Shown here: positions 1 to 64,000 of the stretch, one piece after another
How the letters are laid out: every line of letters starts with the position of its first letter
Numbering within the stretch: position 1 is the first letter of the stretch
Source of the DNA: Bacteroidia bacterium
GTDB taxonomy: Bacteria; Bacteroidota; Bacteroidia; Flavobacteriales; Flavobacteriaceae
Assembly: GCA_030431695.1 (NCBI GenBank)
Contig: JAUIIU010000001.1
Location: forward strand, 124,001 to 188,000
Length of the DNA: 64,000 nucleotides
Direction of reading: 5' to 3'
The notes under the pieces: model-generated
Told to the model about the DNA's origin: nothing
What the model saw: only the letters and a program-made list of their open reading frames with translations
Database searches by the model: none
Translations under genes and position numbers: made by a program

Positions 1-306
1 TTCCGAAACCAATTTATCGGCATATTGGCGATAGAGATGTTTGCGCTCGCTTTGCCTGTAAGGGCCAAATCCCCCGTCCTTGCCGGGGCCTTCATCGAAT
101 GGGATGTTCAGCCAGGCCAGGGAATCCACGATATATTCTTCGGCACCTGGCACGAACCGGTTCTGATCGGTGTCTTCGATCCGAAGAATGAAATCACCAT
201 TATTCTTCTTTGCGAATAGATAGTTGAACAGAGCGGTTCTTACACCGCCGATATGAAGGGGTCCTGTTGGACTGGGAGCAAAGCGGACACGTACTTTCTG
301 GGCCAT
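1..306 (-). CDS. gltX: Glutamyl-tRNA synthetase, N-terminal fragment (cut by window edge)
   Basis: This is the first 102 codons of a cytoplasmic class I aminoacyl-tRNA synthetase, which charges tRNA(Glu) with glutamate using ATP. The ATG (304-306 on the reverse strand) is followed by [20 protein letters not shown], which carries the class I HIGH-type signature in its GlxRS form (PSPTG.LHIGG). IEDTDQNR follows near residue 43, as is usual in the Glu/Gln branch. The rest of the Rossmann fold and the KMSKS loop lie beyond the left edge. It is transcribed divergently from the DUF4175 gene. Identification is secure for the family; whether it discriminates Glu from Gln cannot be judged from the fragment. 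Confidence 0.95.
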
Positions 307-327
307 TTCGTTATCAGAGTTTGGCTG

Positions 328-335
328 CAAAGATA
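328..335 (-). promoter_or_regulatory. Putative gltX -7 box (TATCTTTG)
   Basis: On the reverse strand this reads TATCTTTG, an exact match to the Bacteroidota housekeeping -7 consensus TAnnTTTG. It ends about 22 bases upstream of the gltX ATG. I see no convincing TTTG -33 box at the usual spacing of about 19, so the call rests on the -7 element and position only. Confidence 0.5.
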
Positions 336-441
336 CAATCTAGCCGGGCAATTCCGAAGTGAGAGTTTGGACTAATTTTTGATATTTCTTTAAGAAATAA
401 AATTGTATTTTAGGAGTTTCTGAACCTAGGAAGCAGGCATT

Positions 442-3400
442 ATGAGTACGTTTGGGCTTATACAGCGGAAGCTGGAACAGTTTATAAAGAAGTATTACAC
501 CAATGAATTGATCAAGGGGGCGATACTCTTTTTCGCTATTGGGCTGCTTTACTTTATCCTCACGCTGCTTGTAGAGTATTTCCTTTGGCTGGACACAGGC
601 GGGCGAACCGTACTCTTCTGGATGTTTGTGATCGTTGAAGCGGCACTGTTTGTAAGGTTTATTGCCTTTCCCCTGGCAAAACTGTTCAACCTGCAAAAAG
701 GGATCGGGCACGAAGAAGCGTCGAGGATCATCGGGAATCACTTTCCCCAGGTCAGCGATAAGTTGCTTAACGTTATACAGCTGAATCAGAACCAAAGGGA
801 ATCCGAACTACTCATGGCCAGTATTGACCAAAAGGCATCGCAGCTGCAACCCATTCCTTTTAAACACGCCATCGATTTCCGGAAGAATGCAAAGTATCTG
901 AAATACGCAGCCATACCGGTGGCCATCATCGCACTGGTAAGTGTGCTGGGCGACATGAACATCTTCTCCAGCAGCTATGAGCGCGTTGTGAACTACGACA
1001 CAGCGTATGAACCACCGGCGCCGTTTACTTTTTTTATTGTTAATGAAAACCTGAACGCCATAGAGAACAAGCCCTTTACCCTGAGGGTGCGAACCGAGGG
1101 CGAATTGATACCGGAAAACGCCAGTATTCGGTATAAGGACGAAACCTATTATCTGCAACAGAAAGCCCCCGGGTTGTTTGAGTATACGTTCTTACAGCCC
1201 TCGGAGGAGATATCCTTCAGACTGGAAGCGAATAAAGTGCAATCGCGTGAATATACCATTGATGTGGTGAAGACACCCTCCATGCGTGCCTTTGAAATGG
1301 TTCTGGATTACCCGGCATACACCGGCAAAAGGGATGAGGTGTTAAAAAGCAGCGGAAATGCCACTATTCCAGAAGGAACCCTGGTCTCCTGGAGCGTAAG
1401 CGCACTGAACACAACAGAAGTTGGTTTGAAAACAGCCGACTCTACCTATATCTTCGAAGAAGCAGATGCATCCAACGCAAACTCAAGATCGTTTCAACTG
1501 AACAAACGACTATTCCGAAAACTGGACTATGCGATCACTACTTCAAACGAAAACCTCAGGGAGTACGAAAACCTGTCCTTTACTCTAGGGGTGATCAAAG
1601 ACGAGTATCCGGAGATTGACGTGGAGTCCAGACAGGACAGCACCGATTCACAGATCGTATATTTTTTGGGAAGGGTAAGTGATGATTATGGCCTGACCAA
1701 ACTTCGCCTGATCTATTACCCGATCGGGGAGGAGGAAAAAGCGGCCGAATCTACGTTGCCTGTAAACAAAACCACGGTAGATCAGTTTGTGCACACTTTC
1801 CCGGGAGAAATTCAGCTGGAGGAGGGCGTGGCCTATGAATATTATTTTGAAGTGTTCGACAACGACGCCATTCATAATTTCAAGTCAACAAAATCGGGCG
1901 TGTTCACTTTCAGGAAGCTTACCAGTGATGAACTGGAGAACGAACAGCTTCAGAACCAGGAGAACACCATAAAGGACCTGGACAAAACGCTGGATGAACT
2001 AAAGAAGCAGGACAAGACCCTGGAGGAGCTCAGCAAGCTTCAGAAGGAGAAAAAAGAACTCAACTGGAACGACAAGAAGAAGCTTGAGAACTTCATCAAG
2101 CGACAGAAGCAGCAGGAGGAGATGATGAAGAACTTCTCCAAAGAGATGAAGGAAAACCTTCAGAACTTCCAGCCTGAGAACGAACAGAGCGACCCATTCA
2201 AAGAACAACTTGAAAAACGCCTGGACGAGAACGAGGAACGGTTGAAGGAAAATGAAGAACTGCTGGATGAGCTGGAACGACTTCAGGATAAAATAGAAAA
2301 AGAAGAACTCACGGAAAAGCTGGAACGATTGGCTAAGCAGAACAAGAACCAGGAGAAGAACCTGGAGCAACTGCTGGAACTCACCAAGAGGTATTATGTG
2401 AGCAAGAAAGCCGAGAAGCTTGCGGAGGAAATCTACAAGATGGGCGAAGAGCAGGAAAAGCTCGCCGATGAGCCAGAAGACAAGAACACTAAAGAGGCCC
2501 AGGAGGAGATGAATGAGAAGTTCGAGGAATATAAAAAGGAGATGGAGGAGCTTCAAAAGGAAAATGAAGGGCTGAAATCCCCCATGGAGATCCCGGAAGA
2601 CAAGGAAGGTGAGAAGAAGGTGGATGGAGAGCAGCAGAAGGCGACCGAGAATCTTCAGCAACAAAAACAATCGGACGCAAAGAAGAACCAAAAGAAGGCC
2701 GGTCAGAAGATGAAACAAATGGGCCAGAAGATGCAGTCCATGATGATGCAGGGGAATATGGAGACCATTCAGGAGGATGTAGAAATGTTGCGACAGATAC
2801 TGGACAACCTTGTGGTATTTTCGTTTGAACAAGAGGCGCTGATGGAAGATTTCAAAGTAACTGATTACGGGAACCCGGTGTTTGGAAAAAAGTTGAATAA
2901 ACAGAACGACCTCAAGCAGAATTTCCGCCATATTGACGACAGCCTTTTTGCACTTTCGCTGCGCCAGCCTATGATAAGTGAGCCGATCAACGAATCGATC
3001 ACGGAAGTACAGTACAATATCGACAAGGCTATGGAGCGACTGGCAGAGAACCAGATGCGACAGGGAATCTCTAATCAGCAATACAGCGTAACAGGAGCCA
3101 ACGAGCTTGCCATTTTGCTGAGCGAACTGCTCGGCAACATGCAGAACCAAATGATGATGCCCGGATCGGGCCAGGGCCAGGGTCAAGGGCAGGGCCAGGG
3201 TGAAGGTGGAGGCGGAAGAGGCTTCCAGTTGCCGGACATCATTCAGAAACAAAAGAGTTTGAGCGAGAAAATGGAGCAAGGTATGGGTCAGCAATCCGGT
3301 CAGGGCGGTGAAGGAGGCGAAGGACAGGAAGGCAAAGAGGGCGAAGGTGAGAACGGAAATGAGGGCAATGAAGGTAAGGAAGGAAACAAAGGAAAAGGAG

Positions 3401-3912
3401 ATAAAGGCGGTGAAGGAGGCGACGGCGATGGTGGCGAAGGAGGAAATGGCGGCAGAGGAAATGGTGATGGAGAGAACAACAGAAGCGGGGATAGCGAGGA
3501 TATGAATGGTCTCTTGTACGAGATCTACAAACAGCAGCAACAGCTCAGGAATCAACTTGAGGACAAACTAAGTAAAGAAGGACTCAAGGGTAAGGGCGGT
3601 GATATCCTGAAGAGAATGGAGGCAGTGGAGCAGCAGCTTTTGGACAAAGGCTTCAATCAAAGGACCCTTCAGCAAATGCTTAATCTGAACTACGAGCTGT
3701 TAAAGCTGGACAAAGCCGATTTTGAACAAGGACAGGAGAGCAGGAGAGAGTCTCAGACAAACCGAAATAAGTACCAGAACACACTTCGTTTAACTCCTGA
3801 AGATGTGAAAAAATACTTCAACACTACAGAGATCCTCAACAGGGAAGCCTTACCTTTGAAACCCGAATTCAAGGAAAAAGTGCAAACCTATTTTAAGAAG
3901 GATAATGGTTAG
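442..3912 (+). CDS. DUF4175 family large membrane-anchored coiled-coil protein
   Basis: A 1156-residue protein of the DUF4175 family, whose function is not established. The N-terminus has two hydrophobic segments (about residues 25-50 and 55-80) and another near 150-165, so it is probably anchored in the inner membrane. Residues of roughly 200-490 look like beta-rich extracytoplasmic domains. Residues of about 497-755 form a long, highly charged Glu/Lys/Gln coiled coil. Residues 908-1016 are a low-complexity Gly/Glu/Gln tract, followed by a short helical C-terminus. The ATG at 442 follows a purine-rich AGGAAG. It overlaps ybeY by 8 bases and so is probably co-transcribed with it. The coiled-coil codon use creates a long antisense reading frame that I do not believe is a gene. 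Confidence 0.85.
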   Translation: MSTFGLIQRKLEQFIKKYYTNELIKGAILFFAIGLLYFILTLLVEYFLWLDTGGRTVLFWMFVIVEAALFVRFIAFPLAKLFNLQKGIGHEEASRIIGNHFPQVSDKLLNVIQLNQNQRESELLMASIDQKASQLQPIPFKHAIDFRKNAKYLKYAAIPVAIIALVSVLGDMNIFSSSYERVVNYDTAYEPPAPFTFFIVNENLNAIENKPFTLRVRTEGELIPENASIRYKDETYYLQQKAPGLFEYTFLQPSEEISFRLEANKVQSREYTIDVVKTPSMRAFEMVLDYPAYTGKRDEVLKSSGNATIPEGTLVSWSVSALNTTEVGLKTADSTYIFEEADASNANSRSFQLNKRLFRKLDYAITTSNENLREYENLSFTLGVIKDEYPEIDVESRQDSTDSQIVYFLGRVSDDYGLTKLRLIYYPIGEEEKAAESTLPVNKTTVDQFVHTFPGEIQLEEGVAYEYYFEVFDNDAIHNFKSTKSGVFTFRKLTSDELENEQLQNQENTIKDLDKTLDELKKQDKTLEELSKLQKEKKELNWNDKKKLENFIKRQKQQEEMMKNFSKEMKENLQNFQPENEQSDPFKEQLEKRLDENEERLKENEELLDELERLQDKIEKEELTEKLERLAKQNKNQEKNLEQLLELTKRYYVSKKAEKLAEEIYKMGEEQEKLADEPEDKNTKEAQEEMNEKFEEYKKEMEELQKENEGLKSPMEIPEDKEGEKKVDGEQQKATENLQQQKQSDAKKNQKKAGQKMKQMGQKMQSMMMQGNMETIQEDVEMLRQILDNLVVFSFEQEALMEDFKVTDYGNPVFGKKLNKQNDLKQNFRHIDDSLFALSLRQPMISEPINESITEVQYNIDKAMERLAENQMRQGISNQQYSVTGANELAILLSELLGNMQNQMMMPGSGQGQGQGQGQGEGGGGRGFQLPDIIQKQKSLSEKMEQGMGQQSGQGGEGGEGQEGKEGEGENGNEGNEGKEGNKGKGDKGGEGGDGDGGEGGNGGRGNGDGENNRSGDSEDMNGLLYEIYKQQQQLRNQLEDKLSKEGLKGKGGDILKRMEAVEQQLLDKGFNQRTLQQMLNLNYELLKLDKADFEQGQESRRESQTNRNKYQNTLRLTPEDVKKYFNTTEILNREALPLKPEFKEKVQTYFKKDNG
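3164..3490 (+). repeat. Low-complexity Gly/Gln/Glu-coding tract in the DUF4175 gene
   Basis: The segment encodes a Gly-rich stretch starting with GQGQGQGQGQGEGGGG and continuing as irregular GEGG/GEGN/GGDG units to about residue 1016 of the DUF4175 protein. At DNA level the first part is an imperfect hexamer repeat of GGCCAG/GGTCAA type. Such tracts are prone to length change by slippage; units of six or three bases would keep the reading frame. Confidence 0.7.
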
Positions 3913-4321
3913 TTTTTATTCTGAAAATGACTTCACGCCCGAACATCCAGAAGAGCTAAATAATTGGATAAGGAAGATTGTAGAGGGCGAGGATTACGAA
4001 TTAGGAGAGGTTTCGGTGGTGTTCTGTAATGATGATTATTTGCTGGAAATAAACCAGAAATTTCTTGACCACGACGATTATACCGACATCATCACCTTCG
4101 ACTACAACCTTGGAAAGCAGATCAATTCTGAAATATATATTTCTACTGAAAGGGTTGCTGAAAATGCCAGCACATTTAATTGTTCGTTTACAGATGAACT
4201 TCATCGTGTGATCATCCACGGGATCCTTCATCTTTGTGGGTATTCGGATAAGGATCGCACAGAGAAAAGCACAATGCGAGCCAAAGAAAATGAAGCGCTT
4301 TTGAGCAGGGATTTCGCATAG
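3905..4321 (+). CDS. ybeY: Endoribonuclease YbeY (rRNA maturation)
   Basis: A 138-residue YbeY/UPF0054 protein, a metal-dependent single-strand RNase involved in 16S rRNA 3'-end maturation and 70S ribosome quality control. The signature region reads HGILHLCGYSDKD (residues about 105-117). The first two His ligands of HGxLHLxGYDH are present, but the position of the third His is occupied by Asp, followed by Lys. I recall similar GYxDK variants in other Bacteroidota, so this may be a lineage form rather than an inactive protein. The ATG lies inside the end of the DUF4175 gene (8-base overlap), implying translational coupling. Confidence 0.92.
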   Translation: MVSFYSENDFTPEHPEELNNWIRKIVEGEDYELGEVSVVFCNDDYLLEINQKFLDHDDYTDIITFDYNLGKQINSEIYISTERVAENASTFNCSFTDELHRVIIHGILHLCGYSDKDRTEKSTMRAKENEALLSRDFA

Positions 4322-4376
4322 TGCATTGATTCTCAATATTTTATAATCTTAACTTCCTGATTAATAGAGTTTTACG

Positions 4377-4384
4377 TAACTTTG
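4377..4384 (+). promoter_or_regulatory. Putative mnmG -7 box (TAACTTTG)
   Basis: TAACTTTG matches the TAnnTTTG consensus and lies about 50 bases before the mnmG ATG. The transcript would start near 4391 and carry the parS site at 4407-4422 in its leader. No clear -33 box is visible. Confidence 0.5.
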
Positions 4385-4406
4385 CGCACTATTTTTTAAG
4401 AATAAG

Positions 4407-4422
4407 TGTTCCACGTGGAACA
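4407..4422. other. parS: parS site 1 (TGTTCCACGTGGAACA)
   Basis: TGTTCCACGTGGAACA is a perfect 16-base palindrome. It differs from the canonical chromosomal parS (TGTTTCACGTGAAACA) only by one symmetric pair of substitutions. It lies between the promoter and start codon of mnmG. ParB would load here to organise and segregate the origin region. A second, even closer match lies directly downstream of mnmG, which makes chance occurrence very unlikely. Confidence 0.9.
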
Positions 4423-4434
4423 AAACGAGTGATT

Positions 4435-6306
4435 ATGTTCGAAAAAGAATATGATGTTATAGTAGTAGGTGGCGGACATGCCGGCTCTGAAGCGGCTGCG
4501 GCTGCGGCTAATATGGGCTCAAAGACGCTGCTTATTACCATGAATCTGCAGAACATTGCGCAGATGTCATGTAACCCTGCTATGGGAGGAATCGCTAAAG
4601 GGCAGATCGTTCGGGAAATTGATGCTCTTGGGGGATACAGCGGGGTCGTTTCGGACAAAACAGCTATTCAATTCAAAATGCTGAACAAGTCCAAAGGACC
4701 TGCGATGTGGAGTCCGAGAGTTCAGAGTGACAGGATGCGTTTTGCAGAGACCTGGAGGCTTATGCTCGAGCAAACTCCAAATCTCGATTTTTACCAGGAA
4801 ATGGTTTCGGGCATATTGGTTGAAGGAGATCGCATAGCTGGTGTAAAGACGTCCCTTGGACTTGAGGTTAGAGGAAAGACCGTTGTATTGACAAATGGGA
4901 CTTTTCTCAACGGGCTAATACATATTGGCGAAAAGCAATTCGGAGGGGGAAGAGCTGGGGAGAAAGCCGCGACAGGAATTACAGCGGACCTTGTTGATTT
5001 AGGATTCGATTCCGGAAGAATGAAAACCGGAACCCCTCCAAGGGTAGATGGAAGATCACTCGATTTCTCTAAAATGATCATACAGCCTGGAGACGAAGAT
5101 CCGCAAAAGTTTTCTTACCTGGACAGCACAAAACCACTGGAAAAGCAACTACCGTGTCATATGTCCTATACTTCCGAAGAGGTGCACAACCTGTTACGGG
5201 AAGGCTTTGACAGGTCTCCGATGTTCAACGGAAGGATAAAGAGCATCGGCCCTCGTTATTGTCCGTCTATTGAAGATAAGATCCATAGGTTTGCAGACAA
5301 GGACAGGCATCAGTTATTTGTTGAGCCGGAGGGGTGGAATACGGTAGAATACTACGTGAATGGCTTTTCAACTTCGCTGCCAGAAGATGTGCAATTCAGG
5401 GCGCTAAAAGCCTGTGATGGGTTTGAAAATGTCAAGTTTTTCAGACCGGGGTATGCAATAGAGTACGACTACTTCCCTCCTACCCAACTTAAGCACACTC
5501 TCGAGACCAAGCTGGTGACCGGGCTTTATTTTGCCGGTCAGATTAACGGGACCACCGGTTACGAGGAAGCAGCATCCCAGGGGTTGATTGCCGGGATGAA
5601 TGCACACCTGAAAATACAGGAGAAGGAACCATTTATCCTTAAACGGAATGAGGCCTATATCGGGGTGCTCATAGACGACCTGATCACCAAAGGCACGGAA
5701 GAGCCCTACAGGATGTTCACTTCCAGGGCCGAGTACAGGACACTGCTTCGACAGGACAATGCCGATTTCAGGCTAACCCCTAAATCTTATGAATTAGGAC
5801 TCGCCACAGAAGAGCGAATGCGAACAATGGAGCGAAAGAAAGAAGCCTCGGACGCCTTCGTTAGATTTTTTAAAGAGACGAGTGTTGCTCCTGAAATCGC
5901 AAACGAAATTCTTGAGGCCAACGGGTCTGCCCCGGTGAAGCAAAGCGACAAGATGTTCAAGATGTTTTCCCGTCCGGAAATTGAGATGGAAGATATGCGA
6001 AAGATCGAAGCGGTTTCAGAATATATTAGCACAAATGAACTGGACAGTGAAGTGCTTCAACAGGCGGAGATTCAGATCAAATATGCGGGGTATATCGAAA
6101 AGGAAAAGAATAATGCCGATAAACTAAACCGACTGGAAGGAATAAAGATCCCTTCGAATTTCGATTATACCAGGCTGAAGTCGCTATCGTTTGAGGCCAT
6201 GGAGAAATTAACGGAGATCCAACCGGCTACGGTTTCCCAGGCGAGCAGGATCAGTGGGGTGTCCCCAAATGATATTTCTGTGTTATTGGTCTATATGGGT
6301 CGCTAA
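4435..6306 (+). CDS. mnmG: tRNA U34 carboxymethylaminomethyl modification enzyme, FAD subunit MnmG
   Basis: MnmG (GidA), about 623 residues, partners with the GTPase MnmE to install the cmnm5 group on U34 of certain tRNAs using FAD and folate. The N-terminal dinucleotide fold [14 protein letters not shown] gives the FAD signature. The family blocks [12 protein letters not shown] and [20 protein letters not shown], and [21 protein letters not shown] near residue 365, are all present, and the C-terminal helical domain ends in a typical SVLLVYMGR. The ATG at 4435 is preferred over an in-frame GTG two codons upstream. The gene is bracketed by parS sites on both sides; in many bacteria mnmG lies near the replication origin. 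Confidence 0.97.
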
Positions 6307-6307
6307 A

Positions 6308-6323
6308 TGTTCCACGTGAAACA
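6308..6323. other. parS: parS site 2 (TGTTCCACGTGAAACA)
   Basis: TGTTCCACGTGAAACA matches the canonical chromosomal parS at 15 of 16 positions and fits the form TGTTNCACGTGAAACA. It begins one base after the mnmG stop codon and lies 17 bases before the GTG of the methyltransferase gene. Its centre is 1901 bases from the centre of site 1. Confidence 0.93.
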
Positions 6324-6340
6324 ATTTTATTCAATATCTT

Positions 6341-7189
6341 GTGAGTAAGGATGGATTTAGTCATTATCTAACCGCCAGGGATCATCTCGTTTCGGGAGAG
6401 TCTTTTGATCTGTTGCATGACGAAAAGATCGATATGCTGAGAACAGATCCGGCGCCGGATGCAGATGATCTAGCCCGTTATTATGAAAGCGACGCTTACA
6501 TATCTCATACCGACTCCGGAAAGGGTTTAATGGCTTTCCTATACCAGCTTGTAAAAAAGCGAGCACTTCGGAAGAAGGTAAAGTTTGTTCGCAAACACAA
6601 TGTAGGTGTGGGGTCACTACTCGATGTTGGGGCCGGGACAGGAGCATTTCTTGATTCAGCAAAACAGAGAGGTTGGGAAATCTCAGGAACCGAGCCGAAT
6701 CCAGGTGCAAGAAAAATAGCCGATGAACGCGGGGTCAATCTTAAGAAATCTATAGACGACTTTTCGGGCCAGCAGTTCGACGTCGTTACTTTGTGGCATG
6801 TGCTGGAACACATTCCCAATCTGGAAGAAACCGTTTCCTTGCTGGTGAATTTATTGAAGCCCGGAGGAAGCCTGGTTATCGCCGTTCCGAATTTCAAATC
6901 TTACGATGCACTTCATTACAAAGAATTCTGGGCAGCCTATGATGTCCCAAGACACCTGTGGCATTTTTCGAAAAAATCCATTCAAACACTATTTAGGGGC
7001 AAACTGGAATACGAAGGAAACTACCCTATGCTTTTTGATTCTTTTTACGTCGCATTACTTTCCGAGAAATACAAAAACAACAGATCATTTTCGCTTAAGG
7101 CTTTTTGGGTCGGACTGGTGTCAAATCTGAAGGGAATTTCAACCAAAGAATACTCTTCGCACATTTATGTGCTAAAAAAGAAGAATTAG
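6341..7189 (+). CDS. Class I SAM-dependent methyltransferase
   Basis: A 282-residue methyltransferase of the Methyltransf_23/UbiG-like type; the substrate is unknown. LLDVGAGTGAFLDSAKQRGW (about residues 92-111) is motif I for SAM binding. GTEPNPGARKIADERG provides the acidic ribose-binding residue. DVVTLWHVLEHIPNLEETV and LLKPGGSLVIAVPN are motifs II/III. The GTG at 6341 is the only reasonable start in this frame; an in-frame stop at 6317 lies inside the parS site. The preceding residues of another frame also look coding-like, so the true N-terminus is uncertain. In flavobacteria this family often modifies small molecules or glycans, but I would not assign a substrate. Confidence 0.85.
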   Translation: MSKDGFSHYLTARDHLVSGESFDLLHDEKIDMLRTDPAPDADDLARYYESDAYISHTDSGKGLMAFLYQLVKKRALRKKVKFVRKHNVGVGSLLDVGAGTGAFLDSAKQRGWEISGTEPNPGARKIADERGVNLKKSIDDFSGQQFDVVTLWHVLEHIPNLEETVSLLVNLLKPGGSLVIAVPNFKSYDALHYKEFWAAYDVPRHLWHFSKKSIQTLFRGKLEYEGNYPMLFDSFYVALLSEKYKNNRSFSLKAFWVGLVSNLKGISTKEYSSHIYVLKKKN

Positions 7190-7333
7190 GCCGTTTTCCT
7201 TCGATTTAACGCCTTTTCAGACACCAAACAACACTTTGCCTGGAAAAACCCGAAGCACGCGTTAGAGCGGCCAAAACAAGCCCCTGAAAAATAGATTCGG
7301 TAAATTGAATAGGTGTTTTTTAATAAATAAAAT

Positions 7334-8488
7334 TTATACAAGCTCCTTGCGGTGAATAAGCCGGGTCAATTGAATGGAAAGATCGCTGAAGATGATTTTG
7401 GCATTCCCGTTTCGCTCGATGTGATAAATTGCGTCTTCAAGTTCTCGGGTAATGTCGAAAATATTGTTCTGATGAACAAAGGGAGCAAATTTAGAAAGAT
7501 CGAAGGAGGGGTCTTCGGCTTCAAAATAGAGCAATGATTCCGCCGTGTAATTTTGCAACATGGCTTGCCTGAATAGTTCGATGCAGTAGGAAAGGAATTT
7601 TTTCTGAGTCTCCCTTCCCCCACCGGCAAGTTCCTCACTCCATTTCAACAGATCGTTTATTGCGCTCTTATTTCCTTTGGCTCGAAACGCCATTCGCACC
7701 CAATCGACAAACCATTGTTCAAATTCAAGGTCGTCGGCATTTTGTTCCAGGATGTGCAGGGCAGTGTTGAAGTCGCCTGCCGCCCTGTGCGCGATTCTTC
7801 GGGCAATTTTATCTTCAACACCTTTATAATCAATAAGTTGTGTCGAAATATCTTCTTCGGAAAGCAATGGGAAATATAGCGTCTGGCAGCGCGACCGAAT
7901 GGTTGTAAGCAACGCCTCTTCGTTTTCCGAGAGCAGTAGCAGCACAGTCTTGTCGGGCGGTTCCTCAACGATCTTCAGGATCTTGTTCGCGCAGGCAGTA
8001 TTCATCTTCTCTGCCTTCCAGATGATCATGATCTTATATCCTCCTTCGTAGGACTTTAGCGCCAGTTTCTTCACTATATCTGCCGCCTCATCGACATTAA
8101 TGATCCCCTGCTTGTTCTCGATCCCAAGTTGCTGTAACCATTCGAACATCGAACCATAAGGATTGGAGGACACAAAATTGCGCCACTCATCAAGGAACAG
8201 GTCGGAGACGGCGTGTTTCTTAACTGTACTGTTTGTGTTCACAGGAAAGACAAAATGGAGGTCTGGGTGGGAAAGTTTATCGACCATGTTGCCACAGGCC
8301 TGAAGTGCTGCCGGATCGTTTACATGCCTGGAGCAGAGCAGTGACCGAGCATAGGCAATTGCCATGGGAAGCAGCCCGCTTCCGGTTCGTCCTACAAACA
8401 ATTGAGCATGTGGGACCCTGCCGTTTTCGGTAGTTTTACTCAAAAAGGATTTAAGGTGATTTTGCCCGATAACTTCACTGAAGTCCAT
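7334..8488 (-). CDS. holB: DNA polymerase III delta-prime subunit (clamp loader)
   Basis: A 384-residue AAA+ clamp-loader subunit that helps load the beta clamp during replication. FSEVIGQNHLKSFL and the HAQLFVGRTGSG block are typical of the DnaX/HolB family. LSHPDLHFVFP, the IVEEPPDKTVLLLL segment and RSRCQTLYFP with the SRC arginine-finger motif identify delta-prime. The Walker A region reads GRTGSGLL without the usual GKT, which is normal for a delta-prime that does not hydrolyse ATP. The ATG at 8488 is preferred; a TTG two codons upstream would sit inside the -7 box. It is divergent from pgk. Confidence 0.9.
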   Translation of the reverse strand: MDFSEVIGQNHLKSFLSKTTENGRVPHAQLFVGRTGSGLLPMAIAYARSLLCSRHVNDPAALQACGNMVDKLSHPDLHFVFPVNTNSTVKKHAVSDLFLDEWRNFVSSNPYGSMFEWLQQLGIENKQGIINVDEAADIVKKLALKSYEGGYKIMIIWKAEKMNTACANKILKIVEEPPDKTVLLLLSENEEALLTTIRSRCQTLYFPLLSEEDISTQLIDYKGVEDKIARRIAHRAAGDFNTALHILEQNADDLEFEQWFVDWVRMAFRAKGNKSAINDLLKWSEELAGGGRETQKKFLSYCIELFRQAMLQNYTAESLLYFEAEDPSFDLSKFAPFVHQNNIFDITRELEDAIYHIERNGNAKIIFSDLSIQLTRLIHRKELV

Positions 8489-8491
8489 ACA

Positions 8492-8499
8492 CAAAACTA
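8492..8499 (-). promoter_or_regulatory. Putative holB -7 box (TAGTTTTG), close to start codon
   Basis: On the reverse strand this reads TAGTTTTG, an exact TAnnTTTG. It ends three bases before the holB ATG, so transcription starting about seven bases further on would begin at or within the start codon. The mRNA could be leaderless. Confidence 0.45.
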
Positions 8500-8536
8500 C
8501 ACTTTTTTTACTTCGGAATATAACCCGCTAAAGAAC

Positions 8537-8544
8537 TATCTTTG
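8537..8544 (+). promoter_or_regulatory. Putative pgk -7 box (TATCTTTG)
   Basis: TATCTTTG is an exact TAnnTTTG and ends 18 bases before the pgk ATG. No clear TTTG -33 element is seen; the upstream region is a T-run. Confidence 0.55.
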
Positions 8545-8562
8545 TTCGGAAAATTGTAACGA

Positions 8563-9750
8563 ATGAAAACAGTAAACGATATAGATTTTAAAGATAAAAA
8601 AGTCCTGATAAGGGTAGATTTCAACGTTCCACTGAACGCGAAGATGGAGGTTACGGACGATACTCGAATCAGGGCGGCTAAACCCACTATCATCAGTGTA
8701 CTCGAAAAGGAAGGTAGCTGTATCCTTATGTCTCACCTGGGTCGCCCAAAGAACAGGGAAGAAGAGTTTTCGCTGAAACATATTGTGAAGTGTGCCACCG
8801 AGGTACTTGGAGTGCAGGTCAAGTTTGTAGAAGACTGTGTGGGTGAGAAAGTAGAAGAAGCTGTGGCCGAGCTACAACCCGGGGAGATCCTTTTACTGGA
8901 AAATCTTCGTTACCATGAGGAGGAAAAGTTGGGAGACTGGGAGTTCGCCAAAAAACTTGCTGATCTGGCCGATTATTATGTCAATGATGCCTTCGGAACG
9001 GCTCACAGGGCCCATGCCTCCACTGCTGTAATAGCCGATTTCTTTCCTGAAAACAAATGCTTCGGGCTGCTGCTCGCTTCCGAAGTTGAGAACCTGAACA
9101 AGGTGCTTACCACGGGCCAACCACCGGTAACCGCTATTATTGGGGGAGCCAAGGTCTCATCAAAGATCACAGTAATTGAAAATATCCTCGATAAGATCGA
9201 TCATCTGATCATAGGCGGAGGGATGGCTTTTACGTTTATTAAAGCCCAGGGTGGCGCAGTAGGGAGTTCCCTGGTTGAGGAAGACAAGCAGGATGTGGCG
9301 CTGGATATTCTGAAACAGGCAAAAGCTAAGAATGTTGAGGTTCATTTGCCTTCCGATGCGATTATTGCGGATAGTTTCAGTAATGAAGCTGCAACAGATA
9401 TCGCAGCAGTTAATAATATCCCGAACGGCTGGATGGGTCTGGACACCGGCCCGGAGACAAACCGTGTCTTTGCAGATGTGATTGGGCGATCGCAAACCAT
9501 ACTTTGGAACGGCCCGGTTGGAGTGTTCGAAATGGAAAATTTTGCCCAAGGCACGATAAAACTTGGCCTGGCCATTGCTGAAGCGACCGAGAATGGGGCT
9601 TATTCCCTCGTTGGAGGAGGAGATTCGGTGGCCGCTGTTAAGCGATTCCAACTGGATGACCGTGTTAGTTATGTCTCAACAGGAGGCGGAGCTATGCTGG
9701 AGATGCTTGAGGGCAAACAACTTCCCGGAATTGATGCATTACTGAAATAA
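8563..9750 (+). CDS. pgk: Phosphoglycerate kinase
   Basis: A 395-residue glycolytic and gluconeogenic enzyme that interconverts 1,3-bisphosphoglycerate plus ADP and 3-phosphoglycerate plus ATP in the cytoplasm. It shows the PGK signature KKVLIRVDFNVPL near residue 11, the MSHLGRPK substrate-binding block, LLENLRYHEEE, and NDAFGTAHRAHAST. The nucleotide-binding regions are GGAKVSSKI and, near the C-terminus, GGGDSVAAVKRF plus STGGGAMLEMLEGKQLPG. Length and motif order are normal. It is a single gene with its own promoter, divergent from holB. Confidence 0.98.
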   Translation: MKTVNDIDFKDKKVLIRVDFNVPLNAKMEVTDDTRIRAAKPTIISVLEKEGSCILMSHLGRPKNREEEFSLKHIVKCATEVLGVQVKFVEDCVGEKVEEAVAELQPGEILLLENLRYHEEEKLGDWEFAKKLADLADYYVNDAFGTAHRAHASTAVIADFFPENKCFGLLLASEVENLNKVLTTGQPPVTAIIGGAKVSSKITVIENILDKIDHLIIGGGMAFTFIKAQGGAVGSSLVEEDKQDVALDILKQAKAKNVEVHLPSDAIIADSFSNEAATDIAAVNNIPNGWMGLDTGPETNRVFADVIGRSQTILWNGPVGVFEMENFAQGTIKLGLAIAEATENGAYSLVGGGDSVAAVKRFQLDDRVSYVSTGGGAMLEMLEGKQLPGIDALLK

Positions 9751-9857
9751 ATGAGGAGTTCGAGCCGTTATTGCTGTTACGATGATGTTAAAAATTTGCC
9801 CAAATCACATCTTTCAGTAATTTTAAGCGTTTTTTCTCAAAGCCCTATCTAAAGAAC

Positions 9858-11438
9858 ATGAGACCTGCAATAATCTTCATATTAGCATTTTACTTCGGAA
9901 TAGTAACTATATCTGCCCAGGAAGGGGCACAATCCAAGGAGCTAAAAACTAAGACGGTACAGCGCACGGATTCGATCACGATCCCTGTGAAAGTGGGAGA
10001 CCTGACTCATAATACGCTGGTAACCAACGTCAAGGATACGGTTGTATTTGCGCTTGAAGACATGGAATCGGCTCGAATGATCGATAGCCTGTGGCTTAAG
10101 GAATTGTATGCTACCGGGAGATTCGATGAGATGTACGGGGCTATCCTAAATGAGGATTACGAACCGGTAGAATACGAAGAACTCCCTACGGAAGTATTAA
10201 AGCAAAGGCTTGCGGAATTAAACGCACGTACTCCCTTCAACGTTGAGTATAATCCTTCTCTCGAAAGCGTGATCAAAGGATACCTGAAGAACCGCAGGAA
10301 GACCATGGCCAGGCTCATGGCATTGAGCGACTACTACTTTCCGATGTTCGAAGAACACCTGGACAGGCACGGCCTGCCGCTCGAGATGAAATATCTTGCT
10401 ATTGTTGAATCGGCCCTGGATCCTCGGGCAAAGTCAAGAGTGGGTGCCACCGGCCTCTGGCAATTCATGTACAGTACCGGTAAGTTATTCGGACTGGAAG
10501 TGAATTCCTATGTAGATGAACGTTCAGACCCGATCATGGCTACAGATGCCGCCTGTCAATACCTGAAAAGCCTGGAAGAAAGCCTTGGCGACTGGGACCT
10601 TGCACTCGCCGCCTATAATTCCGGCCCCGGGAATGTTGCCAAAGCATTACGACGCGCGGGCGGACACAGAAATTACTGGAACATCCGTCACCATCTTCCG
10701 CGGGAAACAGCAGGGTATGTACCCGCATTCCTGGCCACCATGTATATATTCGAGTACGCTGAAGAGCACGGATTTAAGAGCAATGGTCCAAAATACCCTT
10801 ATATAGCGACAGATACTGTACGAGTTAAGAACATGATCGCGTTGGAGCATGTAGCTAAGGTGACCAACCTCGACCTTGAGGAATTGACCTTTTTAAATCC
10901 ATCATACAAGAACGCCATAATCCCGGTAGTTAAAGATGAAAAGTATATGCTTCGTCTTCCGGTAGATGCCATGGGGAAATTCGTGGCAAATGAAGAGGCG
11001 GTTTATGCCTACGCCAAGGCGGAATTCGACCAAAGAGAGAAGGCACTTCCTCAGTTTTTCGAACAATCGGATCGTATCCGCTACAGGGTGCGAAGCGGCG
11101 ACTACCTTGGAAAGATTGCCAACAAATACGGGGTAACTGTTAGCCAGATCAAGCGATGGAACGGACTGAGGAGCAATCGCCTCAGGATCGGACAAAGACT
11201 TACCATTCACCCAAGGCGGAATGCACCTTCCAAAACGACATCATCATCGTCTTCTGCTGCATCGGCGGAAAACTCCACTAACAAGGACGTTCACACTTAC
11301 ACCGTCAAAAGTGGTGACTCGCTCTGGAGCATTTCCCAAAAATTTCCCGGTGTTAGCGTGGAAAATATCAGAAAATGGAACGATATTAGCGGTAATAAGT
11401 TGAAACCGGGGATGAAACTTAAGATCCAGAAAGGATAA
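9858..11438 (+). CDS. MltD-like lytic transglycosylase with two LysM domains
   Basis: A 526-residue secreted murein hydrolase that cleaves glycan strands to 1,6-anhydro-muropeptides. A signal peptide (residues 1-20) ends at SAQ. The SLT domain (about 165-290) has the catalytic Glu184 in AIVESALDPRAKS, then GLWQFMYSTGKLFGL and the AAYNSGPGNVAKALRRAGG block typical of family 1 transglycosylases. Two LysM peptidoglycan-binding repeats follow, at about 407-452 (YRVRSGDYLGKIANKYGV) and 478-524 (YTVKSGDSLWSISQKF), separated by a Ser-rich linker. This is the MltD arrangement. It is followed after 18 bases by a DUF4837 lipoprotein and may share its transcript. Confidence 0.92.
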   Translation: MRPAIIFILAFYFGIVTISAQEGAQSKELKTKTVQRTDSITIPVKVGDLTHNTLVTNVKDTVVFALEDMESARMIDSLWLKELYATGRFDEMYGAILNEDYEPVEYEELPTEVLKQRLAELNARTPFNVEYNPSLESVIKGYLKNRRKTMARLMALSDYYFPMFEEHLDRHGLPLEMKYLAIVESALDPRAKSRVGATGLWQFMYSTGKLFGLEVNSYVDERSDPIMATDAACQYLKSLEESLGDWDLALAAYNSGPGNVAKALRRAGGHRNYWNIRHHLPRETAGYVPAFLATMYIFEYAEEHGFKSNGPKYPYIATDTVRVKNMIALEHVAKVTNLDLEELTFLNPSYKNAIIPVVKDEKYMLRLPVDAMGKFVANEEAVYAYAKAEFDQREKALPQFFEQSDRIRYRVRSGDYLGKIANKYGVTVSQIKRWNGLRSNRLRIGQRLTIHPRRNAPSKTTSSSSSAASAENSTNKDVHTYTVKSGDSLWSISQKFPGVSVENIRKWNDISGNKLKPGMKLKIQKG

Positions 11439-11456
11439 TCCCGAAAATTTTATCGG

Positions 11457-12431
11457 ATGAAATTTATACGCTACGCCTTTATCGGGTTGCTTTTGGTATT
11501 TACCTCCTGTGAGAATTCGGGAGAGCAAAAACCCTATTTGCTGAAGTCGCTTGGGAACATTAACACCTTGCAGGTGATCATTGAGAATGATCTTTGGAAC
11601 GGGGAAGTTGGAGAGGAGATCCGCAATTATTTTGCCGCTCCAGTTGACGGCCTGCCACAGGACGAACCGCTGTTCTCCATGAACCAAATGCCTCCTTCAA
11701 CTTATACAGATTTTGCCAGGAAATACAGGACCTTCCTTCATGTTACCATAGGAGATACCACAGGCGTCGCCATTAAGAATAATCCATACGCCAAGCCTCA
11801 AACCGGGGCCTTTATTGTTGGGAAGGATGCAGCTGATATCAAAAGACTGTTAGAAAAGAATTACCAGCAGATCATATCTGCCTTCAAGGCTTCGGAATTA
11901 ATAGAGAAGCAGCGCAGAATAAAGATATCCCTGAAAAAAACAGATTCTCTGAAGAAATTCTTTGGAATAAACATGAAAATACCATCTGCCTATCGTTCTG
12001 CAACTGAGAATGAAGATTTTATCTGGTACCGAAAGCCTTTGAAATCCGGTGAGACCAACATTATTGTTTATGAAGTGCCTTTGGGAATGATTCGTAGCGA
12101 CAGCACAAGTGTGGGCGATATCATCCAGATCCGGGACTCGATAGGCGGGGACCTGGTACCCGTTGAAGAAGGAGGGCGTTTCATCACTGAAGCTGCCTAC
12201 GCACCGTATATTTTCAGGACCAAGATAGACGATCATTTTGCCTATGAAACAAAGGGAATTTGGGAAGTAAAGACGCAGTTTATGGGCGGTCCGTTCATTA
12301 ACTATGCGCTGCGTGATTCGGTAAATAACCGCTATGTCATATTGGAGGGATTTGTGTATGCCCCCGCTACCAGTAAGCGGGATCTTCAGTTCGAGCTGGA
12401 AGCGATCTTGCGGTCGGCGACTTTTCAATAA
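11457..12431 (+). CDS. DUF4837 family lipoprotein
   Basis: A 324-residue predicted lipoprotein. The signal peptide ends in a lipobox, VFTSC, with Cys19 as the expected lipidated residue. The mature part resembles DUF4837, a Bacteroidota family of unknown function; the segment SLGNINTLQVIIENDLWNG after the signal is characteristic. I see no catalytic motif. It sits directly after the MltD-like gene and before a convergently placed tatA, so a cell-wall-related role is possible but only by context. Confidence 0.8.
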   Translation: MKFIRYAFIGLLLVFTSCENSGEQKPYLLKSLGNINTLQVIIENDLWNGEVGEEIRNYFAAPVDGLPQDEPLFSMNQMPPSTYTDFARKYRTFLHVTIGDTTGVAIKNNPYAKPQTGAFIVGKDAADIKRLLEKNYQQIISAFKASELIEKQRRIKISLKKTDSLKKFFGINMKIPSAYRSATENEDFIWYRKPLKSGETNIIVYEVPLGMIRSDSTSVGDIIQIRDSIGGDLVPVEEGGRFITEAAYAPYIFRTKIDDHFAYETKGIWEVKTQFMGGPFINYALRDSVNNRYVILEGFVYAPATSKRDLQFELEAILRSATFQ

Positions 12432-12432
12432 T

Positions 12433-12463
12433 AAAAAAACCGGGAAGCAAAAACTACCCGGTT
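12433..12463 (-). terminator. Intrinsic terminator of tatA
   Basis: AACCGGG (12438-12444) pairs with CCCGGTT (12457-12463) around a 12-base loop. Read on the reverse strand, the hairpin is followed by a run of seven T, giving a Rho-independent terminator for tatA. On the forward strand the 3' flank is not U-rich, so it would stop the upstream lipoprotein transcript less well. Confidence 0.8.
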
Positions 12464-12485
12464 GATCTATACTAAATATTAGAAG

Positions 12486-12668
12486 TTATTCTTCTATTTT
12501 CTTGTCTTTGGGATCTTCTTTCGACGCATCCTTGAATTCTTTGATACCACTTCCCAGACCGCGCATCAGTTCCGGGATCTTTCTTCCACCAAAGAGAAGT
12601 AAAACGATCAATACTATAAGTACAATTTGCCACGGGCCGATTGCAAGGGGTAAAAGTAGTGCAGTCAT
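12486..12668 (-). CDS. tatA: Sec-independent translocase subunit TatA/TatE
   Basis: A 60-residue TatA-family protein that forms the pore-like component of the twin-arginine pathway, exporting folded proteins across the inner membrane. The sequence from [14 protein letters not shown] shows the single N-terminal transmembrane helix with [19 protein letters not shown], including the hallmark FGG hinge, then an amphipathic helix ([12 protein letters not shown]) and a charged tail. The frame stays open 16 codons upstream, but a promoter at 12688-12716 sits there, so ATG at 12668 is the start. tatC is not in this window. Confidence 0.93.
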
Positions 12669-12687
12669 CTTTAAGAAATTTATAAGA

Positions 12688-12716
12688 CAAAGGTAACAAG
12701 AATTCCTTAGATACAA
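12688..12716 (-). promoter_or_regulatory. tatA promoter (TTG-N17/18-TACCTTTG)
   Basis: On the reverse strand a TTG (12714-12716) is followed 18 bases later by TACCTTTG (12688-12695), a good match to the Bacteroidota housekeeping promoter. It lies 20 bases upstream of the chosen tatA ATG and supports that start. Confidence 0.65.
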
Positions 12717-12757
12717 CGTTTTCAGGGTAAGTTTAGCATACTCGATAGGGGTTTATT

Positions 12758-12765
12758 TATATTTG
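12758..12765 (+). promoter_or_regulatory. Putative -7 box for the M23 peptidase gene (TATATTTG)
   Basis: TATATTTG matches TAnnTTTG and ends 21 bases before the ATG at 12787. It overlaps an alternative in-frame TTG at 12763, which argues that the longer form of the protein is not made. Confidence 0.55.
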
Positions 12766-12786
12766 CAATCCAGGAACAGGGACGAA

Positions 12787-13653
12787 ATGGCCGAGAAGAA
12801 GAAACGAACAGGAAGAATTAAGAAAAAACTGCTGCACAAGTATCGGCTGGTGGTACTCAACGAGGACACTTTCGAAGAGAGGTTCTCATTCAAACTCAAC
12901 CGGCTTAACGTATTTGTATTCAGTACGATATTTGCTGTATTCCTTATCGCAATAACGACCCTGCTGATCGCTTTCACGCCGCTTCGCGAGTATATTCCCG
13001 GATATTCTTCTACCGCACTGAAGCAAAAGGCAACAGATCTGACGTATAAAACAGACTCCCTGCAACAGGTAATTAGTGTTAATGAGAGCTATCTGGCCTC
13101 CATCCGCAAAGTCCTGTCCGGGGATGTTAAAACAGTGGAATTCAACAAGGACTCTGTACTGGAATTGGCGAGCATTCGACCTTCTGAAGTAAATTTTTCT
13201 CCCTCAAGGGAGGATTCGCTTCTGAGAGAAAAGGTGCTGAGAGAAGATAAGTACAATCCGTTAATAGATTCGGAGTCCAGGACAATCGTACTATTCCCAC
13301 CTGTAAAGGGAACCGTTTCCGAAGCATACAATCCGAAGGAAAAACATTACGCCATAGATATTGTCACCGCCAAGGACGCACCTGTGAAAGCCACTGCCGA
13401 CGGCACCGTCATTTTTGCCGAATGGACCGCCGAAACAGGCTATGTGATCATCCTGGAACACAAGAACAGCCTGATCTCCGTATACAAGCACAATGCTTCC
13501 CTTGCCAAAGAGCAGGGTGAGTTGGTAAAGGCAGGGGAAGTGATCGCAACCGCTGGAAATACGGGGGAACTTTCCACCGGACCCCATCTGCATTTTGAGA
13601 TCTGGAGTGAGGGATACCCTATCGATCCTGCAAATTTTATAGATTTCGACTAG
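12787..13653 (+). CDS. M23 family (LytM) metallopeptidase, membrane-anchored
   Basis: A 288-residue predicted peptidoglycan endopeptidase. A basic cytoplasmic N-terminus (KKKRTGRIKKKLLHKYR) precedes one transmembrane helix at about residues 40-65, then a coiled-coil-like linker, then a C-terminal LytM domain. All metal and catalytic positions appear intact: HYAID (His187, Asp191), YKHNAS (His235), and the HxH motif GPHLHFEIW (His267, His269), with ATADGTVIFAEW between them. It is therefore probably an active zinc endopeptidase, in contrast to the EnvC-like protein at 60.4 kb. The GH3-family gene begins 3 bases after its stop, so the two are co-transcribed. Confidence 0.9.
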   Translation: MAEKKKRTGRIKKKLLHKYRLVVLNEDTFEERFSFKLNRLNVFVFSTIFAVFLIAITTLLIAFTPLREYIPGYSSTALKQKATDLTYKTDSLQQVISVNESYLASIRKVLSGDVKTVEFNKDSVLELASIRPSEVNFSPSREDSLLREKVLREDKYNPLIDSESRTIVLFPPVKGTVSEAYNPKEKHYAIDIVTAKDAPVKATADGTVIFAEWTAETGYVIILEHKNSLISVYKHNASLAKEQGELVKAGEVIATAGNTGELSTGPHLHFEIWSEGYPIDPANFIDFD

Positions 13654-13655
13654 CC

Positions 13656-15152
13656 ATGACACTAAAAGCTGTTGCCGCCAGGATATTTGCCACCAGGATA
13701 GCTAAACGCAATAAACGGTGGTCGTCCAAGCCTGTTGAGACCCAGCGGAGAGTGTTTCAATCACTTATTAAGCAAGGTACGAAGACCCATTTCGGAAAAG
13801 ACCATGGGTTTGATGAGATACGCACCCACCAGGATTTTGTTAAACGCGTACCTATAAGGGATTACGAGGGATTAAGGGACTATGTGGACCGAATGGTCGC
13901 AGGCGAACCGGATATACTCTGGCCGGGAAAACCACTTTACTTTGCCAAGACATCGGGCACAACTTCGGGGGCTAAATTCATTCCACTTACGAAGGATTCC
14001 ATGCCTGCTCATATACGGGCGGCACGTGATGCCATACTCACCTACATACACGAAACAGGCAGCTCGGAGTTTGTTAACGGAAAAATGATCTTCCTCCAGG
14101 GAAATCCCGGCCTCAAGGAGAAGAACGGGATCAAATTGGGAAGATTGTCGGGTATCGTGGCGCACTACGTGCCGGGTTACCTTCAGAAGAATCGCCTTCC
14201 AAGCTGGGAAACAAACTGTATTGAAGACTGGGAGACCAAGGTTGATGCAATCGTTGAAGAGACCATAAAGGAGGATATGACGGTGATCAGCGGTATTCCT
14301 TCCTGGGTTCAAATGTACTTCGAGAGATTGATCGAGGCCTCGGGGAAGAAAGTGGGGGAATTGTTCCAAAATTTCAACCTGTTCATCTACGGAGGAGTGA
14401 ATTACGAACCATATCGCTCCAAGTTTGAGGCTCTTATCGGCAGAAAGGTTGATAGTATAGAGTTGTATCCTGCCAGCGAAGGATTCTTTGCCTACCAGGA
14501 TAAGCAGGACGAGCGCGGGATGTTGTTATTGCTGAATTCAGGGATGTTCTATGAGTTTGTTGAGGCCAGCCGATTCTTCGATGAGGATCCGCCTAGACTC
14601 ACGATCTCCGAAGTGGAAACAGGAGTCAACTATGTCATGATCATTTCCACCAACGCCGGATTGTGGGGATATAATATAGGCGATACCATACAGTTCACCT
14701 CCACAGACCCTTATCGAGTGATCGTTTCAGGCAGGATCAAGCATTTTATCTCGGCATTTGGCGAACACGTAATAGGAAAAGAGGTAGAACAGGCGATGCA
14801 GTCTGCTATGGAAGAGCACAACTTCAGTATTACGGAGTTCACGGTTGCGCCTCAAACAAACCCGGGCGTAGGTCAGCTACCCTATCATGAGTGGCTGGTC
14901 GAGTTCGACAAACCCCCGGAGGATCTGAATGTTGTTGCCGGAAGTATCGATCGCCACATGCAGGCCCAGAACAGCTATTATTTCGATCTTATCGCCGGCA
15001 AGATATTGCAACCGCTTCAGATTAAATCCCTCGAAAAAGGCAGCTTCAACTTACTGATGAAACAACAGGGTAAGCTTGGTGGGCAGAATAAGGTGCCAAG
15101 GCTGTCCAATGATCGTAAAATTGCAGATGGCTTGTACAATTTACAACCATAA
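13656..15152 (+). CDS. GH3 auxin-responsive promoter family (acyl-adenylate-forming) protein
   Basis: A 498-residue protein of the GH3 family in the ANL superfamily of adenylate-forming enzymes. Plant GH3 proteins conjugate amino acids to acyl acids such as jasmonate and auxin; the substrate of bacterial members is unknown. The ATP-binding signature AKTSGTTSGAKFIPLT lies near residue 100. ELYPASEGFFAYQ near 270 corresponds to the second adenylate motif, and NAGLWGYNIGDTIQFTS with GRIKHFISAFGEH around 365 to the conserved Gly-Asp block. The length is shorter than plant members, as is common in Bacteroidota. It follows the M23 peptidase by 3 bases. The native substrate cannot be inferred from context. 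Confidence 0.88.
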   Translation: MTLKAVAARIFATRIAKRNKRWSSKPVETQRRVFQSLIKQGTKTHFGKDHGFDEIRTHQDFVKRVPIRDYEGLRDYVDRMVAGEPDILWPGKPLYFAKTSGTTSGAKFIPLTKDSMPAHIRAARDAILTYIHETGSSEFVNGKMIFLQGNPGLKEKNGIKLGRLSGIVAHYVPGYLQKNRLPSWETNCIEDWETKVDAIVEETIKEDMTVISGIPSWVQMYFERLIEASGKKVGELFQNFNLFIYGGVNYEPYRSKFEALIGRKVDSIELYPASEGFFAYQDKQDERGMLLLLNSGMFYEFVEASRFFDEDPPRLTISEVETGVNYVMIISTNAGLWGYNIGDTIQFTSTDPYRVIVSGRIKHFISAFGEHVIGKEVEQAMQSAMEEHNFSITEFTVAPQTNPGVGQLPYHEWLVEFDKPPEDLNVVAGSIDRHMQAQNSYYFDLIAGKILQPLQIKSLEKGSFNLLMKQQGKLGGQNKVPRLSNDRKIADGLYNLQP

Positions 15153-15160
15153 ATAAGTGC

Positions 15161-15168
15161 TATCTTTG
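15161..15168 (+). promoter_or_regulatory. Putative -7 box (TATCTTTG) before the 15.2 kb gene
   Basis: TATCTTTG is an exact TAnnTTTG, only 7 bases before the ATG at 15176, so the predicted transcript has an extremely short leader or none. It could drive the 15.2 kb gene and, by read-through, the rml genes, whose upstream gap is just 14 bases. Confidence 0.5.
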
Positions 15169-15175
15169 CACGCAA

Positions 15176-16846
15176 ATGAGCCCATTGACAGCCCATAAAC
15201 GAACGAGAGCACAGGAGAGTTCAGGAGCCATTGAACGGATGTACATCACCATGAGGCATTTGTTCAACAGGGGATTCTATAAACCTATGGGAATTTCCGG
15301 AGAAACCCTTCGTGAATCGCTGTTAATTCTAAGTCCTGAGATATATGGATCTATTACTGAAGAGAAGATCGAACTCGAAGGACTATTGTATGTAATAGAC
15401 AGGCTTCCTTATGGGATCGAAGAGTGCCGCTTCATCAATCTGACTTCAGACGAAGGGTACAAAAACTCACATTTCAAACCGATCATCCCTGCCAAAAGAC
15501 GCCGAAACTGCTACCGTATCGACGAGGAGCAGATGAATATTGAGATCACCAGGGGTAGGTCGGAAATTTACGATATACTCACTCACCTGACCTTCCTGTA
15601 CATCGAATCCCACAAGATCATGAAGCAGGTGATGATCAATGAGGCGGGAGACGTGATCCGGGATTGGAAGAAGCTGGAGGAGGCGGTAACCGTGAAAAAA
15701 GAGCTTTCTCAAAAAGACAAGGAGATCGCCCTCACCCACACGGCAAACTTCCTGGGAAGGACCTTCGAGGAGGTCAATGCCATCTATCCGCTCTTTGAAT
15801 GTGCGGAGATAAAGAACAGGTTCCTCAACATCATCTATTACCTCGGAAAGCTTGCCATGGAGGAGGTTATGACCGACACCCAGAGATTGATCACCTTCAG
15901 CCCTGTGCTCCGAGAGAGGCTGGGGCATCATATTCATGGTGAGCAGTGGGCCAGGAAGGTAAAACAAACCCTTAAGGATAAAGGTTTGCTTCAGCGGCCA
16001 TTGCACATCATCAGTGCGAATATGCACAGCGTACTGAACAGCCTGTTCGCGGCTAAGGCGCTTACAACCGAATTCAAGAACACCGAGGCCATTGCCATCT
16101 ACGAAAAGCTGAGCGACTCTCGGAGTCTGAAGCTTCAGCAAAAAGTAAAGAAGTACGCCCTCGCCAATGGATTGACCTACATTGAGGACGATTCCGGGGC
16201 CAATATCAACGTTCAGATCTTTGATTCGGCCTTCTTCTATGAGCCCGCAGTAGAACTTCCCACTGAGGATATGCCTGTGATCGTGGTGATGGACTATGCA
16301 TTTGGGGAACAAGCTTACGAGACCATGGATGAGCTCCTGAAGCCGCTAAATTCAGAAGGAAAACGAGAATTTCTGAATGTTGAATCCATCTCGATAATGG
16401 GAAAAGCCGGTATTCTTAGTGGTAAGAAAGGGGATATCATGATACCTACGGCGCATGTTTTCGAAGGAACAGCAGATAATTACCCATTTAAGAACAAACT
16501 AAAGAAATCGCATTTCGATGATATCAGCATAGATGTTTGTACGGGAACCATGATCACCGTACTCGGAACCTCTCTGCAGAACAGGGATATACTTAAGTTC
16601 TTCCACAACTCCACCTGGGATGTGATCGGGCTGGAAATGGAAGGAGCACATTACCAGAAGGCAATACAATCGGCTTCGAAGATCAGGGGAAGTATCAGTC
16701 CGAAAGTAGCTGTACGCTATGCGTATTATGCCTCGGACAACCCTCTGGAAACCGGAAGCACTCTGGCCCAGGGAGGACTGGGGACTGCAGGGGTTAAACC
16801 GACCTATGCGATCACTGAAAAAATGTTAAATCAGATTTTAGCCTAA
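15176..16846 (+). CDS. DUF6909-type protein with a nucleoside-phosphorylase-like C-terminal domain
   Basis: A 556-residue cytoplasmic protein with no signal or membrane segments. I recognise it as a conserved Bacteroidota protein that databases tend to list as DUF6909, with no assigned function. The N-terminal ~260 residues are helical and unrecognised. The C-terminal half shows a succession of motifs resembling the MTA/SAH nucleosidase-purine phosphorylase fold: SIMGKAGILSGKKGDIMIP (about 405-423), GLEMEGAHYQKA (about 485-496, with the Met-Glu pair that normally binds ribose), and VAVRYAYYASDNP (about 511-524, resembling the R..SD element carrying the catalytic Asp). This suggests an N-ribosyl hydrolase or phosphorylase, perhaps comparable in layout to AMP nucleosidase. 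That is inference from motifs only. Confidence 0.7.
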   Translation: MSPLTAHKRTRAQESSGAIERMYITMRHLFNRGFYKPMGISGETLRESLLILSPEIYGSITEEKIELEGLLYVIDRLPYGIEECRFINLTSDEGYKNSHFKPIIPAKRRRNCYRIDEEQMNIEITRGRSEIYDILTHLTFLYIESHKIMKQVMINEAGDVIRDWKKLEEAVTVKKELSQKDKEIALTHTANFLGRTFEEVNAIYPLFECAEIKNRFLNIIYYLGKLAMEEVMTDTQRLITFSPVLRERLGHHIHGEQWARKVKQTLKDKGLLQRPLHIISANMHSVLNSLFAAKALTTEFKNTEAIAIYEKLSDSRSLKLQQKVKKYALANGLTYIEDDSGANINVQIFDSAFFYEPAVELPTEDMPVIVVMDYAFGEQAYETMDELLKPLNSEGKREFLNVESISIMGKAGILSGKKGDIMIPTAHVFEGTADNYPFKNKLKKSHFDDISIDVCTGTMITVLGTSLQNRDILKFFHNSTWDVIGLEMEGAHYQKAIQSASKIRGSISPKVAVRYAYYASDNPLETGSTLAQGGLGTAGVKPTYAITEKMLNQILA

Positions 16847-16860
16847 TCTAAAAATTTATT

Positions 16861-17880
16861 TTGAGAAACGATAATATACTGATTACCGGGGGCGCAGGGT
16901 TCATAGGATCCAACTATGTGGCATATTTGATGGAATCCACAAAAGCCAACGTATATGTGCTGGACAAGCTTACATATGCGGGTGATATGCGGAACCTGGA
17001 ATCGGTTTCTGCCCTTCCCAATTGTCATTTCATACAGGGGGATATCTGCGACAAGGATTTTTTAGGAGAAATGTTTACGAAACACCAGTTTGACCAGGTG
17101 GTGCATTTTGCCGCGGAGTCACACGTGGATAATTCGATAAGCGGACCAGCCGCATTCATAGAAACGAATATCGTGGGCACATTTAACCTGCTACAGGCCG
17201 CGTATACTACCTGGATGGAAGGCCCGGGCAAAACGAAACCCGGATTTGAGCACGCTCGCTTTCTGCATGTGTCTACAGATGAAGTATACGGCACACTGGG
17301 GGAAACCGGTCTTTTTACTGAAACCACTCCATATGCCCCGAACAGTCCCTATAGCGCATCCAAGGCGTCATCCGATTTTATCGTGCGGAGTTACTTTCAT
17401 ACCTATCAGTTGCCTGTTGTCACCACAAATTGCTCGAACAATTACGGTCCGAACCAACACAAGGAAAAACTAATCCCCACCATCATTCGCAAAGCACTTA
17501 CTCGTGAACCTATACCTATCTACGGTGACGGCACCAACGTGAGAGACTGGCTTTATGTCCTGGATCATTGTAAAGGGATCAAGCTGGCGGTTGAAACGGG
17601 TAAATTGGGGGAAACCTATAACATTGGAGGGCGAAATGAGCGACAGAACATCTATATTGCAGAGAAGATCTGTGAGATCCTTGATGAGTTGGAACCTTCA
17701 GAATCCCCATACAAGGATCAGATCACTTATGTCACCGACCGTCCGGGGCACGATTTCAGGTATGCGATAGACGCATCAAAAATTGAAGACGAATTAGGCT
17801 GGAAGGCCGATGAGAACTTTGAAACAGGGATCACCAAGACCATAGCGTGGTACCTTGAACACCGAGAAAGACTACATTGA
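16861..17880 (+). CDS. rfbB: dTDP-glucose 4,6-dehydratase
   Basis: RmlB, 339 residues, converts dTDP-D-glucose to dTDP-4-keto-6-deoxy-D-glucose with bound NAD+, the second step of dTDP-L-rhamnose synthesis. It shows the Rossmann motif [35 protein letters not shown] (Asp/Glu of the active site) and the catalytic [18 protein letters not shown] and [10 protein letters not shown] are also typical. The start is a TTG at 16861, 14 bases after the preceding stop; no ATG or GTG is available upstream in frame. It opens the polysaccharide locus and is followed by rfbA after one base. Confidence 0.97.
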
Positions 17881-17881
17881 T

Positions 17882-18736
17882 ATGAAAGGAATCATTTTAG
17901 CCGGAGGATCAGGAACAAGGTTGCACCCTATAACCCTTGCAGTGAGCAAGCAACTGATGCCTGTATACGATAAACCGATGATCTATTATCCCTTGTCCAC
18001 GCTGATGTATTCGGGTATCCGGGAGATTCTGATCATTTCAACACCGCAGGACCTGCCCTTGTTTCAGAAGTTGCTTGGAGATGGAAGTAAATATGGTTGC
18101 ACATTCGAATATGCCGTACAGGAAGAACCCAGGGGACTGGCGGAAGCTTTCATTATTGGGAAAGAATTCATAGGGGAGGATAAGGTTGCCCTGATCCTTG
18201 GGGATAATATTTTCTACGGAACTGGCCTCAAAGAACTTTTACTATCGAATAACGATCCGGACGGCGGTGTCATCTATGCCTATCACGTGCACGACCCCGA
18301 ACGTTATGGTGTTGTTGAATTCGACAAATCCGGTAAGGTGCTGTCCATAGAGGAGAAACCGAAGAACCCAAAATCCAATTACGCTGTGCCCGGGATCTAC
18401 TTTTACGATAATTCTGTTGTCGAGATCGCCGCGGGGATCAAACCCAGCGCAAGGGGAGAGCTAGAGATCACCGATGTGAACAATGCTTTTCTCAAGGCGG
18501 GTAAGCTCAATGTGAGTATACTGGATAAGGGAACAGCCTGGCTGGACACCGGGACCTTTGCTTCCCTGATGCAGGCGGCGCAATTCGTGGAAGTGATCGA
18601 AGAGCGACAAGGGCTAAAGATCGGCGCGATCGAGGAAGCGGCCTACGATATGGGCTATATAGAAGGAAAACAATTAAAGGAATTGGCCGAACCGTTATTG
18701 AAAAGCGGTTATGGAAAACACTTACTTCATCGATAG
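17882..18736 (+). CDS. rfbA: Glucose-1-phosphate thymidylyltransferase
   Basis: RmlA, 284 residues, joins dTTP and glucose-1-phosphate to give dTDP-glucose, the first step of the rhamnose pathway and normally feedback-inhibited by dTDP-rhamnose. The nucleotide-binding signature [17 protein letters not shown] starts at the ATG, followed by [18 protein letters not shown] and later [30 protein letters not shown] and [14 protein letters not shown] are family hallmarks. ATG at 17882 is chosen because it begins directly at the signature; an earlier in-frame ATG lies inside rfbB. Its end overlaps rfbC by 26 bases. Confidence 0.97.
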
Positions 18737-19286
18737 CAGTTTGGAAAAGATCAATACCCACCTGGAAGGTTGTTTTATACTGAAACCACGTGTTTTTTCA
18801 GATGCGCGGGGTTCCTTTTCTGAAACTTTCAACTCGCGAACATTCAAAGCAGTGACGGGCTTTGACGTGGACTATGTTCAGGACAACCAGTCGCTTTCTA
18901 CTTACGGGGTATTGAGAGGGCTCCATTTTCAACGAGGTGAGATGGCCCAGGCAAAGCTGGTCCGCGTTGCAATGGGTCGGGTATATGATGTTGTGGTGGA
19001 TATTCGGAAGGGATCTCCAACTTTCGGTGAATCCTACGGGGTTGAATTGAATGACGAGAACAACTACCAGTTATTTGTACCCAGGGGATTCGCACATGGA
19101 TTTATCGTCCTGTCCCCCGAAGCAGTTTTTTGCTACAAATGCGACAATTATTACGATAAGGAATCGGAAGGCGGCATCATATACAACGACGCAACCTTAG
19201 CACTGGACTGGCATCTTCCTGAGGAAGATTTTATTATTTCAGAAAAAGACCTGCAACTTCCCGGATTTGAGGAGGCAATTTCATGA
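18711..19286 (+). CDS. rfbC: dTDP-4-dehydrorhamnose 3,5-epimerase
   Basis: RmlC, 191 residues, epimerises C3 and C5 of dTDP-4-keto-6-deoxyglucose. It is a cupin; [27 protein letters not shown] with the catalytic His after GL, and [12 protein letters not shown] are the conserved blocks, followed by [10 protein letters not shown]. The start lies 26 bases inside rfbA and the end overlaps rfbD by four bases (ATGA), so the four rml genes are translationally linked in the order B-A-C-D. Confidence 0.96.
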
Positions 19287-20146
19287 AAAACGTACTGGTA
19301 ACAGGGGCAAACGGGCAATTAGCAAGATGCATTGAGAAAGCAGCTTCCGCCTTTCCGGAGCTGGCATTGCATATGGCCTCACGAGAAATACTGGATATTG
19401 AAGACCAGGACGCAATTCTCAATTATCTGCGGGAGCATGGTATCGACATCTGCATCAATACAGCGGCCTACACTGCCGTAGATAAGGCCGAAAGTGAGAA
19501 GGAACAGGCCTTTGCGGTGAATGCTTCAGCGGTAAAGGCATTGGCTGGGTCCTGCGCATCGAATAATATTCCGCTTATCCATGTTTCAACCGACTATGTT
19601 TTCGACGGGACCAAGACCAGTCCGTATCAAGTGACGGACCCGGTTAACCCCATCAATGTATATGGGGCATCGAAACTGGCCGGGGAACAATACGTTCAGG
19701 AACTGTGCAGCAGGTATTTTATCGTACGAACGTCCTGGTTGTATTCGGAATACGGTCATAATTTCTTTAAGACCATTCTGAAGCATGCTAACGCCGGGAA
19801 TCCGCTTACCATTACTACGGAACAACTGGGGTCGCCAACAAACGCCAATGACCTTGCCGTAGCGCTGCTTACTATCGCAAACAGTGGGTCCAATGCCTAT
19901 GGGGTGTATCATTTCAGCAACGAAGGAGAAGCCACCTGGTATGATTTTGCTGAAGCCATACTTGAAGAATCGGGACAATTAGCGAGTACAGACCTTGCCA
20001 AAACCGACCATTACCGTACTTTTGCGGAAAGGCCGGCGTACAGTATATTGGATAATACAGAGATTTATGGGGAATTCGGCATCACTCCCATTCACTGGAG
20101 GGAAAGCCTGAAAACCTTGTTTGTAGAAAATAATAATCATAAATAG
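19283..20146 (+). CDS. rfbD: dTDP-4-dehydrorhamnose reductase
   Basis: RmlD, 287 residues, reduces dTDP-4-keto-L-rhamnose to dTDP-L-rhamnose with NADPH, completing the pathway. The N-terminal NVLVTGANGQLAR is the NADP-binding motif. NTAAYTAVDKAESE, HVSTDYVFDG, and the catalytic YGASKLAGEQ are all standard, as is RTSWLYSEYGHNFFKT. Its ATG overlaps the rfbC stop, and a Wzz-like gene begins six bases after its end. Confidence 0.97.
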   Translation: MKNVLVTGANGQLARCIEKAASAFPELALHMASREILDIEDQDAILNYLREHGIDICINTAAYTAVDKAESEKEQAFAVNASAVKALAGSCASNNIPLIHVSTDYVFDGTKTSPYQVTDPVNPINVYGASKLAGEQYVQELCSRYFIVRTSWLYSEYGHNFFKTILKHANAGNPLTITTEQLGSPTNANDLAVALLTIANSGSNAYGVYHFSNEGEATWYDFAEAILEESGQLASTDLAKTDHYRTFAERPAYSILDNTEIYGEFGITPIHWRESLKTLFVENNNHK

Positions 20147-20152
20147 AAGATA

Positions 20153-21151
20153 ATGGCAGAGAACAATCAGGAAGAATTAGATCTGTTTTACCTAACCGGT
20201 AAGATACAGAAGGCCTTTAACAGGATGATCGTACTTGGTTTTGAGGCGCTGAGGTTCATTAGGAAAACGTGGATCATTGCTGTTATACTTATCGCGGCCG
20301 GAATTGGTTACGGTTTATATGTAGATAGTACTACAAGTGCTCCCAAGCAGGCACGGGTGTTGATACGGGTGAATTTCGACGCGGTCAACTATGTGTACGG
20401 GATCGTAGAAAGCCTGAACGGCAAGTTCCCGGAACGTGATGCGGTATTTTCTGAAGATAAGAACATACAGAAGGAGCTTTCAAAGATCAGTTCCATACAA
20501 ATGGAACCTGTGATCGACGTAAAAGACATACTCGATAGATACAGCGAAGACGACCGCAGGCTGGAGAACTTCCTTAGGAATGTGGAATTCGTGTTCGAAG
20601 AAGAAGGAGAGTTCTCGGCTATTTCAGAAACCTTCCGAAGTGAATACTATTACCACTACCTGGACATCTCGGCTGCACCTCATGCAACAGAAGCCACGAT
20701 CGATGCGCTACTCGAGTATATTAATTCCACGCCTTTGATCGTTGAGCTAAAAACCTCTGCAATGGAGAGCATGGCTGTTCGTATCGATCAAACGCAGAAA
20801 TCCATAGATCAGATAGATGACATCATGAAGAAGTACAAGCTTCAGAGTGAATCGGGAAGCCCGGAAGATTCTCAGTTATATGTGGTTGAGAATTTTGACA
20901 TCTCAAGGATATTTGTGACAAAGATCGATCTTGTGCGGAACCTGGACCAGCTCAAAAAGGAATATGTGTATGCCAAGGACGTGGTGATCAACGTGAACAA
21001 CCCGGCCCTGCACGACAAGGTTGGTTTCTTCAAAAACAGTGCAGTGAAATATGTAGTGTTGTTCCTGGGAATCTTTTTCTTCCTTGCCTTTGTAAGGTAT
21101 ATCTATCTTGGAATGAGAAGAATAGCGCTTTCGGAGGCGGAAAATTCCTAA
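20153..21151 (+). CDS. Wzz-like polysaccharide chain-length determinant
   Basis: A 332-residue protein with the two-helix topology of polysaccharide co-polymerases: a transmembrane segment near residues 43-60 (WIIAVILIAAGIGYGLYV) and a second close to the C-terminus (about 298-320, VVLFLGIFFFLAFVRYIYLG), with a large helical periplasmic domain between. It lacks the C-terminal tyrosine kinase of Wzc-type proteins. By family analogy it would set the length of polymer made by the Wzy polymerase. The sequence is divergent, so the call rests on topology plus its place between rmlD and a Wzx-type flippase. Confidence 0.7.
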   Translation: MAENNQEELDLFYLTGKIQKAFNRMIVLGFEALRFIRKTWIIAVILIAAGIGYGLYVDSTTSAPKQARVLIRVNFDAVNYVYGIVESLNGKFPERDAVFSEDKNIQKELSKISSIQMEPVIDVKDILDRYSEDDRRLENFLRNVEFVFEEEGEFSAISETFRSEYYYHYLDISAAPHATEATIDALLEYINSTPLIVELKTSAMESMAVRIDQTQKSIDQIDDIMKKYKLQSESGSPEDSQLYVVENFDISRIFVTKIDLVRNLDQLKKEYVYAKDVVINVNNPALHDKVGFFKNSAVKYVVLFLGIFFFLAFVRYIYLGMRRIALSEAENS

Positions 21152-21241
21152 CTCACATTTAAGTTCAGGGCCCCGTTCTTTTGAGTGTGGACGACATTTT
21201 GAGCTGGCCCCTGGGATGATAAAGCGAATGGATACGGCACA

Positions 21242-22552
21242 ATGACCCTATTTTCCAAAATCAGATCATTAATGGGCTCTTCCCTGGTGGGGAGTAGCCT
21301 TAATGTGCTTATGATAAGGGTTATGGGGGTTGTACTGTTCTTTGTAACCACCTTGTATATTACCAATAACTTCGATCCTGAAGGAGTTGGGCAATACGAT
21401 TTCAGCCGGTCCTTGCTAATATTCCTGGGCGCGGTCGCTTTATTCGGGATGCAACAATCGATCATTTACTTTTCCGGATACCTGAGCGCGAGGAAGCGTC
21501 TGGGGCATCTGAAGAAGATCTACCTGAAAATGGTTGTCCTGGTGTTCGGATTGTCGGCACTCGTTTTTGTAATAGGGCGATTGATGAACCTCGAGTATAT
21601 CGTTGCCATTACTTCTTTTGAAATAAGCGACACAGCCCTGAAGACCATTACGGCACTTTTTTTTTACGCCCTGACAATGCTGAATATTGACGCGTTCAGG
21701 GCCGTAAACAAGATCTACCTATCCGAAATTCAAAGGAACATCCTCCGTTATCTTTTGTTCTTCCTTGCTGTGATAGCGATCAACATGATGGATCAGCCGG
21801 AAAAACTGGTCGATGTATTCCTGTGGAACTTCGCGATACTTGCCGTTTTATCCACTTTTGTGCTTTTCTTTTACTTTCCGAAGGAAGGATTAACAGAAGA
21901 AGAGGAGATCTTCAGGTCGCGGGACATTCTGAGGCGATCGGCACCCATGGCTGTCAGTGCTGTGGCGTTCTTATTGATCCAGAGTCTCGATATCCTTATG
22001 TTGAGTAGCCTTAGTAACTATGAAACGGTGGCCTATTACGGTGTGGCAGTAAAGTTAACTACCCTGGTGTCCATAGTGCTCACTTCGGTGAACGCAGTTA
22101 TTGCTCCAAGGATCGCCGAATTCTTCACTGCCCGGAACAGGGAAGCTTTGAATACCACGATCCAAAAGGCCACCCAGCTTGTATTTGTGATCACGGCACC
22201 AATGATCCTGGTATTGGGAATTTTTGGGATCACCATATTGAAGATATTTGGAGAAGGCTATGAGGCGGCCAACTGGGCCCTTGTAATTTTGTTGGCCGGC
22301 CAGGCGGTGAACACCCTCTGTGGCTCTGTAGGTGTTTACCTGAATATGACCGGAAAGCAAAAGATATTCCAGGTGATACTCCTATCGGCACTGGCGATAA
22401 ACGTCGCACTTAATTTCATTCTGATACCGGAATACGGAATGAACGGAGCGGCTATAGCAACTGCCTTCAGTGTTATCTTATGGAATATTGCCGCAGTGTA
22501 TTACGTGTATAGAAAGGACAGGATTAGAATATTTTTAAACCTGAAAAGATGA
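21242..22552 (+). CDS. Wzx-type oligosaccharide flippase
   Basis: A 436-residue multi-spanning inner-membrane protein of the MOP/polysaccharide transporter superfamily, predicted to flip undecaprenyl-linked repeat units to the periplasm. The N-terminus MRVMGVVLFFVTTLYITNNF followed by GVGQYDFSRSLL resembles the family's first two helices, and about 12 hydrophobic segments follow. NMTGKQKIFQVIL and LIPEYGMNGAAIATAFSVIL near the end are typical of Wzx. A 90-base gap separates it from the Wzz-like gene; its stop overlaps the next ATG (ATGA). Confidence 0.88.
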   Translation: MTLFSKIRSLMGSSLVGSSLNVLMIRVMGVVLFFVTTLYITNNFDPEGVGQYDFSRSLLIFLGAVALFGMQQSIIYFSGYLSARKRLGHLKKIYLKMVVLVFGLSALVFVIGRLMNLEYIVAITSFEISDTALKTITALFFYALTMLNIDAFRAVNKIYLSEIQRNILRYLLFFLAVIAINMMDQPEKLVDVFLWNFAILAVLSTFVLFFYFPKEGLTEEEEIFRSRDILRRSAPMAVSAVAFLLIQSLDILMLSSLSNYETVAYYGVAVKLTTLVSIVLTSVNAVIAPRIAEFFTARNREALNTTIQKATQLVFVITAPMILVLGIFGITILKIFGEGYEAANWALVILLAGQAVNTLCGSVGVYLNMTGKQKIFQVILLSALAINVALNFILIPEYGMNGAAIATAFSVILWNIAAVYYVYRKDRIRIFLNLKR

Positions 22553-23463
22553 AAAGGTTGGTGGATTTCTTTGTGATCGGTGTTGCCCGCGGGGGAACCA
22601 CTTCCCTGTACAATTACCTGCAGCAACACCCCAGGATCTTTCTGCCAAGGGTTAAGGAGTGTAATTACTTTTCCGAAGTGGACACCCTGGACAAGGAGGC
22701 CTACAAAGACCCTCAGCCTGGAAAAGACTATCATCAGAAGATCATACGAGACGAAAAGATCTATCAGGGTTTGTTCAACGATGCTGAAAATGACCAGCTA
22801 AGAGGAGATGTGAGTCCTTCCTATCTCTGGGATAAAAATGCTGCCGCCCGAATTCATGATTATAACCCGGAAGCAAAGATCCTTGTGAGCCTGCGCAACC
22901 CTGTGAAACGGGCTCATAGCCATTACCTGTTGCACTTCCAGACAGGGCATGACAAGTCGGCGTCCTTCGAAGAGGCACTCACCGCACCAAAAAGGGAGAT
23001 ATGGGGAGGGGGAAATATGTATCTCGAAATGGGACGGTATTACGAGCAATTAAAACCGTATTTCGAACTTTTTAACAGGGAGCAGATCAAGGTGCTTATT
23101 GCGGAGGACTGGACATCCCGAAATGGAGATGCCCTGAACGAGATCTTTGATTTCCTCGGAATCGAATACGGCCGAATAGACGATGGATCAGTCGATCAGA
23201 ACGCATCCAGGAAAATAAAGAACAAAGGCCTGCTGGATGTGCTGCGGTTGGAAGGGATAAAGAAACCTATCAAATGGCTGCTTCCGGAGCAAACTAAGGA
23301 AAAGCTGAAAGATCGGTTGTTTTACAAGGAAGGCGAAAAAGTAGCCATTGATCCCGACACCTATGAAAGGCTTATGCGGAGTTATGAAAAAGATATCGAG
23401 CAAACATCGCAGCTTACAGGAATAGACCTGAAAAAATACTGGCAAACAGATACGGTGCAATGA
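22549..23463 (+). CDS. Sulfotransferase domain protein (first of a tandem pair)
   Basis: A 304-residue PAPS-dependent sulfotransferase. The 5'-phosphosulfate loop GVARGGTTSLYNYL is at residues 11-24 and the 3'-phosphate motif VSLRNPVKRAHSHYL at about 113-127, with the conserved Arg and Ser. There is no signal peptide, so it acts in the cytoplasm, presumably on lipid-linked sugar intermediates before flipping. It overlaps the flippase gene by 4 bases and the second sulfotransferase by 4, so it belongs to the polysaccharide operon. No PAPS-synthesis genes are in this window. Confidence 0.88.
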   Translation: MKRLVDFFVIGVARGGTTSLYNYLQQHPRIFLPRVKECNYFSEVDTLDKEAYKDPQPGKDYHQKIIRDEKIYQGLFNDAENDQLRGDVSPSYLWDKNAAARIHDYNPEAKILVSLRNPVKRAHSHYLLHFQTGHDKSASFEEALTAPKREIWGGGNMYLEMGRYYEQLKPYFELFNREQIKVLIAEDWTSRNGDALNEIFDFLGIEYGRIDDGSVDQNASRKIKNKGLLDVLRLEGIKKPIKWLLPEQTKEKLKDRLFYKEGEKVAIDPDTYERLMRSYEKDIEQTSQLTGIDLKKYWQTDTVQ

Positions 23464-24149
23464 TAAGTGAGAAACATAATACGATCTTCGTGCATATCCC
23501 GAAAGTAGCGGGACAGAGTATTGAGACTATTTTTCTGAAGGACCTGGGACTCAACTGGCAATCGCGGGGAGAGTTGTTGTTGCGTAAAAAGAAAGCGGGG
23601 GAAAAAGGCCCGGACAGGCTTGCGCACCTCAGGGCGGTGGAGTATACGCAGTTCGGTTATACCGATAAGAAGACCTTCGATGATTATTTCACCTTTTCAT
23701 TCGTCAGAAACCCCTACAAACGACTATTGTCTGCTTACAATTACCTCGGCTATTCGAAGATCATATCATTTGAGACCTTTATGAAGCACGTGGTCTCGGG
23801 GAAACTGGAGGATAGACACTTCTTCTTTATTTCGCAGTACGACTACCTGTATAGCGGAGAACAACTGCTGGTGGACTATGTGGGAAAGCTTGAAAACCTG
23901 AATGCAGATATGCAATATGTGCTTGAGAAAACAGGTTTGTCCGGTCATGAGATTCCCCATGTGAATAAATCCGAAAAAGGCCTGAAGCGAGGGATCGCGG
24001 CTTTGGTGAAATCCCCAAAACTTTGGACAAAGTTCACCCCCGGCAGGTTGTTTTCGGCAAAGAAAAAGAAGGAATTGACCCCTGAAGAAAAAGAACTGGT
24101 GTACATGATGTACTCAAAGGATTTCGAGAAGTTTCAGTATGAGCGATAA
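23460..24149 (+). CDS. Sulfotransferase family 2-type protein (second of a tandem pair)
   Basis: A 229-residue protein with FVHIPKVAGQSIETIF (residues 10-25), which matches the 5'-phosphosulfate loop of the Golgi carbohydrate sulfotransferase (sulfotransfer_2) group, and FSFVRNPYKRLLSAYNYL (about 79-96), the 3'-phosphate site. It is not a duplicate of its neighbour: length and motifs differ, so the pair probably sulfates two positions or sugars. It overlaps the next glycosyltransferase gene by 11 bases. Confidence 0.87.
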   Translation: MISEKHNTIFVHIPKVAGQSIETIFLKDLGLNWQSRGELLLRKKKAGEKGPDRLAHLRAVEYTQFGYTDKKTFDDYFTFSFVRNPYKRLLSAYNYLGYSKIISFETFMKHVVSGKLEDRHFFFISQYDYLYSGEQLLVDYVGKLENLNADMQYVLEKTGLSGHEIPHVNKSEKGLKRGIAALVKSPKLWTKFTPGRLFSAKKKKELTPEEKELVYMMYSKDFEKFQYER

Positions 24150-25317
24150 AAAGAAAATCGTATTTGTAAGTATTTCCTGCGACCTGTACGGGTCGTCAAA
24201 GGTATTGCTCTCGCTTGTGCTTCAGATGAAACAAAAAAGCTCAAAATATGAACCCGTGGTATGTTTACCACCGGAAGACGGGCCATTGAGAGATAGGCTT
24301 AAGGAGGCGGGTGTCCGAATCATCGAGATGCCGGTTGTAAAGCTTACAAGGTCTATGCTGAAATCGTTCGCCATCTTCGGCCTGCTTAGCGAGTATTTCA
24401 GGGCGAAGCGTATATTCCGAAGGGAGACGAGCGGGATGGATATCTATTGCATTCAGTCCAATACCCTGGCCACGGTATTCGGGTCGATCTACTGTAAGTT
24501 CCGAAGGACAAAGCACATCATACACGTGCATGAGATCATGGACCGGCCTAAGTTAGCCGCGTTGTTTTTCAAGTATATGTTGAAATTCGGGAGCGAAATG
24601 GTTGTGTATAATTCTGAAGCGACTGCGGCCTATTACAATAAACTGGCACCTTCCCTGAGGAAGAAGTCGACAACTATAATCAACGGGGTGGACAGAACCG
24701 GAGTTCCGATCTCCGAAAGTGAGCGGGAAGACATCAGGAGGGACCTGTACAATGCTGGGCCAGGCGACGTGATAATTGGGCTGGTAGGCCGAATCAACAG
24801 GCTAAAAGGACACGATATCACCCTGGACATCTTTGAAGAACTGGTTGTGGAGTACCCGGAATTGTGCATTCGATTCGTAGGATCACCCCCGCCCAACCAG
24901 GAACATTTTTTGGTTAACTTGCGAGAGCGGATCGACTCAATGGAAGCAGGAAACAGGGTTCAGATCGTAGATTTCCGGGAAAATGTGTTCCCTTTGATGG
25001 AAGCCATGGACCTCGTGGTGGTACCATCAACAGAGCCGGAGTCGTTCGGGCTGGTGGTTGTTGAGGCTATGCTCTCGGGTAAGGCCGTGGTGGGATCGGA
25101 CATAGGCGGGATTTCTACCATAATCGATCCCAACCGTACTGGCCTGCTATTCGATCCCAAAGACAAAGAGTCGTACAAAAGGGCTGTAAAAAAATTGCTT
25201 GACGACAACAGGCTTAAACAGAAAATGGAAACTGAGGCTCTTCAGGTGGCTAAAACCGAATTTACAACGCAAAAGATGTATCATTCCTTCCTGGAAGTGT
25301 ACGACAAGAATCTCTGA
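24139..25317 (+). CDS. Glycosyltransferase family 4 protein
   Basis: A 392-residue GT-B retaining glycosyltransferase. The N-terminal acceptor domain has ISCDLYGSSKVLLSL. The C-terminal GT4 domain begins near IIGLVGRINRLKGHDITLDI (about residue 212), with VPSTEPESFGLVVVEAMLSG (about 295-314) carrying the E-x7-E nucleotide-sugar signature. Donor and acceptor are not predictable from sequence. It is part of the compact polysaccharide operon, overlapping both neighbours by a few bases. Confidence 0.9.
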   Translation: MSDKKKIVFVSISCDLYGSSKVLLSLVLQMKQKSSKYEPVVCLPPEDGPLRDRLKEAGVRIIEMPVVKLTRSMLKSFAIFGLLSEYFRAKRIFRRETSGMDIYCIQSNTLATVFGSIYCKFRRTKHIIHVHEIMDRPKLAALFFKYMLKFGSEMVVYNSEATAAYYNKLAPSLRKKSTTIINGVDRTGVPISESEREDIRRDLYNAGPGDVIIGLVGRINRLKGHDITLDIFEELVVEYPELCIRFVGSPPPNQEHFLVNLRERIDSMEAGNRVQIVDFRENVFPLMEAMDLVVVPSTEPESFGLVVVEAMLSGKAVVGSDIGGISTIIDPNRTGLLFDPKDKESYKRAVKKLLDDNRLKQKMETEALQVAKTEFTTQKMYHSFLEVYDKNL

Positions 25318-26570
25318 TGATGGGACAATGGATCTATAACATATGCCTTGTTTTGCTTGTCTGGTCGCTTCAGAAGGCAAATATCGAATTGTCCTTTGCC
25401 GTTGCGACTTTCGTTGCATTTATATCGTTCAGGAGAAAGATTTCAAAGCAGGCTGCCTTGCTCATGTCAATACTTTTCCTGCTGATCATTATTGGTGCGC
25501 GAACCATTCTCAACCCCGAGAACGACTACTACCTATACATCAAAGACCTCATCTATTTCACAAGGCCGCTGATTGTCCTCATGGCAGGGTATTTCCTTGT
25601 CATGCGATTCAGGAACAGTATGACTTTTCTGAACATACTGGTTTTGATGGGGTTCTATTTCGCATTTATGCACCTGCTTAGCTTTGTGATCTATTTCAGC
25701 ATAATTCCAAGCCACACCAGTGGGATCAGGAACATCTTCGGCCGATATAACCACGTGGAAACGGTGGCCCTTTTCCTGATACTGTGTATACGCGACCTGC
25801 CAGTTAAAAAGACACGCTACAAATTGATCTACCAGGCCTTCCTTGCTTGTTTGATATTGTCGTTCATTTTGTACTTCTCCAGGACTATGATCATGGTAGT
25901 GGGATTGGCAACTCTTGCGTATTATGGTTACCTAAAACTCAATCGAAGGGGTGTGATCGCCCTTGTGGTCATCGGCATCCTGGGAGGTGCATTCGCTCTG
26001 TTTCTGAAGAATTACGAGCCTGCGACCGAGGATGCAGGGATCGTGGATGGATTCCTGCTGAAGATCAAGAATTCTGTGGACGAGAGCTTCTCGGTGGAAG
26101 ACGTGGATTCCAGGGATTTCGACCGGCGTACCTTGTGGCAACACTGGCGCGCCTATGAAGCATTAAAGGTATATGAGGAAGCCGAAAATCAGAATGCCTG
26201 GTTTGCCGGACAGGGCTTTGGATCCACCGTGGACATAGGTTTTGAGGCCAGGCTGGATGGCGAATTAACCCAGCATTTGTCCCTTACTCATAACGGATTT
26301 GCCTATATTTTTATGAAGACGGGAGCACTGGGGATGCTCATTTACTTTTTGGCGGTCCTATACCTCTACCTGTTTTCGTATTCGCCCAGGAAAGGAGATC
26401 TGGCCGATATGGGCAACAACATACTGGTAGCAACTACATTTTACATTTTGATCACAACCTTTGTGGTGACAGGAATATTCAAGCCCTACGATATGGCCAT
26501 GTTACTGATTGGCGGGGCATTTGCATATAAACAATTGAGAACTAGTGAAGATAGCGATACTGGGAACTAG
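25317..26570 (+). CDS. O-antigen polymerase/ligase-like membrane protein (Wzy_C type, first)
   Basis: A 417-residue polytopic protein with about ten hydrophobic helices and one larger periplasmic loop (about residues 215-325) enriched in charged residues. The segment HLSLTHNGFAYIFMKTGALG after this loop corresponds to the conserved His-Asn element of the Wzy/WaaL fold. It is either a repeat-unit polymerase or a ligase; sequence alone does not say which. Its ATG overlaps the preceding stop, and the next gene starts 26 bases inside it. Confidence 0.75.
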   Translation: MMGQWIYNICLVLLVWSLQKANIELSFAVATFVAFISFRRKISKQAALLMSILFLLIIIGARTILNPENDYYLYIKDLIYFTRPLIVLMAGYFLVMRFRNSMTFLNILVLMGFYFAFMHLLSFVIYFSIIPSHTSGIRNIFGRYNHVETVALFLILCIRDLPVKKTRYKLIYQAFLACLILSFILYFSRTMIMVVGLATLAYYGYLKLNRRGVIALVVIGILGGAFALFLKNYEPATEDAGIVDGFLLKIKNSVDESFSVEDVDSRDFDRRTLWQHWRAYEALKVYEEAENQNAWFAGQGFGSTVDIGFEARLDGELTQHLSLTHNGFAYIFMKTGALGMLIYFLAVLYLYLFSYSPRKGDLADMGNNILVATTFYILITTFVVTGIFKPYDMAMLLIGGAFAYKQLRTSEDSDTGN

Positions 26571-27648
26571 GGGAATTCCTAATAATTACGGCGGATTCGA
26601 ACAATTCGCGGAGTACTTTTCTGTTTTTCTGAAGGAAAGAGGGCATGAGGTATATGTTTACTCCTCCAGTACGCATTCCTACCAGGAAAAGACATACAAA
26701 GGCGTGCATATTCTCCACTGTAAGGACCCTGAACACAAAATAGGAACGGTAGGGCAGTTCATTTATGATTTCAATTGTATTCACGATGCCCGCAAACGAA
26801 AATTCGATATCATCCTACAGCTGGGCTATACCAGTAGTTCCATCTGGCGGCGATACCTGCCCCGGCGATCGATGATCGTAACGAATATGGACGGACTGGA
26901 ATGGAAAAGAACCAAGTTCTCAAAACGGGTACAGAAGTTCCTGAAATATGCCGAATCCCTTGCCGTAAAAGGCAGTCATCACCTAATTGCGGATTCCGTG
27001 GGTATACAGGATTACCTTAAAAAGAACTATGGAGTCGAATCGAGATACATTCCCTATGGCTCTGTAGTTTTTAACGCTCCTGATGAATCCACCCTCACGA
27101 GTTATGATGTGAAACCCTATGCCTATCATATGCTGATTGCGCGGATGGAACCCGAAAACAGTATTGAGACCATACTGGACGGATATGTTCGCAGCGGTAC
27201 TCAAACACCTTTTCTTGTTGTGGGGAAGCACGACGTGAACAAATTCGGGGGGTATCTCAAAGAGAAGTTCAAAGACTGCCCCGGGATACGATTCCTGGGC
27301 GGGATCTACGACTTCCAGGCACTGAACAATCTTCGCTATTATTCGAAGTTATACTTTCACGGCCATACCGTAGGCGGCACAAATCCGTCTTTGCTTGAAG
27401 CTATGGGAAGTAATGCCCTCATTGTAGCTCATAACAACCAGTTCAATGCCGCTATCCTGGAGAAGGACGGGTTTTATTTCAGAAATGAAGAAGAGGTTGC
27501 AGATATCATCAAGCGAGTAACAGACAAACAGGAGTTTTCAGAAATACTACAAAACAACGCCGAAAAAATAAAAGAGAAATACAGCTGGGACCGGATCAAT
27601 ACGGACTACCTGGATTATTTCGAAGAGAAATTTGCCGAATTTAACTAA
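26545..27648 (+). CDS. DUF1972 / GT4-type glycosyltransferase, probable rhamnosyltransferase
   Basis: A 367-residue GT-B glycosyltransferase. KIAILGTRGIPNNYGGFEQF at the N-terminus is the hallmark of the DUF1972 domain, found in rhamnosyltransferases of streptococcal and other polysaccharide loci. The C-terminal domain has HMLIARMEPENSIETILDGY, and HGHTVGGTNPSLLEAMGSNA as the donor-binding motif. Since rmlBACD lie upstream, dTDP-L-rhamnose is the likely donor, but this is inference. The start is a GTG 26 bases inside the preceding gene. Confidence 0.85.
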   Translation: MKIAILGTRGIPNNYGGFEQFAEYFSVFLKERGHEVYVYSSSTHSYQEKTYKGVHILHCKDPEHKIGTVGQFIYDFNCIHDARKRKFDIILQLGYTSSSIWRRYLPRRSMIVTNMDGLEWKRTKFSKRVQKFLKYAESLAVKGSHHLIADSVGIQDYLKKNYGVESRYIPYGSVVFNAPDESTLTSYDVKPYAYHMLIARMEPENSIETILDGYVRSGTQTPFLVVGKHDVNKFGGYLKEKFKDCPGIRFLGGIYDFQALNNLRYYSKLYFHGHTVGGTNPSLLEAMGSNALIVAHNNQFNAAILEKDGFYFRNEEEVADIIKRVTDKQEFSEILQNNAEKIKEKYSWDRINTDYLDYFEEKFAEFN

Positions 27649-28849
27649 CATACTGAGCTCCCGGCGCACCTTCGGTGTCCTGATAGCGGCCTTCCTGATC
27701 TCGATCCCACTTCAGTATGGCTTCAGCACAACAATGCTCATTGTTCTCCTGGCAGCATCCCTGGCTTCAGTAAAATTTCATAAGGTCAGTTTTCCACGAT
27801 CTTATTATATCCCCATTTTGTTCTTTGCCCTGATGGCAGTTTCATTATTGTGGACGGATAATATGGATAATTCCTTAAGGGGCCTGGAAAGGCAACTGGC
27901 CCTGGTGCTGATCCCGCTGGCATTCGGACTCATGCCCGAGATCGATACAAGAACCAGGAACAGGATATTTTACGCCTTTGCTGTTGCGCTATCTATCCTG
28001 GCCATATTCCTGATCGGACTGGCAGCGATCCACTTTTTCCAGTTCCGTGTCTTTAGTCGGTTCTTCTACCATGCACTGGTAAGTCCGATGGATTTGAACG
28101 CCATCTACGTTTCTGTATTTGTGTCCTTCAGTGGCTTGTTCCTATTGTTTACACAGCGGAAATCCCTGTTCACGATCGGGTTGCTTATAGTTCACGCCGT
28201 ATTCCTGGTATTGCTTTCATCTAAGATCGTGATCGTTATTACAGCGCTGATCGCACTATTCGGGGTGATTCGGTCCTATAACCGGAAGAAGCGATGGATA
28301 TTGTTGTCGGTACTTGTAGCCGGGATCGCGCTATTGATGACCACTTCGAACCCGGTTAGGGAACGATTCGAGCGTGAGATCAATGTCTCCAATGTCAAAG
28401 AGGTGATGGAGTGTGAGCGATTCAACAAAGTTTACGACTGGACCGGAACTACGCTTCGTTTGTTCCAGGCGCGAATTTTCAAGGAAATGATGGACGAGGA
28501 CGGGGCCTACCTCAGCGGATACGGTATCAACAATTCCAAGGCTAAGATCATTGAAAAACAAAAACATTACAATTTGTGGCAGGGGTACTACGATTATAAT
28601 TTCCACAACCAGTATATCCAAACCTTCGCCGAACTGGGAGTGTTTGGCCTTCTCTTTGTCCTCGCTTTGCTTGGGGCTTTACTAGTGAAGTATTTTCAGA
28701 CACGCGACATCCTTGTTTTAAGTTTCTTTCTGCTCGCGATCGTAATTTTCATTACAGAAACTTATATTTGGAGACAGCGCGGCTTGTATCATTTCCTGAT
28801 CCTGTACTGTTTACTGTTATCCCACACCCCAAAAAAATCAATTCACTGA
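27632..28849 (+). CDS. O-antigen ligase/polymerase-like membrane protein (Wzy_C type, second)
   Basis: A 405-residue polytopic protein with about ten transmembrane helices. The periplasmic loop after about residue 235 ends in YDYNFHNQYIQTFAELGVFG, the conserved H-N-Q-Y element of the Wzy_C/WaaL family. The best start is the TTG at 27632, 17 bases inside the preceding gene; no ATG or GTG lies near the first helix. Of the three proteins of this type in the locus, one may be the polymerase and another a ligase, but I cannot separate them. Confidence 0.78.
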   Translation: MPNLTNILSSRRTFGVLIAAFLISIPLQYGFSTTMLIVLLAASLASVKFHKVSFPRSYYIPILFFALMAVSLLWTDNMDNSLRGLERQLALVLIPLAFGLMPEIDTRTRNRIFYAFAVALSILAIFLIGLAAIHFFQFRVFSRFFYHALVSPMDLNAIYVSVFVSFSGLFLLFTQRKSLFTIGLLIVHAVFLVLLSSKIVIVITALIALFGVIRSYNRKKRWILLSVLVAGIALLMTTSNPVRERFEREINVSNVKEVMECERFNKVYDWTGTTLRLFQARIFKEMMDEDGAYLSGYGINNSKAKIIEKQKHYNLWQGYYDYNFHNQYIQTFAELGVFGLLFVLALLGALLVKYFQTRDILVLSFFLLAIVIFITETYIWRQRGLYHFLILYCLLLSHTPKKSIH

Positions 28850-30315
28850 TGAGAGTCTGTGTGAAGATAAATTTTGTAGTACTTTTTGCCATTTTGGTCG
28901 CATTGGTATTGAGGCTGATCAACCTGAACTACGATGGTTTATGGAATGATGAAATACTGACGGCAGTTGTTTCTCACCCCGAGAACTCCATCCGGGACGT
29001 TGTTGTGATGCTGAAAGGTGATGTGCATCCGCCATTACACCCGATCCTGACCAATATTTTTGGTAAAATATTCGGGCATAACGATCTCACAGTAAGGCTG
29101 ATCAATGTTTTACTTGGTGTCTGGGGTGTTTATGCCGGTTTTCTCCTGGCCAGGGAGTTATTCAGTAAAAAGGTTGCTTATTATGCTTTAGGCTTACTGG
29201 TTTTGAATTCCTTCCTGATCCGGTATAGCCAGGAAGCCAGGTCCTATGCCCAGTTGTCGGTATTCGCCAATTTATCATTTCTTTATTTCGCCAGGCTGAT
29301 CCGCAATGAATACGATAGGAAAAATGCGATATATTATGTGTTGAGTACCGCGGCAATGTTGTACACCCACTATTTTGCGGTGTTTGTTATTGCCTCTCAA
29401 TTTGTCGGATTTCTGTTCTTTATGGATTGGAAGCGGTTCAAGGAGAAATTGTGGCATTACATTATCACCTTCGCACTGCCAAACATTTTATTTATCTATT
29501 GGATACAGTTTATACTGAAGCGCGCCGACAAACCCTTTGAAGCGTGGCGTGATCCCGCGAGTCCCGGGGTCATACTCGAATACCTCGAGATTTTCTTTAA
29601 CGATAGAATATTGATGATATTGGCCTGCTTGGTTTTAGCAGCTTCTTTGGTTTACCTGGCTAGTCGAAAATTGATCAAGCAGGAATGGTTTACCGGTTTT
29701 GATAAGCAGGCGAGTTTCGGAATTTCAATTCTTATGATCTGGATACTGGTCTATTTCTTCATTCCATACATTCGATCGAATTTTGAAGCTTCGATGATGG
29801 TCAATCGCTATTTTGTCCCTCTGGTAGTTCCCGTGGTTCTGATCCTTGCATTTTTCATCAGTTGGATTCCCGGAATCGTCATTCGAAACAGTTTTTACTT
29901 ACTGATCTGCGGCTGGAGTGTTTATGTATTATTCAGCAAATTGAATCCATACTATGCAAATAGTACCGCGTGGAGAGAAACGGTGGATAAATTATACGAA
30001 TTGGACCGAAATCCATATGTCTGGTATTTATCCAGGGACCGAAGGTATTGGAATTACTACCTGCGACTAAAGAACATGAGTCGTGCGAAGGAAGACTTTG
30101 GACCATTCGAAAATCTGATGAAGCAGGATAATTACCCGGACACATATTATGTGCTCACTCACCTGAGGGCCCAGGTTCCGGAATATAAGGATAGTATCCC
30201 GGTACTGGATGGATATGAACAGGTGTTTTCAGAAGATATGCACAATAAAGGCAATGTTGCCGATGCTCGCATCATTAAGTATGAGAAGATCAAAAAAGTG
30301 AAGGATTCTCTCTAA
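28849..30315 (+). CDS. Glycosyltransferase family 39-like integral membrane protein
   Basis: A 488-residue GT-C fold glycosyltransferase, which uses polyprenyl-phosphate sugars on the periplasmic side. The first periplasmic loop has YDGLWNDEILT, with the catalytic acidic pair typical of PMT/ArnT enzymes, and GDVHPPLHPILTNIF follows. About ten hydrophobic helices and a soluble C-terminal domain follow. ATG at 28849 is chosen because it overlaps the preceding stop as TGATG; earlier in-frame ATG lies in the coding part of its neighbour. Its stop codon directly abuts the stop of the reverse-strand GT2 gene. A polyprenyl-phosphate sugar synthase, possibly that GT2, would supply its donor. Confidence 0.85.
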   Translation: MRVCVKINFVVLFAILVALVLRLINLNYDGLWNDEILTAVVSHPENSIRDVVVMLKGDVHPPLHPILTNIFGKIFGHNDLTVRLINVLLGVWGVYAGFLLARELFSKKVAYYALGLLVLNSFLIRYSQEARSYAQLSVFANLSFLYFARLIRNEYDRKNAIYYVLSTAAMLYTHYFAVFVIASQFVGFLFFMDWKRFKEKLWHYIITFALPNILFIYWIQFILKRADKPFEAWRDPASPGVILEYLEIFFNDRILMILACLVLAASLVYLASRKLIKQEWFTGFDKQASFGISILMIWILVYFFIPYIRSNFEASMMVNRYFVPLVVPVVLILAFFISWIPGIVIRNSFYLLICGWSVYVLFSKLNPYYANSTAWRETVDKLYELDRNPYVWYLSRDRRYWNYYLRLKNMSRAKEDFGPFENLMKQDNYPDTYYVLTHLRAQVPEYKDSIPVLDGYEQVFSEDMHNKGNVADARIIKYEKIKKVKDSL

Positions 30316-31053
30316 TTACCACTTCTTCTTAAAGTCGCCTTTGGAAAAGTATTTCTCGATGAAGCAGTACATCAGGATAAAGAAATAACGACTACCCATT
30401 TCCCTTATTTTTAGTTTAGATACTCCGTATTTACGATTCGTCCAAGAATTCGGGATAACAGTATAGCTATAACCTCGTATTATCGCCTTAAGCGGAAGTT
30501 CGATGGTGAGATTGAAATGAGGAGCCAGGAAAGGCTTAATCCCTTCGATGGTCTCTTTTCGGTATAACTTGAACGCATTTGTTGTGTCGTTATATCGAAT
30601 GCCCATCACCATTTGGATTATTTTATTGGCCATACGGTTTAAGACCTTTTTTACGAAAGGATAATCGATCAACTTTCCGCCTTTCATAAATCTACTACCG
30701 AAGACACAATCGAAATCACCCTTCTGCATAGCCTTGTAAAATTTCACCAGGTCTTCGGGAGAATCCGACATATCTGCCATCATCACAGCTACGCAATCCC
30801 CTGAAAATCGTTCCAGGCCATAGCGAACGGCATACCCAAAGCCGTTTGGCCCTTCGTTGGTTTCAAAATAAAGGGACGGGATCGATTGTTGTAGTCCTTG
30901 CAAAACCTCTAGGGTATTGTCTTTCGAGTTATCATTGACAACAAATAGTTCGTTCTCTATTCCCTCTCTTTTCAATACCTCGGCCAGTTCGGTAAGGGTT
31001 TGTGGAATAGATTCGGACTCGTTATATGCGGGAATTACAACACTTAATTTCAT
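30316..31053 (-). CDS. Glycosyltransferase family 2, dolichyl/polyprenyl-phosphate mannosyltransferase-like
   Basis: A 245-residue GT-A enzyme. [18 protein letters not shown] opens the domain, DDNSKDNT-like [12 protein letters not shown] supplies the nucleotide contacts, and [15 protein letters not shown] carries the metal-binding DxD equivalent. No transmembrane anchor is evident at the C-terminus. It most resembles dolichol-phosphate mannose synthase/DPM-type proteins, which make polyprenyl-phosphate sugars used by GT-C enzymes such as the GT39 protein next door. It overlaps the adjoining epimerase gene by 4 bases and is the last gene of a three-gene reverse-strand module. Confidence 0.85.
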
Positions 31054-32120
31054 GCTGAGGTTCGTTCGGCAAAGGCCGTGTGGATCTGGGTAAGTATATC
31101 GTGAACATTATAGGTGTGATTCCAACCGGGGTAGTGTTTTTTGAATTTGGAAACATCACTGATCCACCAGATATGATCTCCTATTCGGTTTGTTTCCGAA
31201 TATTCATAATTCATCTTCTTTCCGGTGATTTCCTCACACATTTCGATGGCTTCAGCCATAGAACAATTGGAAAACCTTCCTCCCCCGGCATTGTAAACTT
31301 CTCCCTGCCTGGGGTTTTGGTGGAAATGCCAGAACATGTTCACGAGGTCCCAGCTATGGATATTATCCCGCACCTGCTTACCTTCATAACCGAAAATTGT
31401 ATACTTGTCACCCGTCATGGCACATTTCATCAGGTAGGAAAGAAAACCGTGAAGTTGTGCCCCGGAATGATTCGGGCCTGTTAGGCAGCCACCCCTGAAT
31501 ATGCCTGTATTCATATTGAAATATTTGCCGTATTCCTGTACGAGAACGTCGGCTGCAACTTTAGAAGCACCAAATAAAGAATGCTTGCTTTGATCGATGG
31601 TCATGTTTTCATCGATCCCCTCTTTGTAGTATGGATGACTTTCATCGATCTCCCATCGCTTCTCCAATTCTACCAACGGCAGGTAATTTGGGGTATCCCC
31701 GTATACTTTGTTGGTTGAGGTGAAGATAAAGGTCGCTTCAGGGCAGTGTTTGCGAGTCATTTCCAATAGGTTCAGGGTGCCTGTTGCATTCACACTGAAA
31801 TCGGTAAAAGGCTCCTTCGCGGCCCAATCATGACTTGGTTGAGCGGCCGTATGAACAATAAGTTCGATCGCCTTTCCGTATTTGCCGAAAAGTTGATCAA
31901 GGTCCTCGACATTTCTGATATCGATGGAGTGATGTTCGAAATTGTCTATATTGTTCATCAACTTATTGGCGTTCCATTCGGTTGAAGCCCCTTTTCCGAA
32001 GAAATAGGCCCTCATATCATTGTCGATCCCAACAACCGTATCAAATTTATCTTTGAAAAATTCAACAGATTCACTTCCAATCAGGCCGGATGAACCAGTT
32101 ACTAAACAAACACTTTTCAT
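31050..32120 (-). CDS. NAD-dependent epimerase/dehydratase (CDP-paratose 2-epimerase-like)
   Basis: A 356-residue extended [23 protein letters not shown] is the dinucleotide-binding loop and the sequence [19 protein letters not shown] is characteristic of the group commonly labelled CDP-paratose 2-epimerase. The active-site element reads [11 protein letters not shown]: Phe is found where most SDRs have the catalytic Tyr of YxxxK. I recall this in other members of the subgroup, so the true reaction may differ from the label. It lies in a reverse-strand operon with a second epimerase 11 bases upstream. No CDP-sugar synthesis genes are visible, so the substrate is open. Confidence 0.75.
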
Positions 32121-32131
32121 ACGCTATCCTG

Positions 32132-33193
32132 TTATTTTAGTATTCGTTCCAATTGCTGTTCATTCTCCCTGATCCAGGTGTAGATATCCGCAAAGATGGT
32201 TTTTACATCCCTGGAAGGCTTCCAACCTATCTCCGATTCGATCTTTGAATTATCCGAAATATATATTCGCAGATCCGCGGGCCGGGTATCCAGCTCACGA
32301 CCAATAGTAATGCTGTTGCCGGTGATCTCTTCACATATTTTTGTCATCTCCTGTAATGAGGCAGAGGTTTTTGCTCCTCCTCCGGCATTGTAAATGGTGC
32401 CATTGAACTTGTCGATATCGTGGATCTGAAGATCGATAAGATCGATGAGGTCGTCAATGTGCAACATATCGCGAACCTGTTTCCCAAGTCCGCCGTATCC
32501 AATGTATTTTAAAGGTTGTTTCCAGAAGTGTTTAGCCATCCAAAGTGTTACCACGCCCTGGTCTGTTTTACCCATCTGGCGGGGGCCTGCGATCACGCCA
32601 AATCTTGTTATCGCTGCTTTCAGACCGTAGAACTCGGCGTATTCCTGAATAAGCAACTCGGAAGAAAGCTTGGTGGTTCCATAAAAAGATCGTGGACCGT
32701 CCAGGCTTAGTTTTTCTGAAACACCTTTGGATGAAATCCCATCCTCCCGCTGTTCGTCCAGGAAGGAAAACCGGGTGTCCTCTTCGATAAAATTGGCGTT
32801 TTCAATTCGATTAATTGGATATACCCTGCTTGTCGAGAGGAAAACGATCTTCGCCCGGTGTTTGAGGCAATAATTAAAACAGTTCACCGAACCGATGAGA
32901 TTATTATTGATCACGTAATAGGGATTGGAATCCAGTCCGGCCATCACCGAAGGTTCTGCCGAGGCTTCAATGAGTACATCTACGGGGCCTACCTCATCAA
33001 AATCTTCTACATTGCGAATATCCCCGTGTATGAAGGTAATACCGTGTGCCTTGAAATCGGCCAGGTTCAATTCGGAACCCCTGCGCTTCAGGTTATCGAA
33101 GGCAATTATCGAGTATTCAGGGTACTGTTCCTTCAATCGTAAACACAATGCTGATCCTACAAAGCCGGCGCCGCCTGTGACAAGAATTCTCAT
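32132..33193 (-). CDS. NAD-dependent epimerase/dehydratase (SDR), second of the pair
   Basis: A 353-residue extended SDR. RILVTGGAGFVGSALCLRL binds the nicotinamide dinucleotide, VFLSTSRVYP carries the Ser/Thr of the triad, and YGTTK (in RSFYGTTKLSSELL) the Tyr and Lys. GPRQMGKTDQGVVTLWM and YGGLGKQVRDMLHIDDLIDL follow. It resembles CDP-tyvelose/paratose epimerases and UDP-glucose epimerase-like enzymes; the exact sugar nucleotide is not predictable. It is the first gene of the reverse-strand module, with a promoter-like sequence upstream, and the intact triad contrasts with its neighbour. Confidence 0.78.
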   Translation of the reverse strand: MRILVTGGAGFVGSALCLRLKEQYPEYSIIAFDNLKRRGSELNLADFKAHGITFIHGDIRNVEDFDEVGPVDVLIEASAEPSVMAGLDSNPYYVINNNLIGSVNCFNYCLKHRAKIVFLSTSRVYPINRIENANFIEEDTRFSFLDEQREDGISSKGVSEKLSLDGPRSFYGTTKLSSELLIQEYAEFYGLKAAITRFGVIAGPRQMGKTDQGVVTLWMAKHFWKQPLKYIGYGGLGKQVRDMLHIDDLIDLIDLQIHDIDKFNGTIYNAGGGAKTSASLQEMTKICEEITGNSITIGRELDTRPADLRIYISDNSKIESEIGWKPSRDVKTIFADIYTWIRENEQQLERILK

Positions 33194-33246
33194 AGATGTT
33201 TTTCACTTTCCCGGAACTGATCTCGTACGAGTATATTCGGGAGAGC

Positions 33247-33273
33247 CAAATATACGAAACACATTTAAAGCAA
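33247..33273 (-). promoter_or_regulatory. Putative promoter of the reverse-strand epimerase operon
   Basis: Read on the reverse strand, TTG (33271-33273) is followed 16 bases later by TATATTTG (33247-33254), a match to TAnnTTTG with slightly short spacing. It is 54 bases upstream of the epimerase ATG. The 202-base gap (33194-33395) between this gene and the divergent Wzy-like gene otherwise shows nothing I can name. Confidence 0.45.
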
Positions 33274-33395
33274 CTGTATGGCCGTTCCGGCATCATTCAA
33301 ATAAAAGAGATACCTTTAAGCCATCAAACGTGATTTGTGGACCGGGCTCCCGTAATTTTTAAGTAAAAAGGAACTAACCGGAGGTATATTCAGCA

Positions 33396-34619
33396 ATGAA
33401 AGTCTTACTAAGAGCGATCTATCCCTATATCTATATGGTGTTGTTTTTAACAATACCATTCGACAATTATATTAGGGCGTTACCTAATATCCTGTTGATC
33501 GCCTTACTGGCGTTGTTTCCTATTGTTCTGAAGCGGTCGGACCTGGAAAAGATCAGAAGAGGGCCGGTTATTGCTTTTTTTGTTTTCCTGGTATATCTGG
33601 GATTGAATTCTTTTTTTTACGACCGGTTTATGGAAGATGTGGTGGTGATCAAGAAGATCGCCCTGGCATTCGGCCTGGCCCTGCTCTATATTCCCGTTGA
33701 AGACAGCCGGAAAGTTGGTACAGCCATCATATTCTCCTCCCTGGCTGCGATCATCTTTTCTGTGATCAAGATCATTGTGATCATCAATATTTCCGAAGAT
33801 ATCGCCCTGGGCTATTCGAGGGAAGTCATAGAATCATTGCTTATCGATCGTCTTTACCTTGGGATGCTCAGTATAATGAGTGTGCTGGTGTCCATCCGGA
33901 TGATCACCAAAGAATACCACCCCAACAACCAGTATCACCTGGTAAATATAATAGTCAACATACTTTTTGTATTCCTGATGGTCTCCAAGATCGCCATCAT
34001 CATACTGGCCGCGATCTTTATCGTGAGAATGTTATTCAGTAAATACAGGGTTTCCAGGATCATGGCTGTGGCTGTTTCGGTGATCTGTGTAAGTGTACTG
34101 GCCATTTCCTATATCAATTTGAAAAAGGAAAGCAGCGCCCTGGAGAATAAGGACCAGATGGAAAGTTCATTCCTTCAGAATACGGTGACCTGGGAACTGA
34201 GAACAACTGTTTGGCAATGTGCGGTGAATATCGCCTCTTCCGAAGGACTGCTGATCGACGGGCTTGGAACCAAAAAAACCAGGGAATCGCTGGTTGAGTG
34301 TTATCAAGAGACCATAGAAGGGAACTGGAAAAGGAACAGGTATGTTGCCATGGAGTATAATGCCCACAACCAGTTCCTGGATACTTACCTGAGTTTTGGG
34401 CTGATCGGACTGGTACTGTTGGTGGTCTTCCTGGTAGTGACTTTCCTAAAGAACTATAAACACCATTTCACCTTGTCGGTCCTGGTGACCATGATCGGGT
34501 ACCTGATGGTTGAAAATGTCTTCCATCGTCAGATCGGAGCGTATTATATCGGGTTCATGCTTATAGTTCTCATGTCCAGGAATTTTATGCATGGAAACAA
34601 TGAGGAAAAGGAGAGCTAA
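33396..34619 (+). CDS. O-antigen polymerase/ligase-like membrane protein (Wzy_C type, third)
   Basis: A 407-residue polytopic protein with about ten hydrophobic helices. A periplasmic loop near residues 240-320 contains the segment EYNAHNQFLDTYLSFGLIGL, the His-Asn-Gln element shared with the other two proteins of this type in the locus. A good GGAGG lies about 12 bases before the ATG. It starts a new forward-strand run after the reverse-strand module. Polymerase and ligase roles cannot be told apart by eye. Confidence 0.75.
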   Translation: MKVLLRAIYPYIYMVLFLTIPFDNYIRALPNILLIALLALFPIVLKRSDLEKIRRGPVIAFFVFLVYLGLNSFFYDRFMEDVVVIKKIALAFGLALLYIPVEDSRKVGTAIIFSSLAAIIFSVIKIIVIINISEDIALGYSREVIESLLIDRLYLGMLSIMSVLVSIRMITKEYHPNNQYHLVNIIVNILFVFLMVSKIAIIILAAIFIVRMLFSKYRVSRIMAVAVSVICVSVLAISYINLKKESSALENKDQMESSFLQNTVTWELRTTVWQCAVNIASSEGLLIDGLGTKKTRESLVECYQETIEGNWKRNRYVAMEYNAHNQFLDTYLSFGLIGLVLLVVFLVVTFLKNYKHHFTLSVLVTMIGYLMVENVFHRQIGAYYIGFMLIVLMSRNFMHGNNEEKES

Positions 34620-34624
34620 TACAC

Positions 34625-34645
34625 GGGCAAATTGTATTTTTGCCC
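34625..34645. other. Short inverted repeat GGGCAA/TTGCCC overlapping the ugd promoter region
   Basis: GGGCAA (34625-34630) pairs with TTGCCC (34640-34645) around a nine-base loop. It lies just after the Wzy-like stop and includes a TATTTTTG box (34635-34642) that could serve ugd. The 3' flank is only partly T-rich (CTCGTTT), so it may be a weak terminator or simply a hairpin overlapping the promoter. Confidence 0.35.
34635..34642 (+). promoter_or_regulatory. Putative ugd -7 box (TATTTTTG)
   Basis: TATTTTTG fits TAnnTTTG and lies 40 bases before the ugd ATG at 34683. No clear -33 element is visible. It falls inside a short inverted repeat. Confidence 0.4.
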
Positions 34646-34682
34646 TCGTTTAAAAAGGATGAATGAATTTTATTTCTGAAAT

Positions 34683-35996
34683 ATGAAGATAGCAGTAATA
34701 GGAACTGGATATGTAGGATTGGTAACCGGGACCTGCCTGGCAGAGACAGGTAACGAGGTCGTTTGCGTGGACATTGACGAGGCGAAGGTGGAAAAAATGC
34801 GCAATGGCGAAGTACCGATCTACGAACCTCACCTGGACGTGCTGTTTGAACGAAATATAAAGGCTGGCAGACTACAATTCACCACCTCCCTGGACGAAGG
34901 ACTGGAGCATGGAGAGATCATTTTCCTTGCCCTGCCAACTCCCGAAGACGAAGATGGTTCTGCAGATCTTTCTTATGTGCTGAATGTTTCAGAAGAGATC
35001 GGGAAGAAGATCAGATCCTATAAGGTGATAGTCGATAAAAGTACGGTGCCGGTAGGAACAGCAGATAAGGTTAGAGAGGTGATTTCGGCACAAACCGATA
35101 CCGATTTCGACGTGGTTTCCAATCCCGAATTCCTTCGTGAAGGATTCGCGGTGGACGACTTCCTCAAACCGGAAAGGATAGTGATAGGCTCCAGCAGTGA
35201 AAGAGCCACTCGCCTGATGGAAAAGCTTTACAAACCTTTTGTGAGATCCGGAAACCCGATAATTACGATGGATGAGAAGTCTGCGGAACTTACAAAATAC
35301 GCAGCAAACTCATTTTTGGCTACCAAGATCACGTTCATGAACGAGATCGCTAACTACTGTGAGAAGGTAGGTGCCGATGTGGACAAAGTTCGCGTAGGGA
35401 TGGGGACGGATTCTCGAATCGGGAAGCGATTCCTTTTTCCGGGGATCGGCTACGGTGGCTCCTGCTTTCCAAAAGATGTAAAAGCCCTGATCCATGCCGG
35501 GAACCAGGCCGAATATGATTTCAGGATACTAGATGCTGTTGTTCATATAAATCAACTTCAGAAAAAAATACTCATCCCGAGAATTCGAGCACATTTCGAT
35601 AATAACCTAAAAGGGAAGAACATTGCCATCTGGGGTCTGGCCTTCAAACCGGAAACCGACGACATACGGGAAGCACCCTCCATAACCATTATGAATGAAT
35701 TACTGGAACTGGGGGCGAAGCTAACCGTGTTCGATCCGGAAGCCATGCCTAACATCCGTAGGAAATTCGGAGACCGTTTGACCTACGCCAACGGGATGTA
35801 TGAAGCAATAGAGAAGGCGGATGCACTGGTTATCTGTACCGAATGGAGCATATTCAGGTCGCCTAGTTTCCCAAAGATGAAGTCGTTGATGAATTCTCCG
35901 ATGATCTTTGACGGGAGAAATATCTATGCCGTGGAGGACACAGCGAACGAAGGATTTAAATATGTTTCCATCGGGAGGCCGGAATCAAAATTTTAA
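34683..35996 (+). CDS. ugd: UDP-glucose 6-dehydrogenase
   Basis: A 437-residue NAD-dependent dehydrogenase that oxidises UDP-glucose to UDP-glucuronate in two steps. [20 protein letters not shown] is the N-terminal NAD motif, [14 protein letters not shown] and [20 protein letters not shown] bind substrate, and [10 protein letters not shown] carries the catalytic Cys261. [18 protein letters not shown] in the C-terminal domain is standard. UDP-glucuronate is the substrate of the decarboxylase encoded immediately downstream (three-base gap), so the pair makes UDP-xylose. GDP-mannose dehydrogenase is a relative, but the downstream gene favours UDP-glucose. Confidence 0.94.
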
Positions 35997-35998
35997 TC

Positions 35999-37000
35999 AT
36001 GAAAGAGTCAAAGAAAAAAGTTGTACTGATCACCGGGGCTGCGGGTTTCCTGGGGTCGCATCTTTGCGACAGGTTTTTGAAGGAGGGATATCGCGTGGTA
36101 GGGATGGACAACCTGATCACCGGCGACCTAAAGAATATCTCACATCTTTTCAAACTGGAAGACTTCGAATTCTACCATCACGATGTGACCAAATTCGTTC
36201 ACGTTCCGGGCAAAGTGGATTATATCATGCATTTTGCATCGCCCGCAAGTCCGATAGACTACCTTAAGATCCCGATCCAAACCCTGAAGGTGGGCTCACT
36301 TGGCACACATAACTTACTGGGGCTTGCAAAGCAAAAACAGGCCCGTATTCTGATCGCTTCAACTTCGGAAGTATACGGCGATCCGCTTGTGCACCCGCAG
36401 AGTGAGGAGTACTACGGAAACGTGAATACTATTGGCCCCAGGGGAGTGTACGACGAGGCCAAGCGATTCCAGGAATCCATCACCATGGCGTACCACCGTT
36501 TTCATGGACTCGAAACACGCATCGCCCGTATTTTCAACACCTATGGACCAAGGATGAGACTGAATGACGGCCGTGTGATCCCTGCCTTTATGGGCCAGGC
36601 GTTACGCGGTGAGGATATTACCGTATTCGGGGATGGTTCCCAAACTCGTTCCTTCTGCTACGTAGACGACCAGGTGGAAGGGCTGTACCGACTCCTGCTC
36701 AGTGATTATTCGCTGCCGGTCAATATTGGGAACCCCGATGAGATCTCTATCCTGGATTTTGCCAAAGAGATTATTAAACTTACAGGAACAGACCAGAAGA
36801 TAGTCTATAAGGAACTGCCGAAAGACGACCCGCTTCAGCGGCAGCCGGATATTAGCAGGGCGAAAGAGATCTTGGGCTGGGAACCAAAGGTTACCAGGGA
36901 AACCGGGATGAAGAATACTTATGAATACTTCAGGAATCTAACAGAAGAGGAACTGTACAACAGCGAACATAAAGACTTTTCAAAGCACAACAGGCTTTAA
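35999..37000 (+). CDS. UDP-glucuronate decarboxylase (UDP-xylose synthase)
   Basis: A 333-residue SDR that decarboxylates UDP-glucuronate to UDP-xylose. [19 protein letters not shown] binds NAD+. [20 protein letters not shown] is the family signature after the cofactor fold, [15 protein letters not shown] follows, and the catalytic Tyr-Lys are in [28 protein letters not shown] and [13 protein letters not shown] complete the UXS set. It starts 3 bases after ugd and ends 3 bases before the initiating sugar transferase gene, so these three form one operon. Confidence 0.94.
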
Positions 37001-37002
37001 GG

Positions 37003-38358
37003 ATGATATACAGGACAGGAAGATACTCCGGATATTTAAGACCCATATCGTATATGATCGATTTGGGCATTATTCATTTCCTGGCCTATCATTTCTTTAG
37101 TGCGAGTTTTCATTTCATCAACTATATGGTATTCATTACCATCGCCTGGATCATCTTCTCGCTGCGCTCACATTTTTACGAAATATATCGCTATACAAGC
37201 CTTTCCACCATCTTCTCGCTGGTGGGTAAACAGGGCGTATTATTTGCCTTACTGGTGTTTTCGTTTTTTGGGTTCTACCGCGAACTCCAGGTAGACCCCT
37301 TGCAGATATTCAGGTATGTGCTGCTGGCTATACTGTATATCACCATTGTGAAGGTTGGTGTTTATTATTTACTGAAAAAGTACCGCGTTATTCTTAGGGG
37401 AAACCTGCGAAGGGTTGTGATCGTCGGACTTAACCAGAAGACGGATCAGCTACGAAAATTCTTCGACGACAACCCGGAGTACGGATACAAACTGTTGCGG
37501 ATCTTCGATGTGAGTGGTCCGGACAAGCAAACCATACAGGATTGTATCGATTACATCCACACCAATAATATAGACGAGATCTATTCCTCGGTGGGAGAAC
37601 TGAGCAATGAAGAATTACAGCAACTGATCGATTATGCCGACAACAACCTGAAGATCCTCAAATTCCTTCCGGATAACAAGGAAATCTACAGTAAGAAACT
37701 GGATTTTACCTATTACGGCTACCTTCCTATCCTCTCCATGAGAAAGATCCCTATCGAAGAGCCGTTCAACAAGTTTATCAAGAGAGGGTTCGACATTGTA
37801 CTTTCGCTAGTGATCATCGTAGGGATACTTTCCTGGCTCACGCCCCTGCTCGGCCTGATCATCAAGCTTGAATCCAAGGGCCCTATCTTTTTCAAACAAA
37901 AACGAAACGGACTCGATTACCAGGAGTTTTACTGCTATAAGTTCCGGTCCATGCGCCCCAACCCTATGGCACACCTCCACCAGGTTCAGAAGAACGATCC
38001 GCGGGTAACACGTATTGGCCGAATCATTAGAAAGACAAGTATCGACGAACTGCCTCAGTTCATTAATGTGCTGAAAGGAGAAATGAGCGTGGTAGGCCCG
38101 AGACCACATATGGTTAGCCACACTCATATGTACGCGGAGCGCGTGGATAAATTCATGGTGCGACACTTCGTGAAACCCGGAATCACCGGTCTTGCCCAGG
38201 TGAGTGGCTATCGGGGTGAGGTGGAAGACCAGAATCATATCATCAACCGGGTGAAGTACGACATCTTCTACCTCGAGAACTGGTCGTTGTTCCTCGATAT
38301 CAAGATCGTCTTCCAAACCGTATACAATGCTATCAAAGGAGACAAAAGAGCCTACTAG
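37003..38358 (+). CDS. Polyprenyl-phosphate hexose-1-phosphate transferase (initiating sugar transferase)
   Basis: A 451-residue inner-membrane enzyme of the WbaP/WcaJ family that transfers a sugar-1-phosphate to undecaprenyl phosphate, starting repeat-unit synthesis. About four hydrophobic segments at the N-terminus and a central nucleotide-binding-like domain (VVIVGLNQKTDQLRKFFDDN) precede the catalytic C-terminus. There, KRGFDIVLSLVIIVG is the membrane hairpin, FKQKRNGLDYQEFYCYKFRS the active-site region, and KTSIDELPQFINVLKGEMS with VGPRPHMVSH the conserved tail. The 3' end overlaps the following GT2 gene by 32 bases. Confidence 0.93.
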   Translation: MIYRTGRYSGYLRPISYMIDLGIIHFLAYHFFSASFHFINYMVFITIAWIIFSLRSHFYEIYRYTSLSTIFSLVGKQGVLFALLVFSFFGFYRELQVDPLQIFRYVLLAILYITIVKVGVYYLLKKYRVILRGNLRRVVIVGLNQKTDQLRKFFDDNPEYGYKLLRIFDVSGPDKQTIQDCIDYIHTNNIDEIYSSVGELSNEELQQLIDYADNNLKILKFLPDNKEIYSKKLDFTYYGYLPILSMRKIPIEEPFNKFIKRGFDIVLSLVIIVGILSWLTPLLGLIIKLESKGPIFFKQKRNGLDYQEFYCYKFRSMRPNPMAHLHQVQKNDPRVTRIGRIIRKTSIDELPQFINVLKGEMSVVGPRPHMVSHTHMYAERVDKFMVRHFVKPGITGLAQVSGYRGEVEDQNHIINRVKYDIFYLENWSLFLDIKIVFQTVYNAIKGDKRAY

Positions 38359-39136
38359 CGGAGAAACCACTCCACTTGTTTCCATTATAACACCACTTTA
38401 TAATGCCGAAGCTTTTATTGCCGAAACCATTGGCAGCGTTATGAAGCAAACCTATACCAACTGGGAACAGCTTATCGTGGATGATGCCTCTTCGGATAAT
38501 TCCCTGGCTATCGCGCTGGAGCTCGCAGCGAAAGAACCCAGGATCAGGATAGAATCTCTTTCCGAAAACAAGGGAGCGGCTTATTGCAGGAACAGGGCTG
38601 CGGAAATGGCACAAGGCAGCTTTATTGCCTTCCTGGATTCGGACGACCTCTGGCATCCAGAGAAACTGGAGCGACAACTCGCTTTCATGAAAAAAAATCA
38701 ATGCGATGTGTCCTTTACGAGTTACTTACACATTGATGAGCAGGGAAAACCCTTGAAGAAGCGGATCGTGGCCATGCCTGTGCTCAGCTATGGCAAACAA
38801 CACAAGAATAATTACATCGGTAACCTTACCGGGATGTATTGTGCCGGGCTCATTGGGAAGATCCCTTCTCCCGCCATTCGCAAACGCCAGGACTGGGCGG
38901 TTTGGCTTGAAGCTATCAAACGAAGTGGTAAACCGGCAATGGGGATACAGGAGGACCTTGCCTTTTACAGGGTTAGGAAGCACTCCATCAGTTCGGACAA
39001 AATGAAACTGGTTAAGTACAACTATCGATTTTACAGGCAACACCTGGGATATTCCTCACTGAGATCTGCATGGAGCCTATTGACCTTCTTTGCTGAGTAC
39101 TTCTTTGTCAGGCCGAAATACATTCAGAAATTATAG
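38327..39136 (+). CDS. Glycosyltransferase family 2 protein
   Basis: A 269-residue GT-A glycosyltransferase. LVSIITPLYNAEAFIAETI opens the fold, VDDASSDNS binds the nucleotide and AFLDSDDLWHPEKLERQL includes the DxD metal site. AVWLEAIKRSGK and the C-terminal helix resemble the teichuronic acid and capsule transferases such as TuaG. The ATG lies 32 bases inside the preceding gene. Its stop overlaps the convergent CapK-like gene by six bases. The acceptor and donor are unknown. Confidence 0.88.
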   Translation: MLSKETKEPTSGETTPLVSIITPLYNAEAFIAETIGSVMKQTYTNWEQLIVDDASSDNSLAIALELAAKEPRIRIESLSENKGAAYCRNRAAEMAQGSFIAFLDSDDLWHPEKLERQLAFMKKNQCDVSFTSYLHIDEQGKPLKKRIVAMPVLSYGKQHKNNYIGNLTGMYCAGLIGKIPSPAIRKRQDWAVWLEAIKRSGKPAMGIQEDLAFYRVRKHSISSDKMKLVKYNYRFYRQHLGYSSLRSAWSLLTFFAEYFFVRPKYIQKL

Positions 39137-40441
39137 CAAGGAAGTAAACTGCTTCAGTTTTCCTCTACTGCTTCGATCCAGCACATCCTGTCGCTCGAAT
39201 TCGAGGGTAAGGTCATTTTCCAGGTAGGTAAACAATGCTTTTCGGATGGTTTGAATTTCGGGTTCGGTGAGTTCCCGTTCAGAAACATAAATTATCCTGA
39301 ACTTGTCCGGAGCGGTTTGTTCCACCACAAACTCCTTCACATTTCCATCATCCTCGATCACGCTTTTGGTAACATAGTAGAACGTAAGCCCCGGAACCGT
39401 CTTACCCCCCGGTAATTTAGCCACATCATTGGTACGCCCTATCAGTTTCCGGAGTATTGGTTTCTTCAGGGTGCTGTCCGGGTGAATGATGCCCGTGTCA
39501 CCAATGTCGTAGCGGATCATCGGGTGGGCCTTGTTGTAAAGTGAAGTGATCACAATGCGACCCGCTTCTCCCTTCGGGACGGGATGATCATTCTCATCCA
39601 CAACTTCCACGTACAGCGTTTCACTGTTCAGCACGAACTCATCGAGTGAATTCGTAAAGGCGATGAGATCCAGTTCACTGGCCCCGTATTCATTGATCAC
39701 CGGCACACCAAAGGCTTTTTCCATAAGAGATTTATCACTATCGTACAACATCTCGGAGGTCACAATGCAATACTTCAGGGTAGGGCAAATGTTTTTCAGG
39801 ATCAAACCCTTGGAGCTTACATATTTTGCAAATAGAACTATGGAGCTTGTGTAGCCATTGATATGATCGAATTTTTTCCTTCGGAAGTGTTCCAGGAACT
39901 GTTTCAATTTTTCTTCGGAAAGATCGAAGATGGGGAAACGATACCGCTTACCCAGCCAGTCCTTCAGTCGCTCCTTCCGATAGCCACTGCCGTCCAGTGG
40001 AATTCCGTAGAACCTCGCTTGGTATGAATGGTGAAAATCTATCCCGTACCACCCGAACCTATCGTAGATCTCTGCCCAGGTAAGCGCGTGGCAGAACTTG
40101 TCCTTGGCGAAGATGAACGGATGGCCACTGGACCCGGAGGTCTTATTCACATAGACGGTTTTTGGCGTAAAACCGTTGCTGAGCCTGTCCGACAAAGGCC
40201 TTTGAAGATCACCTTTCTGCATTACCGGCACACGGTGCCAGCTGGATGCGGAAGCTCCCGGTGCGAAGGATTGGTAAAATGGATTTTCAGCTAGGTGAAA
40301 GGATAGGATATTCTCAAGGCGTGACTGAACATATCCCTCGTAATCCGCTTCGGGAATGGCCTGGATCTCTGCCAGGCTACGCTTTGCCTCCCTGATCGGG
40401 AAACCACTGAAACGGAGGGAAAGTTCGAATAAATTCAACAC
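39131..40441 (-). CDS. Phenylacetate-CoA ligase family (CapK-like) adenylate-forming protein
   Basis: A 436-residue member of the PaaK/CapK branch of the ANL superfamily, many of which sit in polysaccharide loci with no proven substrate. YVNKTSGSSGHPFIFAKDK near residue 97 is the phosphate-binding loop, NEYGASELDLIAF near 255 the adenylate motif, and YDIGDTGIIH with KLIGRTNDVAKLPGG near 335-360 the later conserved blocks. The start is a GTG at 40441. Transcribed convergently with the GT2 gene and divergently from purD. By context it may activate an acyl group, for example for acylating a sugar; this is inference. Confidence 0.82.
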   Translation of the reverse strand: MLNLFELSLRFSGFPIREAKRSLAEIQAIPEADYEGYVQSRLENILSFHLAENPFYQSFAPGASASSWHRVPVMQKGDLQRPLSDRLSNGFTPKTVYVNKTSGSSGHPFIFAKDKFCHALTWAEIYDRFGWYGIDFHHSYQARFYGIPLDGSGYRKERLKDWLGKRYRFPIFDLSEEKLKQFLEHFRRKKFDHINGYTSSIVLFAKYVSSKGLILKNICPTLKYCIVTSEMLYDSDKSLMEKAFGVPVINEYGASELDLIAFTNSLDEFVLNSETLYVEVVDENDHPVPKGEAGRIVITSLYNKAHPMIRYDIGDTGIIHPDSTLKKPILRKLIGRTNDVAKLPGGKTVPGLTFYYVTKSVIEDDGNVKEFVVEQTAPDKFRIIYVSERELTEPEIQTIRKALFTYLENDLTLEFERQDVLDRSSRGKLKQFTSLL

Positions 40442-40471
40442 AAATAATTAGGGCTTCAATTTACAAACAAT

Positions 40472-40479
40472 TATTTTTG
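40472..40479 (+). promoter_or_regulatory. Putative purD -7 box (TATTTTTG)
   Basis: TATTTTTG, fitting TAnnTTTG, ends 22 bases before the purD ATG. The -33 position has no clear TTTG. Confidence 0.5.
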
Positions 40480-40501
40480 AAGTCGAAACAAAACCACACC
40501 T

Positions 40502-41788
40502 ATGAATATTCTTATCCTCGGATCAGGAGGCCGCGAACACACCTTTGCACACCAGGTAGCCAAAAGCGAGAAATGCACAAATCTCTTCGTTGCCCCCGGT
40601 AATGCCGGAACAGGAGCTATAGCGACAAACTTAGCGATCTCGGTGAATGATTTTGACGCGATCCGCCAGGCGGTGCTCGAGCACAAAATAGACATGGTTG
40701 TAGTTGGACCCGAGGATCCCCTGGTGAATGGGATTGTGGATTACTTCAAAGCCGATCCCGATTTGAAAAATGTCATGATCATTGGTCCCTCGGCAGAAGG
40801 AGCGGAACTTGAAGGCAGTAAGGAACGCGCCAAGGAATTCATGTCCAGGCACAACATACCCACGGCGGCTTATGCCAGCTTTGACCGGGATAGCCTGGAT
40901 GCCGGAAAGAAGTTCCTCGAAACCCTGGAACCACCCTACGTACTCAAGGCCGATGGACTGGCAGCCGGGAAGGGTGTTCTCATCCTGGATTCGCTGGAGG
41001 AGGCCAAACAGGAGCTAGAGAATATGCTGGCCCATAGCAAATTCGGGGCAGCGAGCGCCAAGGTGGTGATCGAAGAATTCCTGGACGGGATAGAATTGAG
41101 CGTATTCGTGCTTACTGATGGGATGAACTACAAGGTCTTGCCGACAGCCAAGGATTACAAGCGAATAGGAGAAGGTGATACTGGTTTAAATACCGGTGGA
41201 ATGGGAGCTATTTCACCTGTTCCATTTGCCGATGAGGATCTCATGAAAAAGATCGAATCGCGAATAGTACTCCCTACAGTGAATGGAATTAAGGAGGAAG
41301 GTATCGATTACAAAGGCTTTATTTTCATCGGGCTGATCAAGGTGAACAACGAACCTTATGTTATCGAATACAACGTGAGAATGGGTGACCCCGAAACAGA
41401 AGTAGTGCTTCCAAGGATAAAAACAGACCTGGTTGAACTTCTTAAAGCAACCTCCAGGCAAGAACTTAACCGCCTGAAACTCGAAATTGATCCGCGATCT
41501 GCGACAACGGTTATGGTAGTCTCCGGCGGATATCCGGAAGCATATGAAAAGGGGAAAAAGATATCCGGGATTTCGGACATTTCAGGATCTGTCGTCTTTC
41601 ACGCAGGAACAGCTATTAAGGATGGACAGGTAGTGACCAATGGAGGACGTGTTATCGCGATAACTTCCCTGGGAGATGATTTCAGAATGGCACTAAAAAA
41701 ATCCTATCAGAACGTAGAAAAACTATCGTTCGACAGGATGTATTATAGAACCGATATCGGTTTTGATCTATCCCAGGAAGGAATGTGA
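40502..41788 (+). CDS. purD: Phosphoribosylamine-glycine ligase
   Basis: GAR synthetase, 428 residues, ATP-grasp enzyme of the second step in de novo purine synthesis, joining 5-phosphoribosylamine and glycine. MNILILGSGGREHTFAHQVA opens the N domain; VVGPEDPLVNGI, the ATP-grasp block KADGLAAGKGVLILDSLEEA, and EYNVRMGDPETEVVLPRIKTD with metal-binding acids are all present. Length is normal. The 3' end overlaps the convergent DUF6341 gene by 21 bases; no terminator lies between them. Confidence 0.97.
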   Translation: MNILILGSGGREHTFAHQVAKSEKCTNLFVAPGNAGTGAIATNLAISVNDFDAIRQAVLEHKIDMVVVGPEDPLVNGIVDYFKADPDLKNVMIIGPSAEGAELEGSKERAKEFMSRHNIPTAAYASFDRDSLDAGKKFLETLEPPYVLKADGLAAGKGVLILDSLEEAKQELENMLAHSKFGAASAKVVIEEFLDGIELSVFVLTDGMNYKVLPTAKDYKRIGEGDTGLNTGGMGAISPVPFADEDLMKKIESRIVLPTVNGIKEEGIDYKGFIFIGLIKVNNEPYVIEYNVRMGDPETEVVLPRIKTDLVELLKATSRQELNRLKLEIDPRSATTVMVVSGGYPEAYEKGKKISGISDISGSVVFHAGTAIKDGQVVTNGGRVIAITSLGDDFRMALKKSYQNVEKLSFDRMYYRTDIGFDLSQEGM

Positions 41789-41998
41789 CGTGGAAGAACG
41801 ATCTTCCTCTCCTTTGGAATTGACCTCTGCCAGTTTTCGCATCCAGTAGATAAAAGCTATAAATCCGATCGCCATAAACGTCCAGCTAATAACGTTAGAA
41901 CCCCACCAACTGTCATATTCCAAACTGCGCAGTGCATCATAGGGGTAGAACAGATAATCTACAAATAGCGTTTCAATTCCGTAAAATAAGTCACTCAT
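41768..41998 (-). CDS. DUF6341 family small membrane protein
   Basis: A 76-residue protein, MSDLFYGIETLFVDYLFYPY at its start, with WWGSNVISWTFMAIGFIAFIYWM as one hydrophobic helix, and a charged tail. It matches a short family found in flavobacteria next to purD that I recognise as DUF6341; it is often mislabelled as a uracil phosphoribosyltransferase because of a genome neighbour. Function unknown. ATG at 41998 is preferred to an upstream in-frame start because the -7 box lies at 42017. It overlaps the purD 3' end by 21 bases. Confidence 0.75.
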   Translation of the reverse strand: MSDLFYGIETLFVDYLFYPYDALRSLEYDSWWGSNVISWTFMAIGFIAFIYWMRKLAEVNSKGEEDRSSTSHSFLG

Positions 41999-42016
41999 AA
42001 CTGTATCTTTATACGG

Positions 42017-42047
42017 CAAAAATATAAATTAACCTCGATGCTGACAA
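42017..42047 (-). promoter_or_regulatory. Putative DUF6341 promoter (TTG-N20-TATTTTTG)
   Basis: On the reverse strand TTG (42045-42047) precedes TATTTTTG (42017-42024) by 20 bases. The -7 box is 18 bases upstream of the DUF6341 ATG. The -33 element overlaps the first codons of the divergent DUF6427 gene. Confidence 0.55.
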
Positions 42048-42961
42048 GATTTTTTGGGAAATCTAATCCGGTAAACTTCCTGATCCTGGGAGCGGCACTG
42101 GGTCTGAGCTATGCGGGGTATCATTTATACGTTTTACAGCCCGGATGGGACACGGCAAGTATCATTAAGCTTATCGGAATTCCTGTCCTCCTTGTTTTCA
42201 CAACTCTATTGCTCGATTTCATAGTTCGGAAGAACAACCTCACAAGGAAGAACACTCTGGCGGTTTTCTTCTTTGCCACCCTCACCCTGATGGTGCCTTC
42301 CATTTTTGAGAATTCAGACCTGATCATTGCCAACACCTTTTGCCTGTTCGCATTGAGGAGGGTTTTTAGTTTTACTTCGGAACGGAATTTGGAAAAAAAG
42401 ATCCTGGACGCTTCGCTGTGGATACTGGTGGCTTCTTTTTTTTACTTCTATTGCCTGCTTTTCTTTGTTGCTGTCTACTTTGCCATCCTGAGAAGCCCAA
42501 ACACAAAGTTCAGGCAACTGTTCATTCCTCTTATCGCTGCCGTAGGGGTTGTAAGCATTACCACCAGTATTTCCCTATTGTGGAACGATACCCTGAATTG
42601 GTTTAGTGATATCTCTCTATCCATTGGTCTCGAGGCGCCTGCATACAATCAATGGAAACTGCTTATCCCCGCCAGCCTAATCCTTACCGGAATCGTTTGG
42701 ATAATCTTCTACCGCCTGTTCAAGGTGTCGAGCATGATGCGGAAGGAGCGCCCCAATTTTGTGGTCCTGATCGTCATCCTGCTATCGTCACTTGGGGTCG
42801 CCCTGGCCGCTCCCATCAAGGACGGGAGCGAGTTGTATTTCATAATACCCCCTTTAGCAATTGGGATTGCAGATTATATTGAGAACAGCGATTCCTCCTT
42901 CCTGGGAGAGTTGGTCCTGTGGTGCGCGCTGTCACTTCCTGTTATCCTAGTCTTTCTTTAG
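42038..42961 (+). CDS. DUF6427 family multi-pass membrane protein
   Basis: A 307-residue integral membrane protein with about nine or ten predicted helices and short loops. It fits the DUF6427 family, found beside DUF6341 in flavobacteria; function unknown. I see no catalytic motif. It starts 39 bases from the divergent DUF6341 gene. Confidence is in the membrane nature and the family pairing rather than any role. Confidence 0.7.
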   Translation: MLTRFFGKSNPVNFLILGAALGLSYAGYHLYVLQPGWDTASIIKLIGIPVLLVFTTLLLDFIVRKNNLTRKNTLAVFFFATLTLMVPSIFENSDLIIANTFCLFALRRVFSFTSERNLEKKILDASLWILVASFFYFYCLLFFVAVYFAILRSPNTKFRQLFIPLIAAVGVVSITTSISLLWNDTLNWFSDISLSIGLEAPAYNQWKLLIPASLILTGIVWIIFYRLFKVSSMMRKERPNFVVLIVILLSSLGVALAAPIKDGSELYFIIPPLAIGIADYIENSDSSFLGELVLWCALSLPVILVFL

Positions 42962-42968
42962 GTTTAGG

Positions 42969-43001
42969 TTGCACGTAAACAGATGAAATGTAATACCTTT
43001 G
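42969..43001 (+). promoter_or_regulatory. Putative DUF4254/GT9 promoter (TTG-N22-TACCTTTG)
   Basis: TTG (42969-42971) is followed 22 bases later by TACCTTTG (42994-43001), within the range accepted for Bacteroidota promoters. The -7 box lies 44 bases before the DUF4254 ATG. Confidence 0.5.
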
Positions 43002-43045
43002 CAGCCGGAATACCTTGTTTACATAACGATTAAAATTGGAGTCAC

Positions 43046-43654
43046 ATGTTCAGTGAGAAAGCGAACCGTATTTTTCAGAAGGTAATAGAAACCTATCATA
43101 TTGAAGATAGTGTAGATCAGCCCTTCACCAATCCATACAACAATGAAGATGAATTGATCGAACACCTGCTCTATCGAAAATGCTGGATCGACACCGTTCA
43201 ATGGCATTACGAGGACATTATACGTGACCCGAATATTGATCCGGTTGCTGCCCTTAGTCTGAAACGCCAGATCGATGCTTCCAACCAGGATCGTACAGAT
43301 ACCGTGGAATATATAGACAGTTATTTCCTAGAGAAATACAGGGATGTTGTTCCTTCGGAAAATGCCACGATTAATACTGAAAGTCCGGCATGGGGGATCG
43401 ACCGCCTGTCAATTCTCGCCCTGAAGATCTATCATATGGACGAAGAGGCAAGCCGGACGGATGCCAGCCCGGAACATATTGCCGCATGTAAGGCGAAGCT
43501 GGATGTGCTGCTCGAACAACGAGTGGATCTGAGCAGTGCGATCGACCAGCTACTGGACGATATTTCAAAGGGGAAGAAGTATATGAAAGTATACAAGCAG
43601 ATGAAGATGTATAACGACGATGAGATGAACCCGGTACTCCGCAACCAGAAGTAA
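43046..43654 (+). CDS. DUF4254 domain protein
   Basis: A 202-residue soluble, mostly helical protein of the DUF4254 family, function unknown. LIEHLLYRKCWIDTVQWHYE and LKRQIDASNQDRTDTVEYID are the conserved parts. In this group it is commonly found next to a family 9 glycosyltransferase, and here one follows 60 bases downstream, so a link to lipopolysaccharide or other envelope glycan assembly is plausible. No signal peptide. Confidence 0.85.
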   Translation: MFSEKANRIFQKVIETYHIEDSVDQPFTNPYNNEDELIEHLLYRKCWIDTVQWHYEDIIRDPNIDPVAALSLKRQIDASNQDRTDTVEYIDSYFLEKYRDVVPSENATINTESPAWGIDRLSILALKIYHMDEEASRTDASPEHIAACKAKLDVLLEQRVDLSSAIDQLLDDISKGKKYMKVYKQMKMYNDDEMNPVLRNQK

Positions 43655-43714
43655 CGGCGAACTAAATCACAGTGCTGAGATCTTCTTATTAGGTTTTACG
43701 TCCTGAATTCAACT

Positions 43715-44746
43715 ATGGCACTGCCAAAACACATACTTGTAATCCGACTATCGGCTCTTGGCGATGTTGCCATGATGGTCCCTGTACTTCGAGTACTTAC
43801 TTCAAATTACCCCAAATTGAAGGTCACTGTTTTATCCCGGAAAAGATTTGCCCCCCTGTTTGCTGAAGTTCCGGGAGTTAGTTTTCTCGAGGCGGATGTT
43901 TACGGAAAGCACAAAGGGCTAGGCCTGTTCAAGCTGGCCGCAGAGGCCAGGGCCCAGGGAATCGACGCTGTTGCAGATCTTCATAACGTGATCCGTTCGA
44001 AGGTTATACGGACTTCCCTGAGGATGAAGGGACTGGCCGTGGCGTACATAGACAAAGGACGTTCCGAGAAAAAAATGCTTACTTCCGGGAATAGGAAGGA
44101 ATTACCTCAGCTCAAATCCACCCATGAGCGATACGCGGATGTCTTCCGAATGCTTGGGTTCAAAATAGACCTTGCAAAACACTCCTTCCCCAAACGCATG
44201 GATGTGTCGCCAAGGATTCAGCATTTCTTTGGCCCCGAACCCAGGAAAGCAGTTGGCATTGCTCCCTTTGCCGCCTATTCCAGTAAGATGTATCCACTTG
44301 AGATGACCAGGGAAGTGATCCAAAAGTTGGACGAAGAAGATCGCTGCAAGATCTTTTTGCTTGGAGCAGGCGCAGAAGAAACGGAACTGCTTAAGTCCGT
44401 TGCTGCGGAATTCAATAATGTGGAAAACCTGGCCGATCAACTCACCTTCGAAGAAGAACTCTCGCTGATATCCAACCTGGACCTCATGGTGTCTATGGAC
44501 AGCAGTAACGGGCACCTGGCCGCCCAGTTCGGGGTTCCTGTTATCACTCTATGGGGTGTTACTCATCCTTGCCTGGGTTTCAAACCGTTTGGCCAGCCGG
44601 AAGAGAATCAACTGCTTACCGATCGTGATAAATTCCCACTGATACCTACTTCAGTCTATGGTAATTCCTATCCTGTTGGTTATGAGAACGCCATGGAATC
44701 AATTCCTGTACAACGGGTAGTGGATAAGATATCCAGCTTCCTCTGA
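43715..44746 (+). CDS. Glycosyltransferase family 9 (heptosyltransferase-like) protein
   Basis: A 343-residue GT-B enzyme of the ADP-heptose:LPS heptosyltransferase family (GT9). ILVIRLSALGDVAMMVPVLR is the N-terminal signature, KAVGIAPFAAYSSKMYPLE is the start of the nucleotide-binding domain and VSMDSSNGHLAAQFGVPVIT the conserved donor-site helix. GT9 proteins usually add a core sugar to lipid A; the true donor in flavobacteria is often not heptose, so I do not assign a gene symbol. Convergent with the reductase gene, one base apart. Confidence 0.88.
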   Translation: MALPKHILVIRLSALGDVAMMVPVLRVLTSNYPKLKVTVLSRKRFAPLFAEVPGVSFLEADVYGKHKGLGLFKLAAEARAQGIDAVADLHNVIRSKVIRTSLRMKGLAVAYIDKGRSEKKMLTSGNRKELPQLKSTHERYADVFRMLGFKIDLAKHSFPKRMDVSPRIQHFFGPEPRKAVGIAPFAAYSSKMYPLEMTREVIQKLDEEDRCKIFLLGAGAEETELLKSVAAEFNNVENLADQLTFEEELSLISNLDLMVSMDSSNGHLAAQFGVPVITLWGVTHPCLGFKPFGQPEENQLLTDRDKFPLIPTSVYGNSYPVGYENAMESIPVQRVVDKISSFL

Positions 44747-44747
44747 A

Positions 44748-45797
44748 TTAAACGTCGTCGTAGTCTACCGTAAGTCTTGAAGTCAGCGGGTGCGCCTGGC
44801 AGGTAAGGATCAGGCCTTCATCAATCTCATCATCTGTCAGGATCTGGTTCTGTCTCATTTCGGCCTTTCCGTCGGTTATTCTCGCAATACACGTGCTGCA
44901 TATCCCTCCCTGGCAACTGTAGGGTGCATCCAGGCCGTGGTCAAGACAGGCATTAAGCACAGGCTGATCCCGCTTCATGATAAAAGTTTCGGTGTCTCCG
45001 TCCAGGATCACGGTTATCTCCGACTGGCCTTCGGCCACAACCTCCTTCTTATCTTTCGCAGGAGGTGTAAAAAGTTCGAACCGGATGTTTTCTTCGGAAA
45101 CACCACGTTCCAGTAGAAGTTCTTCAACAGTTCGGATCATAGGCTCGGGCCCGCAGAGAAAGTAGGTGTCGAAATCAACATTGGTAAATCTGTTTTTCAG
45201 CAGGTAATTTATATTGGACCGGTCTATCCTGCCAAACAGTCCCTTTTCCTCTTTGCGTCTGCTGAAAACAAACTCCAGGGCGAATCGATCCGGATAACGG
45301 ACCTCCAGCTCATGTAGCTCACCTGAGAACATGGTCTCTTCCATGGACTGGTTACCATACACTAAGGCAAAAGTGCTAAGCGGTTCTTCTTCCAGTACAG
45401 TCTTGACGATCGATAGCACGGGGGTGATGCCACTGCCTGCAGCAAAGGCCAGGTATCTGCCAGCTTTACCCGTATCGGGAGTCAGGGTAAATTTACCTTC
45501 TGGAGGCATAACTTCCAGTTTGTCACCGGTCTTGAGCCGCTCATTAGCATAGACCGAAAAGGCACCATCTTTTACCTTTTTCACGCCTACGCTCAAATTC
45601 CCGCTTCCCGTACTGCTGCACAGGGAATAAGGTCTTCTCATTTCTTCACCACCGGCAAAATACCGGATCGTAATATACTGCCCCGCCGCAAATTGGAAGG
45701 TGTCTCGGAGATCATCCGGGATATCGAAGGAGATTCGGACCGAATTCGGGGTGAGTTTTTGTACTTCTGAAACGGTTAGCGTATGGAAGTTCGACAT
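44748..45797 (-). CDS. Ferredoxin-NADP+ reductase-like flavoprotein with C-terminal 2Fe-2S domain (PaaE-type)
   Basis: A 349-residue FAD/NAD(P)-binding oxidoreductase with an N-terminal FNR module and a plant-type ferredoxin domain. RRPYSLCSS (about residue 55) is the flavin RxYS motif, AAGSGITPVLSIVKTVLEEE binds NAD(P), and CGPEPMIRTVEELL follows. The C-terminal CLDHGLDAPYSCQGGICSTC (about 280-300) plus a later LTCQAHP supply the four cysteines of a [2Fe-2S] cluster. It resembles PaaE-like reductases, but no phenylacetate-oxygenase partner is nearby, so a general electron-transfer role is more likely. Confidence 0.88.
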   Translation of the reverse strand: MSNFHTLTVSEVQKLTPNSVRISFDIPDDLRDTFQFAAGQYITIRYFAGGEEMRRPYSLCSSTGSGNLSVGVKKVKDGAFSVYANERLKTGDKLEVMPPEGKFTLTPDTGKAGRYLAFAAGSGITPVLSIVKTVLEEEPLSTFALVYGNQSMEETMFSGELHELEVRYPDRFALEFVFSRRKEEKGLFGRIDRSNINYLLKNRFTNVDFDTYFLCGPEPMIRTVEELLLERGVSEENIRFELFTPPAKDKKEVVAEGQSEITVILDGDTETFIMKRDQPVLNACLDHGLDAPYSCQGGICSTCIARITDGKAEMRQNQILTDDEIDEGLILTCQAHPLTSRLTVDYDDV

Positions 45798-45811
45798 AGA
45801 AAATATTTTGG

Positions 45812-45819
45812 CAAAAATA
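45812..45819 (-). promoter_or_regulatory. Putative reductase -7 box (TATTTTTG)
   Basis: On the reverse strand TATTTTTG matches TAnnTTTG 15 bases before the reductase ATG. The rest of the 189-base gap to sprE (45798-45986) holds only an isolated 22-codon ORF (45894-45962) and no clear sprE promoter. Confidence 0.45.
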
Positions 45820-45986
45820 CAAATCCTGAACTTTAAATAGCTAGGTGTGAAGCTGCAATATCACTGAATTTTCCGTGATTTAAAGGTACTGTTATGAAAA
45901 AGAAATGTATTTTTACCATCCGCTTTCAGTTTTACATACTAAAAGCGAAGGTTTTAAGTTAGAATATCATATAAACCGAAACAATT

Positions 45987-48530
45987 TTGAAGGGCGTTCA
46001 AAAAATTACCATATTACTACTCGCGTTGGTCCTTGTCGCTTCCTGTTCGCGAAAGAAAAATACATTTTTAAGTAGAAATTATCACGCGGTCACCGCCGAG
46101 TACAATGCCTTGTACAATGGTGGAGTGGCGCTGGAAAACGGTAAGAGGGAGCTTGCTCAGACTTACCGCGACAATTTCTGGGAAATCCTCCCCGTGGAAA
46201 GGCTGGAACTTGAAGAGAGTATGAGTTTGCCGGGAGAAACCAAGAATCCCGAATTCGAAAGGGCTGAGGAGAAAGCTGCCAAGGCCATTCAGAAACACTC
46301 CATCTACATAGACGGGAAGGAGCACAATCCGCAGATTGATGAAGCATATATGATGCTTGGGAAAGCTCGCTACTACGATCAGAGGTTTATCCCATCGCTT
46401 GATGCCTTCAATTTTATTCTGAACAGATATCCTACCAGCAATAGTATCAATCGGGCCAAGGTGTGGAAGGCCAAGGCGAATATCCGATTGAACAACGAGG
46501 ACATTGCCATCGAGGACCTTCAGGAAATGATGGAGCGCGAGGACCTTGAAGAGGAAGAGTTGGCAGATGCCTCCGCCATCCTGGCCCAGGCTTTTGTAAA
46601 CCTTGATTCCATAGATGGGGCGTTGCCATATATCAAGCTTGCTTCGGAATACACAAGGGACAACGAACTGAAAGGGCGATATGCCTATATCAAAGGACAG
46701 ATATACAACCGTCTCGAGTTCAAAGACAGCGCGAATATGGCATTCGATGAGGTGATCGAATTGAATCGCAAGTCACCGAGGGTATATATGATCAATGCCT
46801 ATATTGAGAAAGCGAGAAATTTCAATTACGAGAAGGAAGATCGTGTGGCATTCCTGGAGTTACTGTTCGACCTGGAGAAGAATCGTGAGAACCGGCCTTT
46901 CCTGGATCGTATCTACAACCAGATCGGTGAGTACTACCGCAGTACTGATAATATCGATACCGCGGTTATCTACTACAACAAATCGATTAAGAATTACAAG
47001 GACGACCGTGTGATGCAGTCTGTGAACTATTCGACGCTGGCCGAGATTGAATTCGACAATGCGGAATACAAGTCGGCAGGACTATACTACGACAGCACAC
47101 TTACATTCCTGGAGCCAAATACAAGAACCTGGAGACGGATCAAGAAGAAACGGGAGAACCTGGACGATGTGATCAAGTACGAAGATATCGCAACCCTTAA
47201 CGACAGTGTACTCCGCCTGGCAAATATGTCGGAAGGACAACTGCTGGCCTATTTCACAGAGTATACTCAGAAGCTTAAGGATAAGGCAATCGAAGATTCT
47301 ATTGCGGCGGTGAAACTCGAGAAGGAGATCGCAAACAACGAGTTTTATAAAAAGAATTCTTCGGGGAACAACAAAGAGCAAACCGGGGGAAGATTCTATT
47401 TCTACAACTCCAGTACGGTGGCCTACGGAAAACAAGAGTTCCGCAGAATATGGGGAGATCGCAAGTTGGAAGACAACTGGAGAAGGTCCGACAAAAAACA
47501 GGCAGGGATCACAGAAGAGATCGCTGTTGAGGATAATACACCAATTGCCGAGAACGAACGATTCAAGCCTGAAACTTATATAAAACTTATTCCGAAGGAT
47601 CAGAAAGTCATCGACAGCCTTACCAAGGACAGGGATTTTGCCTACTACCAACTTGGGCTGATCTATAAGGAGAAATTCAAAGAATACGGCCTGGCGGCAG
47701 ATCGCCTTGAGACCCTGCTCACTTACAATCCTGAGGAGAGGCTAGTTTTACCATCGAAATACAACCTGTACAAGATCTACCAGCAACTGGAACGTCCGGC
47801 ATTGGCCGACAAGTACAGGAACGATATCGTAAACAATCATCCCGACTCACGTTATGCGGAGATCCTGCGGAATCCAAACGCGATGCTGGCAACAGACGAG
47901 TCCAGTCCGGAATTCAAATACAAGGCATTATACAAGGAGTACGAAGCGCACAATTACCAGCAGGTAATAGATACAGCAGAGGAATACATTACCATTTACA
48001 ACGGCAATGATATAGTTCCAAAGCTCGAAATGCTGAAAGCTACTGCACTTGCCCGAAAGGATGGTTTTGAGGCTTACAAGAAGGCCCTTAATTTCATTTC
48101 CCTTAATTACCCGAACAGCGATGAAGGGAAAAAGGCACAGGAGATATATTCGAAGGTGTTGCCAAAACTATCTGTGAAGGATTTCGTTGAAGAGAACGCC
48201 AGTAACGAATGGAAGGTTGTTTACCAATTTGGTCCGGACGAGCAGGAGGCTATGGATGAATTGGTGAAAAAACTTGATAAGTTCCTCGCTGAAAGACGCT
48301 ACGACACCGAGATGTCCACATCTATAGATTATTACGACCCCGATACACGACTTGTGATCATTCACGGCCTTAACACTAAGTTGGGAGCCAGGGGTATGGC
48401 GCAAGTACTGGAAGAAGATAAGAAGTACAAGATCAGAAAACCATTTTTCGAAATATCATCGCCTAATTACAAGATCGTTCAGATACACAAGAACCTCGAT
48501 GATTACTTGAAAGCTGATACTGTCGAATAG
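45987..48530 (+). CDS. sprE: PorW/SprE-type TPR lipoprotein of type IX secretion and gliding motility
   Basis: An 847-residue lipoprotein: the signal peptide ends in LVLVASC with the lipobox Cys, followed by SRKKNTFLSRNYHAVTAEYN, characteristic of the SprE/PorW family. In Flavobacterium and Porphyromonas this outer-membrane-associated TPR protein is needed for T9SS secretion and, in gliding species, motility. Several TPR-like helical repeats appear (about residues 85-330 and 530-730). The only start near the signal peptide is a TTG at 45987. The secreted peptidase at 62 kb carries a C-terminal T9SS signal, consistent with a functional system. Confidence 0.88.
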   Translation: MKGVQKITILLLALVLVASCSRKKNTFLSRNYHAVTAEYNALYNGGVALENGKRELAQTYRDNFWEILPVERLELEESMSLPGETKNPEFERAEEKAAKAIQKHSIYIDGKEHNPQIDEAYMMLGKARYYDQRFIPSLDAFNFILNRYPTSNSINRAKVWKAKANIRLNNEDIAIEDLQEMMEREDLEEEELADASAILAQAFVNLDSIDGALPYIKLASEYTRDNELKGRYAYIKGQIYNRLEFKDSANMAFDEVIELNRKSPRVYMINAYIEKARNFNYEKEDRVAFLELLFDLEKNRENRPFLDRIYNQIGEYYRSTDNIDTAVIYYNKSIKNYKDDRVMQSVNYSTLAEIEFDNAEYKSAGLYYDSTLTFLEPNTRTWRRIKKKRENLDDVIKYEDIATLNDSVLRLANMSEGQLLAYFTEYTQKLKDKAIEDSIAAVKLEKEIANNEFYKKNSSGNNKEQTGGRFYFYNSSTVAYGKQEFRRIWGDRKLEDNWRRSDKKQAGITEEIAVEDNTPIAENERFKPETYIKLIPKDQKVIDSLTKDRDFAYYQLGLIYKEKFKEYGLAADRLETLLTYNPEERLVLPSKYNLYKIYQQLERPALADKYRNDIVNNHPDSRYAEILRNPNAMLATDESSPEFKYKALYKEYEAHNYQQVIDTAEEYITIYNGNDIVPKLEMLKATALARKDGFEAYKKALNFISLNYPNSDEGKKAQEIYSKVLPKLSVKDFVEENASNEWKVVYQFGPDEQEAMDELVKKLDKFLAERRYDTEMSTSIDYYDPDTRLVIIHGLNTKLGARGMAQVLEEDKKYKIRKPFFEISSPNYKIVQIHKNLDDYLKADTVE

Positions 48531-48561
48531 AAAACGTTAATCCCCTCTAATAAAACTAACT

Positions 48562-49032
48562 ATGTTTTCAGACAAAAAAGACAAAAAGCATATGGAACCA
48601 ACAGCAAGCCAAAACAGAATTAACGAAGGAACTAAACTTAAAGGAGATATCCAGTCCAAAGGATTTTTCAGGATCGACGGTGAGATCGACGGTAATGTAA
48701 GCACTCCATCCAAAGTGGTATTGGGCAAATCGGGGGTGATCACCGGAACCCTGGTATGTGAAAATGCCGATATTGAAGGAACCTTCGACGGAAAACTTGA
48801 CGTAACGGGTACACTAACCTTAAAGGCAACTGCAACCATCACAGGTGATGTAGTGGTGGGAAAACTGGCTGTGGAGCCGGGCGCTACTTTCAATGCTTCC
48901 TGTGTGATGAAAGGATCTGAAAAAAAGTCGGAGGCCCTGAAAGAGGCCATGAATGAGAATGTGAAAGCTCAAAATCATCCTTTTGACCGAACCCAAAGAA
49001 TCCAAAAAACAAAAACGGAACAGCAGAATTAA
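48562..49032 (+). CDS. Bactofilin (polymer-forming cytoskeletal protein)
   Basis: A 156-residue bactofilin that assembles into filaments through a central right-handed beta-helix. RINEGTKLKGDIQSKGFFRI leads into repeats such as DGEIDGNV, GVITGTLVCENADIEGTFDG and TATITGDVVVGKLAVEPGA (about residues 35-125). It lies 31 bases after sprE. Its last 50 bases overlap the next gene (atpZ) in another frame. Bactofilins help with cell shape or local assembly of envelope machines; here the link is only by position. Confidence 0.88.
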   Translation: MFSDKKDKKHMEPTASQNRINEGTKLKGDIQSKGFFRIDGEIDGNVSTPSKVVLGKSGVITGTLVCENADIEGTFDGKLDVTGTLTLKATATITGDVVVGKLAVEPGATFNASCVMKGSEKKSEALKEAMNENVKAQNHPFDRTQRIQKTKTEQQN

Positions 49033-49240
49033 CAGCTATGCCCGGTTTTCGGGTATCGCTTTCCAAATGATCGTGATCATATTGCTGGGTACCTACGGGG
49101 GAATGAAGCTCGATGAGCGGTATCCCAACGAATATTCACTCTTCACGGTAATTTGCAGCCTGTTATCCGTAGGTATCGCCATGTATTTTGTGATCAAACA
49201 GGTCACAGATTTTTCTAAAAGACAGGACAAGGACAAATGA
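48983..49240 (+). CDS. AtpZ/AtpI family protein
   Basis: An 85-residue protein with two transmembrane helices, RFSGIAFQMIVIILLGTYGG and ...LFTVICSLLSVGIAMYFVIKQV, the pattern of AtpZ/AtpI proteins, which assist assembly of the F0 c-ring or Mg2+ handling. The hairpin between helices has GMKLDERYPNEYS, typical of the family. The start is a TTG at 48983, 50 bases inside the bactofilin gene, in a different frame. It overlaps the next gene by four bases and belongs upstream of atpB, as is usual in Bacteroidota. Confidence 0.85.
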   Translation: MTEPKESKKQKRNSRINSYARFSGIAFQMIVIILLGTYGGMKLDERYPNEYSLFTVICSLLSVGIAMYFVIKQVTDFSKRQDKDK

Positions 49241-49632
49241 AACAGGATCTTCCGTATTTCTTGCTGAAATGGATAGGCTTCACGGTTTTACTATGTGGGG
49301 TGCATTACTATATTTTTGAAACCTTCCTGTCCGACATCTCACTTTACTTCCCTATTTGGACGATCTACCTATTCAATGCCGGCCTGGTATTGCTGGTGTT
49401 TCTGATCGTGCGTTTTCAGATGGCCAGGGGATATACGAAAACCTACAACCTCTTCCTCATACTCACCATATCCAAGATGGCTCTTGCCATAGTGTTCTTA
49501 CTGCCGTTGTTTGCGGGGAAATCGGAGAATACGATCATTGATGTGGTCAATTTTTTCATCCCGTATTTCCTGTTTTTAGGTTTCGAAATTTTCCAGCTGA
49601 ACATTTTTTTCAAAAAGGAGGAAACAAACTAA
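49237..49632 (+). CDS. Small four-helix membrane protein before atpB (DUF6168-like)
   Basis: A 131-residue protein with four predicted helices and a Lys/Glu-rich end. From its place between AtpZ and AtpB it corresponds to the gene I recall as DUF6168 in flavobacteria. Function unknown. By position it could be an AtpI-like assembly factor of the ATP synthase. It ends 69 bases before atpB, with the atpB promoter in that gap. Confidence 0.6.
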   Translation: MKQDLPYFLLKWIGFTVLLCGVHYYIFETFLSDISLYFPIWTIYLFNAGLVLLVFLIVRFQMARGYTKTYNLFLILTISKMALAIVFLLPLFAGKSENTIIDVVNFFIPYFLFLGFEIFQLNIFFKKEETN

Positions 49633-49639
49633 CAGATAA

Positions 49640-49670
49640 TTTGTCAATTCATTTACTATTAGTACATTTG
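49640..49670 (+). promoter_or_regulatory. atpB operon promoter (TTTG-N19-TACATTTG)
   Basis: TTTG at 49640-49643 and TACATTTG at 49663-49670, exactly 19 bases apart, form a textbook Bacteroidota housekeeping promoter. The -7 box lies 31 bases before the atpB TTG. It begins only eight bases after the upstream gene stops, so the atpBEFHAG genes have their own start of transcription. Confidence 0.8.
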
Positions 49671-49701
49671 CAGCGAATTTCAGAACCGCAAAAGAACGAT
49701 A

Positions 49702-50823
49702 TTGAAAACTACGAAATTAACTACTGTAAGGAGCCTGATTCTAGGCCTGATTTTCCTCCTTTCAATCAACCCGGTTTTTGCAGCTTCAGATGCTTCGGCC
49801 AGTAAGTCGGATGCAGGTGAAGATGAGGAATTTAATGTAACTGAAATGATCATGCACCACATCAAGGACTCGCATGATTTTCACATTATGGACTGGGATG
49901 GACACGCGGTTTCTTTTCCGCTTCCCGTGATCCTTTGGACGGACAATGGGCTGGTTACTTTTATGTCCAGTGAGTTCCACCACGACGACAGCGGATCGGT
50001 AGTTGTTGAAAAAGGCGGTCAGAAATTCGTAAAATACCACGAAGAGATCTACTACGCCTCCGAATCGGCCAATGCCCAGGGAACGTATATAACGATGGGC
50101 GAGGGAGATCATCCCTCGAACGCCCACCCAATGGACTTCTCGATCACCAAACTGGTGTTCTCCATGTTCCTTTCGATATTCCTACTGTTACTTATCTTCG
50201 GACTATCAGCAAGGAAATACGATACGGCCGGAGTACCTAGAGGCATTGCCAAATTCACCGAACCACTGGTTGTGTTCATTCGTGATGAGGTAGCGATCCC
50301 GAACATTGGCGAAAAGCACTATGCCAGGTTCATGCCTTTCCTGCTTACACTTTTCTTCTTTATCTGGATCAACAACTTAATGGGTCTGATCCCATTCTTC
50401 CCATTCAGTGCGAACCTGAGTGGTAACATAGCATTTACAATGGTACTGGCGGTGATCACTTTCGTCATCACTACTGTTAAAGGAAATAAAGATTACTGGG
50501 TACACATTTTCTGGATGCCAGGGGTACCGGTATTCCTGAAGCCATTCCTCGCGCTTATCGAGTTTGCGGGAATCTTCATCAAGCCTGTTTCCCTGATGAT
50601 TCGTTTGTTCGCGAACATCACGGCGGGCCACATTATCGTTTTGAGCCTTATTTCCCTGATCTTCATTTTTGGAACCGTTTGGATGTCGCCTGTGTCGATT
50701 TTCTTCTCGGTGTTCATCAGTGTGATCGAGGTATTGGTAGTAGCCATTCAGGCGTATATTTTCACCATGCTGTCCGCCCTATATATAGGTGGAGCCATGG
50801 AAGAACACGAACATGCACATTAA
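49702..50823 (+). CDS. atpB: ATP synthase F0 subunit a
   Basis: A 373-residue proton-channel subunit. An N-terminal signal-like helix ends at residue 25 (SINPVFAASDA), followed by an extra extracytoplasmic domain of about 100 residues rich in His (HHIKDSHDFHIMDWDGH), which is usual for Bacteroidota subunit a. The transmembrane core begins near residue 155. ANITAGHIIVLSLISLIFIF near the end includes the conserved Arg of helix 4 region (RLFANITAGH) essential for proton transfer. The start is a TTG at 49702; no closer ATG matches the signal. Confidence 0.95.
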   Translation: MKTTKLTTVRSLILGLIFLLSINPVFAASDASASKSDAGEDEEFNVTEMIMHHIKDSHDFHIMDWDGHAVSFPLPVILWTDNGLVTFMSSEFHHDDSGSVVVEKGGQKFVKYHEEIYYASESANAQGTYITMGEGDHPSNAHPMDFSITKLVFSMFLSIFLLLLIFGLSARKYDTAGVPRGIAKFTEPLVVFIRDEVAIPNIGEKHYARFMPFLLTLFFFIWINNLMGLIPFFPFSANLSGNIAFTMVLAVITFVITTVKGNKDYWVHIFWMPGVPVFLKPFLALIEFAGIFIKPVSLMIRLFANITAGHIIVLSLISLIFIFGTVWMSPVSIFFSVFISVIEVLVVAIQAYIFTMLSALYIGGAMEEHEHAH

Positions 50824-50835
50824 TTTAATCTTTAA

Positions 50836-51087
<252 letters not shown>

Positions 51088-51088
51088 G

Positions 51089-51120
51089 AAACACGGCGCA
51101 ACGGTTGGTTGCGCCGGTTT
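51089..51120 (+). other. Stable hairpin between atpE and atpF
   Basis: CGGCGCAAC (51094-51102) pairs perfectly with GTTGCGCCG (51108-51116) around a five-base loop, and four more base pairs (AAAC/GTTT) extend it around one bulged A. It is followed by TTTCTTTCAGTTT, only moderately U-rich. In the mRNA it lies right after the atpE stop. It may be a partial terminator or an RNA-stability element that raises c-subunit output over the downstream genes. Confidence 0.7.
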
Positions 51121-51157
51121 CTTTCAGTTTAATTAAAGATTGAAAAAAGTATAAAAA

Positions 51158-51652
51158 ATGGATTTAGTAACTCCAGACGTAGGTTTAATTTTTTGGACGT
51201 TCATCTCGTTCCTTGTTTTGTTTATCCTTCTGAAGCGTTTCGCATGGAAACCGATCGTGGGAACTGTTAACGACAGGGAGCAATCAATTCGTGAGGCCCT
51301 TGCGTCAGCCGAGGCTGCCAAGAAGGAAATGGAAAACCTTACCGCCGATAACGAGAGAATTCTCAAAGAGGCAAGAGTAGAGCGTGAAGCTATGCTGAAA
51401 GAGGCTCGCGAGATCAAAGCTAAGATGATCTCCGAAGCTGAGGATGATGCCAAGGTGAAAGCCGATAAGATCATCGCTAATGCCCAGGCAGCTATTGAAA
51501 CCGAGAAGAAAGCAGCAATCGCCGAACTGAAAAGCCAGGTAGCAGAGCTGTCCGTCGATATCGCTGAAAAGGTTGTTAAAACCGAACTGGCAGATAAGGA
51601 CAAGCAACTGAAACTGGTAGAGAGCATGCTGGGTGACGCAAAGCTAAACTAA
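51158..51652 (+). CDS. atpF: ATP synthase F0 subunit b
   Basis: A 164-residue peripheral-stalk subunit. DVGLIFWTFISFLVLFILLK is the N-terminal membrane helix (about residues 5-27), with FAWKPI just after, and a long charged Ala/Glu/Lys helix that dimerises and joins subunit delta. Length is typical. It starts 70 bases after atpE and six bases before atpH. Confidence 0.96.
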   Translation: MDLVTPDVGLIFWTFISFLVLFILLKRFAWKPIVGTVNDREQSIREALASAEAAKKEMENLTADNERILKEARVEREAMLKEAREIKAKMISEAEDDAKVKADKIIANAQAAIETEKKAAIAELKSQVAELSVDIAEKVVKTELADKDKQLKLVESMLGDAKLN

Positions 51653-51658
51653 GATCGA

Positions 51659-52198
51659 ATGAAAAGTACTAAGGCAGCAATACGATATGCGAAAGCAGTG
51701 CTAGACCAGGCACGTGAGGCCAAAGTGGCGGATACTGTCTTTGGTGATATGCATCTTGTTTCAGAAACACTGAACGAGAGCAAGGAATTGCGTTCGGCAC
51801 TCCAAAGCCCGGTGATCAAAGCCTCGGACAAGAAGGCAGCCTTGCTGGAGATCTTTGCTTCGACCTCCGATCACACACGCAACCTTATAAGTGTATTGGT
51901 GGACAATCAGCGAATCGCTTCATTGGGCGAAGTTGCAACCAGCTATGTACGGCTTCACAATGAGGCCAAAGGCGTGAAGGTTGCAAACGTGATCACAGCA
52001 GTACCGTTAACGGCAGAGATCGAGAACCAGGTACTGGCCAAAGTGAAAGAGCTTACCGGCAGCAATACGGTAACGCTTGAAAATACGATCGATGAATCCA
52101 TCATCGGAGGGTTTATCCTTCGTGTGGGAGACCTTCAGTACAATGCGAGTATCGCAAACAATTTGAATAAACTTAAAAGAGAATTCACAATAAATTAA
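51659..52198 (+). CDS. atpH: ATP synthase F1 subunit delta
   Basis: A 179-residue subunit linking F1 alpha to the b stalk. AAIRYAKAVLDQAREA at the N-terminus and LTGSNTVTLENTIDESIIGG followed by FILRVGDLQYNASI near the C-terminus are the conserved blocks. It lies in the normal position between atpF and atpA. Confidence 0.96.
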   Translation: MKSTKAAIRYAKAVLDQAREAKVADTVFGDMHLVSETLNESKELRSALQSPVIKASDKKAALLEIFASTSDHTRNLISVLVDNQRIASLGEVATSYVRLHNEAKGVKVANVITAVPLTAEIENQVLAKVKELTGSNTVTLENTIDESIIGGFILRVGDLQYNASIANNLNKLKREFTIN

Positions 52199-52236
52199 GG
52201 ATATGCCCGCAGGGGGCCGTCTAAAACCGAAATAAA

Positions 52237-53811
52237 ATGGCAGAAGTAAAACCAGCTGAAGTTTCAGCAATCTTAAAAAAACAACTCTCAGGATTTGAAG
52301 CTACCGCTTCCCTTGATGAAGTAGGAACGGTGCTTACCGTAGGAGATGGTATTGCCCGTGTATACGGACTTTCAAACGCTCAATACGGAGAATTGGTGGA
52401 GTTTGAAAACGGATTGGAAGGAATTGTACTTAACCTCGAAGAAGATAACGTTGGGGTGGTATTGCTAGGGCCTTCGAAAGAGATCAAAGAGGGAGCCACA
52501 GTAAAGCGTACACAGCGAATCGCCTCCATCAATGTAGGTGAAGGTATCGTTGGTCGTGTCGTGAACACACTGGGTGAACCGATTGATGGTAAAGGACCTG
52601 TAGCCGGGGAAACTTACGAGATGCCATTGGAAAGAAAAGCACCGGGGGTAATTTATCGCCAGCCGGTAAATGAACCACTTCAGACGGGTATCAAGTCGGT
52701 AGACGCCATGATCCCGATCGGTAGAGGACAGCGTGAGCTTGTAATTGGTGACCGCCAAACAGGTAAGACCACAGTTTGTATCGATACGATCATCAACCAG
52801 AAAGAATTCTACGACGCAGGAGAGCCTGTGTATTGTATCTATGTTGCAGTTGGGCAAAAGGCCTCAACGGTAGCAAACATCGCAAGGGTACTGGAAGAAA
52901 AAGGAGCCCTTGCTTATACCACAATTGTGGCAGCTAATGCATCAGACCCTGCGCCGATGCAGGTATATGCTCCATTCGCAGGAGCAGCGATCGGTGAGTA
53001 CTTCCGCGATACAGGAAGGCCAGCCCTGATCATCTATGATGACCTTTCGAAGCAAGCGGTCGCTTACCGCGAGGTATCCCTGCTTCTTCGTCGTCCACCG
53101 GGACGTGAGGCCTACCCTGGAGACGTTTTCTACCTTCACTCAAGATTGTTGGAACGTGCTGCCAAGGTGATCAATGATGATGCGATCGCGAAGAATATGA
53201 ACGACCTTCCGGAGACACTGAGAGATAAAGTAAAAGGAGGAGGGTCATTGACCGCCCTTCCTATAATCGAGACCCAGGCGGGTGACGTATCTGCGTATAT
53301 CCCTACAAACGTGATCTCGATCACGGACGGACAGATCTTCCTTGAATCGGATCTGTTTAACTCCGGGGTGCGTCCTGCGATCAACGTAGGTATCTCAGTA
53401 TCTCGTGTAGGAGGTAGTGCACAGATCAAATCCATGAAGAAGGTAGCCGGTACACTGAAGCTCGACCAGGCTCAGTTCCGTGAACTGGAAGCTTTCGCCA
53501 AGTTTGGTAGTGACCTTGATGCTGCAACCATGAACGTGATTGAAAAAGGTAAGCGAAACGTTGAGATCCTGAAGCAGGCTCAGAACGATCCGTTCACCGT
53601 TGAAGACCAGGTAGCTATCATCTATGCAGGATCCAAGAACCTGCTGCGTAATGTGCCGGTTGAAAAAGTAAAAGAATTCGAGAGAGATTATCTTGAATTG
53701 CTGAATGCGAAGCACAGGGGAACCCTGGACACATTGAAACAAGGAAAGCTTACCGATGAGGTGATCGACACCCTTACCAATGTAGCGAAGGACCTGGCTG
53801 CCAAGTACTAA
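52237..53811 (+). CDS. atpA: ATP synthase F1 subunit alpha
   Basis: A 524-residue non-catalytic nucleotide-binding subunit. GDRQTGKT (residues 171-178) is the P-loop, with [20 protein letters not shown] near 285 and [20 protein letters not shown] near 360. The C-terminal helical domain is complete. Motif order and length are normal. It is followed after 25 bases by atpG. The catalytic beta subunit (atpD) and epsilon (atpC) are not in the window. Confidence 0.98.
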
Positions 53812-53836
53812 TAATTTCGAATTTATAACCTGAACG

Positions 53837-54706
53837 ATGGCAAATCTTAAGGAAATACGTAATAGGATATCGTCTGTAGGCTCAACCATGCAGATCACCA
53901 GCGCCATGAAGATGGTGTCTGCTGCGAAGTTGAAGAAGGCCCAGGACGCTATTACGGCCATGAGGCCATATGCCAATAAGCTTACCGAACTTCTGCAGAA
54001 TCTCAGCGCCACACTGGACGGGGATAGCGGGAGTGCGTATGCCGATCAGCGCGAGGTAAAGAAAGTGTTGGTTGTTGCGATCACATCAAACCGTGGTCTG
54101 GCCGGAGCTTTCAACAGTAATATCATCAAGGAAGCAAAGCGTACCGCTGCCGAAGATTATGCGGGTAAGGAAGTGAGCTTTGTGACCATCGGTAAGAAAG
54201 GAAATGATATCCTGAAAAAAGGTGCGAAGGTTGTTCAGAATAATAACCAAATATTCGACGACCTTACTTTCGACAACGTTTCAGTTATTGCTGAATTTCT
54301 TATGAAGCAGTACGCCGATTCGAATTTCGACAGGATCGTGTTGGTATATAACAAGTTTAAGAATGCAGCTACGCAGATCGTGATGAACGAGCAATTCCTG
54401 CCAATTCTTCCTCCTGATTCCGATGCTACCGACAGCAAAGGAGTTGCCGATTATATCTTCGAGCCGAGCAAGGAGAGAATAGTAGAAGAACTGATCCCGA
54501 AGAGTTTGAAAACACAGTTGTTCAAGGCTATTCGCGATAGTGTTGCAAGTGAGCACGGGGCAAGGATGACGGCCATGCACAAAGCAACCGATAACGCATC
54601 CGAACTGAAAGCAAATCTCACCCTTGAATACAACAAGGCCAGACAGGCAGCGATCACCGGTGAGATCCTGGAGATCGTGGGTGGTGCTGAAGCACTGGCA
54701 GGTTAA
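53837..54706 (+). CDS. atpG: ATP synthase F1 subunit gamma
   Basis: A 289-residue central-stalk subunit. ANLKEIRNRISSVGSTMQIT with SAMKMVSAAKLKKAQ at the N-terminus, TSNRGLAGAFNSNIIKEA near 80, and the C-terminal helix ending in TGEILEIVGGAEAL match the family. It closes the atp operon; a strong terminator begins 25 bases after its stop. Confidence 0.97.
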   Translation: MANLKEIRNRISSVGSTMQITSAMKMVSAAKLKKAQDAITAMRPYANKLTELLQNLSATLDGDSGSAYADQREVKKVLVVAITSNRGLAGAFNSNIIKEAKRTAAEDYAGKEVSFVTIGKKGNDILKKGAKVVQNNNQIFDDLTFDNVSVIAEFLMKQYADSNFDRIVLVYNKFKNAATQIVMNEQFLPILPPDSDATDSKGVADYIFEPSKERIVEELIPKSLKTQLFKAIRDSVASEHGARMTAMHKATDNASELKANLTLEYNKARQAAITGEILEIVGGAEALAG

Positions 54707-54731
54707 TTCAGAAATAATCAAATGCTATACA

Positions 54732-54760
54732 AAGCCTTCCGTAATGCGGAAGGCTTTTTT
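54732..54760 (+). terminator. Intrinsic terminator of the atp operon
   Basis: AAGCCTTCCG (54732-54741) pairs perfectly with CGGAAGGCTT (54747-54756) around a five-base loop and is followed by TTTT. A clear Rho-independent terminator directly after atpG. It rules out the longer reading of the next ORF that would start at 54722. Confidence 0.9.
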
Positions 54761-54796
54761 AGTACCTTTATGGCAGGGCTTTTGATCTTACTGTTT

Positions 54797-55321
54797 ATGA
54801 AAGAAATTCCTTTACTCATGAAATCACTGGTAGTTATATCCGTTGTCCTGCTTTTTGCCCAATGCGGGGGAGAGAAGGCCGCTTCCGAAGAGAACTATAT
54901 TGTGGAAAAAAATCCGCCATTTGAAATTATTGATGCCTATTCCCAGGACTGGGTTGCCGGGATCCCGGAGGGTGGCTCCGGCACTAATGTCCACATAACC
55001 TTGGGAAATTTTACCGGGGATGTGGTGATTCAGCAGTTGTATTTCAACGGAAAGGTCACCAAAATGCAGATATCTCCACAAACCAGGAACCAGTACGTTG
55101 CATATTTCAAAAACGATGTAAAGCGTGATGTTATCATGGATATCGACCCGGTAAAAGAGGCGCAGAACCATCCTGAACCCAAATTTCCTTTTACCCTGGG
55201 TGATGGGGAAGCCATCCTGAGTTATCTGGAAGGTGATCAAGCCAAATATACGCGGGTAAAGAATATTCGGGTAAAGGAAATGCTCGCATATCCCTCTACA
55301 AAACCTAATGACGAAAACTAG
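54797..55321 (+). CDS. Predicted lipoprotein, unknown family
   Basis: A roughly 174-residue lipoprotein. A signal helix ends in VVLLFAQC, with the Cys the likely lipidated residue. The mature part has a compact beta-rich look and no motif I recognise. ATG at 54797 is chosen; a second ATG at 54818 (MKSLVVIS) is equally possible, and the open frame back to 54722 is excluded by the atp terminator. It lies 12 bases before the flippase gene of the envelope operon. Confidence 0.7.
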   Translation: MKEIPLLMKSLVVISVVLLFAQCGGEKAASEENYIVEKNPPFEIIDAYSQDWVAGIPEGGSGTNVHITLGNFTGDVVIQQLYFNGKVTKMQISPQTRNQYVAYFKNDVKRDVIMDIDPVKEAQNHPEPKFPFTLGDGEAILSYLEGDQAKYTRVKNIRVKEMLAYPSTKPNDEN

Positions 55322-55333
55322 CCAATAACTGCG

Positions 55334-56794
55334 TTGAGCGTATACAGAAAACTCTTCAGGCAAACCTTTATCTACGGATTGGCGACGGTCTTACCCCGCG
55401 CCCTGGGGATCGTCCTGGTACCGCTTTATGTTTCGGTATTAGGGAAAGAACAATACGGTGTTTACGCTACCCTGATGGCCTTCCTTATTCTAGGAAATGT
55501 TGTGCTCTCCTACGGGATGGAAACGGCCTTTTTCAGATTTATAAACAAGCACGAAGAGAAGAAGTCCATTGTTCAATCCACGGCTCTGTCATCGCTTACC
55601 GTCAGTACTTTGCTTTTTCTTGCCCTTACCCTGCTAATGCGTGAACATATAGCTGAGTTTCTTGATTTCCGGGTGGAATTCATCACCTACGGGTTGTTGA
55701 TACTCGCTCTTGACGCCCTGGCTGTACTGCCGTTCGCTTGGTTCCGGGCCAACGAAAGGCCGATGAGGTATGCTGCGATCAAAATTTTCAACGTAGTGAT
55801 CAACCTAGGGCTTAATTTGTTCTTCTTCCTGGCATTGCCTTCACTGGCCGAGAAATCCCCGGGATCCTTCTGGGAATCGATATTGCTCACCGATACTCGT
55901 GTAGCCTATGTGTTCATTGCAAACCTGATCGCCAGCGCTATCACTCTGCTGATCGTTTTACCGCTTTATTTCAGGATCGGTTTCAGGTTCAGCAAGGGAC
56001 TTTGGAAGGGAATGATGCGATATGCGATCCCTGTACTGATCGCCGGCGTCGCTTTTTCCATCAATGAGGCTTTCGATAAGATATTACTGAACTACCTCCT
56101 GCGTCCGGATATCGCCGAGGCCGAAGTGGGGGTTTATGCTGCCTGCTATAAGCTTGGCGTGTTCATGACCCTGTTTGCGACTGCTTTCCGTCTCGGGATC
56201 GAACCTTTTTTCTTCAACCATGCGAAAAGCGAGAACGCCAAACAGACCTACGCAGCCATAACCAAGTATTTTGCCATTTTCGGGAGTGCAATCCTGCTGT
56301 TCGTCATTGTGTACATCAACCTGTTCAAACGGGTTCTCATCCCCGACCCGAAGTTCTGGGAGGCACTGGTCATTGTGCCTGTGATCCTTTTGGCAAACCT
56401 CTGCCTGGGTCTTTATCACAATTTATCCGTCTGGTACAAGATCACCGACAAAACCCGCTACGGCGCGATCATCTCCGTGGTTGGCGCGATCATTACACTG
56501 GGTCTCAACCTCGCCCTAATACCGCTGATAAGCTATAAGGGCTCGGCAATTGCCACCCTGGCGGCTTATGGCAGTATGATGATCATTTCATACGTGCTTG
56601 GGCAGCGCAATTATGCTGTTCCGTACAATCTGAAGAAGATCGGGATGTATCTCATTGTTTCCATAGGCTTTTCGGCCCTGTCATTTTATGTTTTCGAAGG
56701 GGATTTAATCATAGGAACAGCATTATTATTGGTATTTTTGCTTTGGATCGTTATTGCTGAAAAGAACGAGCTTAAGAGAATACTCAGAAGATGA
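55334..56794 (+). CDS. Oligosaccharide flippase family (MOP superfamily) membrane protein
   Basis: A 486-residue, 12 to 14-helix Wzx/MurJ-like transporter. [20 protein letters not shown] is the first helix with the Arg-flanked motif of the family, then [20 protein letters not shown]. It is the second flippase of the window, outside the main polysaccharide locus, so it may move another lipid-linked glycan. The start is a TTG at 55334. It overlaps dut by four bases. Confidence 0.87.
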
Positions 56795-57225
56795 AAATAC
56801 GTATAGTTAATAAATCCGATCACCCCCTGCCAAGCTATGAAACCTTGTTTTCGGCTGGGATGGACCTCAGGGCTAATGTCCCGGAACCATCAACCTTACA
56901 ACCCCTTGAACGGGCTATTGTCAAGACGGGACTTTTCATTGAGTTGCCAGCCGGTTATGAAGCACAGGTGAGGCCCAGGAGCGGGCTGGCGGCAAAGAAG
57001 GGGATCACTGTCCTGAACACTCCGGGAACGATAGATGCCGACTACAGGGGAGAGATAGGGGTGATACTCGTGAATCTTTCCAATGAACCTTTCACCATCG
57101 AGAATGGAGAACGTGTTGCACAACTCGTGATCGCGCGGCATGAACGTGCCGTCTGGGAAGAGGTCGATGAGCTTTCGGAAACGGAACGTGGTACCGGAGG
57201 CTTCGGAAGTACCGGGGTACACTAG
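56791..57225 (+). CDS. dut: dUTP diphosphatase
   Basis: A 144-residue trimeric dUTPase that hydrolyses dUTP to dUMP and pyrophosphate. All five motifs are present: [53 protein letters not shown] and the flexible C-terminal [10 protein letters not shown]. It overlaps the flippase gene by four bases, an unusual but tight partner; the shared operon suggests only co-expression, not shared pathway. Confidence 0.97.
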
Positions 57226-57249
57226 AAGATAATAAATGAAATTCAGAAT

Positions 57250-58266
57250 ATGAAAATAATTGTCCCAATGGCAGGCCGAGGTTCACGCCTCAGGCCTCAT
57301 ACCTTAACCGTACCAAAACCCTTGATCCCTGTTGCCGGAAGGCCGATCGTGCATCAGCTTGTGAGTGATATCGTGAATGTCCTGGATGAGACGATAGAGG
57401 AGATCGCGTTTATTCTTGGAGACCCTGCCTTCTTTGGAGAAGATGTGGTTGATAGCCTGACAGAGCTTGCAAATGGCCTGGGAGCAAAATGCAGCATATA
57501 CCGCCAGTTGATACCCAAAGGAACCGGCCACGCCATAATGTGTGCGGAACCGTCCTTGTCGGGACCTGCCGTTGTTGCCTACGCCGACACCCTGATCCGG
57601 GCGAATTTTGAACTTGACAAGGAAGCCGACAGTGTGATCTGGACGAAAAAAGTTGATAACCCAGAGGCTTATGGAGTTGTGAAAATGAACGCTAGGAATG
57701 AGATCGTCGAACTGGTTGAAAAACCTTCAGAATTCGTGAGTGACCAGGCCGTGATAGGGATCTATTACTTCAAGGACATCGGGGTGTTGAAACAGGAACT
57801 TCAGTATGTGCTGGATCACAATATCATTAAGGGAGGAGAGTACCAGATCAATGATGGTATCCTGAGGATGATGGCCAATGGGAAAGTATTCAAGACAGGT
57901 ACGGTGGACGAATGGATGGACTGCGGGAATAAGGAAGTAACCGTGGAAACCAATACCAAAATGCTCGGATTTTTAGCCGATGACGGACATCAACTGGTTT
58001 CTGAAGACATAATACTTGAGAATGCCACCATCAACGAGCCATGCTATATCGGGGATGGTGTCCGGTTACGTAATGCTACCGTCGGACCTTACGTATCGGT
58101 GGGTAAAGGCACAATAATTGAGGATAGTACCGTTAAGAATAGTATAATTCAATCGGAAGCGGTTGTGAAAAACGCTACCTTAGACAATGCGATGATTGGT
58201 AATTACGCTACCTTCGATGGTAAGTTCACCAACGTCAGCATTGGTGATTATTCAGAATTGAAATGA
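57250..58266 (+). CDS. Sugar-1-phosphate nucleotidyltransferase with left-handed beta-helix
   Basis: A 338-residue NDP-sugar pyrophosphorylase. KIIVPMAGRGSRLRPHTLTV then PKPLIPVAGRPIVHQLV is the nucleotide-binding signature, YADTLI is the metal-binding Asp region, and EKPSEFVSDQAVIGIYYF the sugar-binding part. Hexapeptide repeats from about residue 255 to the end form a left-handed beta-helix. The sugar is not predictable; it differs from the RmlA at 17.9 kb by having this extra C-terminal domain. It overlaps the TPR gene by four bases. Confidence 0.88.
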   Translation: MKIIVPMAGRGSRLRPHTLTVPKPLIPVAGRPIVHQLVSDIVNVLDETIEEIAFILGDPAFFGEDVVDSLTELANGLGAKCSIYRQLIPKGTGHAIMCAEPSLSGPAVVAYADTLIRANFELDKEADSVIWTKKVDNPEAYGVVKMNARNEIVELVEKPSEFVSDQAVIGIYYFKDIGVLKQELQYVLDHNIIKGGEYQINDGILRMMANGKVFKTGTVDEWMDCGNKEVTVETNTKMLGFLADDGHQLVSEDIILENATINEPCYIGDGVRLRNATVGPYVSVGKGTIIEDSTVKNSIIQSEAVVKNATLDNAMIGNYATFDGKFTNVSIGDYSELK

Positions 58267-59636
58267 AACTTAAGCTCATCCTGCTCGCCTTCATAATGAT
58301 CACCGGCACTTTATTTTCCGGACAGAAGACCTATGCGCAGGAGGAGGAAGAACCAACGGATGACCTGGGTAACGTTAGCGACGCCTTCCAGGATCATTTC
58401 TTTGAAGGTTTAAAGCAGAAGGGGATAGAGAACTACGAACTGGCCCTTACAGCACTCAGGAAGGCGGAAATGGCCGCTGAGGGAGATCCTGTGAACACCG
58501 CAGTGGTTCAATTTGAAATGGGCAAGAACCACGCCGCCCTGAAACAATACGAAGCAGCCGAGGAAAAGTACAAGCTGGTATTGTCAAGCCAGGGGGAACG
58601 CCTGGATGTGCTGGAAGCATTGTACGATGTGTATTACGAGGAAAAGAACTACGAAGCTGCCATTCCCCTGGTGGAAAAACTGATCGAATTTGACGAGGAT
58701 TACCGGGAGGACCTGGCAAACCTGTACAGCCTCACCTCACAACACAAAAAGGCACTGGCGCTGCTGGACGAACTCGATACCGACTGGGGAGAGAGTGCCG
58801 TGCGCAATGCATTGCGCAGACAGATCTACAAGGTCACCGGCGATACTGAAGGAGCCATTTCCAATCTTGAGGATAAGATCGATCAGAATCCGAAAAGTGA
58901 ACAAGATTACCTCAATCTTATCTTTTTGTACAGTGAACAGGGAGATAGTGAGAAAGCATTTGAAACTGCCAGGGAATTACTTCGGAATCAACCCGATTCG
59001 AAATTGGTACACCTGGCGTTGTACAAATTTTACCTGGATAGCGGGGAGATACGGAATGCACTGAATTCGATGGACGTTGTTTTTTCCACCCCGGATATCG
59101 AACAAGACAGCAAGTACAGTGTTCTGAGTGATTTCATTGGGTTCACTTCGGAACACCCTGAATACGAATCGCAACTGGAAGCTGTAGTTGAAAAGTTCAG
59201 CGACAGTGGGTCCGGGCAGGTGTATGAACAATTAGGAGGCTATTTCGTGTCCAGGGGACAAAAGGAGAAAGCGCTGATTTTCTTCGAAAAAGGAATGTCC
59301 CGGGATCCGGATAACTTCAGCCTGGTTCGGAATACATTGTTGCTTCAGATCGAATTCAGGGAATTTGAAAAGGCCGCTATAGCGAGTGAAGAAGCACTGG
59401 AGATCTTTCCTTCCCAGCCATTAATTTACCTGATGAACGGGGTGGCGAATATTGAGACCGGCGCGCTCGAAAAGGCCGTCGAAAGTCTTGAAACAGGTTT
59501 GGATTTCCTGTTGGACGACCCCAGGATGGAAAAGGATTTTTACGAACAACTCAGCATCGCCTACGAGAAGAAAGGAGATGCGGCGAAGTCTGCCCAATAT
59601 GCGAAGAAGGCTTCAGAAATAAACATTGCGAATTAG
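58263..59636 (+). CDS. TPR-repeat secreted protein
   Basis: A 457-residue protein with a signal peptide (about residues 1-25, ending TYAQ) and an array of tetratricopeptide repeats from about residue 50 to the end (for example ALTALRKAEMAAEGDPVN and EKALIFFEKGMSRDPDNF). TPR scaffolds mediate protein binding; here the partners could be the neighbours in the envelope operon. It lies between the sugar nucleotidyltransferase and a DUF4292 lipoprotein, 3 bases from the latter. Confidence 0.82.
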   Translation: MKLKLILLAFIMITGTLFSGQKTYAQEEEEPTDDLGNVSDAFQDHFFEGLKQKGIENYELALTALRKAEMAAEGDPVNTAVVQFEMGKNHAALKQYEAAEEKYKLVLSSQGERLDVLEALYDVYYEEKNYEAAIPLVEKLIEFDEDYREDLANLYSLTSQHKKALALLDELDTDWGESAVRNALRRQIYKVTGDTEGAISNLEDKIDQNPKSEQDYLNLIFLYSEQGDSEKAFETARELLRNQPDSKLVHLALYKFYLDSGEIRNALNSMDVVFSTPDIEQDSKYSVLSDFIGFTSEHPEYESQLEAVVEKFSDSGSGQVYEQLGGYFVSRGQKEKALIFFEKGMSRDPDNFSLVRNTLLLQIEFREFEKAAIASEEALEIFPSQPLIYLMNGVANIETGALEKAVESLETGLDFLLDDPRMEKDFYEQLSIAYEKKGDAAKSAQYAKKASEINIAN

Positions 59637-59639
59637 AAG

Positions 59640-60422
59640 ATGAGACACTGGCTAGCATACAGTCTATTGCTAATCCTGCTACTGGCTTCCTGTAGAGGTA
59701 CGAAGGTCGTTACCGGTTCTGAGACAGCCAACAAGGCCCTGCAGGCAAAGGAGATCATAGCAACCCACAACCAGGCTTCTCCCAACTTTAAGACCATGGC
59801 CGGAAGGATCAAGGTCCAGTACGAGGACGAAAAACAATCTCAGAGCATCACGGTTAGCCTTCGGATGCAAAAGGATGAGAAGATTTGGATCAAGGCATCC
59901 CTGCTGGGGATAACACTTGCGAAGATCATGATGACGCCGGAAACCGTTCAGTATTATGAAACCATATCGAACACCTACTTCGATGGGGATTTTGCGTTGA
60001 TCAGTGATTGGCTGGGAACTGATGTGGATTTCAAACGAACCCAGGCAATTTTATTGGGTCAGACCATGTTCGACCTGGACAGGAGCAACTATACCTCTGA
60101 TGTGATCAACAACCAGTACCGATTGCTTCCGAAGCGACAATTCGAGAATTTCATCCACAGCCTTTTCCTCAACCCTGATAATTTTAAGGTTGCTTCGGCC
60201 TCTGTTACACAACCGAGGGACAACCGGGAGTTGCGTGTGAATTACGGTCCATACCAGCAGGTTGAGGGCAGGTATTTCCCTTCCGAAGTGCTTATTAATA
60301 CTATGGAAGGCAATTCTATAACCAAAGTTGAGGTTACCTACCGGAAGATCGACCTGGATGTGGAGCTCTCATTTCCATTTGACATTCCTTCCGGATACGA
60401 ACAAATCCAGCTCAGCCGATGA
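59640..60422 (+). CDS. DUF4292 family (LolB-like) lipoprotein
   Basis: A 260-residue lipoprotein with signal peptide ending in LLLASC. DUF4292 is a Bacteroidota family whose fold resembles LolB/LolA, which bind lipoproteins or lipids. FKTMAGRIKVQYEDEKQSQS and WIKASLLGITLAKIMMTPET are the conserved parts. It may act in outer-membrane lipoprotein insertion, but this is inferred from the fold. It overlaps the EnvC-like gene by four bases. Confidence 0.82.
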   Translation: MRHWLAYSLLLILLLASCRGTKVVTGSETANKALQAKEIIATHNQASPNFKTMAGRIKVQYEDEKQSQSITVSLRMQKDEKIWIKASLLGITLAKIMMTPETVQYYETISNTYFDGDFALISDWLGTDVDFKRTQAILLGQTMFDLDRSNYTSDVINNQYRLLPKRQFENFIHSLFLNPDNFKVASASVTQPRDNRELRVNYGPYQQVEGRYFPSEVLINTMEGNSITKVEVTYRKIDLDVELSFPFDIPSGYEQIQLSR

Positions 60423-61648
60423 AGATATCAAGGATTTTACTGGCGGTTCTTTGTTTAGTGATGTTTTCCGTTAGTCTGAATGCCCAGTCGAAACGACAAC
60501 AGGAACTGGAAGCAAAGCGCCAGCAGATAATCGAGGAGATACGGCAGATCAATTCATTGCTGTTCAAAACAAGGGGAGAAAAGAAATCGGTTCTTACGGA
60601 GGTGGAAGACCTCGATCAGCGGATCAGGGCTACGGAGAACCTCATCAGGGTGACCAACCAACAGGCCAATCTGCTAACAAGGGAGATAAACGACAACTTG
60701 AACAAAATCGAAACTCTTCGGGATGAGTTGAAAACCCTGAAAGAAGATTACGCCGCGATGATCCAGAAGTCTTATAAGAGCAAATCTCAGCAGAGCAGGG
60801 TGATGTTCCTGCTTTCCTCCGACGACTTTTTACAGGCGTACAAACGTCTTCAGTATATGAAGCAATACGCCAAGCACCGAAAAGAACAGGGAGAGCGGAT
60901 CAAAACAAAAACGGAAGAGTTACAGGAATTGAATACCGGCCTGATCGAACAAAAGAAACAAAAACAATTGTTGATCGATGAGAACAAGCAGACCAGGGTA
61001 TCCCTGGCCAAGGAGAAAAAGGACCAGGAAGCACTGATCGCTTCCCTGAGAAAGGACGAAGGAAAGTTCGCAACCCAGATCCGCAACAAGCAAAAGGAAG
61101 CCGATGCCATAGACCGGCAGATCGACGAAATAATCAAGGCGGCAATTGCTGAAGCCAACAGTAGTTCGGAAACCAAAGTTACCAGGGGGACTGTTGAAAC
61201 CTTTGCCTTGACCGCCGAGGCTAAGGCCCTTGCTGCTAACTTCAGCAGTAACAAAGGAAAGCTACCCTGGCCAGTAGAAAAGGGAGTGGTGGTTCGCCGA
61301 TATGGTAACCAAAGGCACCCTCAGTTACCGAATGTAACCACTTTCAGCAGTGGAGTGGAGATCGCCACAGAAAAGGATGCGAAGGCGCGCGCCGTGTTCG
61401 ATGGAGTGGTTTTCCAGATACAGAAGACCAGGCAAGGAACCAAGGCGGTATATATCAGGCACGGGAGTTATATCAGTGTTTATTACAACCTAGACCAGGT
61501 TCGCGTCAAAAGCGGGGATAAGGTTAATACCAAGCAGGAGATCGGTACAATATTCACGAATGGCCTGAGCGGTAAGACTGTCCTCAAATTCCTGATCTAT
61601 CAGAACAGCACAAGGATGAACCCGGCAGACTGGGTGTATCGAATGTAG
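60419..61648 (+). CDS. EnvC-like murein hydrolase activator with degenerate LytM domain
   Basis: A 409-residue secreted protein: signal peptide (about 1-21), a long coiled coil (about 22-245) and a C-terminal LytM domain (about 280-409), the EnvC layout. The zinc site is lost: where active M23 enzymes have HxGxD, this has SSGVE (Ser310 and Glu314 replacing His and Asp); the final HxH is replaced in VLKFLIYQ; and the YxH region reads VYYNL. It is therefore predicted to be enzymatically dead, acting as a regulator of amidases, as E. coli EnvC does. It closes the operon with DUF4292 and TPR proteins. Confidence 0.9.
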   Translation: MKISRILLAVLCLVMFSVSLNAQSKRQQELEAKRQQIIEEIRQINSLLFKTRGEKKSVLTEVEDLDQRIRATENLIRVTNQQANLLTREINDNLNKIETLRDELKTLKEDYAAMIQKSYKSKSQQSRVMFLLSSDDFLQAYKRLQYMKQYAKHRKEQGERIKTKTEELQELNTGLIEQKKQKQLLIDENKQTRVSLAKEKKDQEALIASLRKDEGKFATQIRNKQKEADAIDRQIDEIIKAAIAEANSSSETKVTRGTVETFALTAEAKALAANFSSNKGKLPWPVEKGVVVRRYGNQRHPQLPNVTTFSSGVEIATEKDAKARAVFDGVVFQIQKTRQGTKAVYIRHGSYISVYYNLDQVRVKSGDKVNTKQEIGTIFTNGLSGKTVLKFLIYQNSTRMNPADWVYRM

Positions 61649-61676
61649 TTGGTCTTTGCTACAAGCCCAAAATTTT

Positions 61677-62261
61677 TTGAAAGCACAAAAAACGTATCTA
61701 AAAGGAAAATCTGTATTTGTAGTTTCGATCCTGGTGATAGGAATCACTTTTCTGACGGTTTACTTATCAGGAATAAACTATAGTCGTAGCGTTGCTTCAA
61801 ACCTGTATTGGTCATTGTCGATAATCGGTATTGCGCTTTTTCTTTTTATGACTTATGGATTATATAAGGGTGTAGGAATAGTTGACAATTTTCCGAAGTT
61901 CAGGAGTTATAAGTCGGGAGACTTTCTTCCGGCAGGAGGTGATATACCAGATTGGGATATGCCCGACGTCGATGTAGGAGATGGGATAGGAGGATTAATC
62001 ATGTCAATACTCCTTTGGATAGGGATGACCATATTGTTTTTTATCGTGTTGTTCTTATTGGAAGCGGTATTCTGGCTTTCGATATTTATTATTATGGGAA
62101 TGCTCTATTGGATATTTTTTAGAGCTCTCAGAGTTGTTTTTTCAAAATCAAAAGAAACACAAGGAGATATTGTGGTTTCGGCCGGTTATTCTCTAATGTA
62201 TACCACATTATATCTAGGATGGATTTTTGGGATAGTATACCTCACCGAAGTATTCCGATGA
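61677..62261 (+). CDS. Unrecognised membrane protein
   Basis: A roughly 194-residue protein I cannot assign to a family. Helices lie at about residues 12-30, 45-60 and 110-150 (ILLWIGMTILFFIVLFLLEA and WLSIFIIMGMLYWIFFRALR), with another near the C-terminus. Between them is an acidic loop, GGDIPDWDMPDVDVGDGIGG. Start choice is TTG at 61677; a TTG at 61656 in the same frame gives seven more residues, but the residues between are not signal-like. Codon use looks more A/T-rich than in adjacent genes, so it may be recently acquired or lineage-specific. It has a bidirectional terminator downstream. Confidence 0.6.
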   Translation: MKAQKTYLKGKSVFVVSILVIGITFLTVYLSGINYSRSVASNLYWSLSIIGIALFLFMTYGLYKGVGIVDNFPKFRSYKSGDFLPAGGDIPDWDMPDVDVGDGIGGLIMSILLWIGMTILFFIVLFLLEAVFWLSIFIIMGMLYWIFFRALRVVFSKSKETQGDIVVSAGYSLMYTTLYLGWIFGIVYLTEVFR

Positions 62262-62280
62262 TATCAGTTGGCACAAAATA

Positions 62281-62308
62281 AAAAAGGCAGCCCCAGGGCT
62301 GCCTTTTT
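62281..62308. terminator. Bidirectional terminator between the membrane protein and S8 peptidase genes
   Basis: AAAAAGGCAGCCC (62281-62293) pairs with GGGCTGCCTTTTT (62296-62308) with a two-base apex; the core pairing is a GC-rich stem of seven or eight with flanking A/T runs on both sides. It can act on both strands, matching the convergent genes that flank it. Confidence 0.9.
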
Positions 62309-62325
62309 GCTTACAATTATTTCGA

Positions 62326-64000
62326 TTATCTCACTATCAGTTTCTTGGTAGTGGATTGTCCGTCAACTTCAATAGTTACAAAGTAGATGCCTGTTCTGTA
62401 GTTCGCAACATTCAAGGTAGTTGAATTTGCACCAGCTTCAGCGCTTACTTTTTGCATTGTTTGTCCCAGCATGTTTGTCAGCGTCACTTCGAATGAACCG
62501 AAGTTTGCATTCGTCAGTGATACTGTAACGATATCCGTTGCAGGGTTCGGTGACATAGTGATGTTGCTCAATGTAGCATCATCAATACCAAGTGGAGTAC
62601 AGTCTAGCAGACCGGCACTGTGGAAACGTGCATTCGTACGAATGGTTTTCCATCCATCGGTATTGTTCTTCCCTACGATAGCATACCAGATGTCATCATT
62701 CTCACCATCGTCGATCGGAACGGTGATCTCGGTTCCGGATGTAGTACCGGCAACCTCCATGAACTTCTCGCCTAGGATGTATAGGTCATACTCTTCAGCA
62801 TCATCCAGTGCATTCCATGAGAAAGTTGCTTCCGTTTCACAAACTTTGATAATATTGAGCCCACCTACCAACGCGGCTAGAGAGAACACATCATCACTAG
62901 TGTCTGAGAATGCTCCACTGGTAATTCTTACAAGAACTTCACCGGAAACTTCATTTGGAACACTCCAGGTGAAAGTGTCAGCAGATGCTGCAGCATTTCC
63001 AATGTTGCTCCAGGTTGAACCATTGTTCAGTGAGTACTCGAGTAAGAAACTACTAGTAGTGTTTGTAGCATCCCAGTGTAGACGGATCGGAGCTCCGGTA
63101 TTTCTGAAAGCTTCACCTCCGTTAGGATAAACCAATGACAGGTTATCTGTGATGATCTCATATACTACGTAGTATTCCTGAGGACCTTGTGGTACGTTGA
63201 AACCAGTAATATCGATATCATAAGTACCGGCTGCAGGGTTGTTGATCAATACCTGCTCCATATTGTTAAGGTGATCAGCACCTGTGGTTGCAGGAGTATC
63301 AAGATTCACCGGGTTAGGAGTACTGTCAAGTACCCATGGCTGGTGTGTTCCGTTACCTGGGTCAGTTACTTCAAGATCAAGGTCATTTACCAGCGCAGGG
63401 TTTGCTCCCGGAGTAGCTTGAACATCAGACCAGTAAACCATGAAACGAACCTGAGTAGTGTTTGCAGGTACGTTGATCATGTGTGTATTGGTGTTTCCTT
63501 GAGAAACATCATCTGAAAGGTATCTTCCGTCTTCCAGAAGAAGTGCAGCTCTGTAAGCATTCACCAGACCCCATCCAAATTTGAAGTCGGGCCCTACATT
63601 ACCTTTGTCATTAGCAGTGTTCATCAAAGCAGCCTTGATAAGTGCTGCATCCGGCAATGCTCCTGCATTTGCTTCCATATACGCCTGGTATAGCTGAGCA
63701 GATACACCCGCGATTCCGGGAGCAGCAGCTGAGGTACCACCAAATGTCTGGTATCCGTTATTCTGATTCGTAGAGACTTGTCCCTGTCCGTGCGCAGAAA
63801 TATCCGGCTTAATACGGCCATCGTGAGCAGGACCACGGCTACTGTGACTAAGTAATACTCCACCTTCATCAAGGTTAGCAGTAGCGATCACGTTCTTTCC
63901 TTGCTTATGACCCCCTGTGATATTACCCCATTGATTACCAGCTCCATAACCGCAATCCAAACCATTTGAATTACCTGCTGAGAATACGTGCAACAGGCTT
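62326..64000 (-). CDS. S8 (subtilisin-like) peptidase with T9SS sorting domain, C-terminal part (cut by window edge)
   Basis: The last ~558 residues of a secreted serine protease; the N-terminus with the catalytic Asp and His lies beyond the right edge. GGTSAAAPGIAGV gives the catalytic Ser, and HVFSAGNSNG with the later ISAHGQGQVST are typical of the S8 fold. Next come a jelly-roll domain (WVLDSTPNPVNLD region), a fibronectin-like repeat, and the C-terminus SPNPATD... through KKLIVR, the type A signal of T9SS substrates. It is expected to be exported and attached to, or released from, the surface. Its substrate is unknown. Confidence 0.9.
   Translation of the reverse strand, partial: SLLHVFSAGNSNGLDCGYGAGNQWGNITGGHKQGKNVIATANLDEGGVLLSHSSRGPAHDGRIKPDISAHGQGQVSTNQNNGYQTFGGTSAAAPGIAGVSAQLYQAYMEANAGALPDAALIKAALMNTANDKGNVGPDFKFGWGLVNAYRAALLLEDGRYLSDDVSQGNTNTHMINVPANTTQVRFMVYWSDVQATPGANPALVNDLDLEVTDPGNGTHQPWVLDSTPNPVNLDTPATTGADHLNNMEQVLINNPAAGTYDIDITGFNVPQGPQEYYVVYEIITDNLSLVYPNGGEAFRNTGAPIRLHWDATNTTSSFLLEYSLNNGSTWSNIGNAAASADTFTWSVPNEVSGEVLVRITSGAFSDTSDDVFSLAALVGGLNIIKVCETEATFSWNALDDAEEYDLYILGEKFMEVAGTTSGTEITVPIDDGENDDIWYAIVGKNNTDGWKTIRTNARFHSAGLLDCTPLGIDDATLSNITMSPNPATDIVTVSLTNANFGSFEVTLTNMLGQTMQKVSAEAGANSTTLNVANYRTGIYFVTIEVDGQSTTKKLIVR

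Follow-up and report, generated by a model that had tools for sequence, protein, structure and literature searches.

DUF6909, a Bacteroidota family with a predicted nucleoside phosphorylase fold, as a candidate stand-in for the short AMP nucleosidase

The E. coli-type AMP nucleosidase, Amn (TIGR01717; PDB 1t8s, 2guw and 7uwq), is built on a two-domain plan, and its N-terminal domain regulates activity. A short AMP nucleosidase (AMN) of Bacteroidota (NF005500 / TIGR01721), whose activity on AMP is taken here from its family name, has about 260 amino acids and no such N-terminal domain; 1ybf, listed in the PDB as an AMP nucleosidase of 268 residues, is of this short type. The short AMN belongs to the PNP/UDP phosphorylase superfamily, as does DeoD, the hexameric purine nucleoside phosphorylase. 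Here we describe a protein encoded in a 64,000-nucleotide stretch of a Flavobacteriaceae genome (contig JAUIIU010000001.1, positions 124,001 to 188,000), hereafter called the window. The Pfam family to which it belongs, DUF6909 (PF21850), is already known and carries no assigned function; the fold and likely role proposed below are new. A literature search for DUF6909 found no paper, and the titles and abstract openings among the AMP nucleosidase papers listed included none about DUF6909 or about Bacteroidota AMP nucleosidases.

The gene opens with ATG and encodes 556 amino acids. The protein is a full member of DUF6909, at 197.8 bits (E 3.3e-58) against a gathering cut-off of 27. A set of 40 genomes made up of the own genome and its relatives gave DUF6909 matches in 27, counting the own one, and the 26 others were 57-90% identical to the window protein; in the phylum sample it was found in 43 of 296 genomes, and in none of the 14 control genomes. 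In a scan of contigs, at least 586 stretches were confirmed and the 80 best retained. The nearest among these best 80 of at least 586, with 88% identity, came from a metagenome-assembled 'Flavobacterium sp.', and their record titles were mostly of Flavobacteriaceae or of genera of that family. The features of the gene are as follows.

15176..16846, forward strand: DUF6909 protein, whole gene with stop (ORF calling; PF21850, E 3.3e-58)
15176..15940, forward strand: N-terminal domain, residues 1-255, mostly helical (models, fold searches, conservation)
15926..15940, forward strand: HHIHG, residues 251-255, putatively at the place of E. coli Amn RHYTG (placement by eye; H252 and G255 in 150/150 rows, H251 in 143/150)
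15941..16843, forward strand: predicted PNP/UDP-phosphorylase-fold domain, residues 256-556 (Foldseek; VIA Z 16.7 over 212 residues; PNP_UDP_1 sub-threshold in 11/22 members)
16004..16039, forward strand: first strand and loop HIISANMHSVLN, residues 277-288 (S280, N282, H284, S285 and N288 each in 150/150 rows)
16040..16273, forward strand: residues 289-366, with conserved DxSGxNIxVQIxD (alignments A1 and A3)
16400..16447, forward strand: GKAGILSGKKGDIMIP loop, residues 409-424 (hhalign to GKCGGLxxxxxxGDLILP of Bacteroidota AMN; conservation)
16565..16582, forward strand: GTSLQN, residues 464-469 (aligned at the AMN TTNRRVWE segment)
16631..16645, forward strand: LEMEG, residues 486-490, Met-Glu at the ribose-binding position (aligned with AMN DMET/DMES; M488 and E489 in 150/150 rows)
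16733..16744, forward strand: SDNP, residues 520-523, Asp521 at the catalytic position (aligned with AMN SDQP/SDKP; D521 in 150/150 rows)

The initial annotation had proposed a nucleosidase/phosphorylase fold for the C-terminal half, with structure prediction and a fold search set beforehand as the check. The AlphaFold2 model, built from 48 sequences, had a mean pLDDT of 77.1 and a pTM of 0.64; near the expected pocket, residues 375-378 and 531-535 fell below a pLDDT of 50. On this model the C-terminal half matched the PNP/UDP phosphorylase superfamily, in agreement with the proposal. Foldseek with the full model gave 207 PDB matches at E <= 0.001, and the 50 rows shown were all enzymes of the superfamily. 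The top two were AMP nucleosidases (2guw, E 1.6e-5; 1t8s, E 2.9e-5). Their TM-scores, normalised by target length, were 0.32 and 0.29; the AMN rows spanned 0.28-0.32, whereas single-domain phosphorylases mostly reached 0.4-0.5. VIA placed model residues 256-556 on a DeoD-type phosphorylase with a Z of 16.7 and an rmsd of 3.0 over 212 aligned residues. Many VIA rows were tied, and the 50 shown were all superfamily members (phosphorylases, MTA/SAH nucleosidases and futalosine hydrolases), with no AMN row among them; this absence is no evidence against a link to AMN. The fold thus leaves several subfamilies in play. That residues 256-556 adopt the PNP/UDP phosphorylase fold is, judged from the model, near certain.

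Profile searches pointed the same way at lower strength. PNP_UDP_1 (PF01048) matched residues 401-491 of the window protein at E 0.037, its 13.9 bits lying below the gathering cut-off of 25.1. Among 22 diverse DUF6909 members it appeared at E <= 10 in 11 (best E 0.022), and every other family, DUF6909 itself aside, in at most two. Pox_VLTF3 (2/22 members, E 0.0007) and Methyltrn_RNA_4 (1/22, E 0.0009) were set aside as isolated matches, although their E-values were better than the best of PNP_UDP_1, and the isolated matches to Succ_DH_flav_C and Actin-related protein 5 were likewise discarded. PDB sequence searches with the window protein or with profile A1 retrieved no relevant chain.

Conservation was determined on 150 aligned rows, that is, the window protein and 149 loci with none dropped, 142 of them distinct. 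The motifs noticed at the outset lie at residues 409-424 (GKAGILSGKKGDIMIP), 486-493 (LEMEGAHY) and 511-523 (VAVRYAYYASDNP). M488, E489, S520, D521, P523, N282, H284, H252, G409, K410 and G412 were identical in all 150 rows, and so was each residue of GTSLQN from G464 to N469. The ribose-binding Met-Glu and the Asp of the SD motif, hallmarks of the superfamily, were therefore present where they had been claimed, in all rows and in the hhalign alignment. Because these residues (Met488, Glu489, Ser520, Asp521, Gly409, Lys410 and Gly412) are invariant and the C-terminal half is predicted to have the PNP/UDP fold, the motifs go beyond chance. Their order was as claimed for MTA/SAH nucleosidase-like enzymes; their spacing agreed only roughly, as Glu489 and Asp521 are 32 residues apart, 9 more than the 23 between E405 and D428 of Klebsiella AMP nucleosidase given in PMC9584410. 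Residues 289-366 exceed the matching stretch of short AMN in length (alignments A1 and A3), and within them Q347 was conserved in 150, D350 in 149, and G341 and N343 in 148 of the 150 rows.

The short Bacteroidota AMN and DUF6909 share GKxG, GDxxxP, GTxxxxY, ME and SD-P in one order. In hhalign, GKAGIL, GDIMIP, GTADNY, LEMEG and SDNPL of DUF6909 were paired with GKCGGL, GDLILP, GTSNDY, IDMET and SDQPM, respectively. The score of 23.1 compared with a mean of 15.7 (sd 3.2, maximum 26.3) for 60 column shuffles; MTA/SAH nucleosidase (MTAN) scored 21.6, and DeoD 19.1, which is within its shuffle range (mean 16.0, sd 3.4, maximum 30.5). Comparison of DUF6909 with single sequences by hhalign was uninformative. 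The link between AMN and DUF6909 is thus, from sequence by itself, suggestive only. Neither the NCBIfam AMN models (TIGR01717 and NF005500, the latter the short-AMN HMM) nor the MTAN model (NF004079) was listed at E <= 10 for any of the 22 members, in searches where the filters of HMMER let few matches above about 0.1 through. By sequence, DUF6909 belongs to neither the AMN family nor the MTAN family.

The likeness to AMN ends at the substrate contacts. PMC9584410 describes Arg381, Trp383 and Lys436 (E. coli/Klebsiella numbering) as making base, sugar and phosphate contacts, and H188 and Y189 of Amn as stabilising phosphate from the apposed chain. In the short-AMN alignment of 18 rows, R162, W164 and K217 are invariant at the places of Arg381, Trp383 and Lys436, within RRxW and, for the Lys, after SDxP. 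DUF6909 had no partner for any of the three at the aligned places, which, by sequence and to within one residue, are taken by T465/S466, L467/Q468 and T529/L530, each in 150/150 rows. DUF6909 is for this reason not placed in the AMN family. Near the missing contacts, residue 470 was basic in all 150 rows (K in 80, R in 70) and Trp481 was invariant in alignments A1 and A2; these two might be substitutes. Two further placements, made by eye from motif context, would be plausible: RLGHHIHG of DUF6909 (H251, H252) beside RLRHYTG of Amn (H188, Y189), and N282 (in ISANMH) beside Amn N205 (in FTNYTR).

A two-domain plan resembling that of E. coli Amn had also been suggested. The outline held, but homology of the N-terminal halves was not detected: the N-terminal domain of DUF6909 modelled alone (pLDDT 75.5) gave no PDB match by Foldseek at E <= 0.001, and its best VIA Z was 5.1 over 49 residues. 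The domain matches the whole protein in its level of conservation, with a mean column identity of 81% against 79%, and R27, H28, R76, R108, R114, H137 and R195 are each invariant in 150/150 rows. It also carries a KRRRNCYRID stretch.

We compared the occurrence of DUF6909 (PF21850) and of short AMN (NF005500 over its curated cut-off) in identical genome samples. The samples overlap and are not independent, the own genome being in those of the phylum, the class and the relatives, and the Fisher p-values take no account of relatedness among genomes. In family f22, sampled with one genome per genus (68 genomes), 36 had DUF6909, 29 had AMN, none had both and 3 (G574, G584, G595) had neither over cut-off (p 4e-16). 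The corresponding numbers were 43, 79, 0 and 174 in the phylum sample (n=296; p 8e-7), 21, 175, 0 and 50 in the class sample (n=246, requested completeness >=95%; p 4e-13) and 27, 4, 0 and 9 in the own genome and relatives (n=40; p 0.008). G010, from the same family as the window genome, had AMN and no DUF6909, and families f1, f19, f65 and f104 held both kinds, always in different genomes. The own genome had neither AMN nor MTAN over cut-off in profile searches; its three PF01048 genes over cut-off were PunA, DeoD and a uridine-phosphorylase-like one, and its weak NF005500 match falls in the deoD gene.

Matches below the cut-off were also inspected. Of the 174 phylum-sample genomes with neither gene, 41 had an AMN-like match of 164-181 bits against the cut-off of 264, and none of these carried DUF6909. 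These 41 genomes are mostly of f37, with others of f35, f56 and f64, and their AMN-like domain lies inside frames of 393-482 amino acids, which may point to an extended form of AMN with an additional domain. Weak NF005500 matches with a printed score in DUF6909 genomes of the phylum and class samples were all below 45 bits. In f22, seven DUF6909 genomes had weak AMN-like matches: 29-44 bits in G545, G579, G575, G582 and G586, 75.0 bits in G600 (C6:85960-86406), and 66.5 bits in G539, which also has two partial matches (65.9 and 51.1 bits) in a 616-amino-acid frame. G539:C192:19762-20409 and G600:C6:85960-86406 are the closest approach to an exception; judged by their scores, the proteins concerned may be AMN-like or come from elsewhere in the superfamily.

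Two enzymes of the same superfamily served as controls. DeoD was over cut-off in 14 of the 68 f22 genomes, 7 of the 36 with DUF6909 and 7 of the 29 with AMN. MTAN was over cut-off in 11 of the 246 class genomes, 3 of the 21 with DUF6909 (G114, G395, G500) and 8 of the 225 others. Neither DeoD nor MTA/SAH nucleosidase therefore showed a pattern of exclusion with DUF6909. We also built an rpoB tree of 30 hand-picked genomes, 15 of each kind, from the 65 f22 genomes bearing either gene; by construction, pairs differing in DUF6909 differ oppositely in AMN in this sample. The best tree had 7 changes of state, and 200 bootstrap trees gave 6-7 switches in the 5-95% range and a single switch in 0%. 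Strongly supported branches alone force only 2 switches, and the label was more clustered on the tree than by chance, as expected from inheritance; an equally low count arose in 16 of 500 shuffles.

The gene neighbourhood was examined for partners. A GH3-type gene (13656-15152, labelled by ORF reading) ends 23 bases upstream of the DUF6909 gene, and this gene and a putative M23-type gene of the window had matches in the flanks of all 80 named DUF6909 loci, upstream among the matches listed. In 16-kb stretches at 11 more distant loci, no neighbour from the window recurred and neighbour families reached at most 3 of the 11 loci (F7, at L166, L167 and L171); F17 was close to the DUF6909 gene at L164 and L169, and F18 at L164 and L165. 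The GH3 neighbour is thus taken to reflect local gene order rather than function, and a functional tie to it was set aside. DUF6909 and AMN loci had one distal neighbour family in common, F8, and further loci with short flanks gave little information. The lack of a partner gene conserved across families fits a stand-alone metabolic enzyme. Downstream in the window, ORF reading gives a putative dTDP-rhamnose-type set (rfbB, A, C, D) at 16861-20146, and one flippase-like and two sulfotransferase-like ORFs within 21242-24149.

The distribution is the strongest evidence on the function of DUF6909, and it favours the earlier suggestion of an unannotated nucleotide N-ribosyl hydrolase. An N-ribosidase or phosphorylase that shares the fold but has a different substrate (a nucleoside monophosphate other than AMP, a deoxynucleotide, a modified nucleotide or NMN), and whose work overlaps with that of AMN so far that a genome can dispense with either, is possible but rather unlikely. 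The stacking Trp and two phosphate residues of AMN are not retained and the invariant GTSLQN stands in their place, and the longer 289-366 segment and the N-terminal domain could reshape the pocket; the exclusion, however, is specific to AMN and absent for DeoD and MTAN. It is less probable still that the exclusion is lineage history alone and the role of DUF6909 unrelated to AMN. The clustering on the rpoB tree and the mere 2 forced switches would suit such a history, but the 7 switches of the best tree, the lack of any bootstrap tree with one switch, the four further families holding both kinds in separate genomes and the flat DeoD control all speak against it.

The comparison with MTA/SAH nucleosidase fared worse. 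Its fold, its ME and SD motifs, the hhalign score close to that of AMN and the want of MTAN over cut-off in the own genome could suggest that DUF6909 is such an enzyme, yet three genomes carry MTAN together with DUF6909 and the MTAN model was listed for 0 of 22 members, leaving this identity very improbable. A catalytically dead, PNP-fold nucleotide sensor would account for the altered base-binding loop; as M488, E489 and D521 are identical throughout, and as a sensor replacing an enzyme would leave the exclusion unexplained, we give this reading hardly any weight.

A PNP-fold N-ribosidase standing in for AMP nucleosidase is preferred since it accounts for the fold, the conserved residues and the distribution together. 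We thus consider it reasonably probable that DUF6909 is a PNP/UDP phosphorylase-fold nucleotide N-ribosidase that replaces the short Bacteroidota AMP nucleosidase. Its functional equivalence to short AMN is likely, and it is most likely a nucleotide N-ribosidase that has diverged and bears an N-terminal domain of its own, probably hydrolysing AMP. AMP is the substrate that we infer, a reading weakened because the Arg, Trp and Lys of AMN are missing. In the proposed mechanism, Glu489 and Met488 would bind ribose, Asp521 would protonate the base, and the HHIHG segment, the N-terminal domain or both would hold the 5'-phosphate, so that AMP and water would yield adenine and ribose 5-phosphate. The adenylate pool would thereby be limited and adenine supplied to salvage, and the N-terminal domain may have a regulatory role, as in E. 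coli Amn.

More broadly, and with confidence only a little better than even, DUF6909 may be a second class of AMP nucleosidase that has escaped recognition. It would combine a PNP-fold catalytic domain, its base and phosphate site rebuilt, with a novel conserved N-terminal domain, maybe nucleotide-sensing, and it and the classical enzyme would have replaced each other many times as Bacteroidota evolved. The analysis offers a testable function for a family present in several Bacteroidota families. DUF6909 would fill a gap in the purine metabolism of Bacteroidota, and together with AMN would provide a clean case of repeated displacement of one enzyme by another; if true, it would also represent a new mode of AMP binding in the nucleoside phosphorylase fold.
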